Of a DNA stretch of 64,000 nt, positions 1 through 64,000 are shown piece after piece. The stretch comes from Streptomyces atroolivaceus (lineage in GTDB: Bacteria > Actinomycetota > Actinomycetes > Streptomycetales > Streptomycetaceae), in contig NZ_JNXG01000008.1 in the NCBI RefSeq assembly GCF_000717025.1, forward strand, positions 195,002 through 259,001. The letters run 5' to 3'. Position numbers and translations under genes: made by a program. Below the pieces are notes generated by a model. That model searched no databases. It was not told the DNA's origin and saw nothing but the letters and a program-made list of their open reading frames with translations. How positions within the stretch are numbered: position 1 is the first letter of the stretch; every line of letters begins with the position of its first letter.

Positions 1-721
1 AGCGGTTGTACTTGGCGTACTCCTGGGCCCAGAACAGGTCGTTGCGGTACGCCGCCATCTGCGGGGTGTCCGCGATGAACACCGCCAGGTCACGGTCGAC
101 GAGGCCCTGGTTGTGCGGAAGCCTCTGGGCCTGCCCGATGTGGAAGTCGGCGAGCTCCTTGCCGATGTTCCGGGAACCGGAGTGCAGCATCAGCCACACC
201 GAGCCGGCCTCGTCGAGGCAGAACTCGATGAAGTGGTTCCCGCTCCCGAGCGTTCCCATCTGCTTGGTGGCCCGCTCCTGACGGAACCTGACCGCCTCGG
301 CGACCCCGTCGAACCGCGACCAGAAGTCGTCCCAGCCGGCGGTCGGGAAGCCGTGGAGCTTCCCCGGGTCGACCACGTCGTCGTGCATCCCCCGGCCCAC
401 CGGAATCGCCTGCTCGATCTTCGACCGGAGCCGCGAGAGATCTCCCGGCAGGTCGTTGGCCGTCAGCGACGTCTTCACTGCCGACATCCCGCAGCCGATG
501 TCCACGCCCACCGCGGCCGGGCAGACCGCGCCGTGCATCGCGATCACCGAACCGACGGTCGCGCCCTTGCCGAAGTGGACGTCCGGCATGACCGCGAGGC
601 CCTTGATCCAGGGCAGCGTGGAGACGTTGCGCAGCTGCTGCATCGCGCCGTCCTCGACCGACGCCGGATCCGCCCACATACGGATGGGAACCTGTGCCCC
701 CGGCACCTCTACATAAGACAT
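1..721 (-). CDS. rtcB: RtcB-family RNA ligase (partial, C-terminus outside window)
   Basis: The reverse strand is open from an ATG at 721 to the window edge, giving about 240 residues that begin MSYVEVPGAQVPIRMWAD. It carries RtcB signatures: MPDVHFGKGATVGSV, the metal-site stretch GVDIGCGMSAVKT, and LGSGNHFIEF followed by a histidine-rich LMLHSGSRNIGK segment. RtcB joins RNA 2',3'-cyclic phosphate or 3'-phosphate ends to 5'-OH ends using GTP and Mn2+. In bacteria it is linked to RNA repair. The conserved N-terminal two thirds is present and the rest lies upstream of base 1. It is transcribed away from the DUF3558 lipoprotein gene, so 722-883 is a divergent promoter region. That region holds a small palindrome, ACACA-T-TGTGT, at 818-828. 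Confidence 0.93.
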   Translation of the reverse strand, partial: MSYVEVPGAQVPIRMWADPASVEDGAMQQLRNVSTLPWIKGLAVMPDVHFGKGATVGSVIAMHGAVCPAAVGVDIGCGMSAVKTSLTANDLPGDLSRLRSKIEQAIPVGRGMHDDVVDPGKLHGFPTAGWDDFWSRFDGVAEAVRFRQERATKQMGTLGSGNHFIEFCLDEAGSVWLMLHSGSRNIGKELADFHIGQAQRLPHNQGLVDRDLAVFIADTPQMAAYRNDLFWAQEYAKYNR

Positions 722-883
722 AACCCCTCGATTCCCCCGAAAAGACTGAAAGCGCAAAACCGGTGCCGAGGTCGGCATAAAGGTCGGCCGACCGGCATTC
801 ACAGCGGCGCGTGCGATACACATTGTGTCCATCGGCCGCCATCGAGCGGCAACCCGTTTTCGTACCGAAGGGAGCCTGGGACC

Positions 884-1711
884 GTGCGACACATGGCGTA
901 CGTACCCGGCGTCGCGCTCCTCCTCGCGCTCGTCGCCGGCTGCAGCGCCGGCTCCGGCGCCGACGACCCCGACGCCGACAGCAAGCCCGGCAGCCCGACG
1001 GTCACCGCCGCGCCCCCGGGGAAGTACCGGACGCTGCCCGAATCCTGCCGCGCCGTGCCGGTCGCCATGCTCAAGGACCTGCTGCCGGGCGCCACCGGAC
1101 TGTCCGAGGAGCAGCAGGAGAAGGTGTACGGGGGCACGGCCACCGTCACCTACGACACCGACCGCAAGGTCGGCTGCCGCTGGAAGTCGGACGCCCCGGA
1201 CGCCTCCAGGAACCTGTCCATCGACTTCGAGCGCGTCGTGTCGTACGACCCCTCGGTGAGCGACGACGACCGCGCACGGGAGGTGTACGCCACGAAGGAG
1301 GAGGCCGCTTCTCTCCCCACGTCGGCCGGGGTCACCCCCAGCGAGAAGCCCAGCGGCTCCGCCTCAGCGCCGGCCGCCGGCACGCCTTCCGCCTCCCCGA
1401 GCGGCGCCTCCTCCGCCTCGCCCTCCGCCGACCCGTCCGGCAGCACCGCCGGCGTCGACCCCGACGAGGATCTCCGGCCGCGGCTGCTCGACGAGCTCGG
1501 GGATGCCGCGTTCCTGGACGACGAGCTCACCCGGGCAGGTTCCACCGCACAGCACCGCACCGTGAGCGTGGTGTTCCGCACATCGAACGTCATCGTGACC
1601 GTCCAGTACACCGAGCAGCCGGCCCGGGTCACCGCGGTCCCCGACAGCAGGGAACTGCAGGAGAAGGCCCAGGCCCTGGCGCGGAAGCTGGCCGAGACGC
1701 TCATCGACTGA
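884..1711 (+). CDS. DUF3558 lipoprotein, copy 1
   Basis: A 275-residue secreted lipoprotein. The GTG at 884 is preferred because GAAGGGAG lies 9 nt upstream; the ATG at 893 lacks this spacing. A hydrophobic signal peptide ends in the lipobox LALVAGC, followed by a Ser/Gly/Asp linker. The mature part has the two cysteines typical of DUF3558 (ESCRAV near residue 55 and GCRWKS near 100). A long Ser/Ala/Pro insert separates the two halves of the domain. DUF3558 proteins are actinobacterial cell-surface lipoproteins of unknown function. The neighbour at 1953 is a paralog, so the pair looks like a tandem duplication. Confidence 0.85.
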   Translation: MRHMAYVPGVALLLALVAGCSAGSGADDPDADSKPGSPTVTAAPPGKYRTLPESCRAVPVAMLKDLLPGATGLSEEQQEKVYGGTATVTYDTDRKVGCRWKSDAPDASRNLSIDFERVVSYDPSVSDDDRAREVYATKEEAASLPTSAGVTPSEKPSGSASAPAAGTPSASPSGASSASPSADPSGSTAGVDPDEDLRPRLLDELGDAAFLDDELTRAGSTAQHRTVSVVFRTSNVIVTVQYTEQPARVTAVPDSRELQEKAQALARKLAETLID

Positions 1712-1793
1712 CCGGGCCCCACGACCGCCCCGGCCGGGGCCTCCTGCGCACCCCGGGGTCTTCGGCCGGAGGCGGCATCCGGTCCCGGTCCGT

Positions 1794-1902
1794 CGTACCG
1801 TGGCCCCCGACCGACGTACCGAGCGGCGTGCCCGAAGGTGTACGACCGCGACGTACGGCCCGACGTACCGTCCGAAACCGCGAACGCCCGACCGGCGTAC
1901 CG
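1794..1902. repeat. Short CGTACCG repeats between the lipoprotein genes
   Basis: CGTACCG occurs at 1794, 1815, 1864 and 1896, with a variant CGTACGG at 1852, usually followed by TCCG or preceded by GA/GG. No gene is seen in 1712-1952. The spacing is irregular (21, 37, 12 and 32 nt), so this is not a clean tandem array. It may be a regulator-binding cluster or simple low-complexity drift. Confidence 0.45.
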
Positions 1903-1952
1903 TCCGACCGCCCGCACGACCGAGACCGCCGTGCCGTCCGAGTGAAGGAACC

Positions 1953-2783
1953 ATGCACCGATCAGCCCCGCGACTGTCCCGCATACTCGCCTGCGCCGCC
2001 GTTCCGGTGATGCTCGTCGTCGCCGGCTGCTCGTCGGACTCCGGCGACGCGAAGGAGTCGGGCTCCTCGGCCTCTCCGAGCGCGAAGAAGGCCGAGCCGA
2101 CCGTCGAGCCCGCCAAGTTCGACGCGCTGCCCGACGCCTGCACGTCGATCGGCAAGAAGACGATCGAGGACCTGGTCCCGAAGACCAAGAACAAGGGCGG
2201 CACCCCCGGCAAGTCCAGCGACACCTCGGTCCGCGGCGGCTGCTCCTGGAACGGCCTGGACGACAACGGCGTGAAGGGCTCCCAGTACCGCTGGCTCGAC
2301 GTCGGATTCACCCGCTTCGACTCCGACCAGTCCCTGGGCAGCGGTGCGAAGCGCGCGACGGACGAGTACACGAAGCAGGTCGCCAAGACCCAGGCGACCG
2401 AAGGGGCCAAGAAGGTGTCGGCCAAGCCCGCCGCCGGTCTCGGTGAGCAGGCCACCTCGGTCACGTACGGCCTCACCAAGTCGAGCGAGGACTTCGAGTA
2501 CGCGACGCTCGTGGCCCGCACGGGGAACGTCGTCGTGAGCGTCACCTACAACGGCGCGGGGTTCGCGGGCGCCAAGTCCCCCTCGTCCGCCGACATCCTG
2601 AAGGACGCCCTGAAGGCCGCCGAGGAGGCCGTCGCGGCGGTCGGCGCCGACGACGGTGCGAAGACCTCCCCCTCGGCAAAGACGTCGGCCTCCCCGTCCG
2701 CCGAGCCGACCGCGAAGGCGTCGGACAAGGCGACCGCGAAGGCGACGGGCAAGTCGTCCGCGAAGGCCGTCAGCAAGTCGTGA
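1953..2783 (+). CDS. DUF3558 lipoprotein, copy 2
   Basis: A 276-residue lipoprotein, paralogous to the one at 884. The ATG at 1953 follows GAAGGAA at a good distance. The signal peptide ends in the lipobox MLVVAGC, followed by a Ser/Lys-rich linker. The DUF3558 cysteines sit in PDACTSIG and GGCSWNGL. The C-terminal about 60 residues are a repetitive Ala/Lys/Ser/Thr tail, which probably spans or contacts the cell wall. Its function is unknown. A strong hairpin follows it, so the two lipoproteins can share one transcript ending there. Confidence 0.85.
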   Translation: MHRSAPRLSRILACAAVPVMLVVAGCSSDSGDAKESGSSASPSAKKAEPTVEPAKFDALPDACTSIGKKTIEDLVPKTKNKGGTPGKSSDTSVRGGCSWNGLDDNGVKGSQYRWLDVGFTRFDSDQSLGSGAKRATDEYTKQVAKTQATEGAKKVSAKPAAGLGEQATSVTYGLTKSSEDFEYATLVARTGNVVVSVTYNGAGFAGAKSPSSADILKDALKAAEEAVAAVGADDGAKTSPSAKTSASPSAEPTAKASDKATAKATGKSSAKAVSKS

Positions 2784-2830
2784 CCAGCGCCCGGCAGGGG
2801 CCCGGATCGCCCTGCCCGGAGGCGCCTTGA

Positions 2831-2864
2831 CGAAGCCCGGTGCTCCCGCGAGTACCGGGCTTCG
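2831..2864 (+). terminator. Hairpin after second DUF3558 gene
   Basis: An 11-bp perfect stem (CGAAGCCCGGT with ACCGGGCTTCG) around a 12-nt loop, 47 nt after the stop codon. There is no T-run, as is usual for Streptomyces terminators. Confidence 0.6.
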
Positions 2865-2964
2865 GCCCATCCCCACGCAACACTCCCGCCTGGCATGTGC
2901 CAGGCTGTGCCCGCGCCGGATGCCGAAGTGAGGCCGGTTCATCGAAGTCGGGAGGGGATCGCGG

Positions 2965-4377
2965 GTGGCCGCAATGCAGCTGACACGCACGCACCGCGTA
3001 CTCATCGGGGTCGTCGTCGCCGGCGCCGTGCTCATCGCCGCGATCGGGTTCGCCGGCTCCTACGCCGCCGTGCGCGAACTCGCGGAGGAGAAGGGCTTCG
3101 GCGAGTTCTCGGTCGTCTTCCCGATCGGTATCGACGCGGGCATCTGCGTCCTGCTGGCGCTGGACCTGCTGCTGACGTGGATGCGGATACCCTTCCCGCT
3201 GCTGCGTCAGACCGCCTGGCTGCTGACCGCGGCGACGATCGCCTTCAACGGCGCCGCCGCCTGGCCCGACCCGCTCGGCACGGGCATGCACGCCGTGATC
3301 CCCATCCTGTTCGTCGTCGCCGTCGAGGCCGCACGGCACGCGGTGGGCCGGATCGCGGACATCACGGCCGACAAGCACATGGAGGGCGTCCGCCTCACCC
3401 GCTGGCTGCTCTCCCCCGTCCCCACCTTCAAGCTGTGGCGCCGGATGAAGCTGTGGGAGCTGCGCAGTTACGAGCAGGTCATCAAGCTCGAACAGGACCG
3501 GCTGATCTACCAGGCCCGCCTCCAGGCCCGCTTCGGCCGCAACTGGCGCCGCAAGGCACCCGTCGAGTCGATGATGCCGCTGCGCCTGGCGAAGTACGGC
3601 GTCCCGCTCGCCGAGACCGCCCCGGCAGGCCTCGCCGCCGCGGGCATCGAGCCGGCTCTGCTCCCGCCGGCGCCGGCGCCGGCAGCGGTCGAGGCCGAGC
3701 AGCAGCACCCCCAACTCCCGTACGTCCCGCAGCCGCAGGAGCAGCAGCACAGCCCTCGGCAGGACCAGCACAGCCGGCCGGACGGGTACGACCGCTACGA
3801 CCGGCACGACCGGTACGACGAGCAGAAACGCTTCGTCCAGCAGGACGAGTTCGCGCGGCAGGAAGACCTCCAGGAGGCCCCTGGATCGCACGAGAGCCCG
3901 TGGTTCGCTGCCCCCAAGGTGCCGGACGAGGCGTACGAGGGCGCGTACGACCCCGGGTACGACGAGGGCTCCGATCCCGGCCCGGTGATGATTCCCTCGG
4001 GCCCCGGCCGCACCCGCCCGCTCGGCGACGTGGGCACCGTGCCGCACCCGCGCCACGAAGAGACCCCCGAGGGCCGGCCCCAGGCTGCCCCTCAGCCCCA
4101 GCCCGCCGAGACGGCCCAGGTCCTCGACCCCGAGGACGCTCCGCAGCTGGAGGAGTGGTCCCAGGAGGACGCCGAGTTCGCCGACATGGCCTTCGAGGTG
4201 TACAGCGCGTACACGGACCAGGAGGGCCAGTTCCCGACCGCGGAGATCCTGGACATACACCTCTCCGACACGCGCAACGTCAGCCACCCCCGCTCGCGGG
4301 AGCTGCTCCTGCGCCTGATGCCGGACTTCAGGCAGGCGTACGTGCCGGCGCAGTCGACGGCCGACCAGAGCGCCTGA
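2965..4377 (+). CDS. DUF2637 membrane protein (Spd-like)
   Basis: A 470-residue protein. The GTG at 2965 lies 7 nt after GGGAGGGG; the in-frame ATG at 2974 is too far. The first about 125 residues hold four hydrophobic segments (about 10-30, 45-65, 75-95 and 105-122) and match the DUF2637 family, which includes plasmid spread (Spd) proteins and chromosomal relatives. The rest is a cytoplasmic tail rich in Gln, Pro, Tyr and Asp. It has a DGYDRYDRHDRYDEQ low-complexity patch and a conserved-looking C-terminal block of about 80 residues. Its role is unknown. It stands alone before a bidirectional terminator. Confidence 0.8.
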   Translation: MAAMQLTRTHRVLIGVVVAGAVLIAAIGFAGSYAAVRELAEEKGFGEFSVVFPIGIDAGICVLLALDLLLTWMRIPFPLLRQTAWLLTAATIAFNGAAAWPDPLGTGMHAVIPILFVVAVEAARHAVGRIADITADKHMEGVRLTRWLLSPVPTFKLWRRMKLWELRSYEQVIKLEQDRLIYQARLQARFGRNWRRKAPVESMMPLRLAKYGVPLAETAPAGLAAAGIEPALLPPAPAPAAVEAEQQHPQLPYVPQPQEQQHSPRQDQHSRPDGYDRYDRHDRYDEQKRFVQQDEFARQEDLQEAPGSHESPWFAAPKVPDEAYEGAYDPGYDEGSDPGPVMIPSGPGRTRPLGDVGTVPHPRHEETPEGRPQAAPQPQPAETAQVLDPEDAPQLEEWSQEDAEFADMAFEVYSAYTDQEGQFPTAEILDIHLSDTRNVSHPRSRELLLRLMPDFRQAYVPAQSTADQSA

Positions 4378-4416
4378 GGCCTGCCGGCTCGGCCTCCCGC
4401 CGCGGAGAGGCCGCAG

Positions 4417-4458
4417 AAAGGGGCCGCCGCCCGGGATGTCCCGGGCGGCGGCCCCTTT
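4417..4458. terminator. Bidirectional terminator, DUF2637 gene / lysS
   Basis: A perfect 20-bp stem (AAAGGGGCCGCCGCCCGGGA and its complement) around a TG loop, with A/T pairs at the base. It lies between two convergent genes and can serve both. Confidence 0.9.
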
Positions 4459-4473
4459 CCCTCGCCTACGGCG

Positions 4474-6234
4474 TCACGCGCCGAGCAGCGTCCGCACCCG
4501 GTCCGCCCCGACGGCGAGGAGGAGCGTGGGCAGGCGCGGACCGGTGTCCCGGCCGACGAGCAGCCGGTACAGCAGTGCGAAGAAGGAGCGCTGGGCCACC
4601 TTCAGCTCGGGCGTCGGCTTGGCGTCGGGTGCCAGGCCCTCCAGCACCTTCGGCACCCCGTAGACCAGCGTGGTCAGGCCGTCCAGCGACCAGTGCGAGT
4701 CGAGCCCTTCCAGCAGCAGCCGCAGCGACTCACGGCCCTGCTCGTCCAGGGAGCCGAGCAGTTCCTTGTCGGGCTCGTCACGGACGATGGTGCGGGCCTC
4801 GGCCGGCACCTGGGTGGTGATCCAGTTCTCCGCGCGGTCGAGCCGGGGCCGTGCCTCGTCGAGCGAGGTCAGCGGGTTCTCCGGGTCGAGCTCGCTGAGG
4901 ATGCGCAGCGTCTGGTCCTCCGCACCGGCGGTGATGTCGGCGACCGAGGCGAGCGTGCGGTACGGGAGCGGGCGGGGGGTGCTGGGCAGCTCCCCCGCGG
5001 CCGTACCGATGGCCCGTGCGTAGGCGGCGGCGTCGGCGGGCAGCACCGTGCCGTCGGCCACCTTGCGGGCCAGCGAGTCCCACTCGTCGTACAGACGCTG
5101 GATCTCCTGGTCGAAGGCGATCTTGAAGGACTGGTTCGGCCTGCGGCGCGCGTACAGCCAGCGCAGCAGCGGAGCCTCCATGATCTTCAGCGCGTCGGCC
5201 GGGGTCGGCACGCCGCCCTTGCTGGAGGACATCTTCGCCATGCCGGAGATCCCGACGAACGCGTACATCGGCCCGATCGGCTGGACGCCGTCGAAGACCT
5301 CGCGCACGATCTGGCCGCCGACGACGAAGGAGGAGCCCGGCGAGGAGTGGTCCACGCCGCTGGGCTCGAAGATCACACCCTCGTAGGCCCAGCGCATCGG
5401 CCAGTCGACCTTCCAGACCAGCTTGCCGCGGTTGAACTCGTTGAGCCGGACCGTCTCGGCGAAGCCGCAGGCCGAGCAGGTGTAGTTCAGCTCGGTCGTG
5501 TCGTCGTCGTAGGAGGTGACGACCGTGAGGTCCTTCTCGCAGTTGCCGCAGTAGGGCTTGTACGGGAAGTAGCCGGCGGAGCCGGAGCTGCCGTCGTCCT
5601 CGTCCGCCGCGCCGGAGCCCTCGGCGGCCTCCAGCTCGGCCTCGTCGACCTTCTTCTGCTGCGGCTTCTTGCCGCCCTTGGCGCCGGCCGCGCCGTCCTT
5701 CTTGGTGCGGTAGCGGTCCAGGACGGCGTCGATGTCCGCCCGGTGCCTCATCGCGTGCAGGACCTGCTCGCGGTAGGTGCCCGCCAGGTACTGCTCGGTC
5801 TGGCTGATGCCGTCGTACTCGACGCCGAGCTCGTCCAGCGCCCCGGTCATCGCGGCCTTGAAGTGCTCGGCCCAGTTCGGGTACGCCGACCCGGCCGGGG
5901 CGGGCACGGACGTCAGCGGCTTGCCGATGTGCGCCTGCCAGGTGTCGTCGACACCCTCGACTCCGTTCGGCACCTTGCGGTAGCGGTCGTAGTCGTCCCA
6001 GGAGATCAGGTGCCGCACGGTGTACCCGCGGCGGCGGATCTCGTCGGCGACCAGGTGCGGGGTCATGACCTCGCGGAGGTTGCCCAGGTGGATCGGGCCC
6101 GACGGGGAGAGGCCGGAGGCGACGACGACCGGTTTGCCAGGCGCACGTCGCTCCGATTCGGCGATGACATCGTCCGCGAAGCGGGAGACCCAGTCGGTCT
6201 CGGTGCTGCTCTGACTCGAAGCCACGGTCGGCAC
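4474..6234 (-). CDS. lysS: Lysyl-tRNA synthetase, class I
   Basis: A 586-residue enzyme that charges tRNA-Lys. It belongs to class I, the archaeal-type LysRS, not the class II form of most bacteria. The HIGH motif appears as HLGN at residues 49-52 in SGPIHLGNLRE, and the KMSKS loop as KMSSS at 334-338. A Cys4 zinc-ribbon-like pair lies at CGNC (229-232) and CSAC (253-256). A Lys/Glu/Ser-rich insert at about 177-218 is poorly conserved in character. It is divergent from argS over a 146-nt promoter region. The lysS-argS pairing is conserved in Streptomyces as I remember it. Confidence 0.96.
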   Translation of the reverse strand: MPTVASSQSSTETDWVSRFADDVIAESERRAPGKPVVVASGLSPSGPIHLGNLREVMTPHLVADEIRRRGYTVRHLISWDDYDRYRKVPNGVEGVDDTWQAHIGKPLTSVPAPAGSAYPNWAEHFKAAMTGALDELGVEYDGISQTEQYLAGTYREQVLHAMRHRADIDAVLDRYRTKKDGAAGAKGGKKPQQKKVDEAELEAAEGSGAADEDDGSSGSAGYFPYKPYCGNCEKDLTVVTSYDDDTTELNYTCSACGFAETVRLNEFNRGKLVWKVDWPMRWAYEGVIFEPSGVDHSSPGSSFVVGGQIVREVFDGVQPIGPMYAFVGISGMAKMSSSKGGVPTPADALKIMEAPLLRWLYARRRPNQSFKIAFDQEIQRLYDEWDSLARKVADGTVLPADAAAYARAIGTAAGELPSTPRPLPYRTLASVADITAGAEDQTLRILSELDPENPLTSLDEARPRLDRAENWITTQVPAEARTIVRDEPDKELLGSLDEQGRESLRLLLEGLDSHWSLDGLTTLVYGVPKVLEGLAPDAKPTPELKVAQRSFFALLYRLLVGRDTGPRLPTLLLAVGADRVRTLLGA

Positions 6235-6380
6235 GTCCTTCTCTCGTGTAGGACTCGTAGGGGCGTCCCCCAGCAGGGGAACCCCATTCTCCCAGGTACC
6301 ACCCGCAGCGCGAAAACGGCTTTACGCCCCGTGGGATACTGGGGTGATCCCTTGTCCTCTACCGAAACGGCAGCCGTCTC

Positions 6381-8150
6381 ATGGCTTCGGTCCCCTCCCT
6401 CGCTTCCACGCTCCAGCAGCAGCTGGCGGACGCCCTGACGGCAGCACTGCCGGAAGCCGGCACCGCGGACCCGCTGCTGCGCCGAAGCGACCGGGCCGAC
6501 TTCCAGGCCAACGGGATCCTCGCGCTCGCCAAGAAGCTCAAGGGCAACCCGCGCGAGCTGGCCTCCAAGGTCACGGCGGCCCTCCCGGCCGGTGACCTGA
6601 TCAAGGACATCGAGGTGTCCGGCCCCGGCTTCCTGAACGTCACGCTGACCGACGGGGCGATCATCCGCACGCTCGCCGCGCGCGCCGCCGACGGCGACCG
6701 GCTCGGCGTCCCGCCGAAGGCCGCCCCCGGCACGACCGTGATCGACTACGCCCAGCCGAACGTGGCCAAGGAGATGCACGTCGGCCACCTGCGGTCGGCG
6801 GTCATCGGTGACGCGATGGTCCAGATCCTCGAATTCACCGGTGAGAACGTCGTCCGGCGCCATCACATCGGCGACTGGGGCACCCAGTTCGGCATGCTCA
6901 TCCAGTACCTCTTCGAGCACCCGGACGAGCTGAAGCACGAAGACGACAAGGCCGACGGCGAGGCGGCGATGTCGTCGCTGAACCGCGTCTACAAGGCGTC
7001 GAGGGTCCTGTTCGACTCCGACGAGGAGTTCAAGGCGCGCTCACGCGACCGGGTGGTGGCCCTCCAGGCCGGAGACCCGGAGACGCTGGCGCACTGGCAG
7101 CGCTTCGTCGACGAGTCGAAGATCTACTTCTACTCGGTCTTCAACAAGCTCGACATGGAGATCGACGACCCCGACATCGTCGGCGAGTCCGGCTACAACG
7201 ACATGCTCGAGGAGACCTGCCGGATCCTGGAGGAGACGGGCGTCGCCGTCCGCTCCGAGGGCGCGCTGTGCGTGTTCTTCGACGACGTGAAGGGCCCGGA
7301 CGGCAACCCGGTCCCGCTGATCGTCAAGAAGACCAACGGCGGCTACGGCTACGCGGCCACCGACCTCTCCGCGATCCGCGACCGGGTGCAGAACCTCAAG
7401 GCCGACACCCTCGTCTACGTCGTGGACGCCCGGCAGTCCCTGCACTTCAAGATGGTCTTCGAGACGGCCCGCCGCGCCGGCTGGCTGAACGAGGACGTCA
7501 AGGCGCACCAGCTGGCCTTCGGCACGGTCCTCGGCAAGGACGGCAAGCCGTTCAAGACCCGTGAGGGCACCACCGTCCGGCTGGAGGACCTCCTCGACGA
7601 GGCGGTCGACCGGGCGACCACCGTGGTCCGGGAGAAGGCCGGGAAGGTGGGCCTGTCCGAGGACGAGATCATCGAGAACGGCCGGTACGTCGGCGTCGGC
7701 GCCGTGAAGTACGCGGACCTGTCGACCTCCGCCGTGCGGGACTACAAGTTCGACCTGGACCAGATGGTGTCGCTGAACGGCGACACCTCGGTCTACCTCC
7801 AGTACGCCTACGCCCGGATCCGGTCCATCCTGCGCAAGGCGGGCGACGCGAAGCCCGCCGCGCACCCGGAGCTGGAGCTGGCCCCGGCCGAGCGCGCGCT
7901 GGGCCTGCACCTGGACCAGTTCGGCGCGGTCCTGGACGAGGTGGCCGAGGGGTACGAGCCGCACAAGCTGGCCGCCTACCTCTACCAGCTCGCCTCGCAC
8001 CTCACCACGTTCTACGACCAGTGCCAGGTGCTGAGCGACGAGAACCCGGCGGAGGTCGTCGAGAACCGGCTGTTCCTCGTCGAGCTCACCGCCCGCACCC
8101 TGCACCAGGGCATGAAGCTGCTCGGCATCAGGACGCCCGAGCGCCTCTGA
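6381..8150 (+). CDS. argS: Arginyl-tRNA synthetase
   Basis: A 589-residue cytosolic class I synthetase that charges tRNA-Arg. It has the N-terminal Add1 domain (about 1-100) and the HIGH motif as HVGH at 133-136 in [12 protein letters not shown]. The [10 protein letters not shown] loop replaces a canonical KMSKS, as is usual in this enzyme. The C-terminus is a DALR anticodon-binding domain ending GIRTPERL. The upstream Shine-Dalgarno is weak. A degenerate copy of its last about 100 bases lies at 9932-10038. Confidence 0.96.
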
Positions 8151-8194
8151 TCCGGCCTCCGGCAGCCGCCTCGGCTCCGGACCGCACCACGCAT

Positions 8195-8233
8195 GAACCG
8201 CCCGTGCGGCACACACCCCCGCACGGGCGGTTC
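8195..8233. terminator. Bidirectional terminator after argS
   Basis: A perfect 15-bp stem (GAACCGCCCGTGCGG and complement) with a 9-nt loop, located between convergent argS and the AhpD-like gene. Confidence 0.88.
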
Positions 8234-8248
8234 TTCCGTGTTCCGGGG

Positions 8249-8734
8249 TCAGTCCAGCGCGGCGGCGAACATGCCGGGCTCGTAGGAACCGCCCCGCATG
8301 TGGACGATCACGGCGAGCCGGTTGGCGGCGTTGATCACCGCGACCAGGCAGATCAGCGCGGCGAGCTGGTCGTCGTCGTAGTGCTTGCGCGCCAGTGCCC
8401 AGGTCTCGTCGGACACGCCCTCGTGGGCGTCGGCGAGCCGGGTGCCCTCCTCGGCGAGCGCCAGCGCGGCACGCTCGGCCTCGGTGAACACGGTGGACTC
8501 GCGCCAGGCGGCGACCAGGTGGAGCCGGACCGCGGTCTCACCGGCGGCCGCCGCCTCCTTGACGTGCATGTCGATGCAGTGACCGCAGCCGTTGATCTGG
8601 CTGGCGCGCAGCGACACCAGCTCCTGCGTCGACTTCGGCAGCGGGGACTGCTGGATCAGGTGGCCCACGCCCGCGAAGCGCTTGGCGAAGCGGCCGGCGA
8701 GCTCGTTCTCGAACAGGTTGAACCGTGCGTCCAT
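8249..8734 (-). CDS. AhpD-like carboxymuconolactone decarboxylase family protein
   Basis: A 161-residue protein. The ATG at 8734 has GAGG 8 nt upstream. It has the complete AhpD proton-relay signature E-x11-C-x-H-C-x3-H: the glutamate in TQELVSL, then NGCGHCIDMH. This suggests thiol peroxidase or disulfide reductase activity. Carboxymuconolactone decarboxylase-like proteins are the typical partners of ECF41 sigma factors. The gene is divergent from such a sigma gene, and its promoter carries the ECF41-type motif. The substrate is unknown. The N-terminus MDARFNLFENELAGRFAKRF is typical of this subfamily. Confidence 0.88.
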   Translation of the reverse strand: MDARFNLFENELAGRFAKRFAGVGHLIQQSPLPKSTQELVSLRASQINGCGHCIDMHVKEAAAAGETAVRLHLVAAWRESTVFTEAERAALALAEEGTRLADAHEGVSDETWALARKHYDDDQLAALICLVAVINAANRLAVIVHMRGGSYEPGMFAAALD

Positions 8735-8781
8735 GACGTCGTCCTCACTCGTGGTGTCGCTGTTGCACGTGACGAACACGA

Positions 8782-8808
8782 GATGCCGGCCGCCCGCTCC
8801 CTGTGACG
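8782..8808 (-). promoter_or_regulatory. ECF41-type promoter for the AhpD-like gene
   Basis: On the minus strand CGTCACA (8808-8802) is followed by a 16-nt spacer and CATC (8785-8782). This is close to the published ECF41 consensus TGTCACA-N16-CGTC. It lies 48 nt upstream of the start codon. Confidence 0.65.
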
Positions 8809-8842
8809 GGGCGCCCGTGTGACGTGCGCCACCGCCCTCGGG

Positions 8843-8869
8843 TGTCACGGAGTGGCGGTGGCCGGCGTC
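8843..8869 (+). promoter_or_regulatory. ECF41-type autoregulatory promoter of the sigma gene
   Basis: TGTCACG at 8843-8849, a spacer of exactly 16 nt, and CGTC at 8866-8869. The consensus recalled for ECF41 is TGTCACA-N16-CGTC, so only one base differs. It lies 45 nt upstream of the sigma start. Confidence 0.75.
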
Positions 8870-8913
8870 TTGTGCGCGTGGCACCTTCGACAGCGGACAG
8901 GCAGGAGCAGCCG

Positions 8914-9849
8914 GTGAGGAACGAGCGCACGCACACCGAGGACGCGGACGGACAGCGCGTCGGCGAGGGACGCCCGGACCCCGCCACCGAGACGTTCGTC
9001 GCCCATCGCAACCTGCTGTTCACCGTCGCCTACGAGATGCTCGGCTCGGCCGCCGACGCGGAGGACGTCCTGCAGGAGACCTGGCTGCGGTGGGCCGGTG
9101 TCGATCTCGGGACGGTACGGGACCGGCGTGCGTACCTGGTACGGATCACCACGCGCCAGGCGCTGACCCGGCTGCGCACGCTCGGCCGCCGTAAGGAGTC
9201 CTACGTCGGCACCTGGCTGCCCGAGCCGCTGCTCACCGTGCCCGACGTGGCCGAGGACGTGGAACTGGCGGACAGCGTCTCGATGGCGATGATGCTGGTG
9301 ATGGAGACGCTCACTCCGAGCGAGCGGGCCGTGTTCGTGCTGCGCGAGGTGTTCGACCTGGAGTACGAGGAGATCGCCGACGCCGTCGGCAAGAGCCAGG
9401 CGGCGGTCCGCCAGATCGCGCACCGGGCGCGGGCACACGTCGCGGCGCGCCGGCCGCGCGGGGCCGTCTCCCCGAACGAGACCCGCGAAGCGCTCGACGC
9501 GTTCGGACGGGCGGTCGAGACCGGCGATCTGCAGGGCCTGCTCGACATCCTCGCGCCGGACGCCGTCCTCATGGGCGACGGCGGCGGGATCAAGCAGGCC
9601 CTCCCCAGGCCGGTCGTCGGCGCCGACAAGGTGGCCAGGCTGCTGATCGGCGGGATGGGAAAGGTCACCGGGCTGTCGCTGCGGCCGGCCGAGGTCAACG
9701 GCGGCCCGGCGCTGGTCATCCGGCTCGACGGCGAGATGGACACCGTCGTCGCGGTGCGCGTCGACGACGGCCTCATCACCGGGCTCTACGCCGTGCGCAA
9801 CCCCGAGAAACTGTCGTACATGCGGGAGGCGACCGCCCTGCGCCGCTGA
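8914..9849 (+). CDS. ECF41-type RNA polymerase sigma factor with SnoaL-like C-terminus
   Basis: A 311-residue sigma factor. The GTG at 8914 follows AGGAG at 6 nt. Region 2 is about residues 20-90 (FTVAYEMLGSAADAEDVLQETWLRW) and region 4 about 130-185 (LTPSERAVFVLREVFDLEYEEIADAVGKS). The linker carries WLPEPL. The C-terminal about 110 residues form a SnoaL/NTF2-like extension with GDGGGIKQA and, near the end, NPEKL. These three motifs mark ECF41, where the fused tail regulates activity instead of an anti-sigma factor. The gene is divergent from an AhpD-like partner, and both promoters match the ECF41 consensus. The inducing signal is unknown. Confidence 0.92.
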   Translation: MRNERTHTEDADGQRVGEGRPDPATETFVAHRNLLFTVAYEMLGSAADAEDVLQETWLRWAGVDLGTVRDRRAYLVRITTRQALTRLRTLGRRKESYVGTWLPEPLLTVPDVAEDVELADSVSMAMMLVMETLTPSERAVFVLREVFDLEYEEIADAVGKSQAAVRQIAHRARAHVAARRPRGAVSPNETREALDAFGRAVETGDLQGLLDILAPDAVLMGDGGGIKQALPRPVVGADKVARLLIGGMGKVTGLSLRPAEVNGGPALVIRLDGEMDTVVAVRVDDGLITGLYAVRNPEKLSYMREATALRR

Positions 9850-9899
9850 ACCCGGGGGCCGGCGCCGGGCGCCTCACCGCCCGGCGCCGGCGCCGGGCG

Positions 9900-10038
9900 G
9901 TGAGGCCGCTCGTGCGGAACGGCTTGCCGCGGTCGTCGGGAACCGGCTGTTCCTCGTCGAGTTCACCGCCCTTCACCGCCCGCACCCCGCGGCGCGGCGT
10001 GACGCTTCTCCGCGTCAGGACGCCCGAGCGGCTCCGAC
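9900..10038 (+). pseudogene. Remnant: argS 3'-end copy joined to a fragment of another gene
   Basis: 9932-10038 resembles the last about 100 bases of argS. GTCGTCGGGAACCGGCTGTT matches 8055 onward with one change, continues through CTCGTCGAG-TCACCGCC, and ends with TCAGGACGCCCGAGCG, as at 8128-8143. The middle is scrambled and frameshifted. Just upstream, 9900-9931 matches 16803-16835, the 3' end of the membrane-tethered XRE gene, on the opposite strand (GKPFRTS.LTAR). The two pieces meet at GTCGTCG. The patch sits in the otherwise gene-free 9850-10249. Confidence 0.7.
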
Positions 10039-10044
10039 CGTCCC

Positions 10045-10105
10045 CACACGGAGGACGGCCCCGCATCCCACCGGAGAGGTGCGATGCGGGGCCGTCCTCC
10101 GTGTG
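10045..10105. terminator. Very long inverted repeat downstream of the ECF41 sigma gene
   Basis: A perfect 23-bp stem at 10045-10067 and 10083-10105, whose arms start CACACGGAGGACGG. A further CACC/GGTG pair lies inside the 15-nt loop. It is probably a terminator, although it is 195 nt after the sigma stop codon. Confidence 0.75.
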
Positions 10106-10222
10106 CCTGCGACGGGCCGGCACCGACCGCCGCGAAACCCGTCAGCCGAGAGCGATTTCCGGCCAACCGGGGCACCGTCGGGGCTGTCCTGTCCGGCGGT
10201 TGATCAATAGTTTGGTCCGGTA

Positions 10223-10237
10223 GATCAGCTGCTGATC
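10223..10237. promoter_or_regulatory. Palindrome before the P450 gene
   Basis: GATCAGC-T-GCTGATC is a perfect 15-nt palindrome immediately upstream of the AGGGAG ribosome-binding site. A related TTGATCAA lies at 10200-10207. It could be an operator or a translation-masking hairpin. No dedicated regulator is adjacent. Confidence 0.5.
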
Positions 10238-10249
10238 CAAGGGAGTCCC

Positions 10250-11476
10250 ATGTCCACCGCGCAGCACGTGCCCGACATTCTTTCGCCCGAGTTCGCTGCG
10301 GACCCTTATGCGGCCTACCGTGCGATGCGCGAGACCGCGCCCCTCATCTGGCACGAGGCCACACGGAGTTACGTCGTCTCGCGCTACGAGGACGTCGAAC
10401 GCGTCTTCAAGGACAGGAACAGCGAGTTCACCACCGACAACTACGACTGGCAGATCGAGCCCGTGCACGGGAAGACGATCCTCCAGCTCAGCGGCCGTGA
10501 CCACGCCGTCCGCCGCGCCCTCGTCGCCCCCGCCTTCCGCGGGAGCGACCTGCGGGAGAAGTTCCTGCCGGTCATCGAGCGCAACTCGCGCGAGCTCGTC
10601 GACACCTTCCGTCACACCGGCTCCGCCGACCTGGTCACCGACTACGCCACCCGCTTCCCGGTCAACGTGATCGCCGACATGCTGGGCCTCGACAAGGCCG
10701 ACCACACCCGCTTCCACCGCTGGTACACGGCCGTCATCGCCTTCCTCGGCAACCTTTCGGGCGACCCCGCGGTGGCCTCGGCAGGTGAACGGACCCGCGT
10801 CGAGTTCGCCGAGTACATGCTGCCGATCATCCGTGCACGCCGTGAGAACCCGGGCGACGACCTGCTGTCCACCCTGTGCGCCGCCGAGGTCGACGGCGTG
10901 CGGATGAGCGACGAGGACATCAAGGCGTTCTGCAGCCTGCTGCTCGCCGCCGGCGGCGAGACCACCGACAAGGCCATCGCCGGCATCTTCACGAACCTGC
11001 TGCTCCACCCCGACCAGCTCGCCGCCGTCCGTGCCGACCGCAGCCTGATCCCGCAGGCCTTCGCCGAGACCCTGCGCTACACCCCGCCCGTCCACATGAT
11101 CATGCGGCAGTCCGCGACCGAGGTGACGCTCAGCAGCGGCACCATACCGCCGGGTTCCACCGTCACCTGCCTGATCGGCGCCGCCAACCGGGACGAGAAC
11201 CGCTACCGCGACCCCGACCGGTTCGACATCTTCCGCGAGGACCTCACCACCACGACCGCCTTCTCCGCCGCCGCCGACCACCTGGCCTTCGCGCTCGGCC
11301 GCCACTTCTGCGTCGGCGCCCTGCTCGCCAAGTCCGAGGTCGAGACCGGGGTCAACCATCTGCTCGACGCCATGCCCGACATGCGCATCGCCGACGGCTT
11401 CGACCCCGTCGAGGAGGGTGTCTTCACCCGCGGGCCGCAGTCCCTGCCGGTGCGGTTCACCCCCGTGACCGCCTGA
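10250..11476 (+). CDS. Cytochrome P450
   Basis: A 408-residue soluble bacterial P450. The ATG at 10250 follows AGGGAG. All catalytic landmarks are present: I-helix AGGETT (about 244-249), K-helix EXXR as ETLR in AFAETLRYTPPV, and the heme loop FALGRHFCVG with the thiolate cysteine at about residue 361. It is probably a monooxygenase using external ferredoxin. No ferredoxin gene or biosynthetic cluster is adjacent, so the substrate cannot be guessed. It converges on the conservon P450 with a hairpin between them. Confidence 0.93.
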   Translation: MSTAQHVPDILSPEFAADPYAAYRAMRETAPLIWHEATRSYVVSRYEDVERVFKDRNSEFTTDNYDWQIEPVHGKTILQLSGRDHAVRRALVAPAFRGSDLREKFLPVIERNSRELVDTFRHTGSADLVTDYATRFPVNVIADMLGLDKADHTRFHRWYTAVIAFLGNLSGDPAVASAGERTRVEFAEYMLPIIRARRENPGDDLLSTLCAAEVDGVRMSDEDIKAFCSLLLAAGGETTDKAIAGIFTNLLLHPDQLAAVRADRSLIPQAFAETLRYTPPVHMIMRQSATEVTLSSGTIPPGSTVTCLIGAANRDENRYRDPDRFDIFREDLTTTTAFSAAADHLAFALGRHFCVGALLAKSEVETGVNHLLDAMPDMRIADGFDPVEEGVFTRGPQSLPVRFTPVTA

Positions 11477-11500
11477 CCCACGCCACGCCACGCCGGGACG

Positions 11501-11524
11501 GTGGACCCCCACCCGGGGGCCCAC
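11501..11524. terminator. Hairpin between the two convergent P450 genes
   Basis: GTGGACCCCC pairs with GGGGGCCCAC (one mismatch) around ACCC. It lies in the 56-nt gap between the two stop codons. Confidence 0.6.
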
Positions 11525-11532
11525 GTGCCGGC

Positions 11533-12798
11533 CTACTGCACCACCGGCGTGAACCGCACCGGCAGCGCTGTCAGCCCTCGCATCCAGACCGACGGACGCC
11601 AGGCCAGCTCCTCCGGCTCCACCGCCAGCACCAGGTCCGGCAGCCGCTCCAGCAGCGTCTCGACCGCTGTCCGCGCCATCACGTCCGCCAGCAACGGGGC
11701 CGGATAGGGGCAGCGGTGCTCGCCGTTGCTGAACGACAGGTGCGCGGCGTTCTCCGCGCCCACGTACGACTCCGGCCAGATCTGCGGGTCGGTGTTGGCC
11801 CCGGCCAGCCCCAGCACCAGGCAGTCACCGGCCCGGATCTGCCGCCCGCCGAGCTGGGTGTCCCGCACGGCCCAGCGCCCGATGAAGTTCTGCGTCGGCG
11901 TGTCCAGCCACAGCGTCTCGTTGAGCGCCTCACCCACGCTGAGCCGGCCGCCCGACACGTTCAGGGCGAACCGCTCGTCCGTCAGCAGCAGACGCAGCGT
12001 GTTGCAGATCCAGTTCGCCGTCGGTTGCTGGGCCGCGGCGATCACCGAGGTCAGGTCCTGGACGACCTCCTCGTCCGTCAGCCCCGCCGGATGCAGCAGC
12101 ATGTGTGAGGTGATGTCCGGACCGGGGCTGGCCCGCTTGTCCTTCACCAGCTGCCGCAGGCGCTCGCCCACGCGCGCGTACGCCGCCACCGGGTCGTCGC
12201 CCTCCGCCGCGTCCAGCGAGATCCGCAGGTCGTCCACGAGTTGCGCGGTGTCCTCGCCCGAGATGGGCATCCCGCACATCTGCACCACGGCCCGCATCGG
12301 CAGGGCGTGCGCGAAGCCCGACATCAGCTCCGCCGTGCCGCTGCCCGCGAAGTCGGCGATGAGCAGGTCGGCGATCTGCTGGCAGTCACGGGCCAGTTCG
12401 AACTGGTCGACCTCCTCCAGCGCCTGAGTGATCACCCCGGCACGCCGCCGGTGCTCGTCGCCCTCGGTGAACAGCACCGACGGCTGGTACCCGACGAACG
12501 GCATCAGCGGCCAGTCCGGCGGGATGTTCTTCCACTGGTGCCAGCGCCGGGAATCCCGGGCGAACAGCTCGTCGTGGTCGGTCACGTACATGACCTCGGA
12601 ATAGCCGAGCACCAGCCAGGCCGGGACGTCACCGTCGAGCAGCACCGGCGCGACCGCGCCGTGCTCCCTGCGCAGCGCGCGGTACATCTGCGCCGGGGTC
12701 TGCTGGTACTCGAGCCCTCCCAGGCGCAAGGCGTCCGGGGCGTGTGCGGGGCAGCCCGGCGGAGCCGGGTACGCGGAAGAGGAACCGGGGTCGGTCAC
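11533..12798 (-). CDS. Conservon P450 lacking the EXXR motif (CYP157-like)
   Basis: A 421-residue P450-fold protein starting at a GTG (12798) that overlaps the cvnD stop by 4 nt (GTGA). The heme loop FSNGEHRCPY with its cysteine is present. The K-helix reads ALNETLWLDT: tryptophan stands where the near-universal EXXR arginine should be. The I-helix region VIAAAQQPTAN also lacks the usual acid-Thr pair. This pattern is known for the CYP157 family, whose members sit in Streptomyces conservons. It is translationally coupled to cvnABCD and probably works with that GTPase module. Whether it is a catalyst or a heme-based sensor is open. Confidence 0.9.
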   Translation of the reverse strand: MTDPGSSSAYPAPPGCPAHAPDALRLGGLEYQQTPAQMYRALRREHGAVAPVLLDGDVPAWLVLGYSEVMYVTDHDELFARDSRRWHQWKNIPPDWPLMPFVGYQPSVLFTEGDEHRRRAGVITQALEEVDQFELARDCQQIADLLIADFAGSGTAELMSGFAHALPMRAVVQMCGMPISGEDTAQLVDDLRISLDAAEGDDPVAAYARVGERLRQLVKDKRASPGPDITSHMLLHPAGLTDEEVVQDLTSVIAAAQQPTANWICNTLRLLLTDERFALNVSGGRLSVGEALNETLWLDTPTQNFIGRWAVRDTQLGGRQIRAGDCLVLGLAGANTDPQIWPESYVGAENAAHLSFSNGEHRCPYPAPLLADVMARTAVETLLERLPDLVLAVEPEELAWRPSVWMRGLTALPVRFTPVVQ

Positions 12799-13412
12799 GG
12801 TGTCGCCTCCTGGGCCATGGCCAGTTCGTAGAGGTGGTCCACGAGGGTGATCAGCACGTTCTTGCCGGACTCCCTGACCCGCGCGTCGCAGTCGACCATC
12901 GGCACGTGCTCGGGCAGTGCGAGCGCCTGCCGGATCTCGTCCAGGGAGTGCCGGACGGTGTCGTCGTCGAAGCGGTTGACGGCCACCACGAACGGCGTCC
13001 GGTGGTGCTCCAGCCGGTCGATCGCGTACCAGGAGTCGTCCATCCGGCGCGTGTCCACGAGTACCACCGCGCCCAGGGTGCCGGAGAAGAGCCTGTCCCA
13101 CAGGAACCAGAAGCGTTCCTGGCCCGGCGCGCCGAACATGTACAGCACCATGCGTTCGTTGAGGCTGATCCGCCCGAAGTCGAACGCCACCGTCGTGGTC
13201 GTCTTCGTCGCCACGTCACCGGTCTCGTCGACGCCGACGCCTGCCTGCGTCATCACCTCCTCGGTGTTCAGCGGCCGGATCTCGCTCACCGAGCGGACCA
13301 GGGTCGTCTTGCCTACGCCGAATCCGCCGACGACGACGATCTTCAGGCCGGTCTCCGCCGCGTCGGCCAGGGGCGTGCGGTGGGAGGGCAGTTCAGAGAT
13401 TGCGGAGCCCAT
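12795..13412 (-). CDS. cvnD: Conservon GTP-binding protein CvnD
   Basis: A 205-residue Ras-like small GTPase of the conservon type. The P-loop is GGFGVGKTT (about 29-37), the G3 region is FGAPGQERF, and the NKxD-like element is VNRFDDD. It overlaps cvnC (stop at 13393, start at 13412) by 20 nt and the P450 by 4 nt. In studied conservons, CvnD forms a membrane-proximal complex with the histidine-kinase-like CvnA, the roadblock protein CvnB and CvnC, resembling eukaryotic G-protein signalling. Confidence 0.93.
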   Translation of the reverse strand: MGSAISELPSHRTPLADAAETGLKIVVVGGFGVGKTTLVRSVSEIRPLNTEEVMTQAGVGVDETGDVATKTTTTVAFDFGRISLNERMVLYMFGAPGQERFWFLWDRLFSGTLGAVVLVDTRRMDDSWYAIDRLEHHRTPFVVAVNRFDDDTVRHSLDEIRQALALPEHVPMVDCDARVRESGKNVLITLVDHLYELAMAQEATP

Positions 13413-13749
13413 GGAGCACCTCCTTGAGAAGGTCGGAATCGGGGAGCGAGGCGGCGGACCGTGTGGGTGGCGGGTGCCGGGCGGTGATCCGGCCCATGTC
13501 GAGCAGATCGCCGAGCAGGATCCTCACCACCGTGATCGGCAGTTTCAGTTCCGCGGCGATCTCGACCACGGCCGTCGGGTGCTCGCACAACTCCAGCGTC
13601 CGTGCATGCTCCGACTGCATTCCAGGCGTGGGCCGGCACTCGCTGACGACGAGGGTGACCAGGTCGAAGAAGCCGTCGGCGCGGCTCCGCCCGCCCGTGA
13701 CCGTGTAGAGCCGGTCCGGGCTGCCGGTGTCCACGGGTTTACGCGTCAC
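13393..13749 (-). CDS. cvnC: Conservon DUF742 protein CvnC
   Basis: A 118-residue DUF742 protein starting at the GTG at 13749, which overlaps the cvnB stop (GTGA). It has the family's PDRLYTVTGGRS start, a winged-helix-like middle (CEHPTAVVEIAAELKLPITVVRILLGDL), and the C-terminal SDLLKEVLHGLRNL. It is a small cytoplasmic adaptor of the conservon complex. Its biochemical role is not well defined. Confidence 0.92.
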   Translation of the reverse strand: MTRKPVDTGSPDRLYTVTGGRSRADGFFDLVTLVVSECRPTPGMQSEHARTLELCEHPTAVVEIAAELKLPITVVRILLGDLLDMGRITARHPPPTRSAASLPDSDLLKEVLHGLRNL

Positions 13750-14204
13750 GACGCGGGACTTTCCCGGGTGAAGTGTCGGGGCTCGGCTCGCAGGTGTTCG
13801 CCGATCTGCTCGACCAGCTCCGTCATCTGGTGTCCCACCACGCCGGGGTCGGCGTCCTCCACCGCGATGACCGCGAGGTGCGCCCCTTCGCCGGCTCCCA
13901 CGATGAACAGCAGGCCGCCGTGGAACTCGGTCATGGAGTGCCGGACACCGCCGGTGCCGTCGCCGAACTCCATGGACGCGCCCTGGGCGAGGGCCTGGAT
14001 GCCGGAGCAGATCGCCGCCAGCTGGTCGGCCCGGTCGAGCGTCAGGTGCCCGGTCCAGCACAGCTTCAGGCCGTCCCTCGACAGGACCAGGGCGTGCCGG
14101 GTGCCGGGTGTGCGCTCCACCAGGCTCTGCAGGAGCCAGGTGAGGGTGTTGTCGGTGGTCTGCATGCTGGGTGACGGGACGGTGGTGCCCGGCTGACCGG
14201 TCAC
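13746..14204 (-). CDS. cvnB: Conservon roadblock/LC7 protein CvnB
   Basis: A 152-residue roadblock/LC7-domain protein. The GTG at 14204 has GGAGGA upstream; the first ATG, at 14165, lacks one. The core LTWLLQSLVERTPGTRHALVLSRDGL is typical. Roadblock proteins act as GTPase regulators (GAP-like or scaffolds), which fits a partner for CvnD. It lies 82 nt downstream of cvnA and overlaps cvnC by 4 nt. Confidence 0.92.
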   Translation of the reverse strand: MTGQPGTTVPSPSMQTTDNTLTWLLQSLVERTPGTRHALVLSRDGLKLCWTGHLTLDRADQLAAICSGIQALAQGASMEFGDGTGGVRHSMTEFHGGLLFIVGAGEGAHLAVIAVEDADPGVVGHQMTELVEQIGEHLRAEPRHFTRESPAS

Positions 14205-14286
14205 CGGCCCGTTCCTCCAATCTCACGAACTCGAGCGGGGAAGTGTGCGTCCGGGGCCCCGGACGCACCACGGGAAGCGCGTCGGG

Positions 14287-16119
14287 CTAGGGGGCGGCCG
14301 GCGGTTCGGACCCGGGCCGGGCACCGGGGCCGGTGCCGCCGCTTCCGGACCGGCGTCCGCGGTGGAAGGCGCCGAACCGCGAACCCGCGTCCCGTTCCTG
14401 GTGTTGCTGCGGCGTGCCGCTGTCCGCCGCCTCGGACGCCAGCCGACGCTGTTCGCGCTCCTGCTCCGCCTCGGCCATGGTGCGGCCGGGAGGACGGACG
14501 GGCAGTCCGTTCGGCGTGGAGCGGGCGGGTTTCCGGTCCCGCCCCTGTCCGGGCAGCTCCGGCCGGGCGGCGGGACGCTCCGCGACGGCCCGGTACGGGA
14601 CGTCGCCGCTCGCCGGAACCGGGGCGGGAGGCGCCGCCGGAGCGAAGGGCGCCGCCGGGGCAGGAGGCGCCACGGGGGCGGGAGGCGCCACGGGGGCGGG
14701 GAGCGCCGCGAGGCCGGGGCCCGGCGTGGCCACGGCGCCGGCGTAGCGGGATGCCTCACGCGGTGCCGGTTCCCGCTGCTGCGCGAGCAGTTGCGGGGGC
14801 AACAGGACGACGACGCCGGTACCACCGTGTGAAGAGGGGCGGTAGTTGACGCTGATGCCGTGCTTCACCGCGAGTCGTCCGACCACGGTGAGGCCGAGCC
14901 GGGTGCCCTGCAACGACGCGAGGTCGGTCATCCGGCCGGCCACGGCCTCCTCGGCGCGTCGCATCGCCGCACCGGCCATCTTCAGACCGCTGTCCTCGAT
15001 GGTGACGACGATGCCTGCGCTGCGCTGATCCACGTAGACGTTCACCACGTCGATGGGCGGGGAGAAGTTCGCCGCGTTGTCCATCAGTTCGGCGAGCAGG
15101 TGCATGACGCCTTCGGCGGCGAAGCCGGCGATCGCGGCGTCGGTGGAGCAGTGCAGTCGCACCCGCTGGTAGGCGGCGATGCGGCCGACGGCGCCGCGCA
15201 GGATGCTCTCCATCACGATCGGCTTGTTCCAGGCACGGCTGGACCGGCCGCCCATGAGCAGCGCCAGGCGGTCGGTCATCAGGCCGAGCTGGGAGGTGCT
15301 GTGGTCCAGCTTCAGCAGGTCGCCGAAGACCTCCTCGCCGTGACGTTCCTGCATCTCCCGCAGGTCGGCGAGCATGCTGACAGCCTTGGCCTGGACACGG
15401 CCCAGAGCCTTGGCCGAGGCGGCCTGCGCCGCGGCGGCTCGCCGTTCGCTGCGGGCGAGTTCGCGGACGAACGACTCGGCCGGGGTGCGGATCAGGGGCA
15501 GCGGCGGCAGGTCGAGTCCGGCGAGCACCGTGGCGGCGGACCGGCCCTCGCGCAGCTGGGTGACGGCGGCGGGCAGCGTCTCCCGCACGAGCCGTTCCAG
15601 CTCGGCCGTCATGTGGTCCAGCTCGTGCTGGACCTGTCGGCGCTCGCCGTCCAGGGCGACCGCGTGCTGCGCGCCCTCCTCGAGGGCGGTGGCGAAGGTG
15701 TACGCGACCCGGCGCAGCTGCGGGTCGGTCGGTGCCAGGGCGCTGTCCAGCGCGGCGGCGGCGCTCGTGCCGTCCTGCAGCCGCTTGGCCACGGCGGGCA
15801 GCGTCACGTTGACCAGGTGCGCGCTCTCCGCCGACAGCCGCGCCGCCTGCGCCTTGAGGCCGCCGTTCTCCGCGTTCTGCGCGGCGACCGTGCGCCCGGC
15901 CCGCTGAACGAGCCGGCGGCCGGCGAGGACGGCGACCGCCACGCACACCCAGGCGACGGCGGCCACGGTCAGCGTCCAGGTACGGGCGTCGGACGGTGCC
16001 AGGACGACTGCCACGCCGGCGGCCGCAGCACTCACCGCCAGCGCGGTCAGGGGGACGGCCGGCGAGATGTGGGGCACCCTCGGCGTTCGGTGCTGAATGG
16101 GCGGTGCAGGCACTGGCAT
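14287..16119 (-). CDS. cvnA: Conservon sensor-like ATPase CvnA
   Basis: A 610-residue protein. The ATG at 16119 is chosen because the downstream sequence starts with a clean membrane anchor. Two hydrophobic segments (about 18-40 and 50-68) precede long helical, coiled-coil-like sequence. A HATPase_c domain follows at about 330-450, with N-box LLAELMDNAANFSPP, G1 IEDSGLKM, GTRLGL and GGTG. The last about 150 residues are a Pro/Ala/Arg-rich tail with (V/A)APPAP repeats. It lacks a clear phospho-acceptor His box, as is usual for CvnA. It is the first gene of the cvnABCD-P450 operon. Confidence 0.9.
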   Translation of the reverse strand: MPVPAPPIQHRTPRVPHISPAVPLTALAVSAAAAGVAVVLAPSDARTWTLTVAAVAWVCVAVAVLAGRRLVQRAGRTVAAQNAENGGLKAQAARLSAESAHLVNVTLPAVAKRLQDGTSAAAALDSALAPTDPQLRRVAYTFATALEEGAQHAVALDGERRQVQHELDHMTAELERLVRETLPAAVTQLREGRSAATVLAGLDLPPLPLIRTPAESFVRELARSERRAAAAQAASAKALGRVQAKAVSMLADLREMQERHGEEVFGDLLKLDHSTSQLGLMTDRLALLMGGRSSRAWNKPIVMESILRGAVGRIAAYQRVRLHCSTDAAIAGFAAEGVMHLLAELMDNAANFSPPIDVVNVYVDQRSAGIVVTIEDSGLKMAGAAMRRAEEAVAGRMTDLASLQGTRLGLTVVGRLAVKHGISVNYRPSSHGGTGVVVLLPPQLLAQQREPAPREASRYAGAVATPGPGLAALPAPVAPPAPVAPPAPAAPFAPAAPPAPVPASGDVPYRAVAERPAARPELPGQGRDRKPARSTPNGLPVRPPGRTMAEAEQEREQRRLASEAADSGTPQQHQERDAGSRFGAFHRGRRSGSGGTGPGARPGSEPPAAP

Positions 16120-16738
16120 TCCGCGGTCCCTCGGTCCGTAAAAACAGGAGAAACGGGACGGCCGACACACGGCGTCCGCAGGTCGTGAAGGCAGTCGCCG
16201 AAAAAGGGACGGTGATCTTCCGACCGAGTACGGCACATGCTAACCATCCAACTGGGCAAGAAAATATGACCAACTGCCCAGTACGCCGATGGCTCACGTT
16301 TTGACGCGAACTCTGCACCCGGAGGAATCGCCGTGGTAAGTGCGCGTCGATCAACCCAGTCAACAGGGACACCTGAGCAGATTCGGAGTTGGTGGGGCGT
16401 CGAAATGGTGCAGAGAAATGAACCTCTGGCACATCAATGCTTCACACCGACAACCAATTTGCGCCAGCTGTATTGCGACGGACCTGAATGTGGTGCGGCC
16501 ACGCATCCGATTCGTGACGGCACGCGACAGTCCGGAGCAGCGGAGGAGAACAGGCCGGAGACGAGCAGGCCGGAGACGAGGCCACCGCAGCCGGGCGGGC
16601 CGGCGTCGACGTCCCCGGCTCCGTGCTCCCCCTGTGTGCGTGGGCCGGAGCGGGCGGCGGAGGGGCACCACCGGCCCGTGCGGTGCGGCCCCGTAGCCCC
16701 GCGACCGGCGAACGCGGCCGCCCGCGTCCTCGCCTACG
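16120..16738. other. Gene-poor, AT-richer gap with a possible 157-codon ORF
   Basis: The stretch at about 16200-16560 is clearly lower in GC than its surroundings. A GTG at 16333 is preceded by GGAGGAA with a 5-nt spacer and opens 157 codons to 16806, overlapping the end of the XRE gene head-on. The ORF lacks Streptomyces third-position GC bias in its first half. It becomes Pro/Arg-rich low complexity in the second half and matches no family I know. The Shine-Dalgarno is good, so a short foreign or decayed gene is possible. Nothing else is seen here. Confidence 0.3.
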
Positions 16739-18175
16739 TCAGTACTCCTCCTCCGGGACCCACTGCGCCGTGTCCGAGCGGTAGTAGTAGGTCGGCCGGG
16801 CCGTGAGGCTGCTCGTACGGAACGGCTTGCCCCCGTCGTCGATGCGCAGCATTCCGCTCCTGCCGCCGCTGGTCCACTCGAGCTCCAGGTACCAGGTCAC
16901 GTCGTGCCCCTCCACGTGCGCGTCGAGGTGGAACACCTCGACGTCGGTGGAACTCACCCGGTACGGGAAGTCCTTCGCGGGGACGACCACCCCGGCGTCC
17001 TCGCCCGCGACGGGCTTCGCACGCGGCCGGCTGTCGTCCAGGTCGATGTCGAAGGTCTGCGGCGTGATGCCTCCCCCACAGCCGTTCCCCATCGAATACG
17101 CGCCCCAGGCGAGCGGGGCGTTGCGCCCCAGCACCCGCACGTGCAGCCCGTTCAACACGACCGCCTCGTCGGACTTCCCCTGGAGGGTGAGTTCGAGCTT
17201 CATGTCACCCCCGTCCACACCGTCGAGGACCCGCGCCCAGCCACGGGTGTCCTGAGGCGGGGGCGCCGGCGGCAGGTCGTCGGGCTCCTGGTCGAACAGG
17301 TAGTACTGCCCGCAGGGCGACTCCCAGTTGTACGAGCTGATGCCGGCGTGCACGGGCGCCCCGGTGCTCTTCGGTACGCGCGAGGACGGCGAGGGCGTGG
17401 CGGAGACCCCGCTCCCGACGGTCGGCGCCGGAGCGGACGGGCTGGGCGAGGCCGACGGGCTGCCGCTCCGGCTCGGTTTCACACTGCCGCTCGCGCTCAC
17501 CCGGCCGCTGGGGACGACCGGCGCTTCGCTGAGCACCGCTTCCGCCCGTCCGTCGTCCGCCGGCTCGTCGTTCCCGAGGCCGTGGACGACGAGTGCTGCG
17601 GGAACGGTGAGGGCCACGACCGCCACCGCGGTGAGCAACACACGCAGTCTCCTGGTGGTACGACGACGGGAAGGGGGAGCGGCGCCGGAATCTGCACCCT
17701 CGGGCGTCACGTCCTCCGCAACCGGCCCACCCTCCGGAACTGGTTCCGTTTCGGGCTGCGGTTCCGCCTCCGCTTCCGCCCCGTGCACGGCGCCCTCGGG
17801 GGAAGCGGGCACGGGAACCGGCGGCCGGGACGCGGTGGGCTCACGGTGATCCGCCGGCTCGGGAGAGACGGCCCCGGCCCCACCGGACCCGGCAACGGCC
17901 GCCCCCGGCTCCGGCTTGCGTCCGCCCCGGCGCCTCGCCTCGTCGGCCAGGATCCACTTCCGGTGGAGGACCATCAACTCCTCGGAGGACGCCCGGCACA
18001 CCCGCGCGAAGCGCTCGACAGGCGCGTAGTCATGAGGGACGGCGTCACCGTTGCAGTAACGGTGCACGGTCGAAGTGCTCATGTGCAGCTTCTGCGCGAG
18101 CGCCCCGTAGCTGAGACCGGACCGCTCCTTCAGTCCTCCGAGCAGCGCCGCGAAGTCCTGGATCTCTGTGCCCAC
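16739..18175 (-). CDS. Membrane-tethered XRE-family protein with extracellular domain
   Basis: A 478-residue protein starting at the GTG at 18175 (AAGGGGAA upstream). Residues 1-75 form an XRE helix-turn-helix (LSYGALAQKLHMSTSTVHRYCNG). A Pro/Glu-rich linker follows, then one transmembrane helix at about 166-186 (LRVLLTAVAVVALTVPAALV). After a Ser/Pro spacer comes a C-terminal domain of about 190 residues, predicted outside the cell, with three cysteines and a DDGGKPFRTSSLTARP-type end. This architecture, HTH inside and sensor outside, suggests a one-component membrane regulator. The C-terminal domain matches nothing I recognise. The downstream gene order implies divergent control of 18379-19312. 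Confidence 0.8.
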   Translation of the reverse strand: MGTEIQDFAALLGGLKERSGLSYGALAQKLHMSTSTVHRYCNGDAVPHDYAPVERFARVCRASSEELMVLHRKWILADEARRRGGRKPEPGAAVAGSGGAGAVSPEPADHREPTASRPPVPVPASPEGAVHGAEAEAEPQPETEPVPEGGPVAEDVTPEGADSGAAPPSRRRTTRRLRVLLTAVAVVALTVPAALVVHGLGNDEPADDGRAEAVLSEAPVVPSGRVSASGSVKPSRSGSPSASPSPSAPAPTVGSGVSATPSPSSRVPKSTGAPVHAGISSYNWESPCGQYYLFDQEPDDLPPAPPPQDTRGWARVLDGVDGGDMKLELTLQGKSDEAVVLNGLHVRVLGRNAPLAWGAYSMGNGCGGGITPQTFDIDLDDSRPRAKPVAGEDAGVVVPAKDFPYRVSSTDVEVFHLDAHVEGHDVTWYLELEWTSGGRSGMLRIDDGGKPFRTSSLTARPTYYYRSDTAQWVPEEEY

Positions 18176-18378
18176 CCCGACCGTTCCCCTTCGTTCCCTC
18201 CCGGAACGGCGTTCCAGGGTAGAGCTGTTCGCGCAGGTCAGAGTAGGTGCGAACGTTCCAGCGTCCCGCATGCCCCGGCAGCCGTTGCGAGCGGATTCCG
18301 GGCCTGGAAAGGATGTGGACACACCGCGGCGTTCCCCGCGACCCGTACATCCCACCCTCACCCGTCCCGGGAGCCGCC

Positions 18379-18468
18379 GTGCGTACTCGACCTGAACTCA
18401 GCCTGACCGACGCGGTCGCCACGGGAGTGCTGATCGTCTGCATCGCAGTCGTCATCACGCTCCTGTAA
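18379..18468 (+). CDS. 29-residue single-pass membrane microprotein
   Basis: GTG at 18379 with GGGAG 5 nt upstream and a TAA stop at 18466. The product is a short polar head followed by a hydrophobic helix, TDAVATGVLIVCIAVVITLL. It lies between the divergent XRE-TM gene and the DUF4232 lipoprotein gene, 100 nt before the latter. It may be a membrane partner of either. No homolog is known to me. Support is the ribosome-binding site, the TM composition and the position. Confidence 0.55.
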   Translation: MRTRPELSLTDAVATGVLIVCIAVVITLL

Positions 18469-18568
18469 GGCCTCTGACCACACGTCACCGACCAGTACAC
18501 CCGCCCGCACCTCGACGCGCCAAAACGGCGCCCCGGGCACCACACCTTCGAACGGGGAGAACCACCTC

Positions 18569-19312
18569 ATGCGCAACCTTCGCTTCCGCCGCACCGCCCG
18601 CACCTCCGTCCTGGGCACCGCCGCGCTGCTCGCCGCGCTGTCCCTGACGGCCTGCCAGAGCGGCGGCCCGGCCCCCGCGGACGACGCCGCGGGTTCGGCG
18701 TCCCAGAAGCCGGCCGCCGGCACGTCGGCGGCGCCGGCAGCCGCCACGGACAAGGAGACGGCCGAGGGCTCCGGATCCTCCGGTTCCGGTTCGGGTACCG
18801 CAAAGGATTCCGTTTCCTCCGACACGAAGCCCGCCGCGAAGCAGTCCCAGGCCGGCGGGAACGACGGCGGCAGCGGTGACAGCAGCAAGTCGCTTGCCAC
18901 CTGCACCGGCGCGAACACGAAGCTCACGATGACGAGCGTCCCGCGCCCCGTCAACCACATGCTGCTCACGGTGACCAACACCGGCTCGAAGGCGTGCAAC
19001 GCCTACTACTACCCGACCCTGAGGTTCGGCGAGGCGCAGTCCGTCCCCCGCAGCGTCGAGGAGAGCAAGCCGCAGGCCGTCGTCACCATCGCTCCCGGCG
19101 AGTCCGCCTACGCCGGGGTCATGACCTCGTCCGCCGACGGCAGCGGCACGGGTGGCTACAGCACCGGTGACCTGAGTGTCGGCTTCCAGGACGCGGGCGC
19201 GGGTTCGGCCGGACAGATGGTGAGTGTGCCGCTGGGCGAGGACGTGTACGTCGACAGCACGCTGGCCGTCACGTACTGGCAGACCGACATGGACGCCGCC
19301 CTCATGCACTGA
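18569..19312 (+). CDS. DUF4232-domain lipoprotein
   Basis: A 247-residue lipoprotein. The ATG at 18569 follows GGGGAGAA. The signal peptide ends in the lipobox LSLTAC. A low-complexity Ala/Ser/Gly/Lys linker runs to about residue 108. The DUF4232 domain (about 110-245) has the conserved pair CTGAN and KACNAYYYP and beta-rich sequence. DUF4232 proteins are surface lipoproteins of unknown role in actinobacteria. It may be controlled by the membrane-tethered XRE protein encoded divergently. Confidence 0.88.
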   Translation: MRNLRFRRTARTSVLGTAALLAALSLTACQSGGPAPADDAAGSASQKPAAGTSAAPAAATDKETAEGSGSSGSGSGTAKDSVSSDTKPAAKQSQAGGNDGGSGDSSKSLATCTGANTKLTMTSVPRPVNHMLLTVTNTGSKACNAYYYPTLRFGEAQSVPRSVEESKPQAVVTIAPGESAYAGVMTSSADGSGTGGYSTGDLSVGFQDAGAGSAGQMVSVPLGEDVYVDSTLAVTYWQTDMDAALMH

Positions 19313-19324
19313 CCTCCACTCCGC

Positions 19325-19363
19325 AGCGGGCGTGGCACCGGGAGAGCCGGTGTCACGCCCGCT
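19325..19363. terminator. Bidirectional hairpin between the DUF4232 gene and the MarR-like regulator gene
   Basis: A 17-bp stem (AGCGGGCGTGGCACCGG with its near-complement, one G-T pair) around GAGAG, between convergent stop codons. Confidence 0.8.
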
Positions 19364-19375
19364 TCCGGCTGTCCG

Positions 19376-20188
19376 TCAGCTGCCCGCACGTGGCTCGGCC
19401 GTGCTGTCCGAGGCCGTGCTGTCCGAGGCCGTGCTGTCCGAGGCCGTGCTGTCCGAGGTCGTGCTGTCCGAGGTCGCGCCGGACTTGGTGTGGAGCACGT
19501 CACGGGCCTGCTCGGCGGCGCGTTCCATGTTCTCGGAGACGAAGTCGAGGAAACGGGCGACGTTCTCGAGACGCGCCGCGGCCGGGGTGCCGGGGCCGAG
19601 GATGCCGACACCCTGCCGTGCGGTCTCTATGACGTGGGCGGTGGAGCGGGCGCTGGCGATCATCGACTGGTACCAGACGTCGTCGTCGACGACGTAGCGG
19701 TCACGGCGGCGTTCGTCGCGTTCCCGGCGGATGAAGGCCTGGCTCTCCAGGTAGGCGATCGCCTTGGAGATGGACGCCGGGCTGACCTGGAGGCGCTGGA
19801 CGAGTTCGGACGCGGTGAGGCTGCCCGCGTCGGTGATGGTGAGGCAGGCGAACACCCGGGACATCATCCTGGGCATGCCCGAAGCCGTGAGGACGGTGGT
19901 GAACACCTCCTCGAACTCGCGGACGGCCTCGGCGTCGCGTCCGTCGGCCCGCGGGGACGCCCCCGCACCCCGCGGCGCGGCCTGCTTCCGGCGGTGGGCG
20001 CGGTGTTCGGTGGCGCGGTGGGCGAGGTCGGCCCGATAGGCGGTGGGGCCGCCGTTGCGCATCACCTCGCGCGTGATCGTCGAGGTCGGCCGGTCGAGGC
20101 TTCTGGCGATCTCCGCGTAGGGAAGGCCGTCGGCTACTCCCAGCGCGATCTGCTGGCGTTCCTGCTGGGTAAGTCTGCCTCCCGGCAT
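19376..20188 (-). CDS. GbsR/MarR-type regulator with extra N-terminal HTH
   Basis: A 270-residue protein; the ATG at 20188 follows GGGGAGAA. Residues 1-50 form an IS30/HTH_38-like helix-turn-helix (LTQQERQQIALGVADGLPYAEIARSL). Residues about 85-230 form a GbsR/MarR winged helix (ASELVQRLQVSPASISKAIAYLESQAFIRRERDERRRDRY). The C-terminus is a pentapeptide repeat (SDSTA, five copies). Divergent from it is a DUF4097/ABC exporter operon that it probably represses. The intergenic region is packed with GCAAC half-sites. Two DNA-binding domains in one chain are unusual but recur in this Streptomyces family. Confidence 0.88.
   Translation of the reverse strand: MPGGRLTQQERQQIALGVADGLPYAEIARSLDRPTSTITREVMRNGGPTAYRADLAHRATEHRAHRRKQAAPRGAGASPRADGRDAEAVREFEEVFTTVLTASGMPRMMSRVFACLTITDAGSLTASELVQRLQVSPASISKAIAYLESQAFIRRERDERRRDRYVVDDDVWYQSMIASARSTAHVIETARQGVGILGPGTPAAARLENVARFLDFVSENMERAAEQARDVLHTKSGATSDSTTSDSTASDSTASDSTASDSTAEPRAGS
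19401..19475. repeat. 15-bp tandem repeat in the regulator's C-terminus
   Basis: Five head-to-tail copies of GTGCTGTCCGAGGCC (the last two end GTC). They encode the SDSTA repeats on the minus strand. The copies are almost identical at DNA level, so the array is recent or still varying in length. Confidence 0.9.
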
Positions 20189-20245
20189 CGCGTTCTCCCC
20201 TTCGTGGCCCGTGGTGCCTCCAGCATAGCGTTCACCTTCACTTCA

Positions 20246-20369
20246 TTGCAACGCAACGAGTCAGGCTGTTGCATTAGGCTCGAACCCATTGCAACAGATT
20301 CACCCCAGTGACCTGCAAACACTGCAAAAACACGCAACGAAGCTGTTGCCACTTTCGTAAACGCAACGT
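20246..20369. promoter_or_regulatory. Cluster of GCAAC half-sites in the divergent regulator/exporter promoter region
   Basis: Half-sites include TTGCAACGCAACG at 20246-20258, an inverted pair CTGTTGCA (20266-20273) / TGCAACAG (20290-20297), CGCAACG at 20333-20339 next to GCTGTTGC at 20342-20349, and CGCAACG at 20362-20368. The arrangement of direct and inverted GCAAC units suits a multimeric MarR-type operator controlling both directions. Confidence 0.6.
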
Positions 20370-20431
20370 AGCTTTTCCATCATCGGAAACAACGGGCCGC
20401 AGGGCACGCGAAGCAGATGAAGGAGCGCACG

Positions 20432-21100
20432 ATGCAGAAGTTCGACACCCCCGCCGGCGTCCGGGCCGTCCTCGACATCCCCGCAGGACGCATCCAGTTC
20501 ATCGCCGCCGACCGCACCGACACCACCGTCGAGGTCCGGCCCGCCAACCCCGCCAAGAGCCGCGACGTGAAGACGGCCGAACAGACCGAGGTCACCTACG
20601 CCGACGGCGTCCTGCGCGTCCAGGCACCCGAAGCGAAGAACCGGATCCTGGGCAACTCCGGGTCCGTCGAGGTCACGGTCCAGCTGCCCTCCGGCTCCGA
20701 CGTCGAGGCGAGGGCCGCCGCCGCCGAGTTCCGCGGCGTGGGACGCCTCGGCGATGTCGTCTTCGTCGGCGGTCACCGCACCGTCAAGCTCGATGAGGCC
20801 GACAGCGCCCGGCTGACCGGCCTCGACGCCACCATCACGGTCGGCCGCCTGACCGGGCCCGGCGAGATCAGCACCCAGCAGGGCGACGTGAACGTCACCG
20901 AGGCCGTGCGAGGCCCGCTCACGCTGAACACCCTCCAGGGCGACATCTCGGTCGGTGCCGCACGCGGTGTCTCCGCCTCTCTGGACGCCGGCACCAGCTA
21001 CGGCCGGGTCACCAACACGCTGAAGAACACCGACGGCACCGCGGGTCTGGCCATCAAGGCGACCACCGCCCAGGGCGACATCGCCGCCCGCAGCCTCTGA
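20432..21100 (+). CDS. DUF4097 beta-repeat protein
   Basis: A 222-residue protein. The ATG at 20432 has AGGAG 7 nt upstream; the in-frame ATG at 20417 has none. There is no signal peptide or TM segment. The sequence is a regular beta-strand repeat of the DUF4097/adhesin type (GRIQFIAADRTDTTVEVRPA, GDVVFVGGHRTVKL, GEISTQQGDVNVTEA, GPLTLNTLQGDISVG). DUF4097 proteins often sit before ABC exporters in Streptomyces, as here (41-nt gap to the ATPase gene). Its role is unknown. Confidence 0.88.
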   Translation: MQKFDTPAGVRAVLDIPAGRIQFIAADRTDTTVEVRPANPAKSRDVKTAEQTEVTYADGVLRVQAPEAKNRILGNSGSVEVTVQLPSGSDVEARAAAAEFRGVGRLGDVVFVGGHRTVKLDEADSARLTGLDATITVGRLTGPGEISTQQGDVNVTEAVRGPLTLNTLQGDISVGAARGVSASLDAGTSYGRVTNTLKNTDGTAGLAIKATTAQGDIAARSL

Positions 21101-21141
21101 ACCCCACAGCCTCTGCCCGCAGCTTCCGAAGGAGCACCCTC

Positions 21142-22110
21142 ATGACCACCCCGGCCATCACGGCGAACGGTCTGCGCAAGTCCTACGGCGACAAGGTCGT
21201 GCTCGACGGCATCGACCTGACCGTCCGCGAAGGAACGGTCTTCGCCCTGCTCGGCCCGAACGGGGCCGGCAAGACCACAGCGGTCAAGATCCTCTCCACC
21301 CTCATCTCCGCCGGCCCCGGCTCCGGTGAGATCCGCGTCGGCGGCCACGACCTCGCCGCCGACCCGCAGGCGGCGCGTGCCGCGATCGGTGTCACCGGGC
21401 AGTTCTCCGCCGTGGACGGGCTGATCACCGGCGAGGAGAACATGCTCCTCATGGCGGACCTGCACCACCTGTCCAAGGGCGAGGGCCGACGGGTCACCGC
21501 CGAACTCCTGGAACGCTTCGACCTGGTGGAGGCCGCGAAGAAGCCCGCCTCCACCTACTCCGGCGGAATGAAGCGCCGTCTCGACATCGCCATGACCCTG
21601 GTCGGCGACCCACGGATCATCTTCCTGGACGAGCCGACCACCGGCCTCGACCCACGCAGCCGCCACAACATGTGGCAGATCATCCGTGAACTCGTCACCG
21701 GCGGCGTCACCGTCTTCCTCACCACCCAGTACCTCGAGGAAGCCGACGAACTCGCCGACCGCATCGCCGTCCTCAACAACGGCAGGATCGCCGCCGAGGG
21801 CACCGCCGAAGAACTCAAACGGCTCATCCCCGGCGGACACGTCAGGCTCCGCTTCTCGGACCCGCACGCCTACCGCACAGCCGCTTCCGCACTGGGCGAC
21901 GTCGCTCAGGACGACGAGGCACTCGCACTCCAGATCCCCAACGACGGCAGCCAGCGCGAACTGCGCTCCATCCTCGACCGGCTGGACGCCGCCGGCATCG
22001 AGGCCGACGAACTGACCGTGCACACCCCCGACCTCGACGACGTCTTCTTCGCCCTCACCGCGACCACCGTCCCCGCCCAGACCACCCAGCCCAAGGAGAA
22101 CGCCCGATGA
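21142..22110 (+). CDS. ABC transporter ATP-binding protein, DrrA family
   Basis: A 322-residue ATPase. Walker A is GPNGAGKTT (about 38-46), signature TYSGGMKRRLD (about 139-149), Walker B IIFLDEPTTGLDPRSR. The C-terminal about 90 residues (DUF4162-like, ending LDDVFFALT) are typical of drug-resistance exporters of the DrrA group. It energises the permease encoded next, with which it overlaps by 4 nt (ATGA). It probably exports a lipophilic drug or lipid under control of the divergent MarR-type regulator. Confidence 0.94.
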   Translation: MTTPAITANGLRKSYGDKVVLDGIDLTVREGTVFALLGPNGAGKTTAVKILSTLISAGPGSGEIRVGGHDLAADPQAARAAIGVTGQFSAVDGLITGEENMLLMADLHHLSKGEGRRVTAELLERFDLVEAAKKPASTYSGGMKRRLDIAMTLVGDPRIIFLDEPTTGLDPRSRHNMWQIIRELVTGGVTVFLTTQYLEEADELADRIAVLNNGRIAAEGTAEELKRLIPGGHVRLRFSDPHAYRTAASALGDVAQDDEALALQIPNDGSQRELRSILDRLDAAGIEADELTVHTPDLDDVFFALTATTVPAQTTQPKENAR

Positions 22111-22892
22111 GCTCCCTCTCCCTCGCCGTCCGCGACTCGTCCACCATGCTGCGGCGCAACCTCCTGCACGCCCGGCGCTACCCGTCCCTCACCCTGAACC
22201 TGCTGCTCACCCCGGTCATGCTCCTGCTGCTCTTCGTCTACATCTTCGGCGACACCATGAGCGCGGGCATCGGCGGCGGAGACCGCTCCGCCTACATCGC
22301 CTACATCGTTCCCGGCATCCTGCTGATGACCATCGGCTCCACCGTCGTCGGCACCGCGGTCTCGGTCTCCACCGACATGAACGAGGGCATCATCGCCCGC
22401 TTCCGCACCATGGCCATCCACCGCGGTTCGGTGCTCTTCGGGCACGTCGCCGGCAGCGTCCTGCAAGCCGTCATCAGCGTCGTCCTCGTCGGTGCCGTCG
22501 GCGTCGCCATGGGCTTCCGCTCCACCGACGCCACCCCTCTGGAGTGGATCGCGGCCCTGGGGCTGCTGGCTCTGGTCTCCCTGGCGTTCACCTGGATCGC
22601 GGTCGGGATGGGCATGGGCAGCCCCAACGCGGAGGCAGCCAGTAACAACGCCATGCCGCTGATCCTCCTGCCCCTCATCTCCAGCGCCTTCACCCCGGTC
22701 GACTCGATGCCGGGCTGGTTCCAGCCGATCGCCGAGTACCAGCCCTTCACCCCCGCCATCGAAACACTGCGCGGACTCCTCCTCGGCACCGAGATCGGCA
22801 ACAACGGGTGGCTCACCATCGGCTGGTGCCTCGCCCTCGCCGTCCTGGGCTACCGCTGGTCGAAGGCCCAGTTCGACCGCGACCCGAAGTAA
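22107..22892 (+). CDS. ABC transporter permease, DrrB family
   Basis: A 261-residue ABC-2 permease with six hydrophobic segments (for example LNLLLTPVMLLLLFVYIFG and YIVPGILLMTIGSTVVGTAV). The family signature lies around LPLISSAFTPVDSMPGWFQPIAEYQPFTP. It overlaps the ATPase gene by 4 nt and ends the operon. Confidence 0.93.
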   Translation: MSSLSLAVRDSSTMLRRNLLHARRYPSLTLNLLLTPVMLLLLFVYIFGDTMSAGIGGGDRSAYIAYIVPGILLMTIGSTVVGTAVSVSTDMNEGIIARFRTMAIHRGSVLFGHVAGSVLQAVISVVLVGAVGVAMGFRSTDATPLEWIAALGLLALVSLAFTWIAVGMGMGSPNAEAASNNAMPLILLPLISSAFTPVDSMPGWFQPIAEYQPFTPAIETLRGLLLGTEIGNNGWLTIGWCLALAVLGYRWSKAQFDRDPK

Positions 22893-23009
22893 CAGCCATG
22901 ACGCCGCGGGCCACCCCCCGCACCTCGTCCCGCCCCAGGGCGGCGCACTCCGACACCGGGTCGGCGTACGCCGCCCCGTCGGCGTACCCGGCCGCCCGCC
23001 GGGCCCCGG

Positions 23010-23113
23010 CCGGTCACACCAGAACCCACGAACCGCCCGGCGGCAGGGACGAGTCCGCGCTCGCTGCGGCGGAACCGCTCGCGCGGCAGCAGGAGTTGCG
23101 ACACCTCACCCAC
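23010..23113 (-). pseudogene. Decayed 5' end of a RsbW-type ATP-binding regulator gene
   Basis: From the GTG at 23113 the minus strand reads MGEVSQLLLPRERFRRSERG, followed by AAGRFVGSGVT. This aligns with the intact gene at 34449-34850 (MNETMQLSPLRERFCRRERC, then AVREFVREAVTDWG). After about 35 codons the similarity is lost and no ATPase motifs follow. Its position beside an XRE remnant mirrors the intact locus. Confidence 0.7.
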
Positions 23114-23154
23114 GAGGCGGGCATCACTCTCCGTGGCGCGAGAACGCCTACGCC

Positions 23155-23340
23155 ATGAAGCCCGTCGGCAAGCTCGTCGGCAAGCTCGTCGGCCTGTTCC
23201 GCAGCACAGCGGGCTCGCCCCAGAGACAGCCGGCGGACCGAGTCACCGTCCAGCTGGAGACGATCGCCTCCATCGAACAGGGACGCCGCCCCCTCCCGCC
23301 CGACCCGGCCCGCCGCCTGGACGAGCTCCTCGACACGAAG
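23155..23340 (+). pseudogene. Truncated copy of XRE/DUF5753 regulator gene
   Basis: MKPVGKLVGKLVGLFRSTAG, then VQLETIASIEQGRR, RRLDELLDTKGAL: the same text as the intact regulator at 34964-35788 (KLVGKLVGLFRVTAD, VQLETIASIEQGRRALL, RRLDALLDTKGAL). A 12-bp duplication (GGCAAGCTCGTC) is inserted. The HTH recognition part is damaged and the homology stops at about 23340. The DUF5753 part and the DUF397 partner are missing. Sequence upstream of the ATG is also shared. The rest of 22893-23483 has no supported gene; a short hydrophobic tail (SLVGVAFVAFMALVDRP) ends near 23408. Confidence 0.8.
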
Positions 23341-23483
23341 GGAGCGCTGGGCGCCCTCCCTGGTCGGCGTCGCCTTCGTGGCGTTCATGGCCCTCGTCGA
23401 CCGGCCATGAGCCGCGTGACCGGAGGGGCGCGATGTCCGATCCGTCCAAGACGAGACGCCGGTGGCTGGATACCGTCGACGCC

Positions 23484-23891
23484 ATGACCACCTCGGAGAC
23501 CAGAACCCGTCACCTCAGCATCCATGTCGACCGTCCCACCAGGGAGGTCTACGACTATGCGGCGGATCCGTCCCACCTGCCCGAGTGGGCGGCGGGGCTC
23601 GGCGGGTCGATCGAGGAGATCGACGGACAGTGGATCGCCGACTCGCCCATGGGCAGGGTCGTGGTGGCCCTCGCGCCCGAGAACGACTACGGCGTGCTGG
23701 ACCACGACGTCACACTGCCGTCGGGCGAGACCGTCCACAACCCGGTGCGGGTGATCGCCGACGGCACCGGGTGCGAGGTCGTGTTCACCCTGCGCCGCCG
23801 GCCGGACATGAGCGCCGACGAATTCCGGCGCGACGCGGCGGCGGTATCCGCCGACCTCGCGACGCTCAAGCGCCTCATGGAGGACCGCTGA
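23484..23891 (+). CDS. SRPBCC-family protein
   Basis: A 135-residue START/SRPBCC-fold protein (HLSIHVDRPTREVYDYAADPSHLPEWAAG). Such proteins bind small hydrophobic ligands or act as cyclases/AHSA1-like factors. The start at 23484 fits the family length and a possible leaderless promoter. An upstream in-frame ATG at 23433 has GGAGGGG 4 nt away and would add 17 residues, so the start is uncertain. No operon partner is seen. Confidence 0.82.
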   Translation: MTTSETRTRHLSIHVDRPTREVYDYAADPSHLPEWAAGLGGSIEEIDGQWIADSPMGRVVVALAPENDYGVLDHDVTLPSGETVHNPVRVIADGTGCEVVFTLRRRPDMSADEFRRDAAAVSADLATLKRLMEDR

Positions 23892-24037
23892 CACTCCAGG
23901 CCGACCCCGCGCGGTATCCCTGCCGGGACTCCGCACCGGACCTGGCAACTGGTGCCGTACAAGGCGCCATCGGCTGACCACGGACAGAACTCGTTCCGGC
24001 ACGGCCGTTGTCAGAGCCGAACCCTAGGGTGACCGGC

Positions 24038-24793
24038 ATGGCGACCCTTCCGAACCAGCTGCCCCGCATCACGCTCCCGGCAGGCACGCTCGTGGACACC
24101 ACGGGTGACGGACCCTGGCACGAACCTCTGCTCTGGTACGCCGACGAGCCCGCGCGGCCCGGCGACTGGTCCCGGCTGCGGGCCACCGGCCGCCCCCTCG
24201 GGCTGCTCCCGGTCCTGATAGACGGCGGCCGACGCGATGAGGGCCCCACCGAATGGGAGCTCCGGCCGGCCGACACGACCTACCCGGGTGACCACGACGC
24301 CGAGGAGGTCCTCAGCGAGGCCTGGGAAGCGTATGCCTCCGACGAGCTGGAAGTCCCCGCCCCGTGGCCCGGCCTGGCCCCCGCCCCTGCCGCGAGCACG
24401 GCCGGTACCCCTGACGAACTGGCCGCCGAGATGGCCGACATGCTCGCGGACACGGCGCGGCCGGCCCTCGTTCCCGCGCGGCGCAGTGCGGACATCCCCG
24501 CTGCGATCGGCTGGACCGGGCCGCTGAACCACGAGAACGACGTGGCCCGGCTCTGCGCGGTGCTGCGTTCCTGGGAGGACCGGTTCGACATCAGGGTCGT
24601 CGAGCTCGGCTTCGACACCTTGAAGGTGTCCGTGGGCCGGCCGCCCACCACCGAGGCGGAGGCGTACGCCCTGGCGGCCGAGCACTTCGCCTTCTGTCCG
24701 GACAACATCGGCGCCACCCCGCCCGGCGGACTGCGTGGCTACGCACACTCGCACCTGCTGGGGCAGGAGGTCTGGACGTTCTGGTGGGACTGA
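24038..24793 (+). CDS. DUF4253-domain protein
   Basis: A 251-residue cytosolic protein. The ATG at 24038 lies 7 nt after TAGGGT, the usual layout of a Streptomyces leaderless transcript. The C-terminal about 110 residues (NDVARLCAVLRSWEDRFDIRVVELGFDTL, ending VWTFWWD) match DUF4253, common in actinobacteria and of unknown function. Confidence 0.85.
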   Translation: MATLPNQLPRITLPAGTLVDTTGDGPWHEPLLWYADEPARPGDWSRLRATGRPLGLLPVLIDGGRRDEGPTEWELRPADTTYPGDHDAEEVLSEAWEAYASDELEVPAPWPGLAPAPAASTAGTPDELAAEMADMLADTARPALVPARRSADIPAAIGWTGPLNHENDVARLCAVLRSWEDRFDIRVVELGFDTLKVSVGRPPTTEAEAYALAAEHFAFCPDNIGATPPGGLRGYAHSHLLGQEVWTFWWD

Positions 24794-24881
24794 GACGGGG
24801 CCCGGGAACCCGCTTCGCCGGAGCCTTCGTCAGCGGTCCGGTCGCCGAGGACTCCCGCCGGCCGCCCAGGCGCTCACCAGC

Positions 24882-25661
24882 TCAGGGGCGCCGGGTGAGC
24901 ACGAGCGGGCCGTCGTCGGTGATGGCGACCGTGTGCTCGGAATGAGCGGTGCGCGAACCGTCGGCCGAGCGGATCGTCCAGCCGTCCGGGTCGTAGACGA
25001 TCTTGTCGGTGCCGGCGGCGAACCAGGGCTCGATCGCGATGGTCAGGCCGGTACGCAGCTTCCAACCGCGTCCCGGACGACCGTCGTTGGGAATGTGCAG
25101 GTCCTCGTGCATCGTGCGGCCGATGCCGTGACCGCCGAACTCCAGGTTGACCGGGTAGCCGTACTCGGCGGCGACGGCGCCGATGGCCGCCGAGATGTCC
25201 CCGAGCCTGTTGCCCGGCCGCGCGACCTTGATCGCGGCCTCCAGGGCGACCTCGGTGGCCTCGATCAGCCGCAGATCCTCCGCGGCCGGGGTACCGACGA
25301 TGACGGAGTAGGCCGAGTCGGCGGCCCAGCCGTCGATGGCCACGGCCATGTCCATGGTCAGCAGGTCCCCGTCGCGCAGCTTGTAGCTGTGCGGCAACCC
25401 GTGCAGGACGGCGTCGTTGACCGAGAGGCACACCACGTTGCGGAACGGACCCTTGCCGAACGAGGGCTCGTAGTCCCAGTAGCAGGACTCCGCGCCACGC
25501 TCCTTGATCCGGCGGCGGGCATGACGCTCCAGGTCCATCAGATCGACCCCGACCGCGGCGAGGTCCGCGAGCTCGGCCAGCACCTGGCCGACGAACTGCC
25601 CGGTGACGTGCATGCGCTCGATGTCTTCCGGCCTTTTGTGCTCGATCACTGCGATCCTCAT
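24882..25661 (-). CDS. map: Methionine aminopeptidase, type I
   Basis: A 259-residue metallopeptidase removing N-terminal Met. Metal ligands are visible: D in TMDMAVAIDGW, D in AADSAYSV, H in GHGIGRTMHED, E in TIAIEPWF, and the last E in SEHTV. Streptomyces usually carry another map near the ribosomal-protein genes, so this is probably an additional copy. It is divergent from a small XRE regulator gene with an AT-rich palindrome between them. Confidence 0.93.
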   Translation of the reverse strand: MRIAVIEHKRPEDIERMHVTGQFVGQVLAELADLAAVGVDLMDLERHARRRIKERGAESCYWDYEPSFGKGPFRNVVCLSVNDAVLHGLPHSYKLRDGDLLTMDMAVAIDGWAADSAYSVIVGTPAAEDLRLIEATEVALEAAIKVARPGNRLGDISAAIGAVAAEYGYPVNLEFGGHGIGRTMHEDLHIPNDGRPGRGWKLRTGLTIAIEPWFAAGTDKIVYDPDGWTIRSADGSRTAHSEHTVAITDDGPLVLTRRP

Positions 25662-25679
25662 GTTCCGGGGACGACGATA

Positions 25680-25693
25680 GGTATATTTATACC
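25680..25693. promoter_or_regulatory. AT-rich palindrome between map and the XRE gene
   Basis: GGTATA-TT-TATACC, a perfect 14-nt palindrome in a very GC-rich genome. It lies 19 nt from the map start and 51 nt from the XRE start. It is a good operator candidate for the XRE protein. Confidence 0.6.
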
Positions 25694-25743
25694 AGACGGA
25701 GCAGTGGTTGCCGCTTGACGACCTGCGGCTTTAGCATGTGCGC

Positions 25744-26010
25744 ATGGTTCGTCATCCGCTCGCCCCCGAACAGATCGAGGCGGGCCGACGCCTCGGGGCC
25801 GCGCTGCGCGCCGCCCGGGCCGGACGCAACCCCGCCGAAGTGGCCCTGGAGGCCGAGATCTCCCCGGAGACCCTCCGCAAGATCGAGACCGGCCGGCTGC
25901 CGACGCCCGCGTTCGGCACCATCGTCCGGCTCAGCGAGGTACTCGGCGTACCGCTGTCCGAGCTCGCCTTCGTCTGGCGCACCGATCCCGCCCTGAGCAG
26001 GGCCTCCTAG
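25744..26010 (+). CDS. Small XRE-family regulator
   Basis: An 88-residue protein that is essentially one helix-turn-helix (NPAEVALEAEISPETLRKIETGRLPTPAFGTIVRL). The ATG at 25744 is 6 nt after TAGCAT (25732-25737), suggesting a leaderless message; TTGCCG lies 18 nt upstream of that. It probably controls itself and the divergent map gene through the 25680-25693 palindrome. Confidence 0.9.
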   Translation: MVRHPLAPEQIEAGRRLGAALRAARAGRNPAEVALEAEISPETLRKIETGRLPTPAFGTIVRLSEVLGVPLSELAFVWRTDPALSRAS

Positions 26011-26026
26011 CCGCTGTCCGGCCGAT

Positions 26027-26057
26027 GACCACCGCCGTGATCACGGATCCGGTGGTC
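26027..26057. terminator. Hairpin between convergent XRE and TetR genes
   Basis: GACCACCG (26027-26034) pairs with CGGTGGTC (26050-26057). The loop contains the palindrome CGTGATCACG. It lies in the 61-nt gap between the stop codons. Confidence 0.6.
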
Positions 26058-26071
26058 GGAGTCCCTCGGGC

Positions 26072-26620
26072 TCAGACGTCGTCGCTGGTGAGACCGGCGG
26101 CGATGCGTTCGGCGAGGGCGCGGCGCAGTCGAGGGGTCAGCCGGTCGGCAGTCAGGGATTCGTACAGCCACAGACCGTCGGCGGCGAGGCGGGCGATGAA
26201 GCGGTCGAGCGCGGCCGGGTCCTCGGCGTCGGTGGCGGTCAGGGGTGGGGCCCACCGTTCCATGACCGCGTCCCAGGGGGCCGCGTGCCCGGGGGTCGTG
26301 GAACCTTCGAGCATGAAGAGGAGCTCGGCCCGTGTGGCGCCCTGGGTGGAGACGCGGGTGTAGGCGGTGAGCCGCTCGGCGGGGGTCGCCTCGTCGGCCG
26401 GTTTACCCGCCGCCGCGGCGATCTCCGCGTCCCACTGGCCGGCGAGGTGCTGGTGGATGGCCTGGACGAGCTCGTCGCGCGAGGCGAAGTGGTAGAGAAG
26501 TCCGCCCTTGGTCAGGCCGGCCTCGGCGGCGACGGAGTCGAAGGTGACGCTCTTGACACCCTCGCGCTCCACGACACGGGTGGCCGCTTCGAGGATCTGG
26601 GTTCGCTTGCTGGTCCGCAT
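26072..26620 (-). CDS. TetR-family repressor of the adjacent MFS pump
   Basis: A 182-residue regulator. The HTH is at 25-46 (VTFDSVAAEAGLTKGGLLYHFASRDEL), with a ligand-binding C-terminus of the TetR_C_37 type (ELLFMLEGSTTPGH). It lies 20 nt downstream of the MFS gene in the same direction. A 28-bp perfect palindrome at the MFS promoter is the probable binding site, which would make the operon self-regulated. Confidence 0.93.
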   Translation of the reverse strand: MRTSKRTQILEAATRVVEREGVKSVTFDSVAAEAGLTKGGLLYHFASRDELVQAIHQHLAGQWDAEIAAAAGKPADEATPAERLTAYTRVSTQGATRAELLFMLEGSTTPGHAAPWDAVMERWAPPLTATDAEDPAALDRFIARLAADGLWLYESLTADRLTPRLRRALAERIAAGLTSDDV

Positions 26621-26640
26621 GGATGCTCCCGGGGCGGGTG

Positions 26641-28161
26641 TCAGGGGTGTGTGGGGGCGGACAGGGCCGAGCCGGGGCCGTGGCGGCGCAGGAGGAGGCC
26701 GGTCGCGATCGCACCGGCGGCGATGACGGCTGTGACCACGATCATGACGGTGAAGTAGGCGCCGTCGAAGGCGTCGGATGCGGCTGTGATCAACGAGGGG
26801 TCCCCGCCGGCCAGCGCGAGCGCGCTGTCGAGGCTGTCGCGTGCGGAGTCCGGGGCCCCGGCGGGCAGGTCGACGGTCGCGGCGTAGACGGCGGTCATGA
26901 GACTGCCGAGCAGCGCGACCGCGATGAGGCTGCCGAACTCGTAGGACACCTCCTCCACCGAGGAGGCCATGCCCGCGCGGCGGGCGGGGACGTTACCGAT
27001 GATCGCACTGGAGGCGACGGACATGGCCGCTCCGAGGCCGGCGCCCGTGATCAGCAGCCCGGTGACGAGCAGCCCCATGCTGGTGTCGAAGTTGAGCAGG
27101 ATCAGCACGGAACCGACCGTACTGAGGGCCAGCCCACCCGCGACGAGGGGCAGCAACCCGACCCTGTGCAGGACGGCGCCCCCGGCCATGGCTGTCGGGA
27201 GTGCCCCCACGGCGACGGCGGCGACCAGGAGCCCGGCCCGCAGCGGGGTGAAGCCCTCCACGAGCTGGAACCGCTGCGTGGTGATCAGCTGGACCCCTGC
27301 GACGGCGAACATGGAGAACCCGGCGGCCAGGACTCCGGCGAGGAAGGCCCGGTTCCGGAAGATCGCGAAGTCCAGCAGCGGATAGGGCAGGCGGCGCTGC
27401 CTCCTGGCGAACGCCCACCCGCCGACGGCGGCAGCGAGGACGGCGACGCCGATGAACAGGGGAGCGGGTTCCGGTTTCGCGGTTTCCTTGATCGCCATCA
27501 CGAGGCCGACCAGTGCCACGAGCGCGAGAAGCGACGAGGGCAGGTCCCACCGCTTGGTGGGGTCCGCGTCGTTGGGCGGCGCGAGGACCAGCGTGGCGAC
27601 CAGTGCCACGATGACGACGGGGACGTTGACCAGGAAGACCGACCCCCACCAGAAGCTCTGCAGCAGGAGCCCGCTGATGATCGGACCCAGGGCGCTGCCC
27701 ACGATCGCCAGAGTGCCCCAGACGGCGATCGCCACGTTGCGTTCGCGCTCGTCCTCGAACGTGACGCGGATCAGTGCGAGCGTCGCGGGCATCATCGCCG
27801 CCGCACCGACGGCCAGGAACGCCCGCGACGCGATCAAGGTCTCCGGAGTCGGGGAGAAGGCGGCGGCCAGCGAGGCGACGCCGAAGACCGCCAGGCCGAT
27901 CAGGAACATCCTCCGGTGCCCCACCCGGTCGCCCAGGGTGCCGCTGCCCAGCAGCAGCCCGGCCATCACCACCGGATAGGCGTTGATGATCCACAAGCCC
28001 TCGGAACTGTTCGCCCCGAGCTCCTCCACCAGCGTCGGCAGCGCCGCGTACAGGATCGAGTTGTCCAGGGTGATCAGTAGGAGCCCCGCACTCACCACCG
28101 TCAGCAGCAGCCACCGCCGCCGCGCACTCAGAACCATCCCCGCACGTCCATCCGCCGACAT
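26641..28161 (-). CDS. MFS drug efflux transporter, DHA2 (14-TMS) family
   Basis: A 506-residue pump; the ATG at 28161 follows GAGGGAG. Fourteen hydrophobic segments are predicted. Motif A lies at LGSGTLGDRVGHRRMFLIG and motif C near GPIISGLLLQ, with ITLDNSILYAALPTL in TM1 typical of QacA/SmvA proton antiporters. It probably exports cationic or hydrophobic drugs. It is the first gene of a two-gene operon with the TetR gene. Confidence 0.93.
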   Translation of the reverse strand: MSADGRAGMVLSARRRWLLLTVVSAGLLLITLDNSILYAALPTLVEELGANSSEGLWIINAYPVVMAGLLLGSGTLGDRVGHRRMFLIGLAVFGVASLAAAFSPTPETLIASRAFLAVGAAAMMPATLALIRVTFEDERERNVAIAVWGTLAIVGSALGPIISGLLLQSFWWGSVFLVNVPVVIVALVATLVLAPPNDADPTKRWDLPSSLLALVALVGLVMAIKETAKPEPAPLFIGVAVLAAAVGGWAFARRQRRLPYPLLDFAIFRNRAFLAGVLAAGFSMFAVAGVQLITTQRFQLVEGFTPLRAGLLVAAVAVGALPTAMAGGAVLHRVGLLPLVAGGLALSTVGSVLILLNFDTSMGLLVTGLLITGAGLGAAMSVASSAIIGNVPARRAGMASSVEEVSYEFGSLIAVALLGSLMTAVYAATVDLPAGAPDSARDSLDSALALAGGDPSLITAASDAFDGAYFTVMIVVTAVIAAGAIATGLLLRRHGPGSALSAPTHP

Positions 28162-28174
28162 CTCTGCTCCCTCG

Positions 28175-28202
28175 TAACTGTACCTTTCGAAAGGTACAGT
28201 TA
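28175..28202. promoter_or_regulatory. 28-bp perfect palindromic operator
   Basis: The arms TAACTGTACCTTTC and GAAAGGTACAGTTA form a perfect palindrome with a CG centre, 13 nt upstream of the MFS start codon. Its length, symmetry and position fit a TetR operator overlapping the promoter or leader. Confidence 0.85.
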
Positions 28203-28370
28203 TGAGAGCCGGTGCGCGACCGGACGCCGCTCGTCGCGCTGGTGATCCGCAGCACCCGCTCCACGCGACCCGACCCGTCGGCGAACACCGGGCGGGGCCT
28301 GCCGGGGGACGGCCGGCCGTGTACACCGCAGCACGGCAGGCGACGAGGGCCTGCCGGACCACGCAGGGCC

Positions 28371-29621
28371 TCAGGGGGCCTTGAGCGCGTCGCGCAGGCC
28401 TGCGACGTAGGCGCGCACGTCCCGCTCGGAGGGCAGCTCGACCGGGGCTTCCCGCACCTCCTGCCCGGGCGACCGGCAGGAGCGGCAGAGGCCGTCGGGA
28501 AGGGCCTCCGGGCGCCCCGGAACACGGCACTTGGTGCACTCCATCATCGTCCGCCGGACGGGCCCCTCGGGCACCGGCGGCACGACCACCGACGGCATCC
28601 GGGCCGGGAGCTTGTCGGTGAGGCGGCGGCGGACGAAGCCGACCGGCGAGTCGACCTGAGGGGGCAGCCCGGCGGTGAGCGCCTGGGTGAGGTAGGCGGT
28701 GTCGACTCCGCGCGCCAGCCACTCGGCGGCCAGCTGCTCCAGGACCTTGCAGTCGGCGCCGGAGAGAGCCAGGCGCGCGTCGACGCGGCCGAGTCCGGCC
28801 AGCGCCAGGTAGGCGGGCGAGGGACGTTCCGCGACCGGAGCACGGACCCCGGCGGCGACAGGGGCAGCAGCCGGGGCGGGCGCTACAGCGGAGACGGGCG
28901 CCGCAGCCCGAGCAGGACCGGCGGCCGGAACGGGGGAAGCAGCCCAAGCAGGACCAGCGGCCGGAACGGAGGGGGCAGCCCAAGCAGGACCAGCGGCCGG
29001 AGCAGGACCGGCGGCCGGAGCAGGACCGGCGGCCGGAACGGGGGAAGCAGCCCAAGCAGGACCAGCGGCCGGAGCAGGACCGGCGGCCGGAACGGGGGAA
29101 GCAGCCCAAGCAGGACCAGCGGCCGGAGCAGGACCAGCGGCCCGGGCGGGCGCCTGCTCCTGCGTCCGCTGCTGCGGCACGGCGAAGGCGCCCGCAGGCC
29201 GCACGGCCGCCCGCTCGCCCTCGTCGGCGAGGAGCGCGGCCCACCACTCGTTGCCCCGTGCGGTCCGGGACCAGAAGGTGCGGAACACCCAGCGCACCGG
29301 CCCGCCCCCGCCGCCGACCAGGCACCGCACACGGCGCAGGTACCCGGCGACCGAAAGGGCCTTGAGCGCCGAGGCGACGGCCTGCTGACCGTAGAGCGGC
29401 AGTTGCCCGGCCAGGCCCTTGACGTCCATGGCGGCGCCCTCGGGCAGCCGGTCGATGAACCCGGCGATGCTGCGCTCCCGCAAGGGCAGCAGCATGAAGT
29501 CGTCCCCACCGCGCGGCTGTTGGTCCGGGGCGGATCGCTTGCCGTAACCGGGACTCGCCATCGGGTACGGGCGCGAGGATGCGGGTGCGCGCAGGGCAGG
29601 GCTAGGGTGCTCGGTAGCCAC
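28371..29621 (-). CDS. Winged-helix/zinc-ribbon protein, copy 1 (MarR-like)
   Basis: A 416-residue protein starting at GTG 29621, the same relative place as its paralog. Residues about 40-115 form a winged helix (FMLLPLRERSIAGFIDRLPEGAAMDVKGLA, GQQAVASALKALSVAGYLRRVR). The middle (about 155-250) is an Ala/Pro repeat. The C-terminus has a CxxC-x14-CxxC zinc ribbon (CTKC and CRSC). It is paralogous to 35987-36943. Streptomyces have several such genes, usually labelled MarR-like; their targets are unknown. It stands alone, with a conserved upstream region that suggests autoregulation. Confidence 0.85.
   Translation of the reverse strand: MATEHPSPALRAPASSRPYPMASPGYGKRSAPDQQPRGGDDFMLLPLRERSIAGFIDRLPEGAAMDVKGLAGQLPLYGQQAVASALKALSVAGYLRRVRCLVGGGGGPVRWVFRTFWSRTARGNEWWAALLADEGERAAVRPAGAFAVPQQRTQEQAPARAAGPAPAAGPAWAASPVPAAGPAPAAGPAWAASPVPAAGPAPAAGPAPAAGPAWAAPSVPAAGPAWAASPVPAAGPARAAAPVSAVAPAPAAAPVAAGVRAPVAERPSPAYLALAGLGRVDARLALSGADCKVLEQLAAEWLARGVDTAYLTQALTAGLPPQVDSPVGFVRRRLTDKLPARMPSVVVPPVPEGPVRRTMMECTKCRVPGRPEALPDGLCRSCRSPGQEVREAPVELPSERDVRAYVAGLRDALKAP
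28905..29142. repeat. Ala/Pro-encoding minisatellite in winged-helix copy 1
   Basis: Modules GAGCAGGACC-GCGGCC (18 bp) and a 36-39-bp unit containing GGGGGAAGCAGCCCAAGCAG are repeated many times in mixed order. They encode AAGPA and WAASPVP repeats. The paralog at 35987 lacks the block, so it was gained in this copy or lost in the other. Confidence 0.85.
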
Positions 29622-29648
29622 GAGATCGCTCTTTCGACCTTGAGGTGA

Positions 29649-29761
29649 GACCCCGGCCTGGTGTTGTCAGCACCTCGTCGGGGTCGTTCTGTTCCGGCAC
29701 CGTAAGCACTCGCCACTCTCCGCCGCAAGTCGACCACGGATAGTCATACTTGCTGGCCGTG
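29649..29761 (-). promoter_or_regulatory. Leader hairpin and operator of winged-helix copy 1
   Basis: GACCCCG (29649) pairs with CGGGGTC (29679-29685) around an inner GGTG/CACC stem, in the untranslated leader. Upstream, CACGG (29735-29739) and CCGTG (29757-29761) flank AGTCATACTTGCTG. On the minus strand this holds a TATGAC -10-like element 16 nt after CTGACC. All of this is conserved at copy 2. No gene is seen in the rest of the gap to 29975. Confidence 0.65.
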
Positions 29762-29975
29762 ACGGGTCAGGGAGGGGGGGAGGTTTCCCCACCCTTCTTT
29801 TTCCTACCGGTTGTAAGAAGGCGCTCGGATCCCGGATCCCGGGTCCCGGCCCTCGCATCCCGAAGCTCGGGCGTCGGGACCGCGCCCGCCCCACGCCCCC
29901 TCGGACGAGTGAACGCCGCTGACCGGTCGACTGCCGCCCACCACACCGGAGTACGCCCCAGGCAGGCGGCTGCAC

Positions 29976-31265
29976 TCAGATGCTGTAAGCCCCCGTCCCC
30001 GGCACACCCTGCTGGGCGGCGAGCGCGGTGAGGGCGACGACGCCGTGACCACGAACCCTGGTCTGCGGCCCCAGGGCGAAGGGGCTGACCGAACCCAGCC
30101 GCAGCGCCAGGTCCGGTGCCATGTACGGGGCGACGTCCTCCCAGTCGTCGTCCGCGCCGGCCTCCGATTCCGCCCACTCGGCGTGCAGCGCGGCCTCCTC
30201 GGGAAGCTGTCCGCCCAGCTCCGGGAGCTGCTCGTCGCCCCAGGTGGAGGCGTCGAAGCGGCGGACCACGGCCCCCTTCTCGGCCAGGGCCCAGCCCGAT
30301 CCCCCGCCGTGCTCGCCGAAGTAGTACGCCTGAGCGAGGCCATAACGGCGGCTCAGTTCGACGAGGGAATCGAGCACTTCACCGGCGCGCTCCGCATCGA
30401 CGGGGTTGCACCACGGCCCCATCACCAGTGTCCAGCCGTCCACCTCCGGGGTGACGTACACGCGGCGGCAATCAGGCCAGTCGTCGCTGTCGTGGAGGAC
30501 GACGCTGTGACCCAGCGCGAAGGTCACGAGGCGTTCCCCCGACAGGCCCAGGACGTCCGCGATCCCCGTGCGGTCCCCGCTCGGAACCGCCAACCAGGAG
30601 GTGGAGCAGCCTTCCAGGGACTCGGCCCGGTCGTCGATCGCCTTGATCCTGATCAGCCGTGCGACGGCCGCCCGGTCCCGCTCGGCCAGCGCCTCCTCGC
30701 CACCGGCCGCCGCCAGAACCGCGAGGGCTTCCGCCCGCAGGGCCCCCGGACCCTCCCGCCGTACACGCCGCAGCGGTTCGAGAACGACGTCCCCCAGCAT
30801 CGGCAGCACCCAGCGGACGCGCTGCGCCACACCGGGGTCCGCGTCGGCCATGAGGGGGACGAGTGCCTCGACGACCGGGCCCATGTCGCCCCGGTACGAG
30901 GGGGTGCGCCCGAACATCACCGAGCACGCGGACTGGATACCGGACGCCGCGGATTCGCGTACGTCGGCCGAGCGGTGGGACAGCGCCTCGGTGTAACGCT
31001 CGACCACGCCCAGGCCGACGAACGCCGCGCTCGCCCGCCGCCTCGTCTCGTCGTCGGGTGCCGTCGCCAGCACGGCCAGCACATCGTCGTACGCCGCCGG
31101 CCCGATGGCATGGATGAGCAGCTTGATGTGGAACCAGTCCACCGGCGAGGACTCGTCCAGCATCTCCCGCAACAGGGGCGGTACGGCCGCCGGCCCCAGG
31201 GCGGTCAGCGCCTCACCCGCTGCCCGCCGCCGTTTCGGATCTCCGAGATCCCTGATCAGCTCCAC
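29976..31265 (-). CDS. HEAT-repeat domain protein
   Basis: A 429-residue protein. The GTG at 31265 is chosen because AGGAG lies 8 nt upstream. The N-terminal about 230 residues are HEAT/PBS-lyase-like helical repeats (KRRRAAGEALTALGPAAVPPLL, DDETRRRASAAFVGLG, RSADVRESAASGIQSA). The C-terminal about 200 residues have no recognisable repeat. They contain a Trp-rich globular block (GWTLVMGPWCNP, LAQAYYFGEHGGGSGWALAEKG), probably a small protein-binding domain. Its function is unknown. Confidence 0.82.
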   Translation of the reverse strand: MELIRDLGDPKRRRAAGEALTALGPAAVPPLLREMLDESSPVDWFHIKLLIHAIGPAAYDDVLAVLATAPDDETRRRASAAFVGLGVVERYTEALSHRSADVRESAASGIQSACSVMFGRTPSYRGDMGPVVEALVPLMADADPGVAQRVRWVLPMLGDVVLEPLRRVRREGPGALRAEALAVLAAAGGEEALAERDRAAVARLIRIKAIDDRAESLEGCSTSWLAVPSGDRTGIADVLGLSGERLVTFALGHSVVLHDSDDWPDCRRVYVTPEVDGWTLVMGPWCNPVDAERAGEVLDSLVELSRRYGLAQAYYFGEHGGGSGWALAEKGAVVRRFDASTWGDEQLPELGGQLPEEAALHAEWAESEAGADDDWEDVAPYMAPDLALRLGSVSPFALGPQTRVRGHGVVALTALAAQQGVPGTGAYSI

Positions 31266-31390
31266 GTCGCTGACTCCTGTCGGTGCGGTCCACGAAGAAC
31301 GATCACCATGCTCGCGCACGGGTCTGACATCGCTGCGGATACCGGCTGTGGCTGGGTCCGGCCGACGTCCTGCTGGGTGCCCGGCCCCTT

Positions 31391-31526
31391 CTCTCGAAAC
31401 CCGGGCTTCGAGAGCCGGGCGCCGGAGTCCTGGCCCGGTCCGATAACCCCGGCCCGCCCCCCGGGCTCGGTGACGCGATGCCGTCCGACACCCTGGCCGC
31501 CGCGCGGACCGGGGTTATCGGACCGG
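31391..31526. repeat. Inverted repeats in the gene-free gap 31266-31803
   Basis: Two structures are seen. CTCTCGAA (31391-31398) pairs with TTCGAGAG (31407-31414). An 18-nt perfect inverted pair, CCGGTCCGATAACCCCGG (31435-31452) and its complement (31509-31526), is separated by 56 nt. On the minus strand an open stretch from about 31600 ends in a TAA inside the right arm (GTDVFLSSPTVFVDEQGPVR), perhaps the tail of a lost gene. No intact gene is present. Confidence 0.65.
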
Positions 31527-31803
31527 CCCCTGCTCGTCGACGAACACGGTGGGCGAGGACAGGAACACATCGGTGCCGACCGGGCCCGTAGGCGATGTTG
31601 AACGTGTCCAGTCAATACGACATGCGGGCGACCCTCCCTGTAGCCGGGAACGGCCCTCAGCCGGATTGATCGCCCCCATGGCACCTGTCCCCCGTGCGAG
31701 CTACGCGCAGGTGTCCACCGTGAGGTGACGCTTCGAGACCGCCCGATCCGTAGCGTTCGAGGCGCCGCGGCCCCCCGGTCGCGGACCCGTCGAAGGAGCG
31801 TTC

Positions 31804-32637
31804 ATGAGGTTCGTCTGGCAACTGCTGGCCGCCGTTCTGGTCGCCATGATCGGCGGTCAGGCCGTAGGCGCCGTCGAGGGCAGCCCGTGGCTCCAGCTCG
31901 TCCTGGGGCTCCTGACCGCCGTGGCCGCCGTACTCGTCTACGGATGGGTGGTGCGCAGGACGGAGCACCGCCCGTCCACCGAGGTGGCCCGCGAGGGTGC
32001 CGGGGCCGCGTTCGGCCGAGGGCTGTTGATCGGCGTCGCGATGTTCGGTGCCGTCATCACGAACATCTACTTCAACGCGCACTACGAGATCAACGGCCTG
32101 GGTTCCCCCGTCGGCGCCGTCGGGCTCGTCGGCTTCATGGCGGCCGCCGCCGTGACCGAGGAAGTGATGTTCCGTGGCGTCCTGTTCCGGATCATCGAGG
32201 AGCGCACCGGCACCTGGATCGCGCTGACGCTGACCGGGGTGCTGTTCGGCGCCTCGCACCTGCTGAACCCGAACGCCGACCTGTGGGGCGCCGTCGCCAT
32301 CGCTATCGAGGCCGGCGGGATGCTCGCCGCCGCCTACGCCGCGACCCGCACCCTGTGGGTCCCGATCGGCCTGCACTTCGGCTGGAATTTCGCGGCGGCC
32401 GGCATCTTCAGCACCGAGGTCTCCGGCAACGACACCCCGCAGGGACTGCTGGACACCGTCACCTCGGGCCCGGCATGGGTCACCGGCGGCGACTTCGGCC
32501 CGGAAGGAAGCGTGTACTCGGTGGTGTTCGGAGCCCTGATCACCGGCGCGTTCCTGTGGCTGGCCCACCGGCGCGGCAACCTGGTGCCCCGCCGCCGCGG
32601 CGTCGACAAGGCTGCCGCCACTACACTCCCCCGATGA
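31804..32637 (+). CDS. CPBP-family intramembrane metalloprotease
   Basis: A 277-residue membrane protein with about 8 hydrophobic segments. It has the CPBP (CAAX protease/bacteriocin-processing) motifs: EEVMFRG with the glutamate pair, FGASH, and HFGWN near the end of the core. Such enzymes cleave prenylated or membrane peptides, or give immunity to bacteriocins. The stop overlaps the histidine kinase start (ATGA), so the three genes to 34444 form one operon. The protease may therefore take part in, or be controlled by, that signalling system. Confidence 0.9.
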   Translation: MRFVWQLLAAVLVAMIGGQAVGAVEGSPWLQLVLGLLTAVAAVLVYGWVVRRTEHRPSTEVAREGAGAAFGRGLLIGVAMFGAVITNIYFNAHYEINGLGSPVGAVGLVGFMAAAAVTEEVMFRGVLFRIIEERTGTWIALTLTGVLFGASHLLNPNADLWGAVAIAIEAGGMLAAAYAATRTLWVPIGLHFGWNFAAAGIFSTEVSGNDTPQGLLDTVTSGPAWVTGGDFGPEGSVYSVVFGALITGAFLWLAHRRGNLVPRRRGVDKAAATTLPR

Positions 32638-33788
32638 CCGGACTCCCGCGGATCCCGGAACGGTGGCGCCGGCCGGACGCCGCGCTCTGGTACGCCCCGC
32701 TGGCACTGCTGATCCTGGCCGCGTCGTTCCTGCCGGGGTTCCGTAACAACGGCACGGAGCTCGGCGGCCTGCCGAACCGTCCCTTCGACGCCCTGGCCGT
32801 CGTGGCGATCGCCCTCCAGTGCCTCCCGCTCGCCGGGCGCCGGCGGTGGCCCGTCATCTGCTTCGCGGCGGTGTCCCTGGGCTTCGCCCTCGACCAGCTC
32901 CGCGGCTACCACACGCTCGCGGGCACCGCGCTGCCGATCGCGCTGATCAGCGTGGCGTCCCTCGTCGAACACCACCGGCGAACCACCGCGATCGCCATCT
33001 CCGCCGCGTACATCCCGCTAGCGGTCGCGCTCCACCGGCTCGGCCCGGGCGACCCGCCGAGCGAGTTCGTGACGTTCTACCTGGCCGTGGCACTCGCGTG
33101 GGGCGTCGGAGTGTGGCTGCGCAACACCCGGGCCGTGGAGGCCGAGCGCCGCCGCCGTGTCGCCGAGGAAACCCGCACCGCCGAACGGACGCGCATCGCC
33201 CGCGAACTCCACGACGTCGTGACCCACCACGTGACCGCGATGGTCGTGCAGGCCGAGGCGGCACGCTATCTGACCGCCGCGCCCGACCGCCTCGACCAGA
33301 GCCTGACCGCCGTCACGGACACCGGCCGACGGGCCATCACCGACCTGCGCCACCTGCTCGACCTGCTCAACCCCGACCACAGCACCCAGGCCGCACCGCC
33401 GCCCGTCGGAGGGCTCCTCACACTCGTCGAACAGACGCGGCGGGCTGGGCAGCCGGTGGAGTTCACGGAGGAGGGCGCACCCGCCGAGTTGTCCGGCAGC
33501 GCCGACCTCGTTGCCTACCGGGTGGTGCAGGAGTCCCTGACGAACGCCCTCAAGTACGCTCACGGCAGCGCCACTTCGGTCCGTGTGCGCCACTGCGAAA
33601 GGGAGATCACCGTGGAGGTCAGCACGGACCGCTCCAGTTCGAAGGCCGCACCCACCGGCGGGAGCGGGCGGGGCCTGGCCGGTCTCCGCGAGCGCGTCGA
33701 CGTGCTCGGCGGTGACTTCAGCGCGGGCCGACAGCCGGACGGCGGCTTCACCGTCCGGGTCCGCATACCAGCCGGGAGCCCCTCGTGA
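32634..33788 (+). CDS. Two-component sensor histidine kinase, NarL/DesK type
   Basis: A 384-residue kinase starting at the ATG overlapping the protease stop. The first about 165 residues hold five to six TM helices. HisKA_3 follows (RIARELHDVVTHHVTAMVVQ, phospho-acceptor His about 199). The HATPase has N-box VVQESLTNALKYAHG and G-box GSGRGLAGLRERV. It overlaps the response regulator gene by 4 nt. The signal is unknown and probably membrane-related. Confidence 0.94.
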   Translation: MTGLPRIPERWRRPDAALWYAPLALLILAASFLPGFRNNGTELGGLPNRPFDALAVVAIALQCLPLAGRRRWPVICFAAVSLGFALDQLRGYHTLAGTALPIALISVASLVEHHRRTTAIAISAAYIPLAVALHRLGPGDPPSEFVTFYLAVALAWGVGVWLRNTRAVEAERRRRVAEETRTAERTRIARELHDVVTHHVTAMVVQAEAARYLTAAPDRLDQSLTAVTDTGRRAITDLRHLLDLLNPDHSTQAAPPPVGGLLTLVEQTRRAGQPVEFTEEGAPAELSGSADLVAYRVVQESLTNALKYAHGSATSVRVRHCEREITVEVSTDRSSSKAAPTGGSGRGLAGLRERVDVLGGDFSAGRQPDGGFTVRVRIPAGSPS

Positions 33789-34444
33789 CCGAGCCGATCC
33801 GTGTCCTGATCTGCGACGACCAGGTACTGATCCGCACCGGGCTGGCGACGATCATCGACGCGCAGCCCGACCTGGAGGTCGCCGGCGAGTGCGGGGACGG
33901 ACGGACGGCGGTCGACCTCGCGGAGAGACTGCGCCCGGACGTCGTGGTCATGGACATCCGCATGCCGGTGCTCGACGGCATCGCCGCCACCCGCCTGCTG
34001 GCCGGCGCCGGAGTGCCCCACCCCGTCAAGGTGCTCGTGGTGACGACGTTCAACCTGGACGAGTACGTCTACGAGGCGCTGCGCGCCGGCGCGAGCGGCT
34101 TCCTCCTCAAGGACGCCCCGCCGGACCGGCTGCTCCACGGCATCCGGACCGTGGCGGCGGGCGCGGCACTCCTGGACCCGGACGTCACCCGCCAGCTCGT
34201 GGGCAGGTACGCCGCACGGATCCGCCCCACGGACGGCAAGGGCCCCGACATCCCCCTGACGCCACGCGAACTGGAGGTCCTGCGCCTCATCGCGGACGGC
34301 CTCTCCAACAACGAGATCGCCGCGTCCCTCGTGATCAGCCGGGAGACGGTCAAGACCTTCGTCTCACGCATCCTCACCAAACTCGGACTCCGCGACCGCG
34401 TGCAGGCAGTCGTCTACGCCTACCGCCAGGGCCTGGTGTCCTGA
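33785..34444 (+). CDS. Response regulator, NarL/LuxR family
   Basis: A 219-residue partner of the preceding kinase, starting at GTG 33785. The receiver domain (about 1-120) has phospho-Asp in VVVMDIRMPVLDG and K in FLLKDAPP. The LuxR HTH (about 150-212) reads LTPRELEVLRLIADGLSNNEIAASL. It ends 4 nt before a convergent gene. Confidence 0.95.
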   Translation: MTEPIRVLICDDQVLIRTGLATIIDAQPDLEVAGECGDGRTAVDLAERLRPDVVVMDIRMPVLDGIAATRLLAGAGVPHPVKVLVVTTFNLDEYVYEALRAGASGFLLKDAPPDRLLHGIRTVAAGAALLDPDVTRQLVGRYAARIRPTDGKGPDIPLTPRELEVLRLIADGLSNNEIAASLVISRETVKTFVSRILTKLGLRDRVQAVVYAYRQGLVS

Positions 34445-34448
34445 ACCG

Positions 34449-34850
34449 TCAGTCCTGCGTGAACGTGCACCACACGAACTTTCCCGGGTCCCGCTCTCCC
34501 ACGCCCCACCGATCGGCGAGCGCGTCGACGAGCAGCAGCCCACGCCCCGACTCCCCCTCCGGCCGCAGCACCGTGGGCACCCCGCCCCCGCTGTCGTGCA
34601 CCTCCACGGACAGCACGCATCCCTCCGCCTCCAGCCTCAGCCGGACCAGATACCCACGCCCCGGCGGCACCCCGTGCAGCAGCGCGTTGGTCGCCAGCTC
34701 ACTCACGCACACCAGCACGTCGTCGAGCCGCGCCCCGAACCCCCAGTCGGTCACGGCCTCGCGGACGAACTCCCGTACCGCAGCGACCGAGCAGCGTTCA
34801 CGCCGGCAGAAGCGCTCGCGGAGCGGCGAGAGTTGCATCGTCTCGTTCAT
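34449..34850 (-). CDS. RsbW-type ATP-binding regulator
   Basis: A 133-residue single HATPase_c domain of the anti-sigma/RsbW kind: N-box CVSELATNALLHG, G1 VHDSGGGVP, G2 GRGLLLVDALADRWG. In Streptomyces such proteins are encoded beside XRE/DUF5753 and DUF397 genes, as here, divergently. They probably act by protein sequestration or Ser-kinase activity. A decayed copy lies at 23010-23113. Confidence 0.9.
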   Translation of the reverse strand: MNETMQLSPLRERFCRRERCSVAAVREFVREAVTDWGFGARLDDVLVCVSELATNALLHGVPPGRGYLVRLRLEAEGCVLSVEVHDSGGGVPTVLRPEGESGRGLLLVDALADRWGVGERDPGKFVWCTFTQD

Positions 34851-34872
34851 GAGACGAGCGTCACCCTGTGTG

Positions 34873-34915
34873 CCTACTGTTCAGCAGTAGGTGAGCACGT
34901 ACAGATCTCTTGTAC
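34873..34915. promoter_or_regulatory. Two palindromes in the HATPase/XRE divergent region
   Basis: CCTACTG-TTCAG-CAGTAGG (34873-34891) and GTACA-GATCTCT-TGTAC (34899-34915). They sit between the two divergent starts (34850 and 34964) and are candidate operators for the XRE protein. Confidence 0.55.
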
Positions 34916-34963
34916 GGGTCGCCGACGTGTGAAGTACGCACCAGGGCGGGGAGGCCGCACCGT

Positions 34964-35788
34964 ATGCACCCCAGGAACCGGCAGCGCAGGAACGCGTCCG
35001 CCATGAAACTCGTCGGCAAGCTGGTCGGCCTGTTCCGCGTCACGGCGGACCTGACCCAGGCCCAGCTCGCGGACCGGGCAGCCGTACAGCTGGAGACGAT
35101 CGCCTCCATCGAACAGGGCCGCCGCGCCCTCCTCCCCGACCTGGCCCGGCGCCTGGACGCACTGCTGGACACGAAGGGGGCGCTGGAGACGGCGGTGGAC
35201 AACATGCCGGAGGTGGATCTGATCCCGGCGTGGGCGGAGCAGTACATGGACCTGGAGCGGGAGGCGCTGGCGCTGTCCTGGTTCGAGAACCAGGTGCTGC
35301 CGGGGCTGCTCCAGACGGAGAGCTACGCGCGGGCGGTGTTCCGTACCGACGTTCCGGCCCTCAATGACGAGGAAGTCGACAGACGGGCCTCCGCGAGAAT
35401 GGGACGTCTGGAAATCCTGCACCAGCAAGAGCCGCCTACCGCAAGTTTCGTCATCTCAGAGGCGATCTTGCGGGATCGCCTCGGCGGGAACGACGTGTAC
35501 GCGGACACCCTCCGGCACGTACGTGATTGCACCGAGATCCCAGGAGTCACCATCCAGATCATGCCGCTGGGCCGATGCACGCACGCGGGCCTCTCAGGTC
35601 CTTTCATCCTTCTGGAGACCCCTGAACACCAGCGCCTCGCCTACACCGAGACCCAGCGCGGCAGCCAGTTGATCTCGGCCCCAGATGACGTGAGCATCCT
35701 GGAACGCAAATATGCGATGCTGCGAACACAGGCCCTCAACACCGAAGAAACTCGGGGCTTGCTGGAACGGCTTCTAGGAGAGCGATGA
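34964..35788 (+). CDS. XRE-family regulator with DUF5753 (Scr1-like)
   Basis: A 274-residue protein. The ATG at 34964 has GGGGAGG 9 nt upstream; the ATG at 35003 (MKLVGK) is the alternative. The HTH is at about 25-75 (LTQAQLADRAAVQLETIASIEQGRR). DUF5753 runs from about 100 to 265 (YMDLEREALALSWFENQVLPGLLQTESYARAVF, IQIMPLGRCTHAGLSGPFILLE). This family works with small DUF397 proteins; here the DUF397 gene overlaps its stop. S. coelicolor relatives affect development and antibiotic production. Confidence 0.92.
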   Translation: MHPRNRQRRNASAMKLVGKLVGLFRVTADLTQAQLADRAAVQLETIASIEQGRRALLPDLARRLDALLDTKGALETAVDNMPEVDLIPAWAEQYMDLEREALALSWFENQVLPGLLQTESYARAVFRTDVPALNDEEVDRRASARMGRLEILHQQEPPTASFVISEAILRDRLGGNDVYADTLRHVRDCTEIPGVTIQIMPLGRCTHAGLSGPFILLETPEHQRLAYTETQRGSQLISAPDDVSILERKYAMLRTQALNTEETRGLLERLLGER

Positions 35789-35967
35789 GCACCGCACTTG
35801 AGTGGTTCAAGTCGAGCTACAGCAGTGAACAGGGCGGGGCCTGCCTCGAAGTCGCCACGCACCCCACCGCCGTCCACGTCCGCGACTCCAAGGACCCCGA
35901 GGGCCCCACCGTCACCGTCGCCCCCACCGCCTGGTCGGCCTTCGCCGCGTTCGCGGCCCGGAGCTGA
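35785..35967 (+). CDS. DUF397 small protein
   Basis: A 60-residue protein, overlapping the XRE gene by 4 nt (ATGA). It has the DUF397 core WFKSSYSSEQGGACLEVA, HVRDSKDPEGP and a hydrophobic end TAWSAFAAFA. In this family DUF397 proteins bind and probably antagonise the cognate XRE/DUF5753 protein, like a toxin-antitoxin or anti-regulator pair. Confidence 0.93.
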   Translation: MSTALEWFKSSYSSEQGGACLEVATHPTAVHVRDSKDPEGPTVTVAPTAWSAFAAFAARS

Positions 35968-35986
35968 CCGGGCGAACAGCAGACGG

Positions 35987-36943
35987 TCAGGGGGCTTTGA
36001 GCAGGTCGCGAAGCTCGGCGACGTAGGTACGCACGTCCCGTTCGGCGGGCAGTTCGACGGGGACCTCCGGCGCCCCCTCATCCGGCTGCCGACAGGCACG
36101 GCAGAGGCCATCGGGAAGAGCCTCCGCGCGTCCGGGCACGCCGCACTTGGTGCACTCCATCATCACCCGCCGGACCGGCGTACCAGGCGCGGGCGGCACC
36201 GGGGTGACGGACACCTGGGGCGGGATCTTGTCCGTGAGACGGCGGCGGACGAGACCGACCGGTGAGTCGACCCGGGCGGGAAGCCCGGCGACGAGGGCCC
36301 GGACGAGGTAGTCGGCGTCCACACCGCGCGTGAACCACTCGGCGGCCAGCGGCTCCAGGACCGCGCAGTCGGCGGCGGAGAGCGCCAGACGGGCATCGAC
36401 GCGGCCGAGTCGCGCCAGGGCGGCGTACGCGGCCGAGTCACCCTCCAGCGCGGGCGGAACCGGCTCGGGCGTCCGCTGCTGCGGTACGGCGGGGGTCTCC
36501 GGCCGGACGGCAACGGGCTCGGCAACCGTCGGCTGCTCGCGCTCGGCGCCGACGAGCGCGCCCCACCACTCGTTGTCGCGCGCCGTGCGGGACCAGAACG
36601 TGCGGAAGACCCAGCGCACTTGACCGCCCTCACCGGTCACCAGGCAACGCACACGGCGCAGATACCCGGCGACGGACAGAGCTTTGAGGGCCGAACCGAC
36701 CGCCTGCTGACCGTAGAGCGGCAACTGCTTGGCCAGCCCCTTGACGTCCATCGCCGCGCCCTCGGGGAGCTGGTCGATGAACCCGGCGATGTTCCGCTCC
36801 CGCAGCGGCAGCAGCATGAAGTCGTCCGCGCGACGCGGCTGTTGGTCCGGCGCGGGTCGCTTGCCGTAGCCGGGACTGGCCATCGGATACGGGCGCGAGG
36901 AGGCGGGGGCGCTCGGGGCGGAGCTAAGGTGCTGGATAGCCAC
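35987..36943 (-). CDS. Winged-helix/zinc-ribbon protein, copy 2 (MarR-like)
   Basis: A 318-residue paralog of 28371-29621. GTG 36943 is at the homologous position. The winged helix at about 40-115 is almost identical to copy 1 (FMLLPLRERNIAGFIDQLPEG, LPLYGQQAVGSALKALSVAG). A short linker replaces the Ala/Pro repeat block. The zinc ribbon is CTKC...CRAC, and the C-terminus RDVRTYVAELRDLLKAP matches copy 1. It converges on the DUF397 gene, 19 nt away. The DNA target is unknown. Confidence 0.87.
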   Translation of the reverse strand: MAIQHLSSAPSAPASSRPYPMASPGYGKRPAPDQQPRRADDFMLLPLRERNIAGFIDQLPEGAAMDVKGLAKQLPLYGQQAVGSALKALSVAGYLRRVRCLVTGEGGQVRWVFRTFWSRTARDNEWWGALVGAEREQPTVAEPVAVRPETPAVPQQRTPEPVPPALEGDSAAYAALARLGRVDARLALSAADCAVLEPLAAEWFTRGVDADYLVRALVAGLPARVDSPVGLVRRRLTDKIPPQVSVTPVPPAPGTPVRRVMMECTKCGVPGRAEALPDGLCRACRQPDEGAPEVPVELPAERDVRTYVAELRDLLKAP

Positions 36944-36971
36944 GGGATCGGTGCTTTCGATCTTAGGGTGA

Positions 36972-37087
36972 GACCCCGGCCCGGTGTTGCTAGCACCGCG
37001 TCGGGGTCGTTCTGTTTTCCGCACCGTAAGCAGTCGCCACACTCCGCTGCAAGTTGGTCACGATTAGTCATACTTGCTGATCGTGAC
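36972..37087 (-). promoter_or_regulatory. Leader hairpin and operator of winged-helix copy 2
   Basis: The leader hairpin is GACCCCG (36972-36978) / CGGGGTC (37002-37008), with an inner GGTGTTGCTAGCACC stem. The promoter dyad is GTCACGAT (37057-37064) / ATCGTGAC (37080-37087) around TAGTCATACTTGCTG. Compared with copy 1, one arm pair changes from G-C to A-T on both sides, keeping the symmetry. The rest of the gap to 37303 holds sequence similar to copy 1's upstream region and no gene. Confidence 0.7.
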
Positions 37088-37303
37088 GGGTCAGGGAGGT
37101 CGGGGAGGTTTACCCAAACCCTCTTCTACCTACCGGGTAAAGAAGGCGCTCGAATCCCGAAGTCCGCATCTCGGCGCCCGAATCCCGAAGCTCAAGCATC
37201 GGACCCGCGCTACCGGAAACGTCCCCCGGGAGGGTGAACCGCCCCTCCCGAAGCTCGTCCCCCGAATCCCGGTGCTCGGAGCCCAAGCGTCGAGCACCGG
37301 GGC

Positions 37304-40300
37304 TCACGCCATCGCCTCCGCCAGGTCCTCCGCCTGCTTCAGCACCCGCTCGATCGCCGCGGGCTGCTTGTCCGGCGGATACCCGTGCTTGCGCAGGAGC
37401 CGGAGCACCCGGGCCATGATCCGGTCCCGGGCCTGCTCCTTCAGCTTCCAGTCGACGGTGACGTCCTTGCGGATCTGCTCGTACAGCTCGTGCGCGATCC
37501 GCGCGAGAACCGAGTCCTCCATCTGCTCGACCGCGGAAGGATCGGCGGCCAGGGCGTCATAGAAAGCCAACTCGTCCTCCGTCAGCCCGAGCGTCTCGGC
37601 CCGGCCCCGGTCGGCGGACACCTCCTGTGCCAGCTCGATGAGGAACTTCATGAACTCGGCGGCTGTCAGGAGCCCGTTCGTGTAGCGGTTCATTGCGGCC
37701 CGCACCCGGCTCGTGAAACTCTCCTGCCGCGTCAGGTTGCGCGGGTGGGCGTCCCTGATCTCCTTGAGCAACGCTCGCCGCAGCGCCTCGATGGCCAGGT
37801 TCGGATGCTTGGACGCCTGGAGCTTCCGCAGGAGTGACTCGTCCAGATGGGACAGGTCCGGTTTGGTCAGGCCGGCGGCGTCGTAGATGTCCACGACACC
37901 ATCGGCTGCGATGACCGACGCGTGGAGCTGCGCGATGAGCGGCTCCACGTCCGCCGCTGTGGCCGTGTCCTGCTCCTGCCGCTCGTCGGCCGTGTACTTC
38001 TCCCGCGACTTCCGCACGGACTCGAAAAACCGGATGTCGGGCAGCAGGTCCTGTACGCGCTGATCGGTCGGGCAGAGAGAGAAAGCCTGGCGGAGCAGCC
38101 CTGAGTGATACATGAACCGCTGCTTGCGAGTGGCCTGTTCGAACTCCAGCCCCGGCTCCGGCGCGATCAGAAACTCCAGGACCTCGACCAGTGCCTCCCG
38201 GTAGGAGCGCGGGTCGCCGACCGCGAGCGTCTGCTTCCACCGGCACCCGTGCAGGATGTCCACGATCTGCTGGTGACTCTCCCTGACGAGCTGAACCGCG
38301 CCTGCGAGGTCGGCACCCAGCATGGGGTCCGCCTGGTCCTGCTCGGAGTACTCGGCGAGGGCTTCCTTGATCTCCCGTATGACCCCCTGGAAGTCGACGA
38401 CCAGCCCGGAGGGCTTGCCGGGCCAGGTGCGGTTGACGCGGGCGATGGCCTGCATGAGCGCGGCCCCGCGCATACGTTTGTCCAGGTAGAGGGTGTGCAG
38501 CGGCGGCGCGTCGAAACCGGTCAGCCAGAGGGACTGGACGATCACCAGTTCCAGCTCGTCCTCCGGGTCGGTCACCCGTTCCTGGATCTTCTTCAGCTGG
38601 GTGGGCGTGCGGATGTAGTCGGCAACCTCTGCGGTGTCCGTGGCGGCGTTCCCGGTGAAGACGACCCGGATACGCCCCGTGGTGTCAGTCAGCAGCTGCG
38701 ACTTCGGGTCGCGCTCGCCCTTCCAGTCGGGCCTACGGCGGATCACTTCCTCGAACAGCCGCGCGGCGATGGCTCGGGAGGCACAGACGACCATGCCCTT
38801 GCCCTTCCAGCCCGTCAGTTTCTCCATCTCCGTGCTGCGCGCATCCCAGTGCGCCAGCAGGCCCCCGGCCAGCTCACGGATTCGGGCGGGCGACCCGATC
38901 AATTCCTCGTACCGCCCGAACCGCTGCCGGGCGGTGCGCTTCTCGTCCTCGCTCAGCCCTTCGATCAGGCCTTCCGCGCGGGCGTCCAGATCATCAAGGT
39001 CCGCGTCCCTGATGAGGTCGACCTGGACGAGGTGAGGCTCGTAGAAGACGGGAACGGTCGCCCCGTCGTCCACGGCCTGTGTGAGGTCGTAGGTATGGAT
39101 GTTCCCGCCGAAGACGCCCTGGGTGCTGCCCGTGTGATTGTTGATGGGCGTGCCGGTGAAGGCGATGAAGGTGGCGTTCGGGAGGGCGTCGCGCAGGTTG
39201 CGGGCGTAGCCGTCGATGAAGTCGTAGTGGCTGCGGTGCGCCTCGTCGACGACGACGATCACATCGCGGCGCGGCGAGATCTGCGGATGCCGGACGCCTG
39301 CCCTGCGCTCGGCCTCGGTCAGCCGGAACTTCTGCAGGGTGGCGAAGACGACCCCGCCGTTGCTCTTCGGCCTGTCCAACAGCTCACGCAGCCGCCCCGC
39401 GTCATCGGCTGTCTCCAGCTCTTCCTTGATCCTCTTACGCAGGGTGTCACTGGCGGCGAACGTCCGGTACAGCTGGTCGTCGAGGTCGATCCGGTCCGTC
39501 AGCATGAGGAAGGTCGGGCTGGACAGCTCGGGCGTCGAGGCCGCCTTCCCCACGTAGAAGAGCATTTCCTCGCTCTTCCCCGCCCCTTGCGTGTGCCAGA
39601 CGACCCCCGCCCGGCCGTCGGTCGCAAGAGCCGACTCGGTCGCCCGGACAGCCTTGTTCACGGCGATGTACTGGTGCGCCTTGGCCAGCTTGACCGTGTT
39701 GACGTCGCCGGACTTCTCGGAGGAGTAGGAGAGGAAGTGCGCAATCAGGTCCAGGAGACGGCCCGGCTCGAACGCCCCGTACAGCATGCGCTCCAGAGCC
39801 CTCCCGTCCTCGCGCTGTTGCTTGCGCAGCATGCGGTCCTGGTCGTCGGCGTGCCAGGGGGCCATGTGCTGCCAGGGCGTGAACGGCGTGCCCATCCGGG
39901 CGGTGATCCCGTCGGAAGCGAGCATGACGAGGAACGTCGCGAAGGTGCCGGTCTGCTTCAGCTCGCGCCGGTAGCCCTGGAGCTGGTCGTAGGCGGTGCG
40001 GGCGCTGTCGTTGCTGTCGGCCTTCTTCAGCTCGACGACGGCGAGTGGCAGCCCGTTCACGTACAGGACGATGTCGAATATGAACGTCCGGTCCTTGACG
40101 CTCTTGACCCGTACCTGGCTGACAGCCAGCAGTTCATTGGCATGCGGGTCGCCGAAGTCGACGGGCCGGATCCTGACGTGCCGCGTATCCCCGGTGACGG
40201 GGTCGTCGTAGGGGACGGAGACGCCACCGGTCAGCCGGTCGTAGAACCGGTGGTTCTCGCGCAGATCGTGCTGGGTGAGCTGGGTGAGGAGCAGGGGTAT

Positions 40301-40537
40301 GACGTCGTCGGCCACGCTCTCGGGCAGCTGGGGATATCGGCGCCGGATGGCCTTACGGAGGTTCGGGTACAGGACGAGGTCCCCCCACCCTTTCCTCACC
40401 CCGTACGCGGGCCCGACCTCGGCCCCGGGCACGTGCTGCCACCCGATCTCACCGAGAATGCCGAGGGCGTGCAGCTCCAGCTCGTTCTCGGTGAGCCGGG
40501 CGGTGGGGGGCTCGCCGGCGGGGTGGGTGCTTGTCAT
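37304..40537 (-). CDS. hsdR: Type I restriction enzyme, endonuclease/translocase subunit HsdR
   Basis: A 1077-residue motor-nuclease. The N-terminal HSDR_N nuclease has D155 and E169-x-K171 (VVELKK), the PD-(D/E)xK residues. The SF2 translocase has Walker A QGAGKS at 317-322, DEAH at 431-434, and helicase motif III-like FIAFTGTP. The C-terminal helical part binds HsdM. It cuts unmethylated DNA after ATP-driven translocation. It is the last gene of the operon and overlaps hsdS by 4 nt (ATGA). Full length, no frameshift seen. Confidence 0.96.
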   Translation of the reverse strand: MTSTHPAGEPPTARLTENELELHALGILGEIGWQHVPGAEVGPAYGVRKGWGDLVLYPNLRKAIRRRYPQLPESVADDVIPLLLTQLTQHDLRENHRFYDRLTGGVSVPYDDPVTGDTRHVRIRPVDFGDPHANELLAVSQVRVKSVKDRTFIFDIVLYVNGLPLAVVELKKADSNDSARTAYDQLQGYRRELKQTGTFATFLVMLASDGITARMGTPFTPWQHMAPWHADDQDRMLRKQQREDGRALERMLYGAFEPGRLLDLIAHFLSYSSEKSGDVNTVKLAKAHQYIAVNKAVRATESALATDGRAGVVWHTQGAGKSEEMLFYVGKAASTPELSSPTFLMLTDRIDLDDQLYRTFAASDTLRKRIKEELETADDAGRLRELLDRPKSNGGVVFATLQKFRLTEAERRAGVRHPQISPRRDVIVVVDEAHRSHYDFIDGYARNLRDALPNATFIAFTGTPINNHTGSTQGVFGGNIHTYDLTQAVDDGATVPVFYEPHLVQVDLIRDADLDDLDARAEGLIEGLSEDEKRTARQRFGRYEELIGSPARIRELAGGLLAHWDARSTEMEKLTGWKGKGMVVCASRAIAARLFEEVIRRRPDWKGERDPKSQLLTDTTGRIRVVFTGNAATDTAEVADYIRTPTQLKKIQERVTDPEDELELVIVQSLWLTGFDAPPLHTLYLDKRMRGAALMQAIARVNRTWPGKPSGLVVDFQGVIREIKEALAEYSEQDQADPMLGADLAGAVQLVRESHQQIVDILHGCRWKQTLAVGDPRSYREALVEVLEFLIAPEPGLEFEQATRKQRFMYHSGLLRQAFSLCPTDQRVQDLLPDIRFFESVRKSREKYTADERQEQDTATAADVEPLIAQLHASVIAADGVVDIYDAAGLTKPDLSHLDESLLRKLQASKHPNLAIEALRRALLKEIRDAHPRNLTRQESFTSRVRAAMNRYTNGLLTAAEFMKFLIELAQEVSADRGRAETLGLTEDELAFYDALAADPSAVEQMEDSVLARIAHELYEQIRKDVTVDWKLKEQARDRIMARVLRLLRKHGYPPDKQPAAIERVLKQAEDLAEAMA

Positions 40538-41729
40538 ACGGCCTCCTCTACGACACGGGTGGCGTCCTTGACGCGGAGCTTGCCGGTGATGAGCTGAGGG
40601 AGCAGGGTGTCGCGGAGGTCGGCGAGGGTGCGGTTCTCGTCGGCGGTCTGCATCACGGTGGTGTGCAATGCGTCAAGCTTCTCGGAGAGCCGCTCACGCT
40701 CACCCGCAGCAGGCAAGCTGATTCGCCAGCCGGGCATTTCCTTGAGCGGAAGCCGATCCACGGTGGCTCCGTGAATCGTGCGCCGCTTGATTTCCTCCTG
40801 AAATGCAGGCGCCAGATAGGCGTGCAGCAGCAGCGACCCGCTCACTGCTGCTGACTTGCTGCGCAAAAGCGCCATACGGCGCCCGAGGCTGCCGCGCACC
40901 CCTGGCGGCATGAGTGCGGCATCACCGAGGCGCGTCTCGTAGGAGAAGAGCACATCTCCTCCCTGAGGCTGCACGCGACGCGTCCACCGAGGAAAATCCT
41001 CTTCGGAGAGGTGCGCCGATTCCACCAAATCCAGATAGCCGCTCTTGAGGCTGCTAATGCTGAGGAACCATGGCCCGGTTGGTGTCTTGTGGGGAGTGGC
41101 ATGCGGACCGTCGAAGAGCTCCGCCAAGTCACCGAGCACCTCGGGCTCGTTGCCGATTCCCACCGACTCGTAGCAAGCACCGGCGAGGCTCAACGCTGTT
41201 TGGCGGATCCGCTCGTTGAGCGCGATCTTGTCGTCCAGCGCACCGAGCACCTCGGCGATGGCTTGCTGCTCACTTAGCACTGGAACGCGGATGGGCCATT
41301 TCGGTAGGTCCACGAGCGGGATTCGGTCGACTGTGGCTCCATGGATCGCACGCTCAGCAATTACTCGCTGAAACTCGGGACCCATATAGGCATAGAGGAG
41401 GAACTCTGGTTTGACCATATTCCGTTTAGGCCGAAGTAGCCCCATACGCCTGCCCAAGCACGCTTTCACACCTGCAGGCATGAGCGCAGCGTCCCCTAGC
41501 CGGGTCTCGTACGAGAACAGCACGTCACCCGCCTGCGGCGTGACTCTGGTGGTCCATCGCCCATAGTCAGCCTCGGACAAGTGAGCCGACTCTCCGAGAA
41601 CCAGGCGCCCCCCGACCAAACTGGAGATGCTCAAGAACCAAGGACCTACCTCCGTCTTGGACGGCGTCGCGTGCGGTCCATCAAAGACCTGAGCTACATC
41701 ATTGATGGTCAGCTCCAGCCACTCCCCCA

Positions 41730-41733
<4 letters not shown>
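40534..41733 (-). CDS. hsdS: Type I specificity subunit HsdS with two near-identical half domains
   Basis: A 399-residue protein. The start is GTG 41733 or ATG 41730; both overlap or abut the hsdM stop, with GGGGAGG upstream. TRD1 (about 10-145) and TRD2 (about 200-335) share FDGPHATP, GPWFLSISSL, ESAHLSE, GDVLFSYETRLGDAALMP, LGRRM and IHGATVDR at an exact offset of 190 residues without indels. Each is followed by a spacer helix. Normally the two TRDs differ and read an asymmetric bipartite site. Here both should read the same half-site, so a palindromic bipartite target is expected. The third codon positions are less GC-rich than in neighbouring genes. Confidence 0.94.
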
Positions 41734-43340
<1,607 letters not shown>

Positions 43341-43377
43341 GGGGCACTCGTTTCTCTCGTGGTTCACAAAGGGTGTG

Positions 43378-45510
43378 TCAGACCCGGGAGCCCGGATCGG
43401 AGCGCTTGCGCAGTCGCAGATCTCCGTCCGCGACGCCTGCCGCCAGCCGTTCGGCCAGTGTGTCCAGCGCCGACAACTGGCGGCGTACGTCGGCACGGTG
43501 ACGTTCGGTCTCTGCCAGAACGGCTTCGAGATCGGCGATCTCCTCAGCCGGCAGGTGCGGCAGGTCCATGTCCTTCACGCTCACCCGCCGCACGAGCGAT
43601 CCGCTGCCCCGCTGCTGGTTACGGGGCGCGGCCAGCAGGCGGGCCAGTGCATGAGGGCGCATCCACAGACTCTCCGGACGAGCCGTCCGCCCCTCCGCCA
43701 GGTCGGTCAGGTACTTCCGGTAAGCCGTAATCCGCAGCCCCTGCACCGGCGTCAGCAGGACGCAGCCGCCCGCGTCGTCCACCTGTGTGCGGACACCGTG
43801 TTCCGTGAGCAGGAAGACATCACCCTGCTCGGTCATCAGGCTCTGCGGGTAGGCGGCGAGGTCCTCCAGCATGATGCGCCGCTCCCCGATCGGCAGAGCG
43901 CCCAGCATCTCTTCCCGGCCGATCACCGGGACACCCGCGTCACCGATGTCGCTCTCCCTGATGCGGTGGCCGGGCAGGAGTCTGAGCTGTCCTGCCCTCA
44001 GCTGCCCACCGACTTTGAAGTGCCCGGCACGGTCCTCCTTCCTGCCGACGCCGAGATCGCCGATCCACTGCTTCAGATGGGGCAGGGCCACATAGGCGTT
44101 CTGACGCGCCTCCACCGTCGCCGCGAAATGATCGAGTCCCTTCTCCGGCGCTGCAAGCCGGTGTGCAGGCAGAAGGGACCGCCCGTCCAGCAGGTACGAA
44201 CTGCCGGGCCCGGCACCGGCCACCGGCACACGCTGGGCCTCCTGCGGCACCGGTGTACCGGCATTGCTCAACAACGCCACGACGGTCTGCTGCCATGCGT
44301 CACCCACCCGGCGTGCCAGACGGTCGGCGTCGATCAGCAGCACACGGGAGTCCGCCAACGGTGGCTGGGTTCCCCTCAGCACCAACAAGGCGTGCTCAGC
44401 GCCGGTGCGGAAGGTGTGAATGCGACGAGGCAGCTGGACGATCGCTTCCACAGCGCCGGATTTCAGTAGGTCTTCGCGCATCCGGGTATTGGCCGTACCC
44501 GTCGCACCACGGGGCCGCGAGAGCGTCCAGGATGGAACGACCACCAACCCCTTGCCCCCTTCCCTGAGGCGCCCAAGCGTCTCCACCGCCCACCGCAGCG
44601 GGCCTTCCTCGTCCCGTTCGCGCTCCCCGGAGGCGTAGGGCGGATCGGCCACCACAAGGTCGGCCTGTGGAAATCCCTGTGGCACCGGTTCCAGGTCCGG
44701 CTCCGTGAACGGATCGAAGGGCAGCCGGTACTCGTCGAGCTCCCCGGGATCCGAACACACGAAAGTCTCCCCGGCTGCCCAGTGCGCGAGCAGCCGGTAT
44801 CTCAGCACCGTGCGCCGCAACGCATCCGGCTCCACGGCCGCGACGCGGTTCTCTCCGTCCTCGGCGGCGAGCTCCAGCAGCACATCCCCTGTACCGGCGC
44901 ACAGGTTGAGCATCGTCACAGGCCCTGCCGTCGACAGGACGGGCTGGGCCAAGGCGTCGATCAGTTCGACGACGGGCCGGGGGGTCATGTCCATCGTGAG
45001 ATCGGACTCCAGGCGCCCGGCCAGTCGAAGCACGGCCTCGGCAGCAGCCCCCGTGCCCCCCAGATCCGCGATCAATCCGTGCACGGTACGGAGCAACTCC
45101 GCATCGGCGGCGTCGAAGTCGGCCAGCAGGCCGGCAGGCAGGCTGTCTTCGCTACTGCCTCCGCCTTCCCCCTCCATAGCAGCGACAGCCAGCGCCCGGA
45201 CGATCAGCTCGTCCGCGCCCAGCGTCCCGTGCCCGAGCGTCACCAACCGCCGTAGCCGGAGTCCCTCACGGAATCGCTCTCCGTACGTCGGCAGCGTGCC
45301 GTCCGGGTGCCGTTCGCCGTCGGGCACGGCCCGCTCGTCCAGCCAGCCCGCGATCTCCTCCGCGTCGAACAACGGCTTGCTCTCGGAGCCACCGACCGCC
45401 TCGGGAAAGGAGGCGTGCCGGCGCCGCCAGTTGCTGACCGTGGGCCGGCCCACCTCGGCGAGCTCCTTGATCTCGCCGAGGGTCACCGGTTCGTACCGCC
45501 GCTCCGTCAC
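43378..45510 (-). CDS. HTH-N6 adenine methyltransferase-specificity fusion
   Basis: A 710-residue protein starting at GTG 45510, overlapping the Abi gene stop by 4 nt. Residues 1-60 form a MerR/AlpA-like helix-turn-helix (TLGEIKELAEVGRPTVSNWRRR). The methyltransferase (about 165-400) has motif I LNLCAGTGD (201-209) and motif IV DPPY (289-292). Residues about 470-700 resemble an HsdS half: a target-recognition-like block (GQLRLLPGHRIRESDIGDAGVPVIG) and a coiled C-terminus (DLEAVLAETERHRADVRRQLSALDTLAERLA). No nuclease domain is seen. It could be a second methyltransferase of the system, a modification-dependent controller, or part of a Type IIG/I hybrid. Confidence 0.82.
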   Translation of the reverse strand: MTERRYEPVTLGEIKELAEVGRPTVSNWRRRHASFPEAVGGSESKPLFDAEEIAGWLDERAVPDGERHPDGTLPTYGERFREGLRLRRLVTLGHGTLGADELIVRALAVAAMEGEGGGSSEDSLPAGLLADFDAADAELLRTVHGLIADLGGTGAAAEAVLRLAGRLESDLTMDMTPRPVVELIDALAQPVLSTAGPVTMLNLCAGTGDVLLELAAEDGENRVAAVEPDALRRTVLRYRLLAHWAAGETFVCSDPGELDEYRLPFDPFTEPDLEPVPQGFPQADLVVADPPYASGERERDEEGPLRWAVETLGRLREGGKGLVVVPSWTLSRPRGATGTANTRMREDLLKSGAVEAIVQLPRRIHTFRTGAEHALLVLRGTQPPLADSRVLLIDADRLARRVGDAWQQTVVALLSNAGTPVPQEAQRVPVAGAGPGSSYLLDGRSLLPAHRLAAPEKGLDHFAATVEARQNAYVALPHLKQWIGDLGVGRKEDRAGHFKVGGQLRAGQLRLLPGHRIRESDIGDAGVPVIGREEMLGALPIGERRIMLEDLAAYPQSLMTEQGDVFLLTEHGVRTQVDDAGGCVLLTPVQGLRITAYRKYLTDLAEGRTARPESLWMRPHALARLLAAPRNQQRGSGSLVRRVSVKDMDLPHLPAEEIADLEAVLAETERHRADVRRQLSALDTLAERLAAGVADGDLRLRKRSDPGSRV

Positions 45511-46178
45511 AGCACAATCTCCTCCTCGCCCGAAAGAACCCGGGCCCTGCGGGCCAGGACCGCAGGGACCTGGCTGTACTTCTCGTGGCGGGCAGCCAGA
45601 GCGGGAGCGACCAGCGCAGTTAGCTCTACGGCCGTCCTGAAGTCCTCGTCCAGCCGACGGTGGTAGATGCGCTCGTGGTGAGCGACGCGGTTACGCAGGG
45701 TCCGCATGACCTCCAGCTGCTTGTGGAGGTCAGTACGGCGCACTCCCTTGAAACAGTGCCGCAGCGCCGGGTACCAGTACTTCATGTCGTAGTTTCCATG
45801 GCCGCCCGTGCTGACCAGGCCGACCCAGAAGCCGAACGACAAAGTGGCGACGACATCGCACGGCGCAGTGCCGTTCCCCCGCCGCCTCAGCTTGTCCTCG
45901 GCATCACGGATGTCCTCCATCGCCCAGCGGTTCGGCTGCGCGCGCGGCAGGTTCCACCAGTCACTCCGGCCGAACTTTCCGGTGAGCTGCCGGTGGATCC
46001 TGTTGCGTAGGCTCACCTCCAGGTCACGCAGTGGGCTGTGCAGAGCCCGGGCCGCCTCCGCGTCCCAGGCATAGAGCCGCAGCGCCACCACCACGTCACC
46101 GCGGCACTCGTCCAGGAACGGCTGGAACCGCTCCGGAGAGATGGCCTGGACTAACTGCTCCTCGCCACTGTTCGTCAT
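45507..46178 (-). CDS. Abi_2-family (AbiD/F-like) HEPN protein
   Basis: A 223-residue protein starting at ATG 46178. It matches the Abi_2 family: WDAEAARALHSPLRDLEVSLRNRIHRQL near residues 40-65, and the HEPN catalytic motif R-x4-H as RNRVAH in LEVMRTLRNRVAHHERIY (about 155-165). HEPN Abi proteins are RNases that halt growth on phage infection. As the first gene of the operon, with stop-start overlap to the HTH-methyltransferase gene, it is produced together with the restriction system. Confidence 0.88.
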   Translation of the reverse strand: MTNSGEEQLVQAISPERFQPFLDECRGDVVVALRLYAWDAEAARALHSPLRDLEVSLRNRIHRQLTGKFGRSDWWNLPRAQPNRWAMEDIRDAEDKLRRRGNGTAPCDVVATLSFGFWVGLVSTGGHGNYDMKYWYPALRHCFKGVRRTDLHKQLEVMRTLRNRVAHHERIYHRRLDEDFRTAVELTALVAPALAARHEKYSQVPAVLARRARVLSGEEEIVL

Positions 46179-46292
46179 CGCCTGCACTTCCTTCCGACCG
46201 GTCCCCGTGTTACGGTTCCCGGGTACGCCTTGGAGTCCTGTCACCGCTTGCTTCGCCGCATAGCACACAGCCCAGGGCAGAGCCTGGTGATA

Positions 46293-46463
46293 CGCCCTGT
46301 ACTGCCCACCGCAATTAGGCAGTGCAGGGCGTCACTGTTCCCGCCGTGAGAGTCGAGCTGACGCCCCCTCACTGCGATGAGTTAAACCTAGCGCCTCTCT
46401 TCCCGGATGGGAAGCCTCATTGGTGCGCCACTTGTGAGAAGTGGGGTTCTCACTAATTGCGGT
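46293..46463. promoter_or_regulatory. Hairpins and repeats upstream of the defence operon
   Basis: CGCCCTGTACTGCC (46293-46306) pairs with GGCAGTGCAGGGCG (46318-46331). GTGAGAA (46434-46440) pairs with TTCTCAC (46447-46453). ACCGCAATTAG (46308-46318) recurs inverted as CTAATTGCGGT at 46453-46463. This region is AT-richer than its surroundings. It is the only promoter region available to the five-gene operon. No gene is seen in 46179-46533. Confidence 0.65.
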
Positions 46464-46485
46464 AGGGTTTTTTATGTCATGAAAA

Positions 46486-46511
46486 GCGGGCCACGACCTG
46501 TCGTGACCCGC
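46486..46511 (-). terminator. Terminator of hemB
   Basis: A 12-bp stem, GCGGGCCACGAC/GTCGTGACCCGC (one mismatch), with a CT loop. Read on the minus strand it ends in TTTTC. It lies 22 nt after the hemB stop. Confidence 0.85.
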
Positions 46512-46533
46512 CTCCAAGACTCTGCGCAGGGCC

Positions 46534-47529
46534 TCAGCGCCGCAGCTTCTGCGCAACCTCCGTCGCCCAGTAAGTCAGGATCATCCGCGCACCCGCGCGC
46601 CGGATCCCCGTCAGGCTCTCCAGGATCGCCGCGTCCCGGTCGATCCAGCCCTTCTCCGCAGCCGCCTCGATCATCGCGTACTCACCGCTGATCTGGTACG
46701 CCGCGACCGGCACGTCCACCGCGTCGGCGACCTTGGCGAGGATGTCCAGGTACGGGCCGGCCGGCTTGACCATGACCATGTCGGCGCCCTCCTCCAGGTC
46801 CAGCGCCAGCTCACGCAGCGACTCGCGGATGTTCGCCGGGTCCTGCTGGTACGTCTTGCGGTCGCCCTTCAGCGAAGAGCCCACCGCCTCCCGGAACGGG
46901 CCGTAGAAGGCCGAGGAGTACTTCGCGGTGTACGCGAGGATCGACACGTCCTCATGACCCGTCTGGTCCAGCGCGTCACGGATCACACCGACCTGGCCGT
47001 CCATCATGCCGCTGGGGCCCACCACATGGGCGCCCGCGTCGGCCTGGACCTGGGCCATCTCGGCGTACCGCTCCAGCGTGGCGTCGTTGTCGACGCGGCC
47101 GTCCTCGGTCAGCACCCCGCAGTGGCCGTGGTCGGTGTACTCGTCCAGACAGAGGTCGGACATGATCACGAGGTCGTCCCCGACCTCTTCCCGCACCGCC
47201 CGCAGGCCGACCTGGAGAATGCCCTCCGGATCGGTACCCGCCGTGCCCCGCCCGTCCTTCTTCTCGTCCAGCGGGACGCCGAAGAGCATGATCCCCGAGA
47301 CACCGGCCGTGACCGCGTCGACGGCGGCCTTCCGCAGCGTGTCCACGGTGTGCTGCCGCACGCCCGGCATGGCTGAGATGGCGACCGGGGCGTCGATGCC
47401 CTCGCGTACGAACGCGGGCAGGATCAGGTTCGCCGGGTCGAGCCGGGTCTCGGCGACCATGCGCCGCATGACGGGGGTCGTCCGCAGCCGGCGGGGCCGC
47501 GAGCCGGGGAAGTTTCCGTAATCGGTCAT
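46534..47529 (-). CDS. hemB: Porphobilinogen synthase (ALA dehydratase)
   Basis: A 331-residue enzyme condensing two 5-aminolevulinates to porphobilinogen, the second common step of heme and B12 synthesis. Schiff-base lysines are in [17 protein letters not shown] (about 197) and [12 protein letters not shown] (about 252). The metal-site region reads [14 protein letters not shown], with Asp instead of the Cys3 zinc site, which suggests the Mg2+/metal-independent-Zn type. It is the last gene of the hem cluster, after a tRNA-like gene. Confidence 0.96.
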
Positions 47530-47605
47530 CCTTCGAGACTAGACCCGCACACATCACCGGTTTACCGACACCCGAGCCGGAAAAAGCGTGCCTTGGGAGA
47601 CGGGA

Positions 47606-47679
<74 letters not shown>

Positions 47680-47730
47680 GTCCCGCCCGGGATCGTACGC
47701 GACGCGCGGACCCGCGGACCGGGAACAGGA

Positions 47731-47767
47731 CGGGCCCGGCCGCTCCGCGAGGAAGCAGCCGGGCCCG
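47731..47767. terminator. Hairpin downstream of hemD
   Basis: CGGGCCCGGC (47731-47740) pairs perfectly with GCCGGGCCCG (47758-47767), 19 nt after the hemD stop. It separates hemD from the tRNA-like gene and may end or weaken the rex-hemACD transcript. Confidence 0.6.
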
Positions 47768-47785
47768 CACATCCGTTCCGACCTG

Positions 47786-49453
47786 TCAGGTCGTCGACCT
47801 GCGACGCCGCGCACCCGGGCGCCGCTCGCTCGGCCGGGTCACCGGGTCACCGGCCTCCTTGGCCGCGTCCCGGCGCTGCGCGCCGAAGTCCGCCAGCGCC
47901 TGGGCCAGCTTGTGGACCGAGGGCTCCGGCGACAGCACGTCGACCCGCAGGCCGTGCTCCTCGGCGGTCTTCGCCGTGGCGGGACCGATGCACGCGATCA
48001 CCGTCACGTTGTGCGGCTTGCCCGCGATACCGACGAGGTTGCGGACGGTCGAGGACGAGGTGAAGAGCACCGCGTCGAAACCGCCGCCCTTGATCGCCTC
48101 CCGGGTCTCGGCCGGCGGCGGCGAGGCGCGGACCGTGCGGTACGCGGTGACGTCGTCGACCTCCCAGCCCAGCTCGATGAGGCCCGCCACCAGAGTCTCG
48201 GTGGCGATGTCCGCACGCGGCAGGAACACCCGGTCGATCGGGTCGAAGACCGGGTCGTACGGCGGCCAGTCCTCCAGCAGACCCGCGGCCGACTGCTCAC
48301 CCGACGGCACGAGATCCGGCTTCACACCGAAGTCGATCAGCGCTGCGGCGGTCTGCTCGCCGACCGCCGCGACCTTGATCCCGGCGAAGGCACGGGCGTC
48401 GAGCCCGTACTCCTCGAACTTCTCCCGCACGGCCTTCACCGCGTTGACCGAGGTGAACGCGATCCACTCGTAACGGCCCGTGACCAGACCCTTGACCGCG
48501 CGCTCCATCTGCTGGGGCGTACGCGGCGGCTCGACGGCGATCGTCGGAACCTCGTGCGGCACGGCACCGTACGAACGCAGCTGGTCGGAGAGCGACGCCG
48601 CCTGCTCCTTCGTGCGCGGCACGAGCACCTTCCAGCCGAACAGCGGCTTGGACTCGAACCACGCGAGCTGGTCGCGCTGGGCGGCGGAGCTGCGCTCCCC
48701 GACCACGGCTATCACGGGCAGGTGCCCGTCCGGCGACGGCAGGACCTTGGCCTGCTTGAGGACCTGGGCGATCGTCCCGAGGGTCGCCGTCCAGGTGCGC
48801 TGGCGGGTCGTCGTCCCGGCGATCGTGACCGTGAGCGGGGTGTCCGGCTTGCGTCCGGCCGAGACCAGCTCACCGGCGGCCGCGGCCACCGAGTCGAGGG
48901 ACGCGGACACGACGGCCGTCGCGTCGCTCGCACCGACCTCGGACCAGCAGCGGTCCGACGCCGTACGCGCGTCGACGAAACGCACATCGGCGCCCTGCGC
49001 GTCGCGCAGCGGCACACCGGCGTACGCGGGCACACCGACCGCGTTCGCGATGCCGGGCACGACCTCGAAAGGCACACCCGCGGCAGCGCAGGCGAGCATC
49101 TCGGCACCCGTGTTGCCGTCCAGGCCGGGGTCGCCCGTGACAGCACGGACCACCCGCCTCCCGCCCTTCGCTGCCTCCATGACAAGATTGGCGGCATCCC
49201 TGAGGACGGGTACTCCGGCGGGTGTTGACGCCACGTCAACAACCGTCATCTCAGGCGTGCTTACCCCTGCCCGTGCATGGCAGCGGACGACGTCGAGAAC
49301 CTCGGGTTCGGCGACAAGGACGTCCGCGCTCGCAAGCGCCTCGACGGCGCGCAGAGTCAGCAGTCCCGGGTCGCCGGGACCGGCGCCGAGGAAGGTGACA
49401 TGCCCTGAGGACAGGACAGGGAAGTCGGATACGACAGGGCCGGTGGGGCTCAA
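47786..49453 (-). CDS. hemD: Uroporphyrinogen-III synthase fused to SUMT-like domain
   Basis: A 555-residue two-domain protein. Residues about 15-250 resemble uroporphyrinogen-III methyltransferase (GHVTFLGAGPGDPGLLTLRAVEAL, VPGIANAVGVPAYAGVPL). The substrate motif GDP-x-FGRG-x-EE reads TGDPGLDGNTGAE, so the methylase half may be impaired. Residues about 270-525 are HemD (WKVLVPRTKEQAASLSDQL, YEWIAFTSVNAVKAV, VLFTSSSTVRNLVG), which closes hydroxymethylbilane to uroporphyrinogen III. The tail is Arg-rich. It overlaps hemC by 4 nt. Confidence 0.94.
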   Translation of the reverse strand: MSPTGPVVSDFPVLSSGHVTFLGAGPGDPGLLTLRAVEALASADVLVAEPEVLDVVRCHARAGVSTPEMTVVDVASTPAGVPVLRDAANLVMEAAKGGRRVVRAVTGDPGLDGNTGAEMLACAAAGVPFEVVPGIANAVGVPAYAGVPLRDAQGADVRFVDARTASDRCWSEVGASDATAVVSASLDSVAAAAGELVSAGRKPDTPLTVTIAGTTTRQRTWTATLGTIAQVLKQAKVLPSPDGHLPVIAVVGERSSAAQRDQLAWFESKPLFGWKVLVPRTKEQAASLSDQLRSYGAVPHEVPTIAVEPPRTPQQMERAVKGLVTGRYEWIAFTSVNAVKAVREKFEEYGLDARAFAGIKVAAVGEQTAAALIDFGVKPDLVPSGEQSAAGLLEDWPPYDPVFDPIDRVFLPRADIATETLVAGLIELGWEVDDVTAYRTVRASPPPAETREAIKGGGFDAVLFTSSSTVRNLVGIAGKPHNVTVIACIGPATAKTAEEHGLRVDVLSPEPSVHKLAQALADFGAQRRDAAKEAGDPVTRPSERRPGARRRRSTT

Positions 49454-50436
49454 AGTGCTCGCTCCCCCATAAGACCGGCCGCACCCTTGGCGAGCATCTC
49501 GGCCGCGAGCTCGCGACCGAGGGCCGCCGCGTCGTCGTGCGACGTGGGGACGGGACCGGTGATGGACAGCTGCACCAGGGAAGTGCCGTCGGTCGAACCG
49601 ACGACACCGCGCAGGCGCAGTTCGTTGACAACCTGCCCGTCGGCCAAGAGGTCGGCCAGCGCACCCACAGGTGCGGAACAGCCGGCCTCCAGGGCGTTGA
49701 GCAGGGCGCGCTCGGCGGTCACGGCGACCCGGGTGTACGGGTCGTCGAGCTCGGCGAGCGCTGCGGCGAGGTCCGCGCTGCTTTCAGCGCATTCGATCGC
49801 CAGTGCTCCCTGGCCGGGAGCAGGCAGGACGGTGTCGACCGGCAGGAAGCCGGTCACCTCGTCCGTGCGTCCGAGGCGGCTGAGCCCGGCGGCGGCGAGA
49901 ACCACCGCGTCCAGCTCCCCGCTTCGTACAAAACCAATGCGCGTATCCACGTTGCCGCGGATCGCGACGGTCTCTATCTCGAGTCCGTGCGAGCGGGCGT
50001 ACGCGTTGAGCTGCGCCATACGGCGCGGCGAACCGGTGCCGATCCGGGCATCGGGCGGCAACTGCTCGAAGGCCAGCCCGTCCCGGGCCACCAGCGCGTC
50101 GCGCGGGTCCTCACGCACCGGCACGGCGGCCAGGACGAGACCCTCGGGCTGCGTGGTCGGCAGGTCCTTGAGCGAGTGGACGGCGAAGTCCACCTCACCG
50201 CTCAGCAGCGCCTCGCGCAGGGCGGCGACGAACACACCGGTCCCGCCGATCTGCGCCAGGTGCTCCCGGGAGACGTCCCCGTACGTGGTGATCTCGACGA
50301 GCTCGACGGCACGCCCGGTCACCTCGCGGACAGCATCGGCGACCATGCCGGACTGCGCCATGGCGAGCTTGCTGCGCCGGGTGCCTAGCCGGAGCGGTGT
50401 GGTGGTTCCCCCGCCCAGGGGTGAGTTGTCGGTCAT
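49450..50436 (-). CDS. hemC: Hydroxymethylbilane synthase (porphobilinogen deaminase)
   Basis: A 328-residue enzyme polymerising four porphobilinogens. It has TRRSKLAMAQS at the start, the catalytic Asp region VHSLKDLPTTQPEGL, IGTGSPRRMAQL, and the dipyrromethane-cofactor cysteine in LEAGCSAPVGA (about 250). It overlaps hemA and hemD by 4 nt each, so it belongs to the rex-hemACD operon. Confidence 0.97.
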   Translation of the reverse strand: MTDNSPLGGGTTTPLRLGTRRSKLAMAQSGMVADAVREVTGRAVELVEITTYGDVSREHLAQIGGTGVFVAALREALLSGEVDFAVHSLKDLPTTQPEGLVLAAVPVREDPRDALVARDGLAFEQLPPDARIGTGSPRRMAQLNAYARSHGLEIETVAIRGNVDTRIGFVRSGELDAVVLAAAGLSRLGRTDEVTGFLPVDTVLPAPGQGALAIECAESSADLAAALAELDDPYTRVAVTAERALLNALEAGCSAPVGALADLLADGQVVNELRLRGVVGSTDGTSLVQLSITGPVPTSHDDAAALGRELAAEMLAKGAAGLMGERAL

Positions 50437-51926
50437 GACCGCCCTCTATTCGGGTCGTTCAGGTCGGCCCGTGAGACGGCGGCCACCGTCTGCGGGTCGA
50501 GGTCGAAGAGTTCCCGCAGCGCATCGGCGTACCCGGCGCCGCCGGGCTCGCTCGCGAGCTGCTTGACCCGCACGGTGGGCGCGTGCAGGAGCTTGTCGAC
50601 GACGCGGCGCACGGTCTGCGTGATCTCGGCGCGCTGCTTCACGTCCAGGTCGGGGAGGCGTCCGTCGAGCCGCGCGATCTCGCCGGCCACCACATCGGCG
50701 GCCATGGTGCGCAGAGCCACGACGGTCGGAGTGATGTGGGCCGCCCGCTGGGCGGCTCCGAAGGCGGCGACCTCGTCGGTCACGATGGTGCGCACCTGGT
50801 CCACATCGGCGGCCATCGGGGCGTCCGCGGACGCCTCGGCGAGCGACTCGATGTCGACGAGGCGCACACCGGCGACGCGGTGGGCCGCTCCGTCGATGTC
50901 ACGCGGCATCGCGAGGTCGAGCAGGTACAGGCGGGCGGGGCCGGTGACGGCCGGCCGCACGGGCACCCGGCGCACGGCCCGGTCCTGAGCGGCAGCCGTG
51001 GCGGAACCGTTCTCCACCCACGCGGCGTGCTGGTCCAGCGCGTCGGGGGCGGCGGCCGCGGGGGCCTCCGGGGCATGGCCGGCGGTGGCGAAGTCGACGC
51101 CGAGCGCGGCGGCGACGGCCTCCGCGGTCAGGACGAGCCCCGTCGCACCGGTGCAGGACACGACGACATCGGCACGTGCCAGTTCGTGCTGGACACCCGC
51201 CATCTCCACGGCGCGCACCGTCGGGACACCCGCCTGGCCGAGGATCTCGACCAACCGGTCGGCACGGGACATGGTGCGGTTCGCGACGACGATCTCCTCG
51301 ACGCCCGCCCGGGCCAGGGTGGCCGCCGCGAGCGAGGACATCGAGCCCGCGCCGATCACCAGCGCGCGCTTGCCCGCCGCCCACTCGGGCACCTCGGCCC
51401 CGTCGGCCAGCTGCTCGAGACCGAAGGTGACGAGCGACTGCCCGGCCCGGTCGATCCCGGTCTCGCTGTGGGCGCGCTTCCCGACCCGGAGAGCCTGCTG
51501 GAAGAGGTCGTTCAGCAGACGGCCCGCCGTGTGGAGCTCCTGCCCCAGCGCGAGCGCGTCCTTGATCTGGCCGAGGATCTGGCCCTCGCCGACGACCATC
51601 GAGTCCAGCCCGCACGCCACCGAGAAGAGGTGGTGGACGGCGCGGTCCTCGTAGTGCACATAAAGATAAGGAGTGAGCTCGTCCAGCCCGACCCCGCTGT
51701 GCTGCGCGAGCAGCGTCGACAGCTCGGCGACACCCGCGTGGAACTTGTCCACGTCCGCGTACAGCTCGATGCGGTTGCACGTGGCCAGGACGGTGGCCTC
51801 GGTCGCGGGCTCCGCGGCGAGGGTGTCCTGAAGCAGCTTCGTCCGGGCCTCGGCCGCCAGGGACGCCCGCTCCAGTACGGAGACGGGGGCACTGCGGTGG
51901 CTCAGCCCTACGACCAGGAGACTCAT
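50433..51926 (-). CDS. hemA: Glutamyl-tRNA reductase
   Basis: A 497-residue enzyme reducing Glu-tRNA-Glu to glutamate semialdehyde, the first committed step of heme synthesis. The catalytic Cys is C50 in VLATCNRIELY. The GVGEGQILGQIK-like region appears as DSMVVGEGQILGQIKDAL, and the NADPH-binding part as ALVIGAGSMSSLAA. A family-atypical Ala/Pro insert near 265-295 is common in actinobacteria. It overlaps rex by 4 nt. Confidence 0.97.
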   Translation of the reverse strand: MSLLVVGLSHRSAPVSVLERASLAAEARTKLLQDTLAAEPATEATVLATCNRIELYADVDKFHAGVAELSTLLAQHSGVGLDELTPYLYVHYEDRAVHHLFSVACGLDSMVVGEGQILGQIKDALALGQELHTAGRLLNDLFQQALRVGKRAHSETGIDRAGQSLVTFGLEQLADGAEVPEWAAGKRALVIGAGSMSSLAAATLARAGVEEIVVANRTMSRADRLVEILGQAGVPTVRAVEMAGVQHELARADVVVSCTGATGLVLTAEAVAAALGVDFATAGHAPEAPAAAAPDALDQHAAWVENGSATAAAQDRAVRRVPVRPAVTGPARLYLLDLAMPRDIDGAAHRVAGVRLVDIESLAEASADAPMAADVDQVRTIVTDEVAAFGAAQRAAHITPTVVALRTMAADVVAGEIARLDGRLPDLDVKQRAEITQTVRRVVDKLLHAPTVRVKQLASEPGGAGYADALRELFDLDPQTVAAVSRADLNDPNRGRS

Positions 51927-52708
51927 GCCGGCATCACGGCGGGCATGTCCCCGTCAGGTCCCTTCCGGCCGGTGGGGGTGGCGCGCATCGGCGGCGCCTC
52001 GTCGGCGTCGGTGTCCACGGGCGCCCTGCCGTCGGCAGCGGCCTCCTCGCCGGCCTTGCGCTGCTCGTGGAAGGCGAGGATCTGCAGCTCGATCGAGAGA
52101 TCGACCTTGCGCACGTCCACACCGTCGGGCACGGAGAGCACCGTCGGCGCGAAGTTCAGGATCGAGGTCACACCCGCGGCGACGAGCCGGTCGCAGACCT
52201 GCTGGGCCGCACCGGGCGGGGTGGTGATGACACCGATGGACACACCGTTCTCACTGATGATCCGGTCCAGGTCATCGGTGTGCTGGACGGCGATCCCCGC
52301 CACGGGCGTACCCGCCATGGCGGGGTCGGCGTCGATCAGCGCGGCGACCCGGAAACCACGGGAGGCGAAGCCGCCGTAGTTCGCGAGGGCGGCGCCGAGG
52401 TTACCGATACCGACGATCGCGACCGGCCAGTCCTGGGTGAGCCCGAGTTCGCGGGAGATCTGGTAGACGAGATACTCGACGTCGTACCCGACACCACGGG
52501 TGCCGTAGGACCCCAGATAGCTGAAGTCCTTGCGCAGCTTGGCGGAATTGACTCCCGCCGCGGCGGCGAGTTCCTCGGAGGAGACCGTGGGAACCGAGCG
52601 CTCGGAGAGCGCTGTCAGTGCGCGGAGGTACAGCGGAAGCCTGGCGACGGTGGCCTCGGGAATTCCTCGGCTACGGGTCGCCGGTCGGTGAGTTCGGCCA
52701 GTTGCCAC
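51923..52708 (-). CDS. rex: Redox-sensing repressor Rex
   Basis: A 261-residue protein from GTG 52708 (AGGAG upstream), giving VATGRTHRPATRSRGIPEAT, the same start as the S. coelicolor protein as I recall it. The winged helix is about 15-85 (LRALTALSERSVPTVSSEELAAAAGV) and the Rossmann domain carries VGIGNLGAAL (about 105). NADH binding releases Rex from ROP sites. A ROP site lies 75 nt upstream, so rex-hemACD is autoregulated by the NADH/NAD+ ratio. Confidence 0.97.
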   Translation of the reverse strand: MATGRTHRPATRSRGIPEATVARLPLYLRALTALSERSVPTVSSEELAAAAGVNSAKLRKDFSYLGSYGTRGVGYDVEYLVYQISRELGLTQDWPVAIVGIGNLGAALANYGGFASRGFRVAALIDADPAMAGTPVAGIAVQHTDDLDRIISENGVSIGVITTPPGAAQQVCDRLVAAGVTSILNFAPTVLSVPDGVDVRKVDLSIELQILAFHEQRKAGEEAAADGRAPVDTDADEAPPMRATPTGRKGPDGDMPAVMPA

Positions 52709-52782
52709 GGTGCTCCTGCGGGATGAGCGGGGCTGCAGGCGGCCGTATGTCCTATGACCGCCCCGTCCACAGCAGGCTATGT

Positions 52783-52804
52783 CTTTGTGAACGCGTGCAC
52801 AAAG
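52783..52804. promoter_or_regulatory. Rex operator (ROP)
   Basis: CTTTGTGAACG followed by CGTGCACAAAG, a 22-bp dyad with one mismatch. It matches the known Rex site TGTGAACGCGTTCACA in all but one base. Confidence 0.93.
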
Positions 52805-52829
52805 ATGGTGTCCGTTTTGTCTGGTCAAA

Positions 52830-52843
52830 GTGACCGGGGTCAC
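52830..52843. promoter_or_regulatory. Palindrome upstream of the Rex operator, Crp-like
   Basis: GTGACC-GG-GGTCAC is a perfect palindrome 25 nt upstream of the ROP site. It satisfies the Streptomyces Crp consensus GTG-N6-GNCAC. A second input to rex is possible but not shown. Confidence 0.4.
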
Positions 52844-52993
52844 GCATATTCCCTGCGCGATCCCGGAACCCGGGACGCCATCAGCCCGTTGCGGGCCCGA
52901 AGGGGGCAAGACGGTACACACTCCTCATGTCCACGCCCCCGAGACCACTCAAAACGCCCATGATGTTATCCGGGTTTCACCGGGGAAGCCCCC

Positions 52994-53269
52994 TTACGTA
53001 CGCAGTGCCGTGCGCAGCCTCGCGGGGTCCACCCGCCAGAAGGTGTGCTGTTCGTCATCGATCAGGACCACCGGGATCTGCTCCCAGTACTCCTTGTACA
53101 GCGCCTCGTCCCGCGTGATGTCCTTCTCCACCCAGGACGCGCCGGTCTCCTCGCAGACCGCGCTCACCACCGTCCGCGCCTCCTCGCAGAGGTGACACCC
53201 CGGCTTCCCCACGAGGGTCACCACCCGGTCCGCGGGCTTCTTCTTCGTACGACGCAGCAGAGCACTCAT
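52994..53269 (-). CDS. Glutaredoxin-like protein
   Basis: A 91-residue thioredoxin-fold protein (DUF836 type) with redox pair CHLC in LVGKPGCHLCEEARTV and the cis-Pro loop IPVVLIDD. It probably reduces small disulfides or protein thiols. It lies upstream of rex in the same direction, but with 285 nt containing the rex promoter between them. Confidence 0.92.
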   Translation of the reverse strand: MSALLRRTKKKPADRVVTLVGKPGCHLCEEARTVVSAVCEETGASWVEKDITRDEALYKEYWEQIPVVLIDDEQHTFWRVDPARLRTALRT

Positions 53270-53413
53270 ACCTTCATTCTGCGCCTGCCGCCGGGCCCCT
53301 CCGGAGCCGGCGGGCGAGCGGAATCACCCGTTTAACGCCCCGGCCCCGGAGAGTTCACGCCGCCGCATCCCGCCGGGTCGGGCAGAGCCGGACGGAATGG
53401 TTATGCTCACGCC

Positions 53414-54355
53414 ATGGCCGCTCTTGGATGGCTCACCCCCCGCAGGCGCCCCGCCACGGCACGCAGCGTGCTCGCAGGCGAGGCCGCAGCCGAGGCCGCG
53501 CGGAAGTCGGCGCTTCCGGACGGCACCGAAGAGCTGCCGGCCCTCCACGAAGGCGCGCGGGAGCCCGTGTTCCCGGTGGCCGGGGACGCGCGGGCCGCCG
53601 CCTTCTTCGACCTCGACAACACCGTGATGCAGGGCGCGGCGATCTTCCACTTCGGCCGGGGCCTGTACAAGCGGAAGTTCTTCGAGCGCCGGGAACTGAC
53701 CAGGTTCGCCTGGCAGCAGGCCTGGTTCAGGCTGGCCGGCGTCGAGGACCCGGAACACATGCAGGACGCCCGCGACAGCGCCCTGTCCATCGTCAAGGGC
53801 CACCGCGTCTCCGAGCTGATGTCCATCGGCGAGGAGATCTACGACGAGTACATGGCCGACCGCATCTGGCCCGGCACCCGCGCCCTGGCCCAGGCGCACC
53901 TCGACGCGGGCCAGAGGGTCTGGCTGGTCACCGCCGCCCCGGTGGAGACCGCCACGATCATCGCCCGCCGCCTCGGCCTCACCGGCGCCCTCGGCACCGT
54001 CGCCGAGTCGGTCGACGGCGTCTACACCGGCCGGCTGGTCGGTGAGCCCCTGCACGGCCCGGCCAAGGCCGAGGCCGTACGCGCACTGGCCGCGGCCGAG
54101 GGCCTGGACCTGGAGCGCTGCGCGGCGTACAGCGACTCGCACAACGACATCCCGATGCTGTCCCTGGTCGGCCACCCGTACGCGATCAACCCGGACTCCA
54201 AACTCCGCAAGCACGCCCGCTCCCTGGACTGGCGGCTGCGCGACTACCGGACCGGCCGCAAGGCGGCCAAGGTCGGCATCCCGGCCGCGGCGGGCGTCGG
54301 CGCCCTGGCCGGCGGCACGGCCGCCGCCGTGGCGCTCCACCGCCGCCGCCGCTGA
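53414..54355 (+). CDS. HAD-IB family phosphatase (CicA-like)
   Basis: A 313-residue protein. HAD motif I is AAFFDLDNTV (about 58-67), motif II WLVTAAPVE, motif III K in HGPAKAEAV, motif IV YSDSHNDIPML. The C-terminal about 20 residues form a hydrophobic helix (GVGALAGGTAAAVALHRRRR), a probable membrane anchor. It is just upstream of bldN, as in other Streptomyces. The substrate is unknown; relatives include phosphoserine phosphatase-like and lysophosphatidate phosphatases. Confidence 0.92.
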   Translation: MAALGWLTPRRRPATARSVLAGEAAAEAARKSALPDGTEELPALHEGAREPVFPVAGDARAAAFFDLDNTVMQGAAIFHFGRGLYKRKFFERRELTRFAWQQAWFRLAGVEDPEHMQDARDSALSIVKGHRVSELMSIGEEIYDEYMADRIWPGTRALAQAHLDAGQRVWLVTAAPVETATIIARRLGLTGALGTVAESVDGVYTGRLVGEPLHGPAKAEAVRALAAAEGLDLERCAAYSDSHNDIPMLSLVGHPYAINPDSKLRKHARSLDWRLRDYRTGRKAAKVGIPAAAGVGALAGGTAAAVALHRRRR

Positions 54356-54733
54356 CCCCTCACCCCGAATCCGTACACCCGTCCCCTTCACGGGGGGCGC
54401 GATCGGCATGCCGGGACGTACGCCCATTCGGGAGCGGAACAGCGGGCACGGGCACCCATCGCTCCGGCCAGTCGCGTTACGTCCGGGCGACCACAACCCG
54501 TCGCCGCCGACGACAGATCCCGAAGCTATTCGATCAATTACCGGTCACGATATACACCCCAAACCGTCACTTAGAGGTTAGGGAAGCGACGTAATCGGTG
54601 ATTTGAGCAACTGGGTGTAGCGCCGCCTGTACGAAGCGTTATTCTCCTCAGACGCACAAGGAGCCCGCCACCCGCTACCACGAGTGACGGTTTTCGAACT
54701 GCACGTGATGGAAGCTCTGCCTCTGGGAGTCCC
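54356..54733 (+). promoter_or_regulatory. Upstream region of bldN (no gene)
   Basis: A 378-nt gap, AT-richer than average at about 54490-54660. No ORF is supported. AGTGAC at 54682-54687 and GTCACTT near 54569 are loosely BldD-like half-sites, but no full box is evident. A long untranslated leader is likely. Confidence 0.4.
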
Positions 54734-55519
54734 GTGTACCCACACGTCGGGGTTGACACCTCGGGCCTGGCTACGCTGCGCGCAACGGTCCTCGACCACT
54801 TGCGCGGCTTCGTCCCCACCGCGTACGCCGTCCCCCAATTTGCCACCCCTGTACCTGCCGGCCCTTGCTATGCGCTGGCCGAACGCAGCGCTGCCGTCGG
54901 AAGACGCAGCAACCGCGGCACCGCGGCCGCTGCGTCGTCGGCTCCCGTCCGCCGTCCGACAGCCGACAGCGACAGCGCGCGCATGATGGATCTCGTCGAG
55001 CGCGCGCAGGCCGGTGAGGCCGAGGCCTTCGGCCGCCTGTACGACCAGTACAGCGACACCGTGTACCGGTACATCTACTACCGCGTGGGAGGCAAGGCGA
55101 CAGCGGAGGACCTCACGAGCGAGACGTTCCTGCGCGCACTGCGCCGTATCTCCACCTTCACCTGGCAGGGCCGCGATTTCGGCGCCTGGCTGGTCACGAT
55201 CGCTCGGAATCTGGTCGCCGACCACTTCAAATCCAGTCGTTTCCGACTGGAAGTGACCACCGGCGAGATGCTCGACGCCAACGAGGTCGCGCGGAGCCCG
55301 GAGGACTCCGTCCTGGAATCCCTCTCCAACGCCGCGCTGCTGCAAGCCGTACGCCGGCTCAACCCGCAGCAGCAGGAGTGCGTGACCCTGAGATTCCTGC
55401 AAGGGCTCTCGGTCGCGGAGACCGCCCGGGTCATGGGAAAGAACGAGGGCGCGATCAAAACCTTGCAGTACCGGGCAGTGCGTACGCTCGCACGGCTCCT
55501 GCCGGACGACGCCCGCTGA
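54734..55519 (+). CDS. bldN: Developmental ECF sigma factor BldN (proprotein)
   Basis: A 261-residue sigma factor from GTG 54734 (VYPHVGVDTSGLATLRATVLD). The N-terminal extension of about 85 residues matches the pro-sequence known in S. coelicolor BldN. Region 2 is about 88-155 (ARMMDLVERAQAGEAEAFGRLYDQYSDTVYRY) and region 4 about 200-258 (QQECVTLRFLQGLSVAETARVMGKNEGAIKTLQYRAV). It drives bldM and the chaplin/rodlin genes for aerial hyphae. Its anti-sigma RsbN follows. Confidence 0.96.
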   Translation: MYPHVGVDTSGLATLRATVLDHLRGFVPTAYAVPQFATPVPAGPCYALAERSAAVGRRSNRGTAAAASSAPVRRPTADSDSARMMDLVERAQAGEAEAFGRLYDQYSDTVYRYIYYRVGGKATAEDLTSETFLRALRRISTFTWQGRDFGAWLVTIARNLVADHFKSSRFRLEVTTGEMLDANEVARSPEDSVLESLSNAALLQAVRRLNPQQQECVTLRFLQGLSVAETARVMGKNEGAIKTLQYRAVRTLARLLPDDAR

Positions 55520-55570
55520 CGTCACCATCCGTGACGTGTCCGTGACACACCGATCGGATCATCCTCAGTC

Positions 55571-55599
55571 CGTAACCCAACTGCCGCGCCACTCGTTGT
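55571..55599 (+). promoter_or_regulatory. BldN-type promoter of rsbN
   Basis: CGTAAC (55571-55576), a 17-nt spacer, and CGTTGT (55594-55599). The BldN consensus I recall is CGTAAC-N16-CGTTGA, so the element fits except for one extra spacer base and the last position. It is 130 nt before the rsbN start. Confidence 0.7.
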
Positions 55600-55728
55600 G
55601 CCGGATGCAGGCCCCCTGTCGCCACACCTGACCGTTTCCACTCGCTCGATCGTGTGGAAACGTCTCCGGTGGGCAACCTTCCGGACCCTCAGGGGAGTCG
55701 ACCGTCATGACGAGAGGAGGTGCCGCCA

Positions 55729-56925
55729 GTGATCGCAAACGTTTCGGCACACCGGCGGGCGAACGCCTTCGCCCAGGCCCTGGAGGAGCAGTCCCCCCAG
55801 GGTGCGGCGGCCGTACAGCCCGAGGACCCGGCCCAACCGGCCGACCACGGAACGCTGTTGGCCCTGGCGAACGGCCTCGGTGAGCTACCGGCGCCGCAAT
55901 TCGATCCCGAGGTCAAAGTGGTGCAACGAGCCCAGCTCGTCGCGGCCATGGAGACCATGTTCGCCGAAGGCGGTGCGTCCACGGGCCCTACGGTGCCCGA
56001 ACAGCGGAGCAAGGGAGCCCACCGGGCCTCCCCGATCCGGAGGCTGCGTCCCCGCTCCCGCTGGGCGAAGGGCCTCACCGCGGGCGGGCTCACGGTCGGT
56101 GTGGCCGCGGGAGCATTCGGCGGAGTGGCCGCTGCCAGTTCCGACGCCCTGCCGGGTGATTCCCTCTACCCGCTCAAGCGCGGCATGGAGGACATCAGTC
56201 TCGGCATGGCCGACGGCGACGCCGACCGCGGCGAGGTCTACCTCGACCAGGCGTCGACACGTCTCAGCGAGGCCCGCCGGCTCATGGAGCGGGGCCGCTC
56301 GGGCGCCCTGGACCACGAATCGATCGGCGAGGTCAGACGCGCACTCGACGGCATGACGCACGACGCCACCGAGGGCCACCGCCTGCTCCACACCGCCTAT
56401 CAGCGCGACGGTTCCCTCGGCCCCATCCAGACACTGGACTCCTTCTCCCGCTCGCACCGCGCGACCTGGAGCAGCCTCCGCGACCGGCTGCCCGTCCAGC
56501 TGACCGACATCAGCGACAAGGTCAGCTCCGTCTTCGAGGCCATGGACCAGGAAGTCGCACCACTGAAATCCCTGCTGCCCCGCACACCGGGCACCGAGGA
56601 GGGCGCGCCGCCCGCCGGCTCCACACAGGAGGACCGGGACTCGTCGGCCCCGGACCGCAAGGCACCTTCCCCCTCCGCCACCCCGCAGGACAGCCCGTCC
56701 ACCAGCACCGCGCCCAAGCCGTCCGGCTCCGGCAGCAGCCCGGCCGACGGCCTGCTCGACGGCGGTACGGGCGACCTGCTGGAAGACCTCCCGACGGACG
56801 GCACCACCCCGTCGTCCCCGGGCGGGACGTCCGGCGCGACCCCCGCACCCGACGTCACCCTCCCGCCGCTGCTCCCGGGCCTCCTGCCCGGCTTGGGCAT
56901 CGACGGCGAGAACGTCGAGCCCTGA
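55729..56925 (+). CDS. rsbN: Anti-sigma factor RsbN
   Basis: A 398-residue membrane protein; GTG 55729 follows GAGGAGG at 8 nt. The cytoplasmic N-terminus (about 1-105) binds sigma-BldN in the known system. One TM helix is at about 110-130 (LTAGGLTVGVAAGAFGGVAAA). A DUF5667 helical domain follows outside (DALPGDSLYPLKRGMEDISLGMADGD). The C-terminal about 110 residues are Ser/Pro/Gly-rich. Its BldN-type promoter implies negative feedback. Confidence 0.95.
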   Translation: MIANVSAHRRANAFAQALEEQSPQGAAAVQPEDPAQPADHGTLLALANGLGELPAPQFDPEVKVVQRAQLVAAMETMFAEGGASTGPTVPEQRSKGAHRASPIRRLRPRSRWAKGLTAGGLTVGVAAGAFGGVAAASSDALPGDSLYPLKRGMEDISLGMADGDADRGEVYLDQASTRLSEARRLMERGRSGALDHESIGEVRRALDGMTHDATEGHRLLHTAYQRDGSLGPIQTLDSFSRSHRATWSSLRDRLPVQLTDISDKVSSVFEAMDQEVAPLKSLLPRTPGTEEGAPPAGSTQEDRDSSAPDRKAPSPSATPQDSPSTSTAPKPSGSGSSPADGLLDGGTGDLLEDLPTDGTTPSSPGGTSGATPAPDVTLPPLLPGLLPGLGIDGENVEP

Positions 56926-56934
56926 CGGCAACCG

Positions 56935-56977
56935 CACGAGGAGGGGGCCGTCCCGACCGGACGGCCCCCTCCTCGTG
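56935..56977. terminator. Strong hairpin after rsbN, bidirectional
   Basis: A perfect 19-bp stem (CACGAGGAGGGGGCCGTCC and complement) around a CGACC loop, between convergent rsbN and the acyltransferase gene. Confidence 0.92.
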
Positions 56978-56999
56978 CGCCGCACCGGCGGAAGTGCCG

Positions 57000-58046
57000 T
57001 CAGAAGAAGACCGACCGGCGCTGCACCAGCAGCTTGTACAGCGTGTGCTGGATCTGCTCCCGCACCTGGTCCGTCAGGTTGAACATCAGCATCGGGTCCT
57101 CCGCCGCCTCCGGCGGATACCCGTCCGTGGGGATCGGGTCCCCGAACTGGATCGTCCACTTCGTCGGCAACGGCAGTGCACCCAGCGGCCCCAGCCACGG
57201 AAAGGTCGGCGTGATCGGGAAGTACGGAACCCCCAGGACCCGGGCCAGGGTCTTCGAGTTGCCGATCATCGGGTAGATCTCCTCCGCGCCCACGATCGAG
57301 CACGGCACGATCGGCACCCCGGCCCGCAGCGCCGTGGACACGAACCCGCCCCGCCCGAAGCGCTGCAGCTTGTACCGCTCGCCGAACGGCTTGCCGATGC
57401 CCTTGAAGCCCTCCGGCATGACCCCGACGACCTCACCACCCTGGAGCAGCCGCTCCGCGTCCTCCGCGCAGGCAAGGGTGTGCCCGGCCTTCCTCGCCAG
57501 CTCGTTGACCACCGGAAGCATGAAGACGAGGTCGGCCGCGAGCAGCCGCAGATGCCGCTCCGCCGGGTGGTTGTCGTGGACGGCGACCTGGAGCATCAGC
57601 CCGTCGAGCGGCAGGGTGCCGGAGTGGTTGGCCACGATGAGCGCCCCGCCGTCGGACGGGATGTTCTCGATGCCCTTCACCTCGACCCGGAAGTACTTGT
57701 CCGCGAGCGGCCTCAGCATCGACATGAGGACCTGGTCGGTCAGCTCCTTGTCGTAGCCGAACTCGTCGACGTCGTAATCACCCGTCAGCCGGCGCCGCAG
57801 AAACGCCAGCCCCCCGGCGATCCGCCGGTCCCAGCCGCTCCCGGGGCCGCCCGTGCCGTCCTGGGAGGCGTCACCGACAGCCTCAGCGGCCCCTTCCGGC
57901 ACCTGGCCGCCCGGCAGGGCGCTCACAGGTGCGGGACCGGCCGGGGCGGGCCCTTGGGCCCGCCCACCCGGCAGCACACCTCTGCGCCGCCCCGCGCCGG
58001 AGCGCGAACGGTCGTCGTCGAAGGGAATGACCTTGGCGTCCGCCAT
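57000..58046 (-). CDS. Lysophospholipid acyltransferase family protein (PlsC-like)
   Basis: A 348-residue protein. After a low-complexity N-terminus of about 95 residues comes the PlsC-type domain: ANHSGTLPLDGLML (the NH-x-D motif with wider spacing), MPEGFKGIG, and VPIVPCSIVGAEEIYP. It acylates lysophosphatidate or related lipids at the membrane. It lies 16 nt after the epimerase gene in the same direction; the pair is conserved near bldN in Streptomyces. Confidence 0.88.
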   Translation of the reverse strand: MADAKVIPFDDDRSRSGAGRRRGVLPGGRAQGPAPAGPAPVSALPGGQVPEGAAEAVGDASQDGTGGPGSGWDRRIAGGLAFLRRRLTGDYDVDEFGYDKELTDQVLMSMLRPLADKYFRVEVKGIENIPSDGGALIVANHSGTLPLDGLMLQVAVHDNHPAERHLRLLAADLVFMLPVVNELARKAGHTLACAEDAERLLQGGEVVGVMPEGFKGIGKPFGERYKLQRFGRGGFVSTALRAGVPIVPCSIVGAEEIYPMIGNSKTLARVLGVPYFPITPTFPWLGPLGALPLPTKWTIQFGDPIPTDGYPPEAAEDPMLMFNLTDQVREQIQHTLYKLLVQRRSVFF

Positions 58047-58062
58047 CGTCGGTCGCGCTCCT

Positions 58063-59133
58063 CTACCTGGCGCTGTGCGTCGAATGTGTCGTACCCGCCG
58101 GTCCCCCGCCGGACGGCAGCTCGGCCAGCCTCCCGACCGCCCTCGCCACCCGCTCGGGAGGCAGCAGCCCCGGCCCCCGGCTCCGCGCGAACTCCGCGAA
58201 CGTCTCGGCCGTCGTGAACTTCGGCCGGAAACCCAGCGTCTCGCGCATCTGCACGGTCGAGACCACCCTGCCGTGCGTGAGCAGACGGATCTGCTCCGGG
58301 GAGAAGTCCGTCATGCCGATCGTACGGAGCGCCGACCCCACCCACGTGACGGCCGGCAGCAGCAACGGCACGGTCGGCCGGCCAAGCCTGCGCGAGCACT
58401 GCGAGAGCAGCAGCACACCGTCGCCCGCGATGTTGAACGTGCCGCTGTTCAGCGTGCCGCGCCTGGGTTCGCGGGAGGCGATCTCCAGTACGTCGACGAC
58501 GTCGTCCTCGTGGACGAACTGCAGCCGCGGGTCGTACCCGAGGACCGTCGGCAGGACCGGCAGCGACAGGTAGTCGGCGAGCGGCGAGTCCGGCTCGGGG
58601 CCCAGGATGTTGGCGAACCTCAGCACGCACACGGCCACGTCCGGCCTGCGGCGGGCGAACCCGCGCACATATCCCTCGACCTCCACCGCGTCCTTGGCGA
58701 AACCGCCGCTGGGCAGGGACTTGGGCGGCGTCGTCTCGGTGAAGACCGCGGGGTCGCGGGGAGCCGACCCGTACACGTTGGTGCTGGACTTGACCACGAG
58801 CCGCTGAACGGCCGGAGACTTCTGGCAGGCGCCGAGCAACTGCATCGTGCCGATGACGTTGGTCTCCTTGACCGTCGTCCGGCCACCCGCGCCGACCGCC
58901 TTCGCCGACACGTCCAGATGGACGACCGTGTCGACGGAGTACTCCGCCAGGACCCTGGCGATCGCCGACTGCCGGATGTCCGCCAGGACGAATGCGGCGT
59001 CGCCCAGCTCATGCTCCGGCGCGACCGCGTCCACGGCGATCACCCGGTCCACACCGGGGTCACGCTGGATACGCCGCACGAAACGGCCCCCCAGCTGCCG
59101 GGCCGCGCCTGTGACGAGCACGATCTTCCCCAA
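58063..59133 (-). CDS. NAD-dependent epimerase/dehydratase (extended SDR)
   Basis: A 356-residue protein. The TTG at 59133 has GGAAGG 8 nt upstream and places GKIVLVTGAARQLGGRFVRRI at the N-terminus, as is normal for this family; a GTG or ATG further up would add non-conserved residues. The NAD site is TGAARQLGG. The catalytic Ser/Tyr region is KSSTNVYGSAPRD, with the usual Lys in FAKDAVEVEGYV. It may modify sugars or lipids, perhaps with the adjacent acyltransferase. Confidence 0.87.
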   Translation of the reverse strand: MGKIVLVTGAARQLGGRFVRRIQRDPGVDRVIAVDAVAPEHELGDAAFVLADIRQSAIARVLAEYSVDTVVHLDVSAKAVGAGGRTTVKETNVIGTMQLLGACQKSPAVQRLVVKSSTNVYGSAPRDPAVFTETTPPKSLPSGGFAKDAVEVEGYVRGFARRRPDVAVCVLRFANILGPEPDSPLADYLSLPVLPTVLGYDPRLQFVHEDDVVDVLEIASREPRRGTLNSGTFNIAGDGVLLLSQCSRRLGRPTVPLLLPAVTWVGSALRTIGMTDFSPEQIRLLTHGRVVSTVQMRETLGFRPKFTTAETFAEFARSRGPGLLPPERVARAVGRLAELPSGGGPAGTTHSTHSAR

Positions 59134-59328
59134 GATCAGCGCCTTCCGTCGATCGTTCACCGAGCGGGGTCTTCCCCTGGCCGTCACCGTAGCCGGTGGA
59201 CGTTGCCCTGTGACGACCCCAGGCGGGCTTTACCGAACCGTTGGCGGTAATACCACCGGATCCGCCGCACCGCGCCGCTCGGCACCAGGCCACGGAGAGC
59301 GAGCCCGGAAACGAGCCCGGAACGCGCC

Positions 59329-59361
59329 GAGGCCCTCCCGCCAGGACGGCGGAAGGGCCTC
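59329..59361. terminator. Terminator of the bS22 gene
   Basis: GAGGCCCTCCCGCC pairs with GGCGGAAGGGCCTC (one mismatch) around AGGAC, 21 nt after the stop codon on the minus strand. Confidence 0.8.
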
Positions 59362-59382
59362 GTACTCACGAACTGCGTTCGC

Positions 59383-59481
59383 TTACTTCTTGTTGCGACG
59401 CTGAACGCGCGTGCGCTTGAGCAGCTTGCGGTGCTTCTTCTTGGCCATCCGCTTGCGCCGCTTCTTGATAACAGAGCCCAC
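59383..59481 (-). CDS. 30S ribosomal protein bS22 (AURKAIP1/COX24 domain)
   Basis: A 32-residue, very basic protein, [20 protein letters not shown] followed by [12 protein letters not shown], starting at GTG 59481 with GAGG upstream. This is the actinobacterial small-subunit protein bS22 seen in mycobacterial ribosome structures. It is shorter than common annotation cut-offs. Confidence 0.96.
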
Positions 59482-59591
59482 GACTACCCTCGCTCACTTC
59501 TTCTTCACTGGTGCGGGGCGTCTGGGCCCACACGACCTACGTCGGCCTAGCCTACCCGCCACCGGGTGAGGGACGTAATCCGAGGGCAACG

Positions 59592-59804
59592 TCAGGCTGA
59601 CTCCACCCCCACGAAGGACTCACGAAGGTACTCGTGAACCGCTTGCTCCGGGACCCGGAAGGACCTTCCCACCCTGATCGCCGGCAGATGACCGCTGTGC
59701 ACCAAGCGGTACACGGTCATCTTCGACACCCTCATGACCGAGGCGACTTCCGCCACGGTCAGAAACTTGACCTCGTTGAGAGGCCTCTCACTGCCAGCAG
59801 CCAT
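59592..59804 (-). CDS. BldC-like MerR-type DNA-binding protein
   Basis: A 70-residue protein from ATG 59804 (AGGTGGG upstream). It is one MerR-like winged HTH: FLTVAEVASVMRVSKMTVYR, LVHSGHLPAIRVGRSFRV. It is closely related to BldC and excisionase-type proteins. BldC binds direct repeats cooperatively to control development; this paralog near bldN probably also binds DNA as a regulator. Targets are unknown. Confidence 0.93.
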   Translation of the reverse strand: MAAGSERPLNEVKFLTVAEVASVMRVSKMTVYRLVHSGHLPAIRVGRSFRVPEQAVHEYLRESFVGVESA

Positions 59805-59932
59805 GACCCACCTGCACCTTCCGCACGCGACGCGCACCGGCTTCCCCTCCGGTGACTCTTCGTCGTTGTGCGCTCACTCCCCAGATTAGGGGCGGGTGAT
59901 GCGAGTGGGGAAGAGGTGAGACGATCGGCCGC

Positions 59933-60748
59933 CTACTGTGACAGACACGCCCTATTGAGTACATACCGAGTAAGGGGCCGGTAGTAGTCCGACCGCACGC
60001 CGTCATCGAGCGGAACGGCGACGGACACCCGCCCCTCCGCCTCACCCACGAACAACGCGGGGTCATCCGTATCGGCCAGCCCGATGGCCTCGATGCCCAG
60101 CTGACCTGCTCCGCAGACCCACCCGTGGTCCCCGACCACCAGCTCGGGCAACGCCCCCCGGTCCTCCACGGCCCCCTCCAGCACCGCCCGGACCGGCAGC
60201 GGCGAGTGGGTGTGCGCGCCGGTCGCACTCCCGGGAACCCGCACGCCCGGTTCGCGCACCAGCGCGACACCCCGTACGTAGTCGAGGTTGTACGTGCGTA
60301 CGCCGAACCGGGTCGTTATGTCGACACATCGGCCCTGCGCGGGGGTGAGCACCGTGCACCCGGCCGCCGACAAAGCGTCTGCGATACCGGCGTAGAACCC
60401 GAGCAGCCGGTGCGGATGCCCGGTACCGAACAGCACCGGAGCCCGCCGCTCCGCAGCCCCGGCGAGCCGTTCCGCGAACGCGTCCAGAGCGGCCAGGGTC
60501 CGCTCCGGATCGATCACATCAGGACCTGACACATGGCCAGGATCGTCCGACACCCCACACTTGTCGGCCATCAGCCGCAGCAGGTCACGCTCCCCCCAGG
60601 CCCGGTCCGGAGCGAGCCCGAGCAGAACCCGGGGGTCCCTCGCCGCGAAAAGCCGGTAACTCCGCAGACTGGTCTCCCGCGGCGTGGCCACGGGCCCGGC
60701 GAGCCGGGCCGCCAGCAGATGAGCGCGCAGCGCTCCGGTGCTCAACAC
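59933..60748 (-). CDS. Phosphatase-like protein (conserved, actinobacterial)
   Basis: A 271-residue protein; GTG 60748 is preferred (GGAG upstream), with TTG 60745 as the alternative. It contains VLFGTGHPHRLLGFYAGIADAL, HTHSPLPVRAVL and GDHGWVCGAGQLGIEAIG. It resembles a family commonly annotated as phosphatase in Streptomyces, but the active site is not obvious to me. It precedes the BldC-like gene on the same strand. Confidence 0.7.
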   Translation of the reverse strand: MLSTGALRAHLLAARLAGPVATPRETSLRSYRLFAARDPRVLLGLAPDRAWGERDLLRLMADKCGVSDDPGHVSGPDVIDPERTLAALDAFAERLAGAAERRAPVLFGTGHPHRLLGFYAGIADALSAAGCTVLTPAQGRCVDITTRFGVRTYNLDYVRGVALVREPGVRVPGSATGAHTHSPLPVRAVLEGAVEDRGALPELVVGDHGWVCGAGQLGIEAIGLADTDDPALFVGEAEGRVSVAVPLDDGVRSDYYRPLTRYVLNRACLSQ

Positions 60749-60846
60749 CCCCCGATGCTCCCGCACCGGAAGCACCCCCGGGCAGGAACCCGGATACCGC
60801 CCCACCGTTGGCGTAACCCACCCTCAGGCGCGGAAGCGCCCCGCCC

Positions 60847-62019
60847 TCAGGCCAGCAGCCCGCGCAGCGGGAACGCCGCCCGCCGGGTCGCCAGCACCGC
60901 CTGGTCCAGCCGGTCCGCCGGGTCGTACCCGTCCTCCCACGGCTGCCACGACGGCACACGGCCGTCCGTCATCCGCGCCGGGCCCAACTGCCGCGTACGG
61001 GCGTAGACCTCGTCCCGCCACGACGACGGGACGACCGACTCCGGGTCCACCGGCGCATGGGCGGCGATCCCCACGAGATGGGTCCAGGACCTCGGCACCA
61101 CGTCCACCACCGCGTACCCGCCCCCGCCCAGCGCCACCCAACGGCCGCCCTCCGCGTGTGCGTGCGCGAGCTCGTGACAGGCCGTCATGACGGCCCGCTG
61201 GGCATCCAGCGACACCGCGAGATGCGCCAACGGGTCCTCGAAATGTGTGTCGGCACCGTGCTGGGTCACCAGCACCTGCGGCCGGAAGTCCTCCAGCAGC
61301 TCCGGCACCACCGCGTGGAAAGCCCTCAGCCACCCGGCGTCGCCCGTACCCGCCGGCAACGCCACATTGACCGCACCTCCCTCACCCGCCCCGGCACCGG
61401 TCTCCTCCGGCCACCCGGTCTGCGGGAACAGCGTGCGCGGGTGCTCGTGCAGGGACACGGTCAGCACCCGGGGGTCCTCCCAGAACGCCGCCTGCACCCC
61501 GTCCCCGTGGTGGACGTCCACATCGACGTACGCCACCCGCTCCGCACCCAGCTCCAGCAGCCGGGCGATGGCCAACGCCGGATCGTTGTACACACAGAAG
61601 CCCGCGGCAGCCCCCGGCATCGCGTGGTGCAGGCCACCCGTGAAGTTCACGGCATGCGGGCTCTCGCCGCGCCACACGGCCTCCGCGGCCCCCACCGACA
61701 GCCCGGCGATCAGCGCGGAGGCCTCGTGCATACCCGCGAAGGCGGGATCGTCGAGGGTCCCGAGCCCGTACGCCTGGTCGGCGGCCCCCGGCTCCGCGGA
61801 CGCCGCCCGGACCGCCGCCACGTAGTCCTCACGGTGGACGAGCCGCAACGTGGAATCCCCCGCCGACTTGGCCGACCGGACATCCACCGACCCGTCCAGC
61901 CCGAACGCCCGCACCAGCCCCATCGTCAGGGCGAGTCTGACCGGATCCATGGGGTGACCGGACCCGAAGTCGTATCCCGTTACTGCCTCATCCCACATCA
62001 GCTGCGCGCGCCCGCTCAT
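60847..62019 (-). CDS. acuC: AcuC-family deacetylase (class I HDAC-like)
   Basis: A 390-residue zinc hydrolase. ATG 62019 lies 7 nt after TACGGT on the minus strand, a leaderless layout. Active-site segments are GGLHHAMPGAAAGFCVYND (tandem His), YVDVDVHHGDGVQAAF (Zn Asp/His) and TQHGADTHFEDPLAHL. It probably removes acetyl groups from lysines, for example on acetyl-CoA synthetase. Its start overlaps the end of the MFS gene by 32 nt. Confidence 0.94.
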   Translation of the reverse strand: MSGRAQLMWDEAVTGYDFGSGHPMDPVRLALTMGLVRAFGLDGSVDVRSAKSAGDSTLRLVHREDYVAAVRAASAEPGAADQAYGLGTLDDPAFAGMHEASALIAGLSVGAAEAVWRGESPHAVNFTGGLHHAMPGAAAGFCVYNDPALAIARLLELGAERVAYVDVDVHHGDGVQAAFWEDPRVLTVSLHEHPRTLFPQTGWPEETGAGAGEGGAVNVALPAGTGDAGWLRAFHAVVPELLEDFRPQVLVTQHGADTHFEDPLAHLAVSLDAQRAVMTACHELAHAHAEGGRWVALGGGGYAVVDVVPRSWTHLVGIAAHAPVDPESVVPSSWRDEVYARTRQLGPARMTDGRVPSWQPWEDGYDPADRLDQAVLATRRAAFPLRGLLA

Positions 62020-63193
62020 GCCCGCCACCGTATCGGGCGGGTTCCTCGCCGAACGACCGGGCGTACACGAGCGTCGCCAGGACCAGGACCATGGGCACGA
62101 GCATCGCGCCCCGGTAGCTCCACGCGTCCCCGAGCGCCCCCACGAGCGGCGACCCCACGAGGAACCCCACGTAGTTGAAGACGTTCAGCCGCGCCACCGC
62201 CACGTCACTCGCCCCCGGGAACATCCGCCCCGCGGCAGCGAAGGTCTGCGGCACGATCACACAGAGCCCCAGCCCCAGCAGCGTGAAGCCGAGCATCCCC
62301 CACCACGCCCCGGGTGCCACAGCCACCACCGCGAACCCCACGGCCGCCAGCACACTGCCGCCCCGCACCACGGCCACCGCCCCGAACCGGCGCACCCCGA
62401 GGTCACCGACGGCCCGCCCCAGCAGAGTGGTCACCATGTAGACGTTGTACGGAACCGTCGCCAGCTGCTCCGAGCTGCCCAGCACGTCCTGCAGGTACTT
62501 CGCGCTCCAGTTGGAGACCGTCGAGTCCCCGATGTACGCGAACGCCATGACGAGGCAGAGCGGCAGCAGCAGCCGCCACGGCACGGACGCGCCCCGGGCG
62601 GACGCCTCGGCCCCTCTGTCCGGGCCGCCGGCCCTTCCCTCCGTGTACCACCGGCTCCCGACCAGAGCCGCGGGCAGCAGGACGACCACCGCCGGCAGAT
62701 AGGAGACCAGCAGCGACAGATCCCAGTGCGCCCCGGCCCACGCCATCGACGCCCCGGCGATGCCACCCAGGCTGTACGCCGCGTGGAACCCGAGCATGAT
62801 GCTGCGCCCGTACACCCGCTGGAGGCTGACACCCATCATGTTCATCGAGGCGTCCAGGGCCCCGACCGCGAGCCCGAAGACGCCGAGCGCCACAGCCACC
62901 TGCCACAGCTCGCTGCCGGCGCCCACACCCAGCAGGGCCAGCAGCACGACGGGCTGCGCCCACCTGAGCACGACCCCGGGCCGTAACCGCGCGACGGCCT
63001 TCTCGGTGGCCACACTGGCGACCCCCGCCAGGACGGGCACGGCGGCCAGGAAGACGGGCAGCAGCCCGTCGGATATCCCGTACCGGTCCTGAATGGCGGG
63101 GATGCGCGTCACGAGCAGTGCGAAGGTCACCCCTTGCACCAGGAAGCTCAGGGCGAGGGAGGCCCTGCCGTACCGCAACCGCGCATCCGTCAT
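61988..63193 (-). CDS. MFS transporter
   Basis: A 401-residue protein with about 12 hydrophobic segments, the first at SLALSFLVQGVTFALLVTRIP and a mid-protein cytoplasmic loop at about 190-215. It resembles sugar/drug MFS proteins of the FucP/YbjJ sort (SMNMMGVSLQRVYGRSIMLGFHAAYSLGG). The substrate is unknown. It overlaps acuC on the same strand. Confidence 0.9.
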   Translation of the reverse strand: MTDARLRYGRASLALSFLVQGVTFALLVTRIPAIQDRYGISDGLLPVFLAAVPVLAGVASVATEKAVARLRPGVVLRWAQPVVLLALLGVGAGSELWQVAVALGVFGLAVGALDASMNMMGVSLQRVYGRSIMLGFHAAYSLGGIAGASMAWAGAHWDLSLLVSYLPAVVVLLPAALVGSRWYTEGRAGGPDRGAEASARGASVPWRLLLPLCLVMAFAYIGDSTVSNWSAKYLQDVLGSSEQLATVPYNVYMVTTLLGRAVGDLGVRRFGAVAVVRGGSVLAAVGFAVVAVAPGAWWGMLGFTLLGLGLCVIVPQTFAAAGRMFPGASDVAVARLNVFNYVGFLVGSPLVGALGDAWSYRGAMLVPMVLVLATLVYARSFGEEPARYGGGHERARAADVG

Positions 63194-63235
63194 GGCCGCG
63201 AGCGTAAGGCCCCGGTCTACCGCTGAGTAGATCGG

Positions 63236-63883
63236 TCAGGCGAGCAGTTTGCGGAGCTGCGACATGTCGGAGAAGTGCCCGGTGACCCCTACGAGCCGGT
63301 CCGCCGGCATCATCGAGGTGAATCCGTACACCTCCATCCCGGCCGCCCGTGCCGCCTCGACGCCGAGCGGGCTGTCCTCGATCACGACACACCGGTCGGG
63401 GGCGACGCCCATCCGTTCGGCGGCGTGGAGGAACAGGTCGGGGGCCGGCTTGCCCCGCCCCACGTCCTCGGAGCTGAAGATCCACTCCTCTTCGAACCAC
63501 TGGTCGAGCCCGGTCTTCCGGTGCCCGGCCGCGATCTTCTGGTGGCTTCCGGACGAGGCGACGCAGTACGCCACCCCGTCGGCCACGAGTTCACCCAGCA
63601 GTTCCTCGACCCCGTCCACCGCCGCCAGCTGCTCCTCCTGGAACGCGGCGAGAGTGCGGCGGTGCAGCTCCTCGTCGAAGTCCGCGGGGAGCTTCTGGCT
63701 CGTCCGCTCGTCCACCAGGTCGTGGACCCGGTGGATGGCGGCCCCCATGTAGTCGCGGAGGGACTCCTCGTACGAGGTGGGGTGACCGAGCTCCGTGAGG
63801 TAGCCGGCCAGGACCGTGTTGGAGATCGGCTCACTGTCGACGAGCACGCCGTCGTTGTCGAAGATGACCAGTTCGTAGCGCAT
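63236..63883 (-). CDS. HAD-family hydrolase, phosphoglucomutase-like
   Basis: A 215-residue HAD subfamily IA protein: motif I IFDNDGVLVDSEP with the nucleophile Asp, motif II CVASSG, motif III K in GRGKPAPDLF, motif IV VIEDSPLGVEAARAAGM. The DND rather than DxDG motif occurs in this group. It is probably a sugar-phosphate phosphatase. It lies between an MFS gene and an rRNA operon. Confidence 0.94.
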   Translation of the reverse strand: MRYELVIFDNDGVLVDSEPISNTVLAGYLTELGHPTSYEESLRDYMGAAIHRVHDLVDERTSQKLPADFDEELHRRTLAAFQEEQLAAVDGVEELLGELVADGVAYCVASSGSHQKIAAGHRKTGLDQWFEEEWIFSSEDVGRGKPAPDLFLHAAERMGVAPDRCVVIEDSPLGVEAARAAGMEVYGFTSMMPADRLVGVTGHFSDMSQLRKLLA

Positions 63884-63912
63884 GGTTCGACCCTAGACGC
63901 TCCGAACGCAGA

Positions 63913-63943
63913 AAAGCCCCGTGCCACAAGGGCACGGGGCTTT
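63913..63943 (-). terminator. rRNA operon terminator
   Basis: A perfect 13-bp stem AAAGCCCCGTGCC/GGCACGGGGCTTT with a 5-nt loop. On the minus strand it is followed by TTTTC. It lies 13 nt after the 5S rRNA. Confidence 0.95.
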
Positions 63944-63955
63944 CCCGGAATAATT

Positions 63956-64000
63956 GTTCGGCGGCGTCCTACTCTCCCACAGGGTCCCCCCTGCAGTACC
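63956..64000 (-). rRNA. rrf: 5S rRNA, 3' portion (partial)
   Basis: The minus strand reads GGTACTGCAGGGGGGACC, then CTGTGGGAGAGTAGGACGCC and GCCGAAC. This is the conserved 3' end of Streptomyces 5S rRNA. The rest of the rRNA operon lies beyond 64000. Confidence 0.97.

What the first reader, a model, noticed from the sequence alone, without database searches (positions are those of the whole stretch)
37304..46178. Five-gene operon joining an Abi HEPN RNase, an HTH-methyltransferase fusion and a Type I restriction system
Abi, HTH-MTase, hsdM, hsdS and hsdR run in one direction. All junctions are 4-nt overlaps except one 37-nt gap. Only one promoter region exists, upstream of abi. An abortive-infection RNase and a second, self-specific methyltransferase translationally coupled to a full Type I system suggest a backup design: if restriction fails, or methylation is disturbed, the HEPN protein kills. 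I do not know this exact arrangement as a described system.
Basis: partly seen in the sequence, partly recalled or inferred. Interest (0 to 1): 0.82.

Follow-up and report, generated by a model that had tools for sequence, protein, structure and literature searches.

The report
RNA-gated suicide RNase inside restriction operon
In Streptomyces a restriction-modification operon carries, as its first unit, a relative of the RNase that gave rise to Cas13 together with a conserved small RNA that probably keeps it silent, and a methyltransferase that probably controls the shared promoter, which suggests that cells may arrest themselves when their DNA defence is knocked out.

Summary
The five genes exist as described (window 37304-46178, minus strand; three 4-nt overlaps, one 37-nt gap). 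The association is real: in a 295-genome same-genus sample, all nine close Abi relatives (own included) head the five-gene cassette. Of 13 loci found separately in named Streptomyces genomes (nine new), 12 carry all five; one lacks hsdS and hsdR.

(1) Directly upstream of abi lies a conserved structured RNA that no Rfam family matches. The Abi model's only clear solved match is AbiF bound to its ncRNA (8vz6), so abi is most likely an AbiF-type HEPN RNase gated by an RNA antitoxin. (2) An 18-bp palindrome, TGAGAAN6TTCTCA, precedes the promoter in 18/18 loci (two differ by one end letter) and occurs once in the 8.2-Mb genome. Sister HTH-methyltransferase/hsd loci without abi carry TGATAAN6TTATCA (16 of 17). 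So the palindrome goes with the HTH-methyltransferase, a likely operon controller. Its C-terminal region is conserved (71%) while HsdS target domains vary (26-37%).

Best reading: an RNA-antitoxin/HEPN toxin wired into a methyltransferase-controlled Type I system as guard or addiction module. Anatomy is strong; mechanism is inferred. HEPN-R-M coupling was proposed in 2013.

The parts
46435..46452 (-). 18-bp palindromic operator TGAGAA-N6-TTCTCA
   Evidence: Upstream of abi in 18 of 18 loci, 16 exact and 2 with one end letter changed; the exact pattern occurs once in the whole own genome; sister operons without abi carry TGATAA-N6-TTATCA
46385..46413 (-). predicted promoter: -35-like TTCCCA 46408-46413, -10-like TAGGTT 46385-46390
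   Evidence: Own scoring; not found by the strict consensus scan; no transcript data
46287..46335 (-). H1, strong variable hairpin on the 5' side of the RNA
   Evidence: Fold; hairpins listed there for 22 chosen of 34 loci; weak or unclear in several others
46196..46286 (-). H2, conserved core of the candidate antitoxin RNA (stems P1-P3 and TAnnC tail)
   Evidence: Covariation in A1; model R1 hits this place at E 3.3e-13 (a training sequence); found directly upstream of abi in 13 of 13 separately fetched loci, nine of them not in the training set
45507..46178 (-). abi: AbiF-type HEPN RNase, 223 aa
43378..45510 (-). htm: N-terminal HTH + N6-adenine methyltransferase + C-terminal region that looks like a target-recognition half-subunit, 710 aa
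41730..43340 (-). hsdM, Type I modification subunit
   Evidence: Pfam N6_Mtase + HsdM_N; PADLOC MTase_I
40534..41733 (-). hsdS, Type I specificity subunit; its two halves read as near repeats
   Evidence: Pfam Methylase_S, PADLOC Specificity_I with two or more stretches in most of the listed models; sequence
37304..40537 (-). hsdR, Type I restriction subunit
   Evidence: Pfam HSDR_N, SWI2_SNF2, T1RH-like_C; TIGR00348 over cut-off

Best explanation
This is an AbiF-type RNA-antitoxin/HEPN-RNase module built into the front of a Type I restriction-modification operon. Order: operator - promoter - structured RNA - abi - HTH-methyltransferase - hsdM - hsdS - hsdR. Shown by sequence comparison: the conserved cassette, the AbiF-like fold and HEPN motif, the conserved RNA just before abi, and a genome-unique palindrome that goes with the HTH-methyltransferase. 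Inferred: the RNA binds Abi and keeps its RNase silent, as RCd22 and AbiFr do for other AbiF proteins. The HTH-methyltransferase binds the palindrome and sets transcription of RNA, RNase and R-M genes together; the site lies upstream of the predicted -35 at two distances about one helical turn apart, which suggests an activator more than a repressor. Because the RNA is unstable and the RNase stable (assumed), loss or blocking of the controller (loss of the cassette, or a phage anti-restriction protein) lowers the RNA first, frees the RNase and stops growth. The module would thus guard, and addict the cell to, the restriction system. The number given is for the whole statement; I put the architecture with an RNA-gated RNase at about 0.85, the controller role at about 0.65 and the guard/addiction logic at about 0.4.
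Confidence: 0.5

Rival explanations
1. PrrC-like guard by direct contact: Abi is held inactive by binding the Type I complex or the HTH-methyltransferase, and is released when an anti-restriction protein disrupts them. The RNA is secondary.
For: PrrC/EcoprrI precedent, HEPN in an hsd operon (PMC3710099 section 10; PMC12707154 passages); abi and htm diverge in step (r = 0.94).
Against: Abi's best structural relative binds an RNA; the RNA is present in all 18 loci; several abi genes with no hsd match in the fetched region still have a candidate RNA, weakly supported by the model in L053-L055, L060 and L063; abi shows no ABC domain as PrrC has.
Confidence: 0.2
2. Addiction and establishment control only: the HTH-methyltransferase times expression as C proteins or M.SsoII do, and RNA-abi is a stabilising toxin-antitoxin passenger. 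Nothing senses phage anti-restriction.
For: Same operator architecture in sister operons that have no abi, so the control does not need abi; abi genes with no hsd match in the region exist; M.SsoII represses its own gene through an inverted repeat (PMC3978073 passages).
Against: The joint order is kept while abi falls to 39% pairwise identity, and RNA-abi-HTH-methyltransferase pairing recurs in other genera, which suggests more than a passenger.
Confidence: 0.22
3. The upstream RNA is a cis leader or attenuator that tunes abi expression and is not an antitoxin.
For: It lies in the predicted 5' leader of the operon; RCd22 also lowers abiF expression (PMC12373285 abstract and section 7).
Against: Copies without a detectable abi exist; the AbiF precedent RNA is active in trans (PMC12373285 abstract).
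Confidence: 0.12
4. Loose co-location of unrelated defence genes in an island.
For: Defence genes often cluster (general knowledge).
Against: Fixed order, 4-nt overlaps in the window, block mobility and correlated divergence.
Confidence: 0.03

Closest known systems
AbiF-AbiFr / AbiF-RCd22 RNA toxin-antitoxin (Abi_2/AbiD/F family)
   Same: HEPN protein of the same predicted fold and motif; structured RNA directly upstream of the gene
   Different: RNA not recognised by Rfam RF03085; here the unit heads a Type I R-M operon and shares its promoter with a putative methyltransferase controller
PrrC-EcoprrI (Type Ic R-M with HEPN anticodon nuclease)
   Same: HEPN RNase encoded with hsdMSR
   Different: No ABC NTPase domain found; an RNA partner is present; there is an extra HTH-methyltransferase
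M.SsoII-type methyltransferase regulators and C proteins
   Same: Regulatory N-terminal region on a methyltransferase, and an inverted repeat in the promoter region
   Different: N6-adenine Type I-like enzyme, not C5; Type I operon; palindrome upstream of the predicted -35, whereas M.SsoII competes with RNA polymerase
CreTA / CrePA (CRISPR-guarding toxin-antitoxins)
   Same: Logic: a defence complex controls a toxin-antitoxin module in its own locus
   Different: R-M instead of CRISPR; toxin is an AbiF-like RNase; control by a DNA-binding methyltransferase is only inferred
PARIS
   Same: Proposed trigger: phage anti-restriction proteins (abstract listing of PMC11455837; PMC12707154 passages)
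   Different: Different parts (its ATPase sensor and nuclease effector are recalled, not checked here)

Membership tests
[quoted passage not shown]
   30.5 bits against 25.6
[quoted passage not shown]
AbiF RNA toxin-antitoxin system | conserved structured RNA directly upstream of the abi gene | tested here: met
AbiF RNA toxin-antitoxin system | RNA binds and neutralises the RNase | not testable with these tools
   Needs an experiment
Rfam RF03085 abiF RNA family | match to the covariance model | tested here: not met
   No match at gathering in the window, none at E <= 10 in 46100-46600, none at E <= 5 in 19 loci; so not filed under RF03085
Type I restriction-modification system | hsdM, hsdS and hsdR together | tested here: met
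PrrC-type guard | HEPN gene within an hsd operon | tested here: met
PrrC-type guard | ABC NTPase domain fused to HEPN | tested here: not met
   223-aa protein with only Abi_2 in Pfam and an AbiF match along residues 1-215
methyltransferase-controller (M.SsoII type) | N-terminal HTH on a methyltransferase | tested here: met
   Model helices 11-18 and 22-31; HTH conserved; no Pfam HTH hit
methyltransferase-controller (M.SsoII type) | inverted repeat in its own promoter region | tested here: met
methyltransferase-controller (M.SsoII type) | C5-cytosine methyltransferase domain | tested here: not met
   N6_Mtase; nearest folds are Type I M proteins, CamA and PacII. It may work like M.SsoII but is not one
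methyltransferase-controller (M.SsoII type) | binds the repeat and changes transcription | not testable with these tools
   Needs an experiment
CreTA/CrePA | toxin-antitoxin controlled by a CRISPR effector at a CRISPR-Cas locus | not tested
   No CRISPR search was made

The most novel reading that the evidence does not exclude
A restriction-modification system that guards itself through transcription: an HTH-methyltransferase activates the promoter of an RNA antitoxin that restrains a relative of the Cas13-ancestor RNase, so that any phage protein or event that removes the methyltransferase from its single operator starves the antitoxin and fires the RNase. It would be the R-M counterpart of CreTA/CrePA, and RNA-abi-HTH-methyltransferase without any nuclease would be its minimal form in other Actinomycetes.
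Probability: 0.33. Interest if true: 0.87.

Novelty: new variant of a known kind. Interest (0 to 1): 0.72.

Why it matters
Many HEPN RNases are linked to R-M operons (PMC3710099), and what keeps them silent is described, in what I read, mainly for PrrC. This cassette names concrete parts, namely an RNA, an RNase, an operator and a candidate controller methyltransferase, so the guard hypothesis can be tested with a few constructs. It adds a candidate RNA family to the AbiF group, from which Cas13 is thought to have arisen, in Actinomycetes; the C. difficile AbiF paper describes its family as largely in Bacillota and Pseudomonadota and has no hit for Actinobac or Streptomyces. It also offers a way to wire a toxin-antitoxin to restriction that parallels the CRISPR-guarding modules.

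Tried and rejected
Rfam: no known family explains the RNA. The first palindrome pattern, with N5, was wrong and found nothing; with N6 it is unique. The strict promoter and terminator scan found nothing. An alignment of the 5' hairpins (A5) is not in structural register, so no covariation claim is made for H1. PDB by sequence gave only E 0.11 and 0.3 for abi and one methyltransferase for htm. A PrrC-like reading was weakened by the missing ABC domain and the AbiF match. The idea that the HTH-methyltransferase is only a second self-marking enzyme was weakened by its conserved C-terminal region. Eight paper searches listed no paper that I recognised as this arrangement; most listings were judged by title and abstract start. 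The Cell 2025 AbiF-Cas13 paper was not looked up; Weinberg 2017 is not held.

Dropped rows and limits: of 34 abi loci, 10 distant ones (L053-L055, L057-L063) were left out of alignment A1 and model R1; five of them are hit weakly at the right place (L053, L054, L055, L060, L063; E 0.004-0.8), the other five are not. The 34 RNA anchors were chosen by eye. The genus run of R1 also gave eight hits at E 0.001-0.03; the five that became loci (L114-L118) show no abi, three were not examined. L128 (broken abi) and L126 (no hsdS or hsdR) were left out of the correlations but not of the mean identities. hsdS was not scanned in the 17 sister loci, and only two hsdR candidates per genome were scored, so there may be more. 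In five of 16 sister loci my scoring put the -10 at 50-53 bp instead of 41-43. An HTH pattern in a first form failed and was corrected.
Full report
Observation. The genome is an unnamed 8.2-Mb assembly. I take it as Streptomyces because the near htm relatives in named genomes are all Streptomyces; in the large protein search they are mostly Streptomyces, with some Kitasatospora and Embleya.

Linkage. In the same-genus sample 31 of 295 genomes have an abi relative at E <= 1e-5, 34 loci in all. I fetched the 33 besides the own one. Eight, plus the own, have abi-htm-hsdM-hsdS-hsdR in this order. These eight are the seven relatives of 50% identity or more and one whose abi is broken into two pieces (57% and 46%; the assembly has an N there). 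The htm relatives of 58% or more, own included, fall in the same nine genomes (291 genomes). A separate scan of a named genome collection with an htm alignment gave 13 Streptomyces loci: 13 of 13 have abi and hsdM next to htm, 12 of 13 also hsdS and hsdR. The exception, L126, has a shortened hsdM followed by other genes. They lie in at least four upstream neighbourhoods (clusters of ORFs, some possibly not genes).

Two sub-modules. Over 16 loci, pairwise identities correlate at 0.94 for abi-htm and 0.97 for hsdM-hsdR, at 0.66-0.79 between these two pairs, and at 0.17-0.27 for hsdS with anything. No test was made, and genes that descend together correlate anyway; the contrast between the pairs is what I use. 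Mean identity is 26% and 37% for the two HsdS target domains, but 71% for the C-terminal region of htm and 91% for its HTH. The methyltransferase motifs of htm are kept: A205-G206, G208 and P290-P291 are invariant in 9 of 9, G208 and P290-P291 in 45 of 45. The htm model (mean pLDDT 84) matches Type I M proteins, CamA and PacII. An enzyme of fixed specificity, next to one whose specificity turns over, looks more like a controller or sensor than a second immunity mark. This is inference.

The RNA. The 358 nt between hemB and abi fold better than 100 shuffles (z -3.98). In all 34 abi loci I could pick a related hairpin upstream of the start codon by eye. On a plain MAFFT alignment of 24 of them (A1), a 12-pair structure has 92.4% of cells paired, 6 pairs with two-sided changes and 29 such cells; shuffles gave 11.5 and slid versions 3-15. 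One measure, further pair types, was lower than in every shuffle (7 against 10.6). A covariance model (R1) run over 291 genomes of the genus gave 26 hits at E <= 1.2e-6: the 24 training loci and two without abi (and 13-kb regions). In the nine new htm loci the RNA is present each time at E <= 1.2e-12. In 394 genomes of the class it hit 31 genomes in 19 genera. I fetched all 33 hits outside the own genome: 24 have an abi gene directly downstream, nine do not; at E <= 1e-10 it is 14 of 16, one of them a short remnant. The RNA is therefore a real family that usually, not always, heads abi. No Rfam family matches.

The operator. All 18 loci have TGAGAA-N6-TTCTCA, two of them with one end letter changed, before the promoter. 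The exact pattern occurs once in the own genome. The predicted -10 begins 52-54 bp from the palindrome centre in nine loci and 40-42 bp in the other nine, a difference of about one helical turn; in no top-scoring call does the palindrome overlap the -35. The next-nearest hsdR relatives, 17 loci in 16 genomes at 41-43% identity, all have htm-hsdM-(about 1 kb)-hsdR and no abi match, no RNA hit better than E 0.6, and upstream of htm the palindrome TGATAA-N6-TTATCA or an end variant in 16 of 17, imperfect in one (L188 has a second such palindrome elsewhere). The -10 lies at 41-43 bp in 11 of the 16 scored. One letter per half-site differs between the two groups of HTH-methyltransferases. This ties the palindrome to the HTH-methyltransferase and not to abi. 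Promoter positions are my own scoring, not measured.

Simpler and other forms. Twelve more distant loci in the genus have RNA-abi-methyltransferase without any hsdR match in the fetched region; the HTH is readable in 11 of 12, and a short S-like gene was found in seven (Pfam Methylase_S confirmed for one). In the class set, 11 loci have abi followed by a methyltransferase; an N-terminal HTH is readable in 10. A perfect inverted repeat of 7 bp or more lies 60-230 nt upstream of the RNA in 9 of 11, against 1.0 expected in letter shuffles (some may be RNA stems); five are GCGCACT-NN-AGTGCGC. So RNA-abi-HTH-methyltransferase is the recurrent core, and restriction is one way to extend it.

Mechanism. 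The most likely working is that the RNA restrains Abi, and that htm, acting at the palindrome, sets transcription of RNA, RNase and R-M genes. If htm is lost or blocked, the RNA decays first, the RNase is freed and growth stops. Whether htm activates or represses is open; a position upstream of the -35 and poor -35 boxes in the sister loci favour activation, while the precedent M.SsoII, a methyltransferase with a regulatory N-terminal region that binds an inverted repeat, represses its own gene (PMC3978073, passages). Precedents for guarding of R-M are PrrC and PARIS (PMC12707154, passages), and for a toxin-antitoxin guarding a defence locus CreTA/CrePA (PMC12737573, passages).

Novelty. The link of Abi2/AbiF HEPN proteins to R-M operons and the multi-pronged defence idea are in print since 2013 (PMC3710099, section 10; table text and passages). 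My searches listed no paper that I recognised as having this gene order, this RNA or a methyltransferase operator in front of an AbiF unit; subscription papers were mostly not covered. I therefore call it a new variant of a known kind.

Noticed in passing
L219, L220, L222, L223, L226, L227, L228, L231, L233, L238, L239: Copies of the RNA motif with no abi gene detectable downstream: possible orphan antitoxin RNAs.
   Followed up: partly
L239 around 6476-6650 (L113 around 1500-1620): Two tandem copies of the RNA motif with no abi nearby, reminiscent of the two abiF motifs of RCd22.
   Followed up: no
L188-L204: A sister family of Type I operons, HTH-methyltransferase-hsdM-(hsdS region)-hsdR without abi, with a TGATAA-N6-TTATCA palindrome and a promoter with a poor -35: a candidate controller system for Type I R-M in its own right.
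   Followed up: partly
L039, L041-L046, L048-L051: RNA-abi-methyltransferase units without hsdR sit upstream of the same gene (MKSPLL... protein) in 11 of 11 looked at; several have the palindrome GCAGTGCACTGC next to the predicted -35.
   Followed up: partly
window 40534-41733: The two halves of HsdS are near repeats (FDGPHATP.KT..GPWFLSISSL in both), which predicts a palindromic two-part target.
   Followed up: no
L126 13771-15312: A natural cassette that keeps operator, RNA, abi and htm but has lost the end of hsdM, hsdS and hsdR; an ORF with a Walker A-like motif follows.
   Followed up: partly
window 34449-35788: A small ORF on the minus strand (34449-34850, no family scanned) next to an HTH-DUF5753 regulator (34910-35788).
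   Followed up: no
window 47606-47678: A tRNA match on the minus strand (Rfam, 42 bits) on the far side of the hemB-like gene (46534-47529) from the cassette.
   Followed up: no
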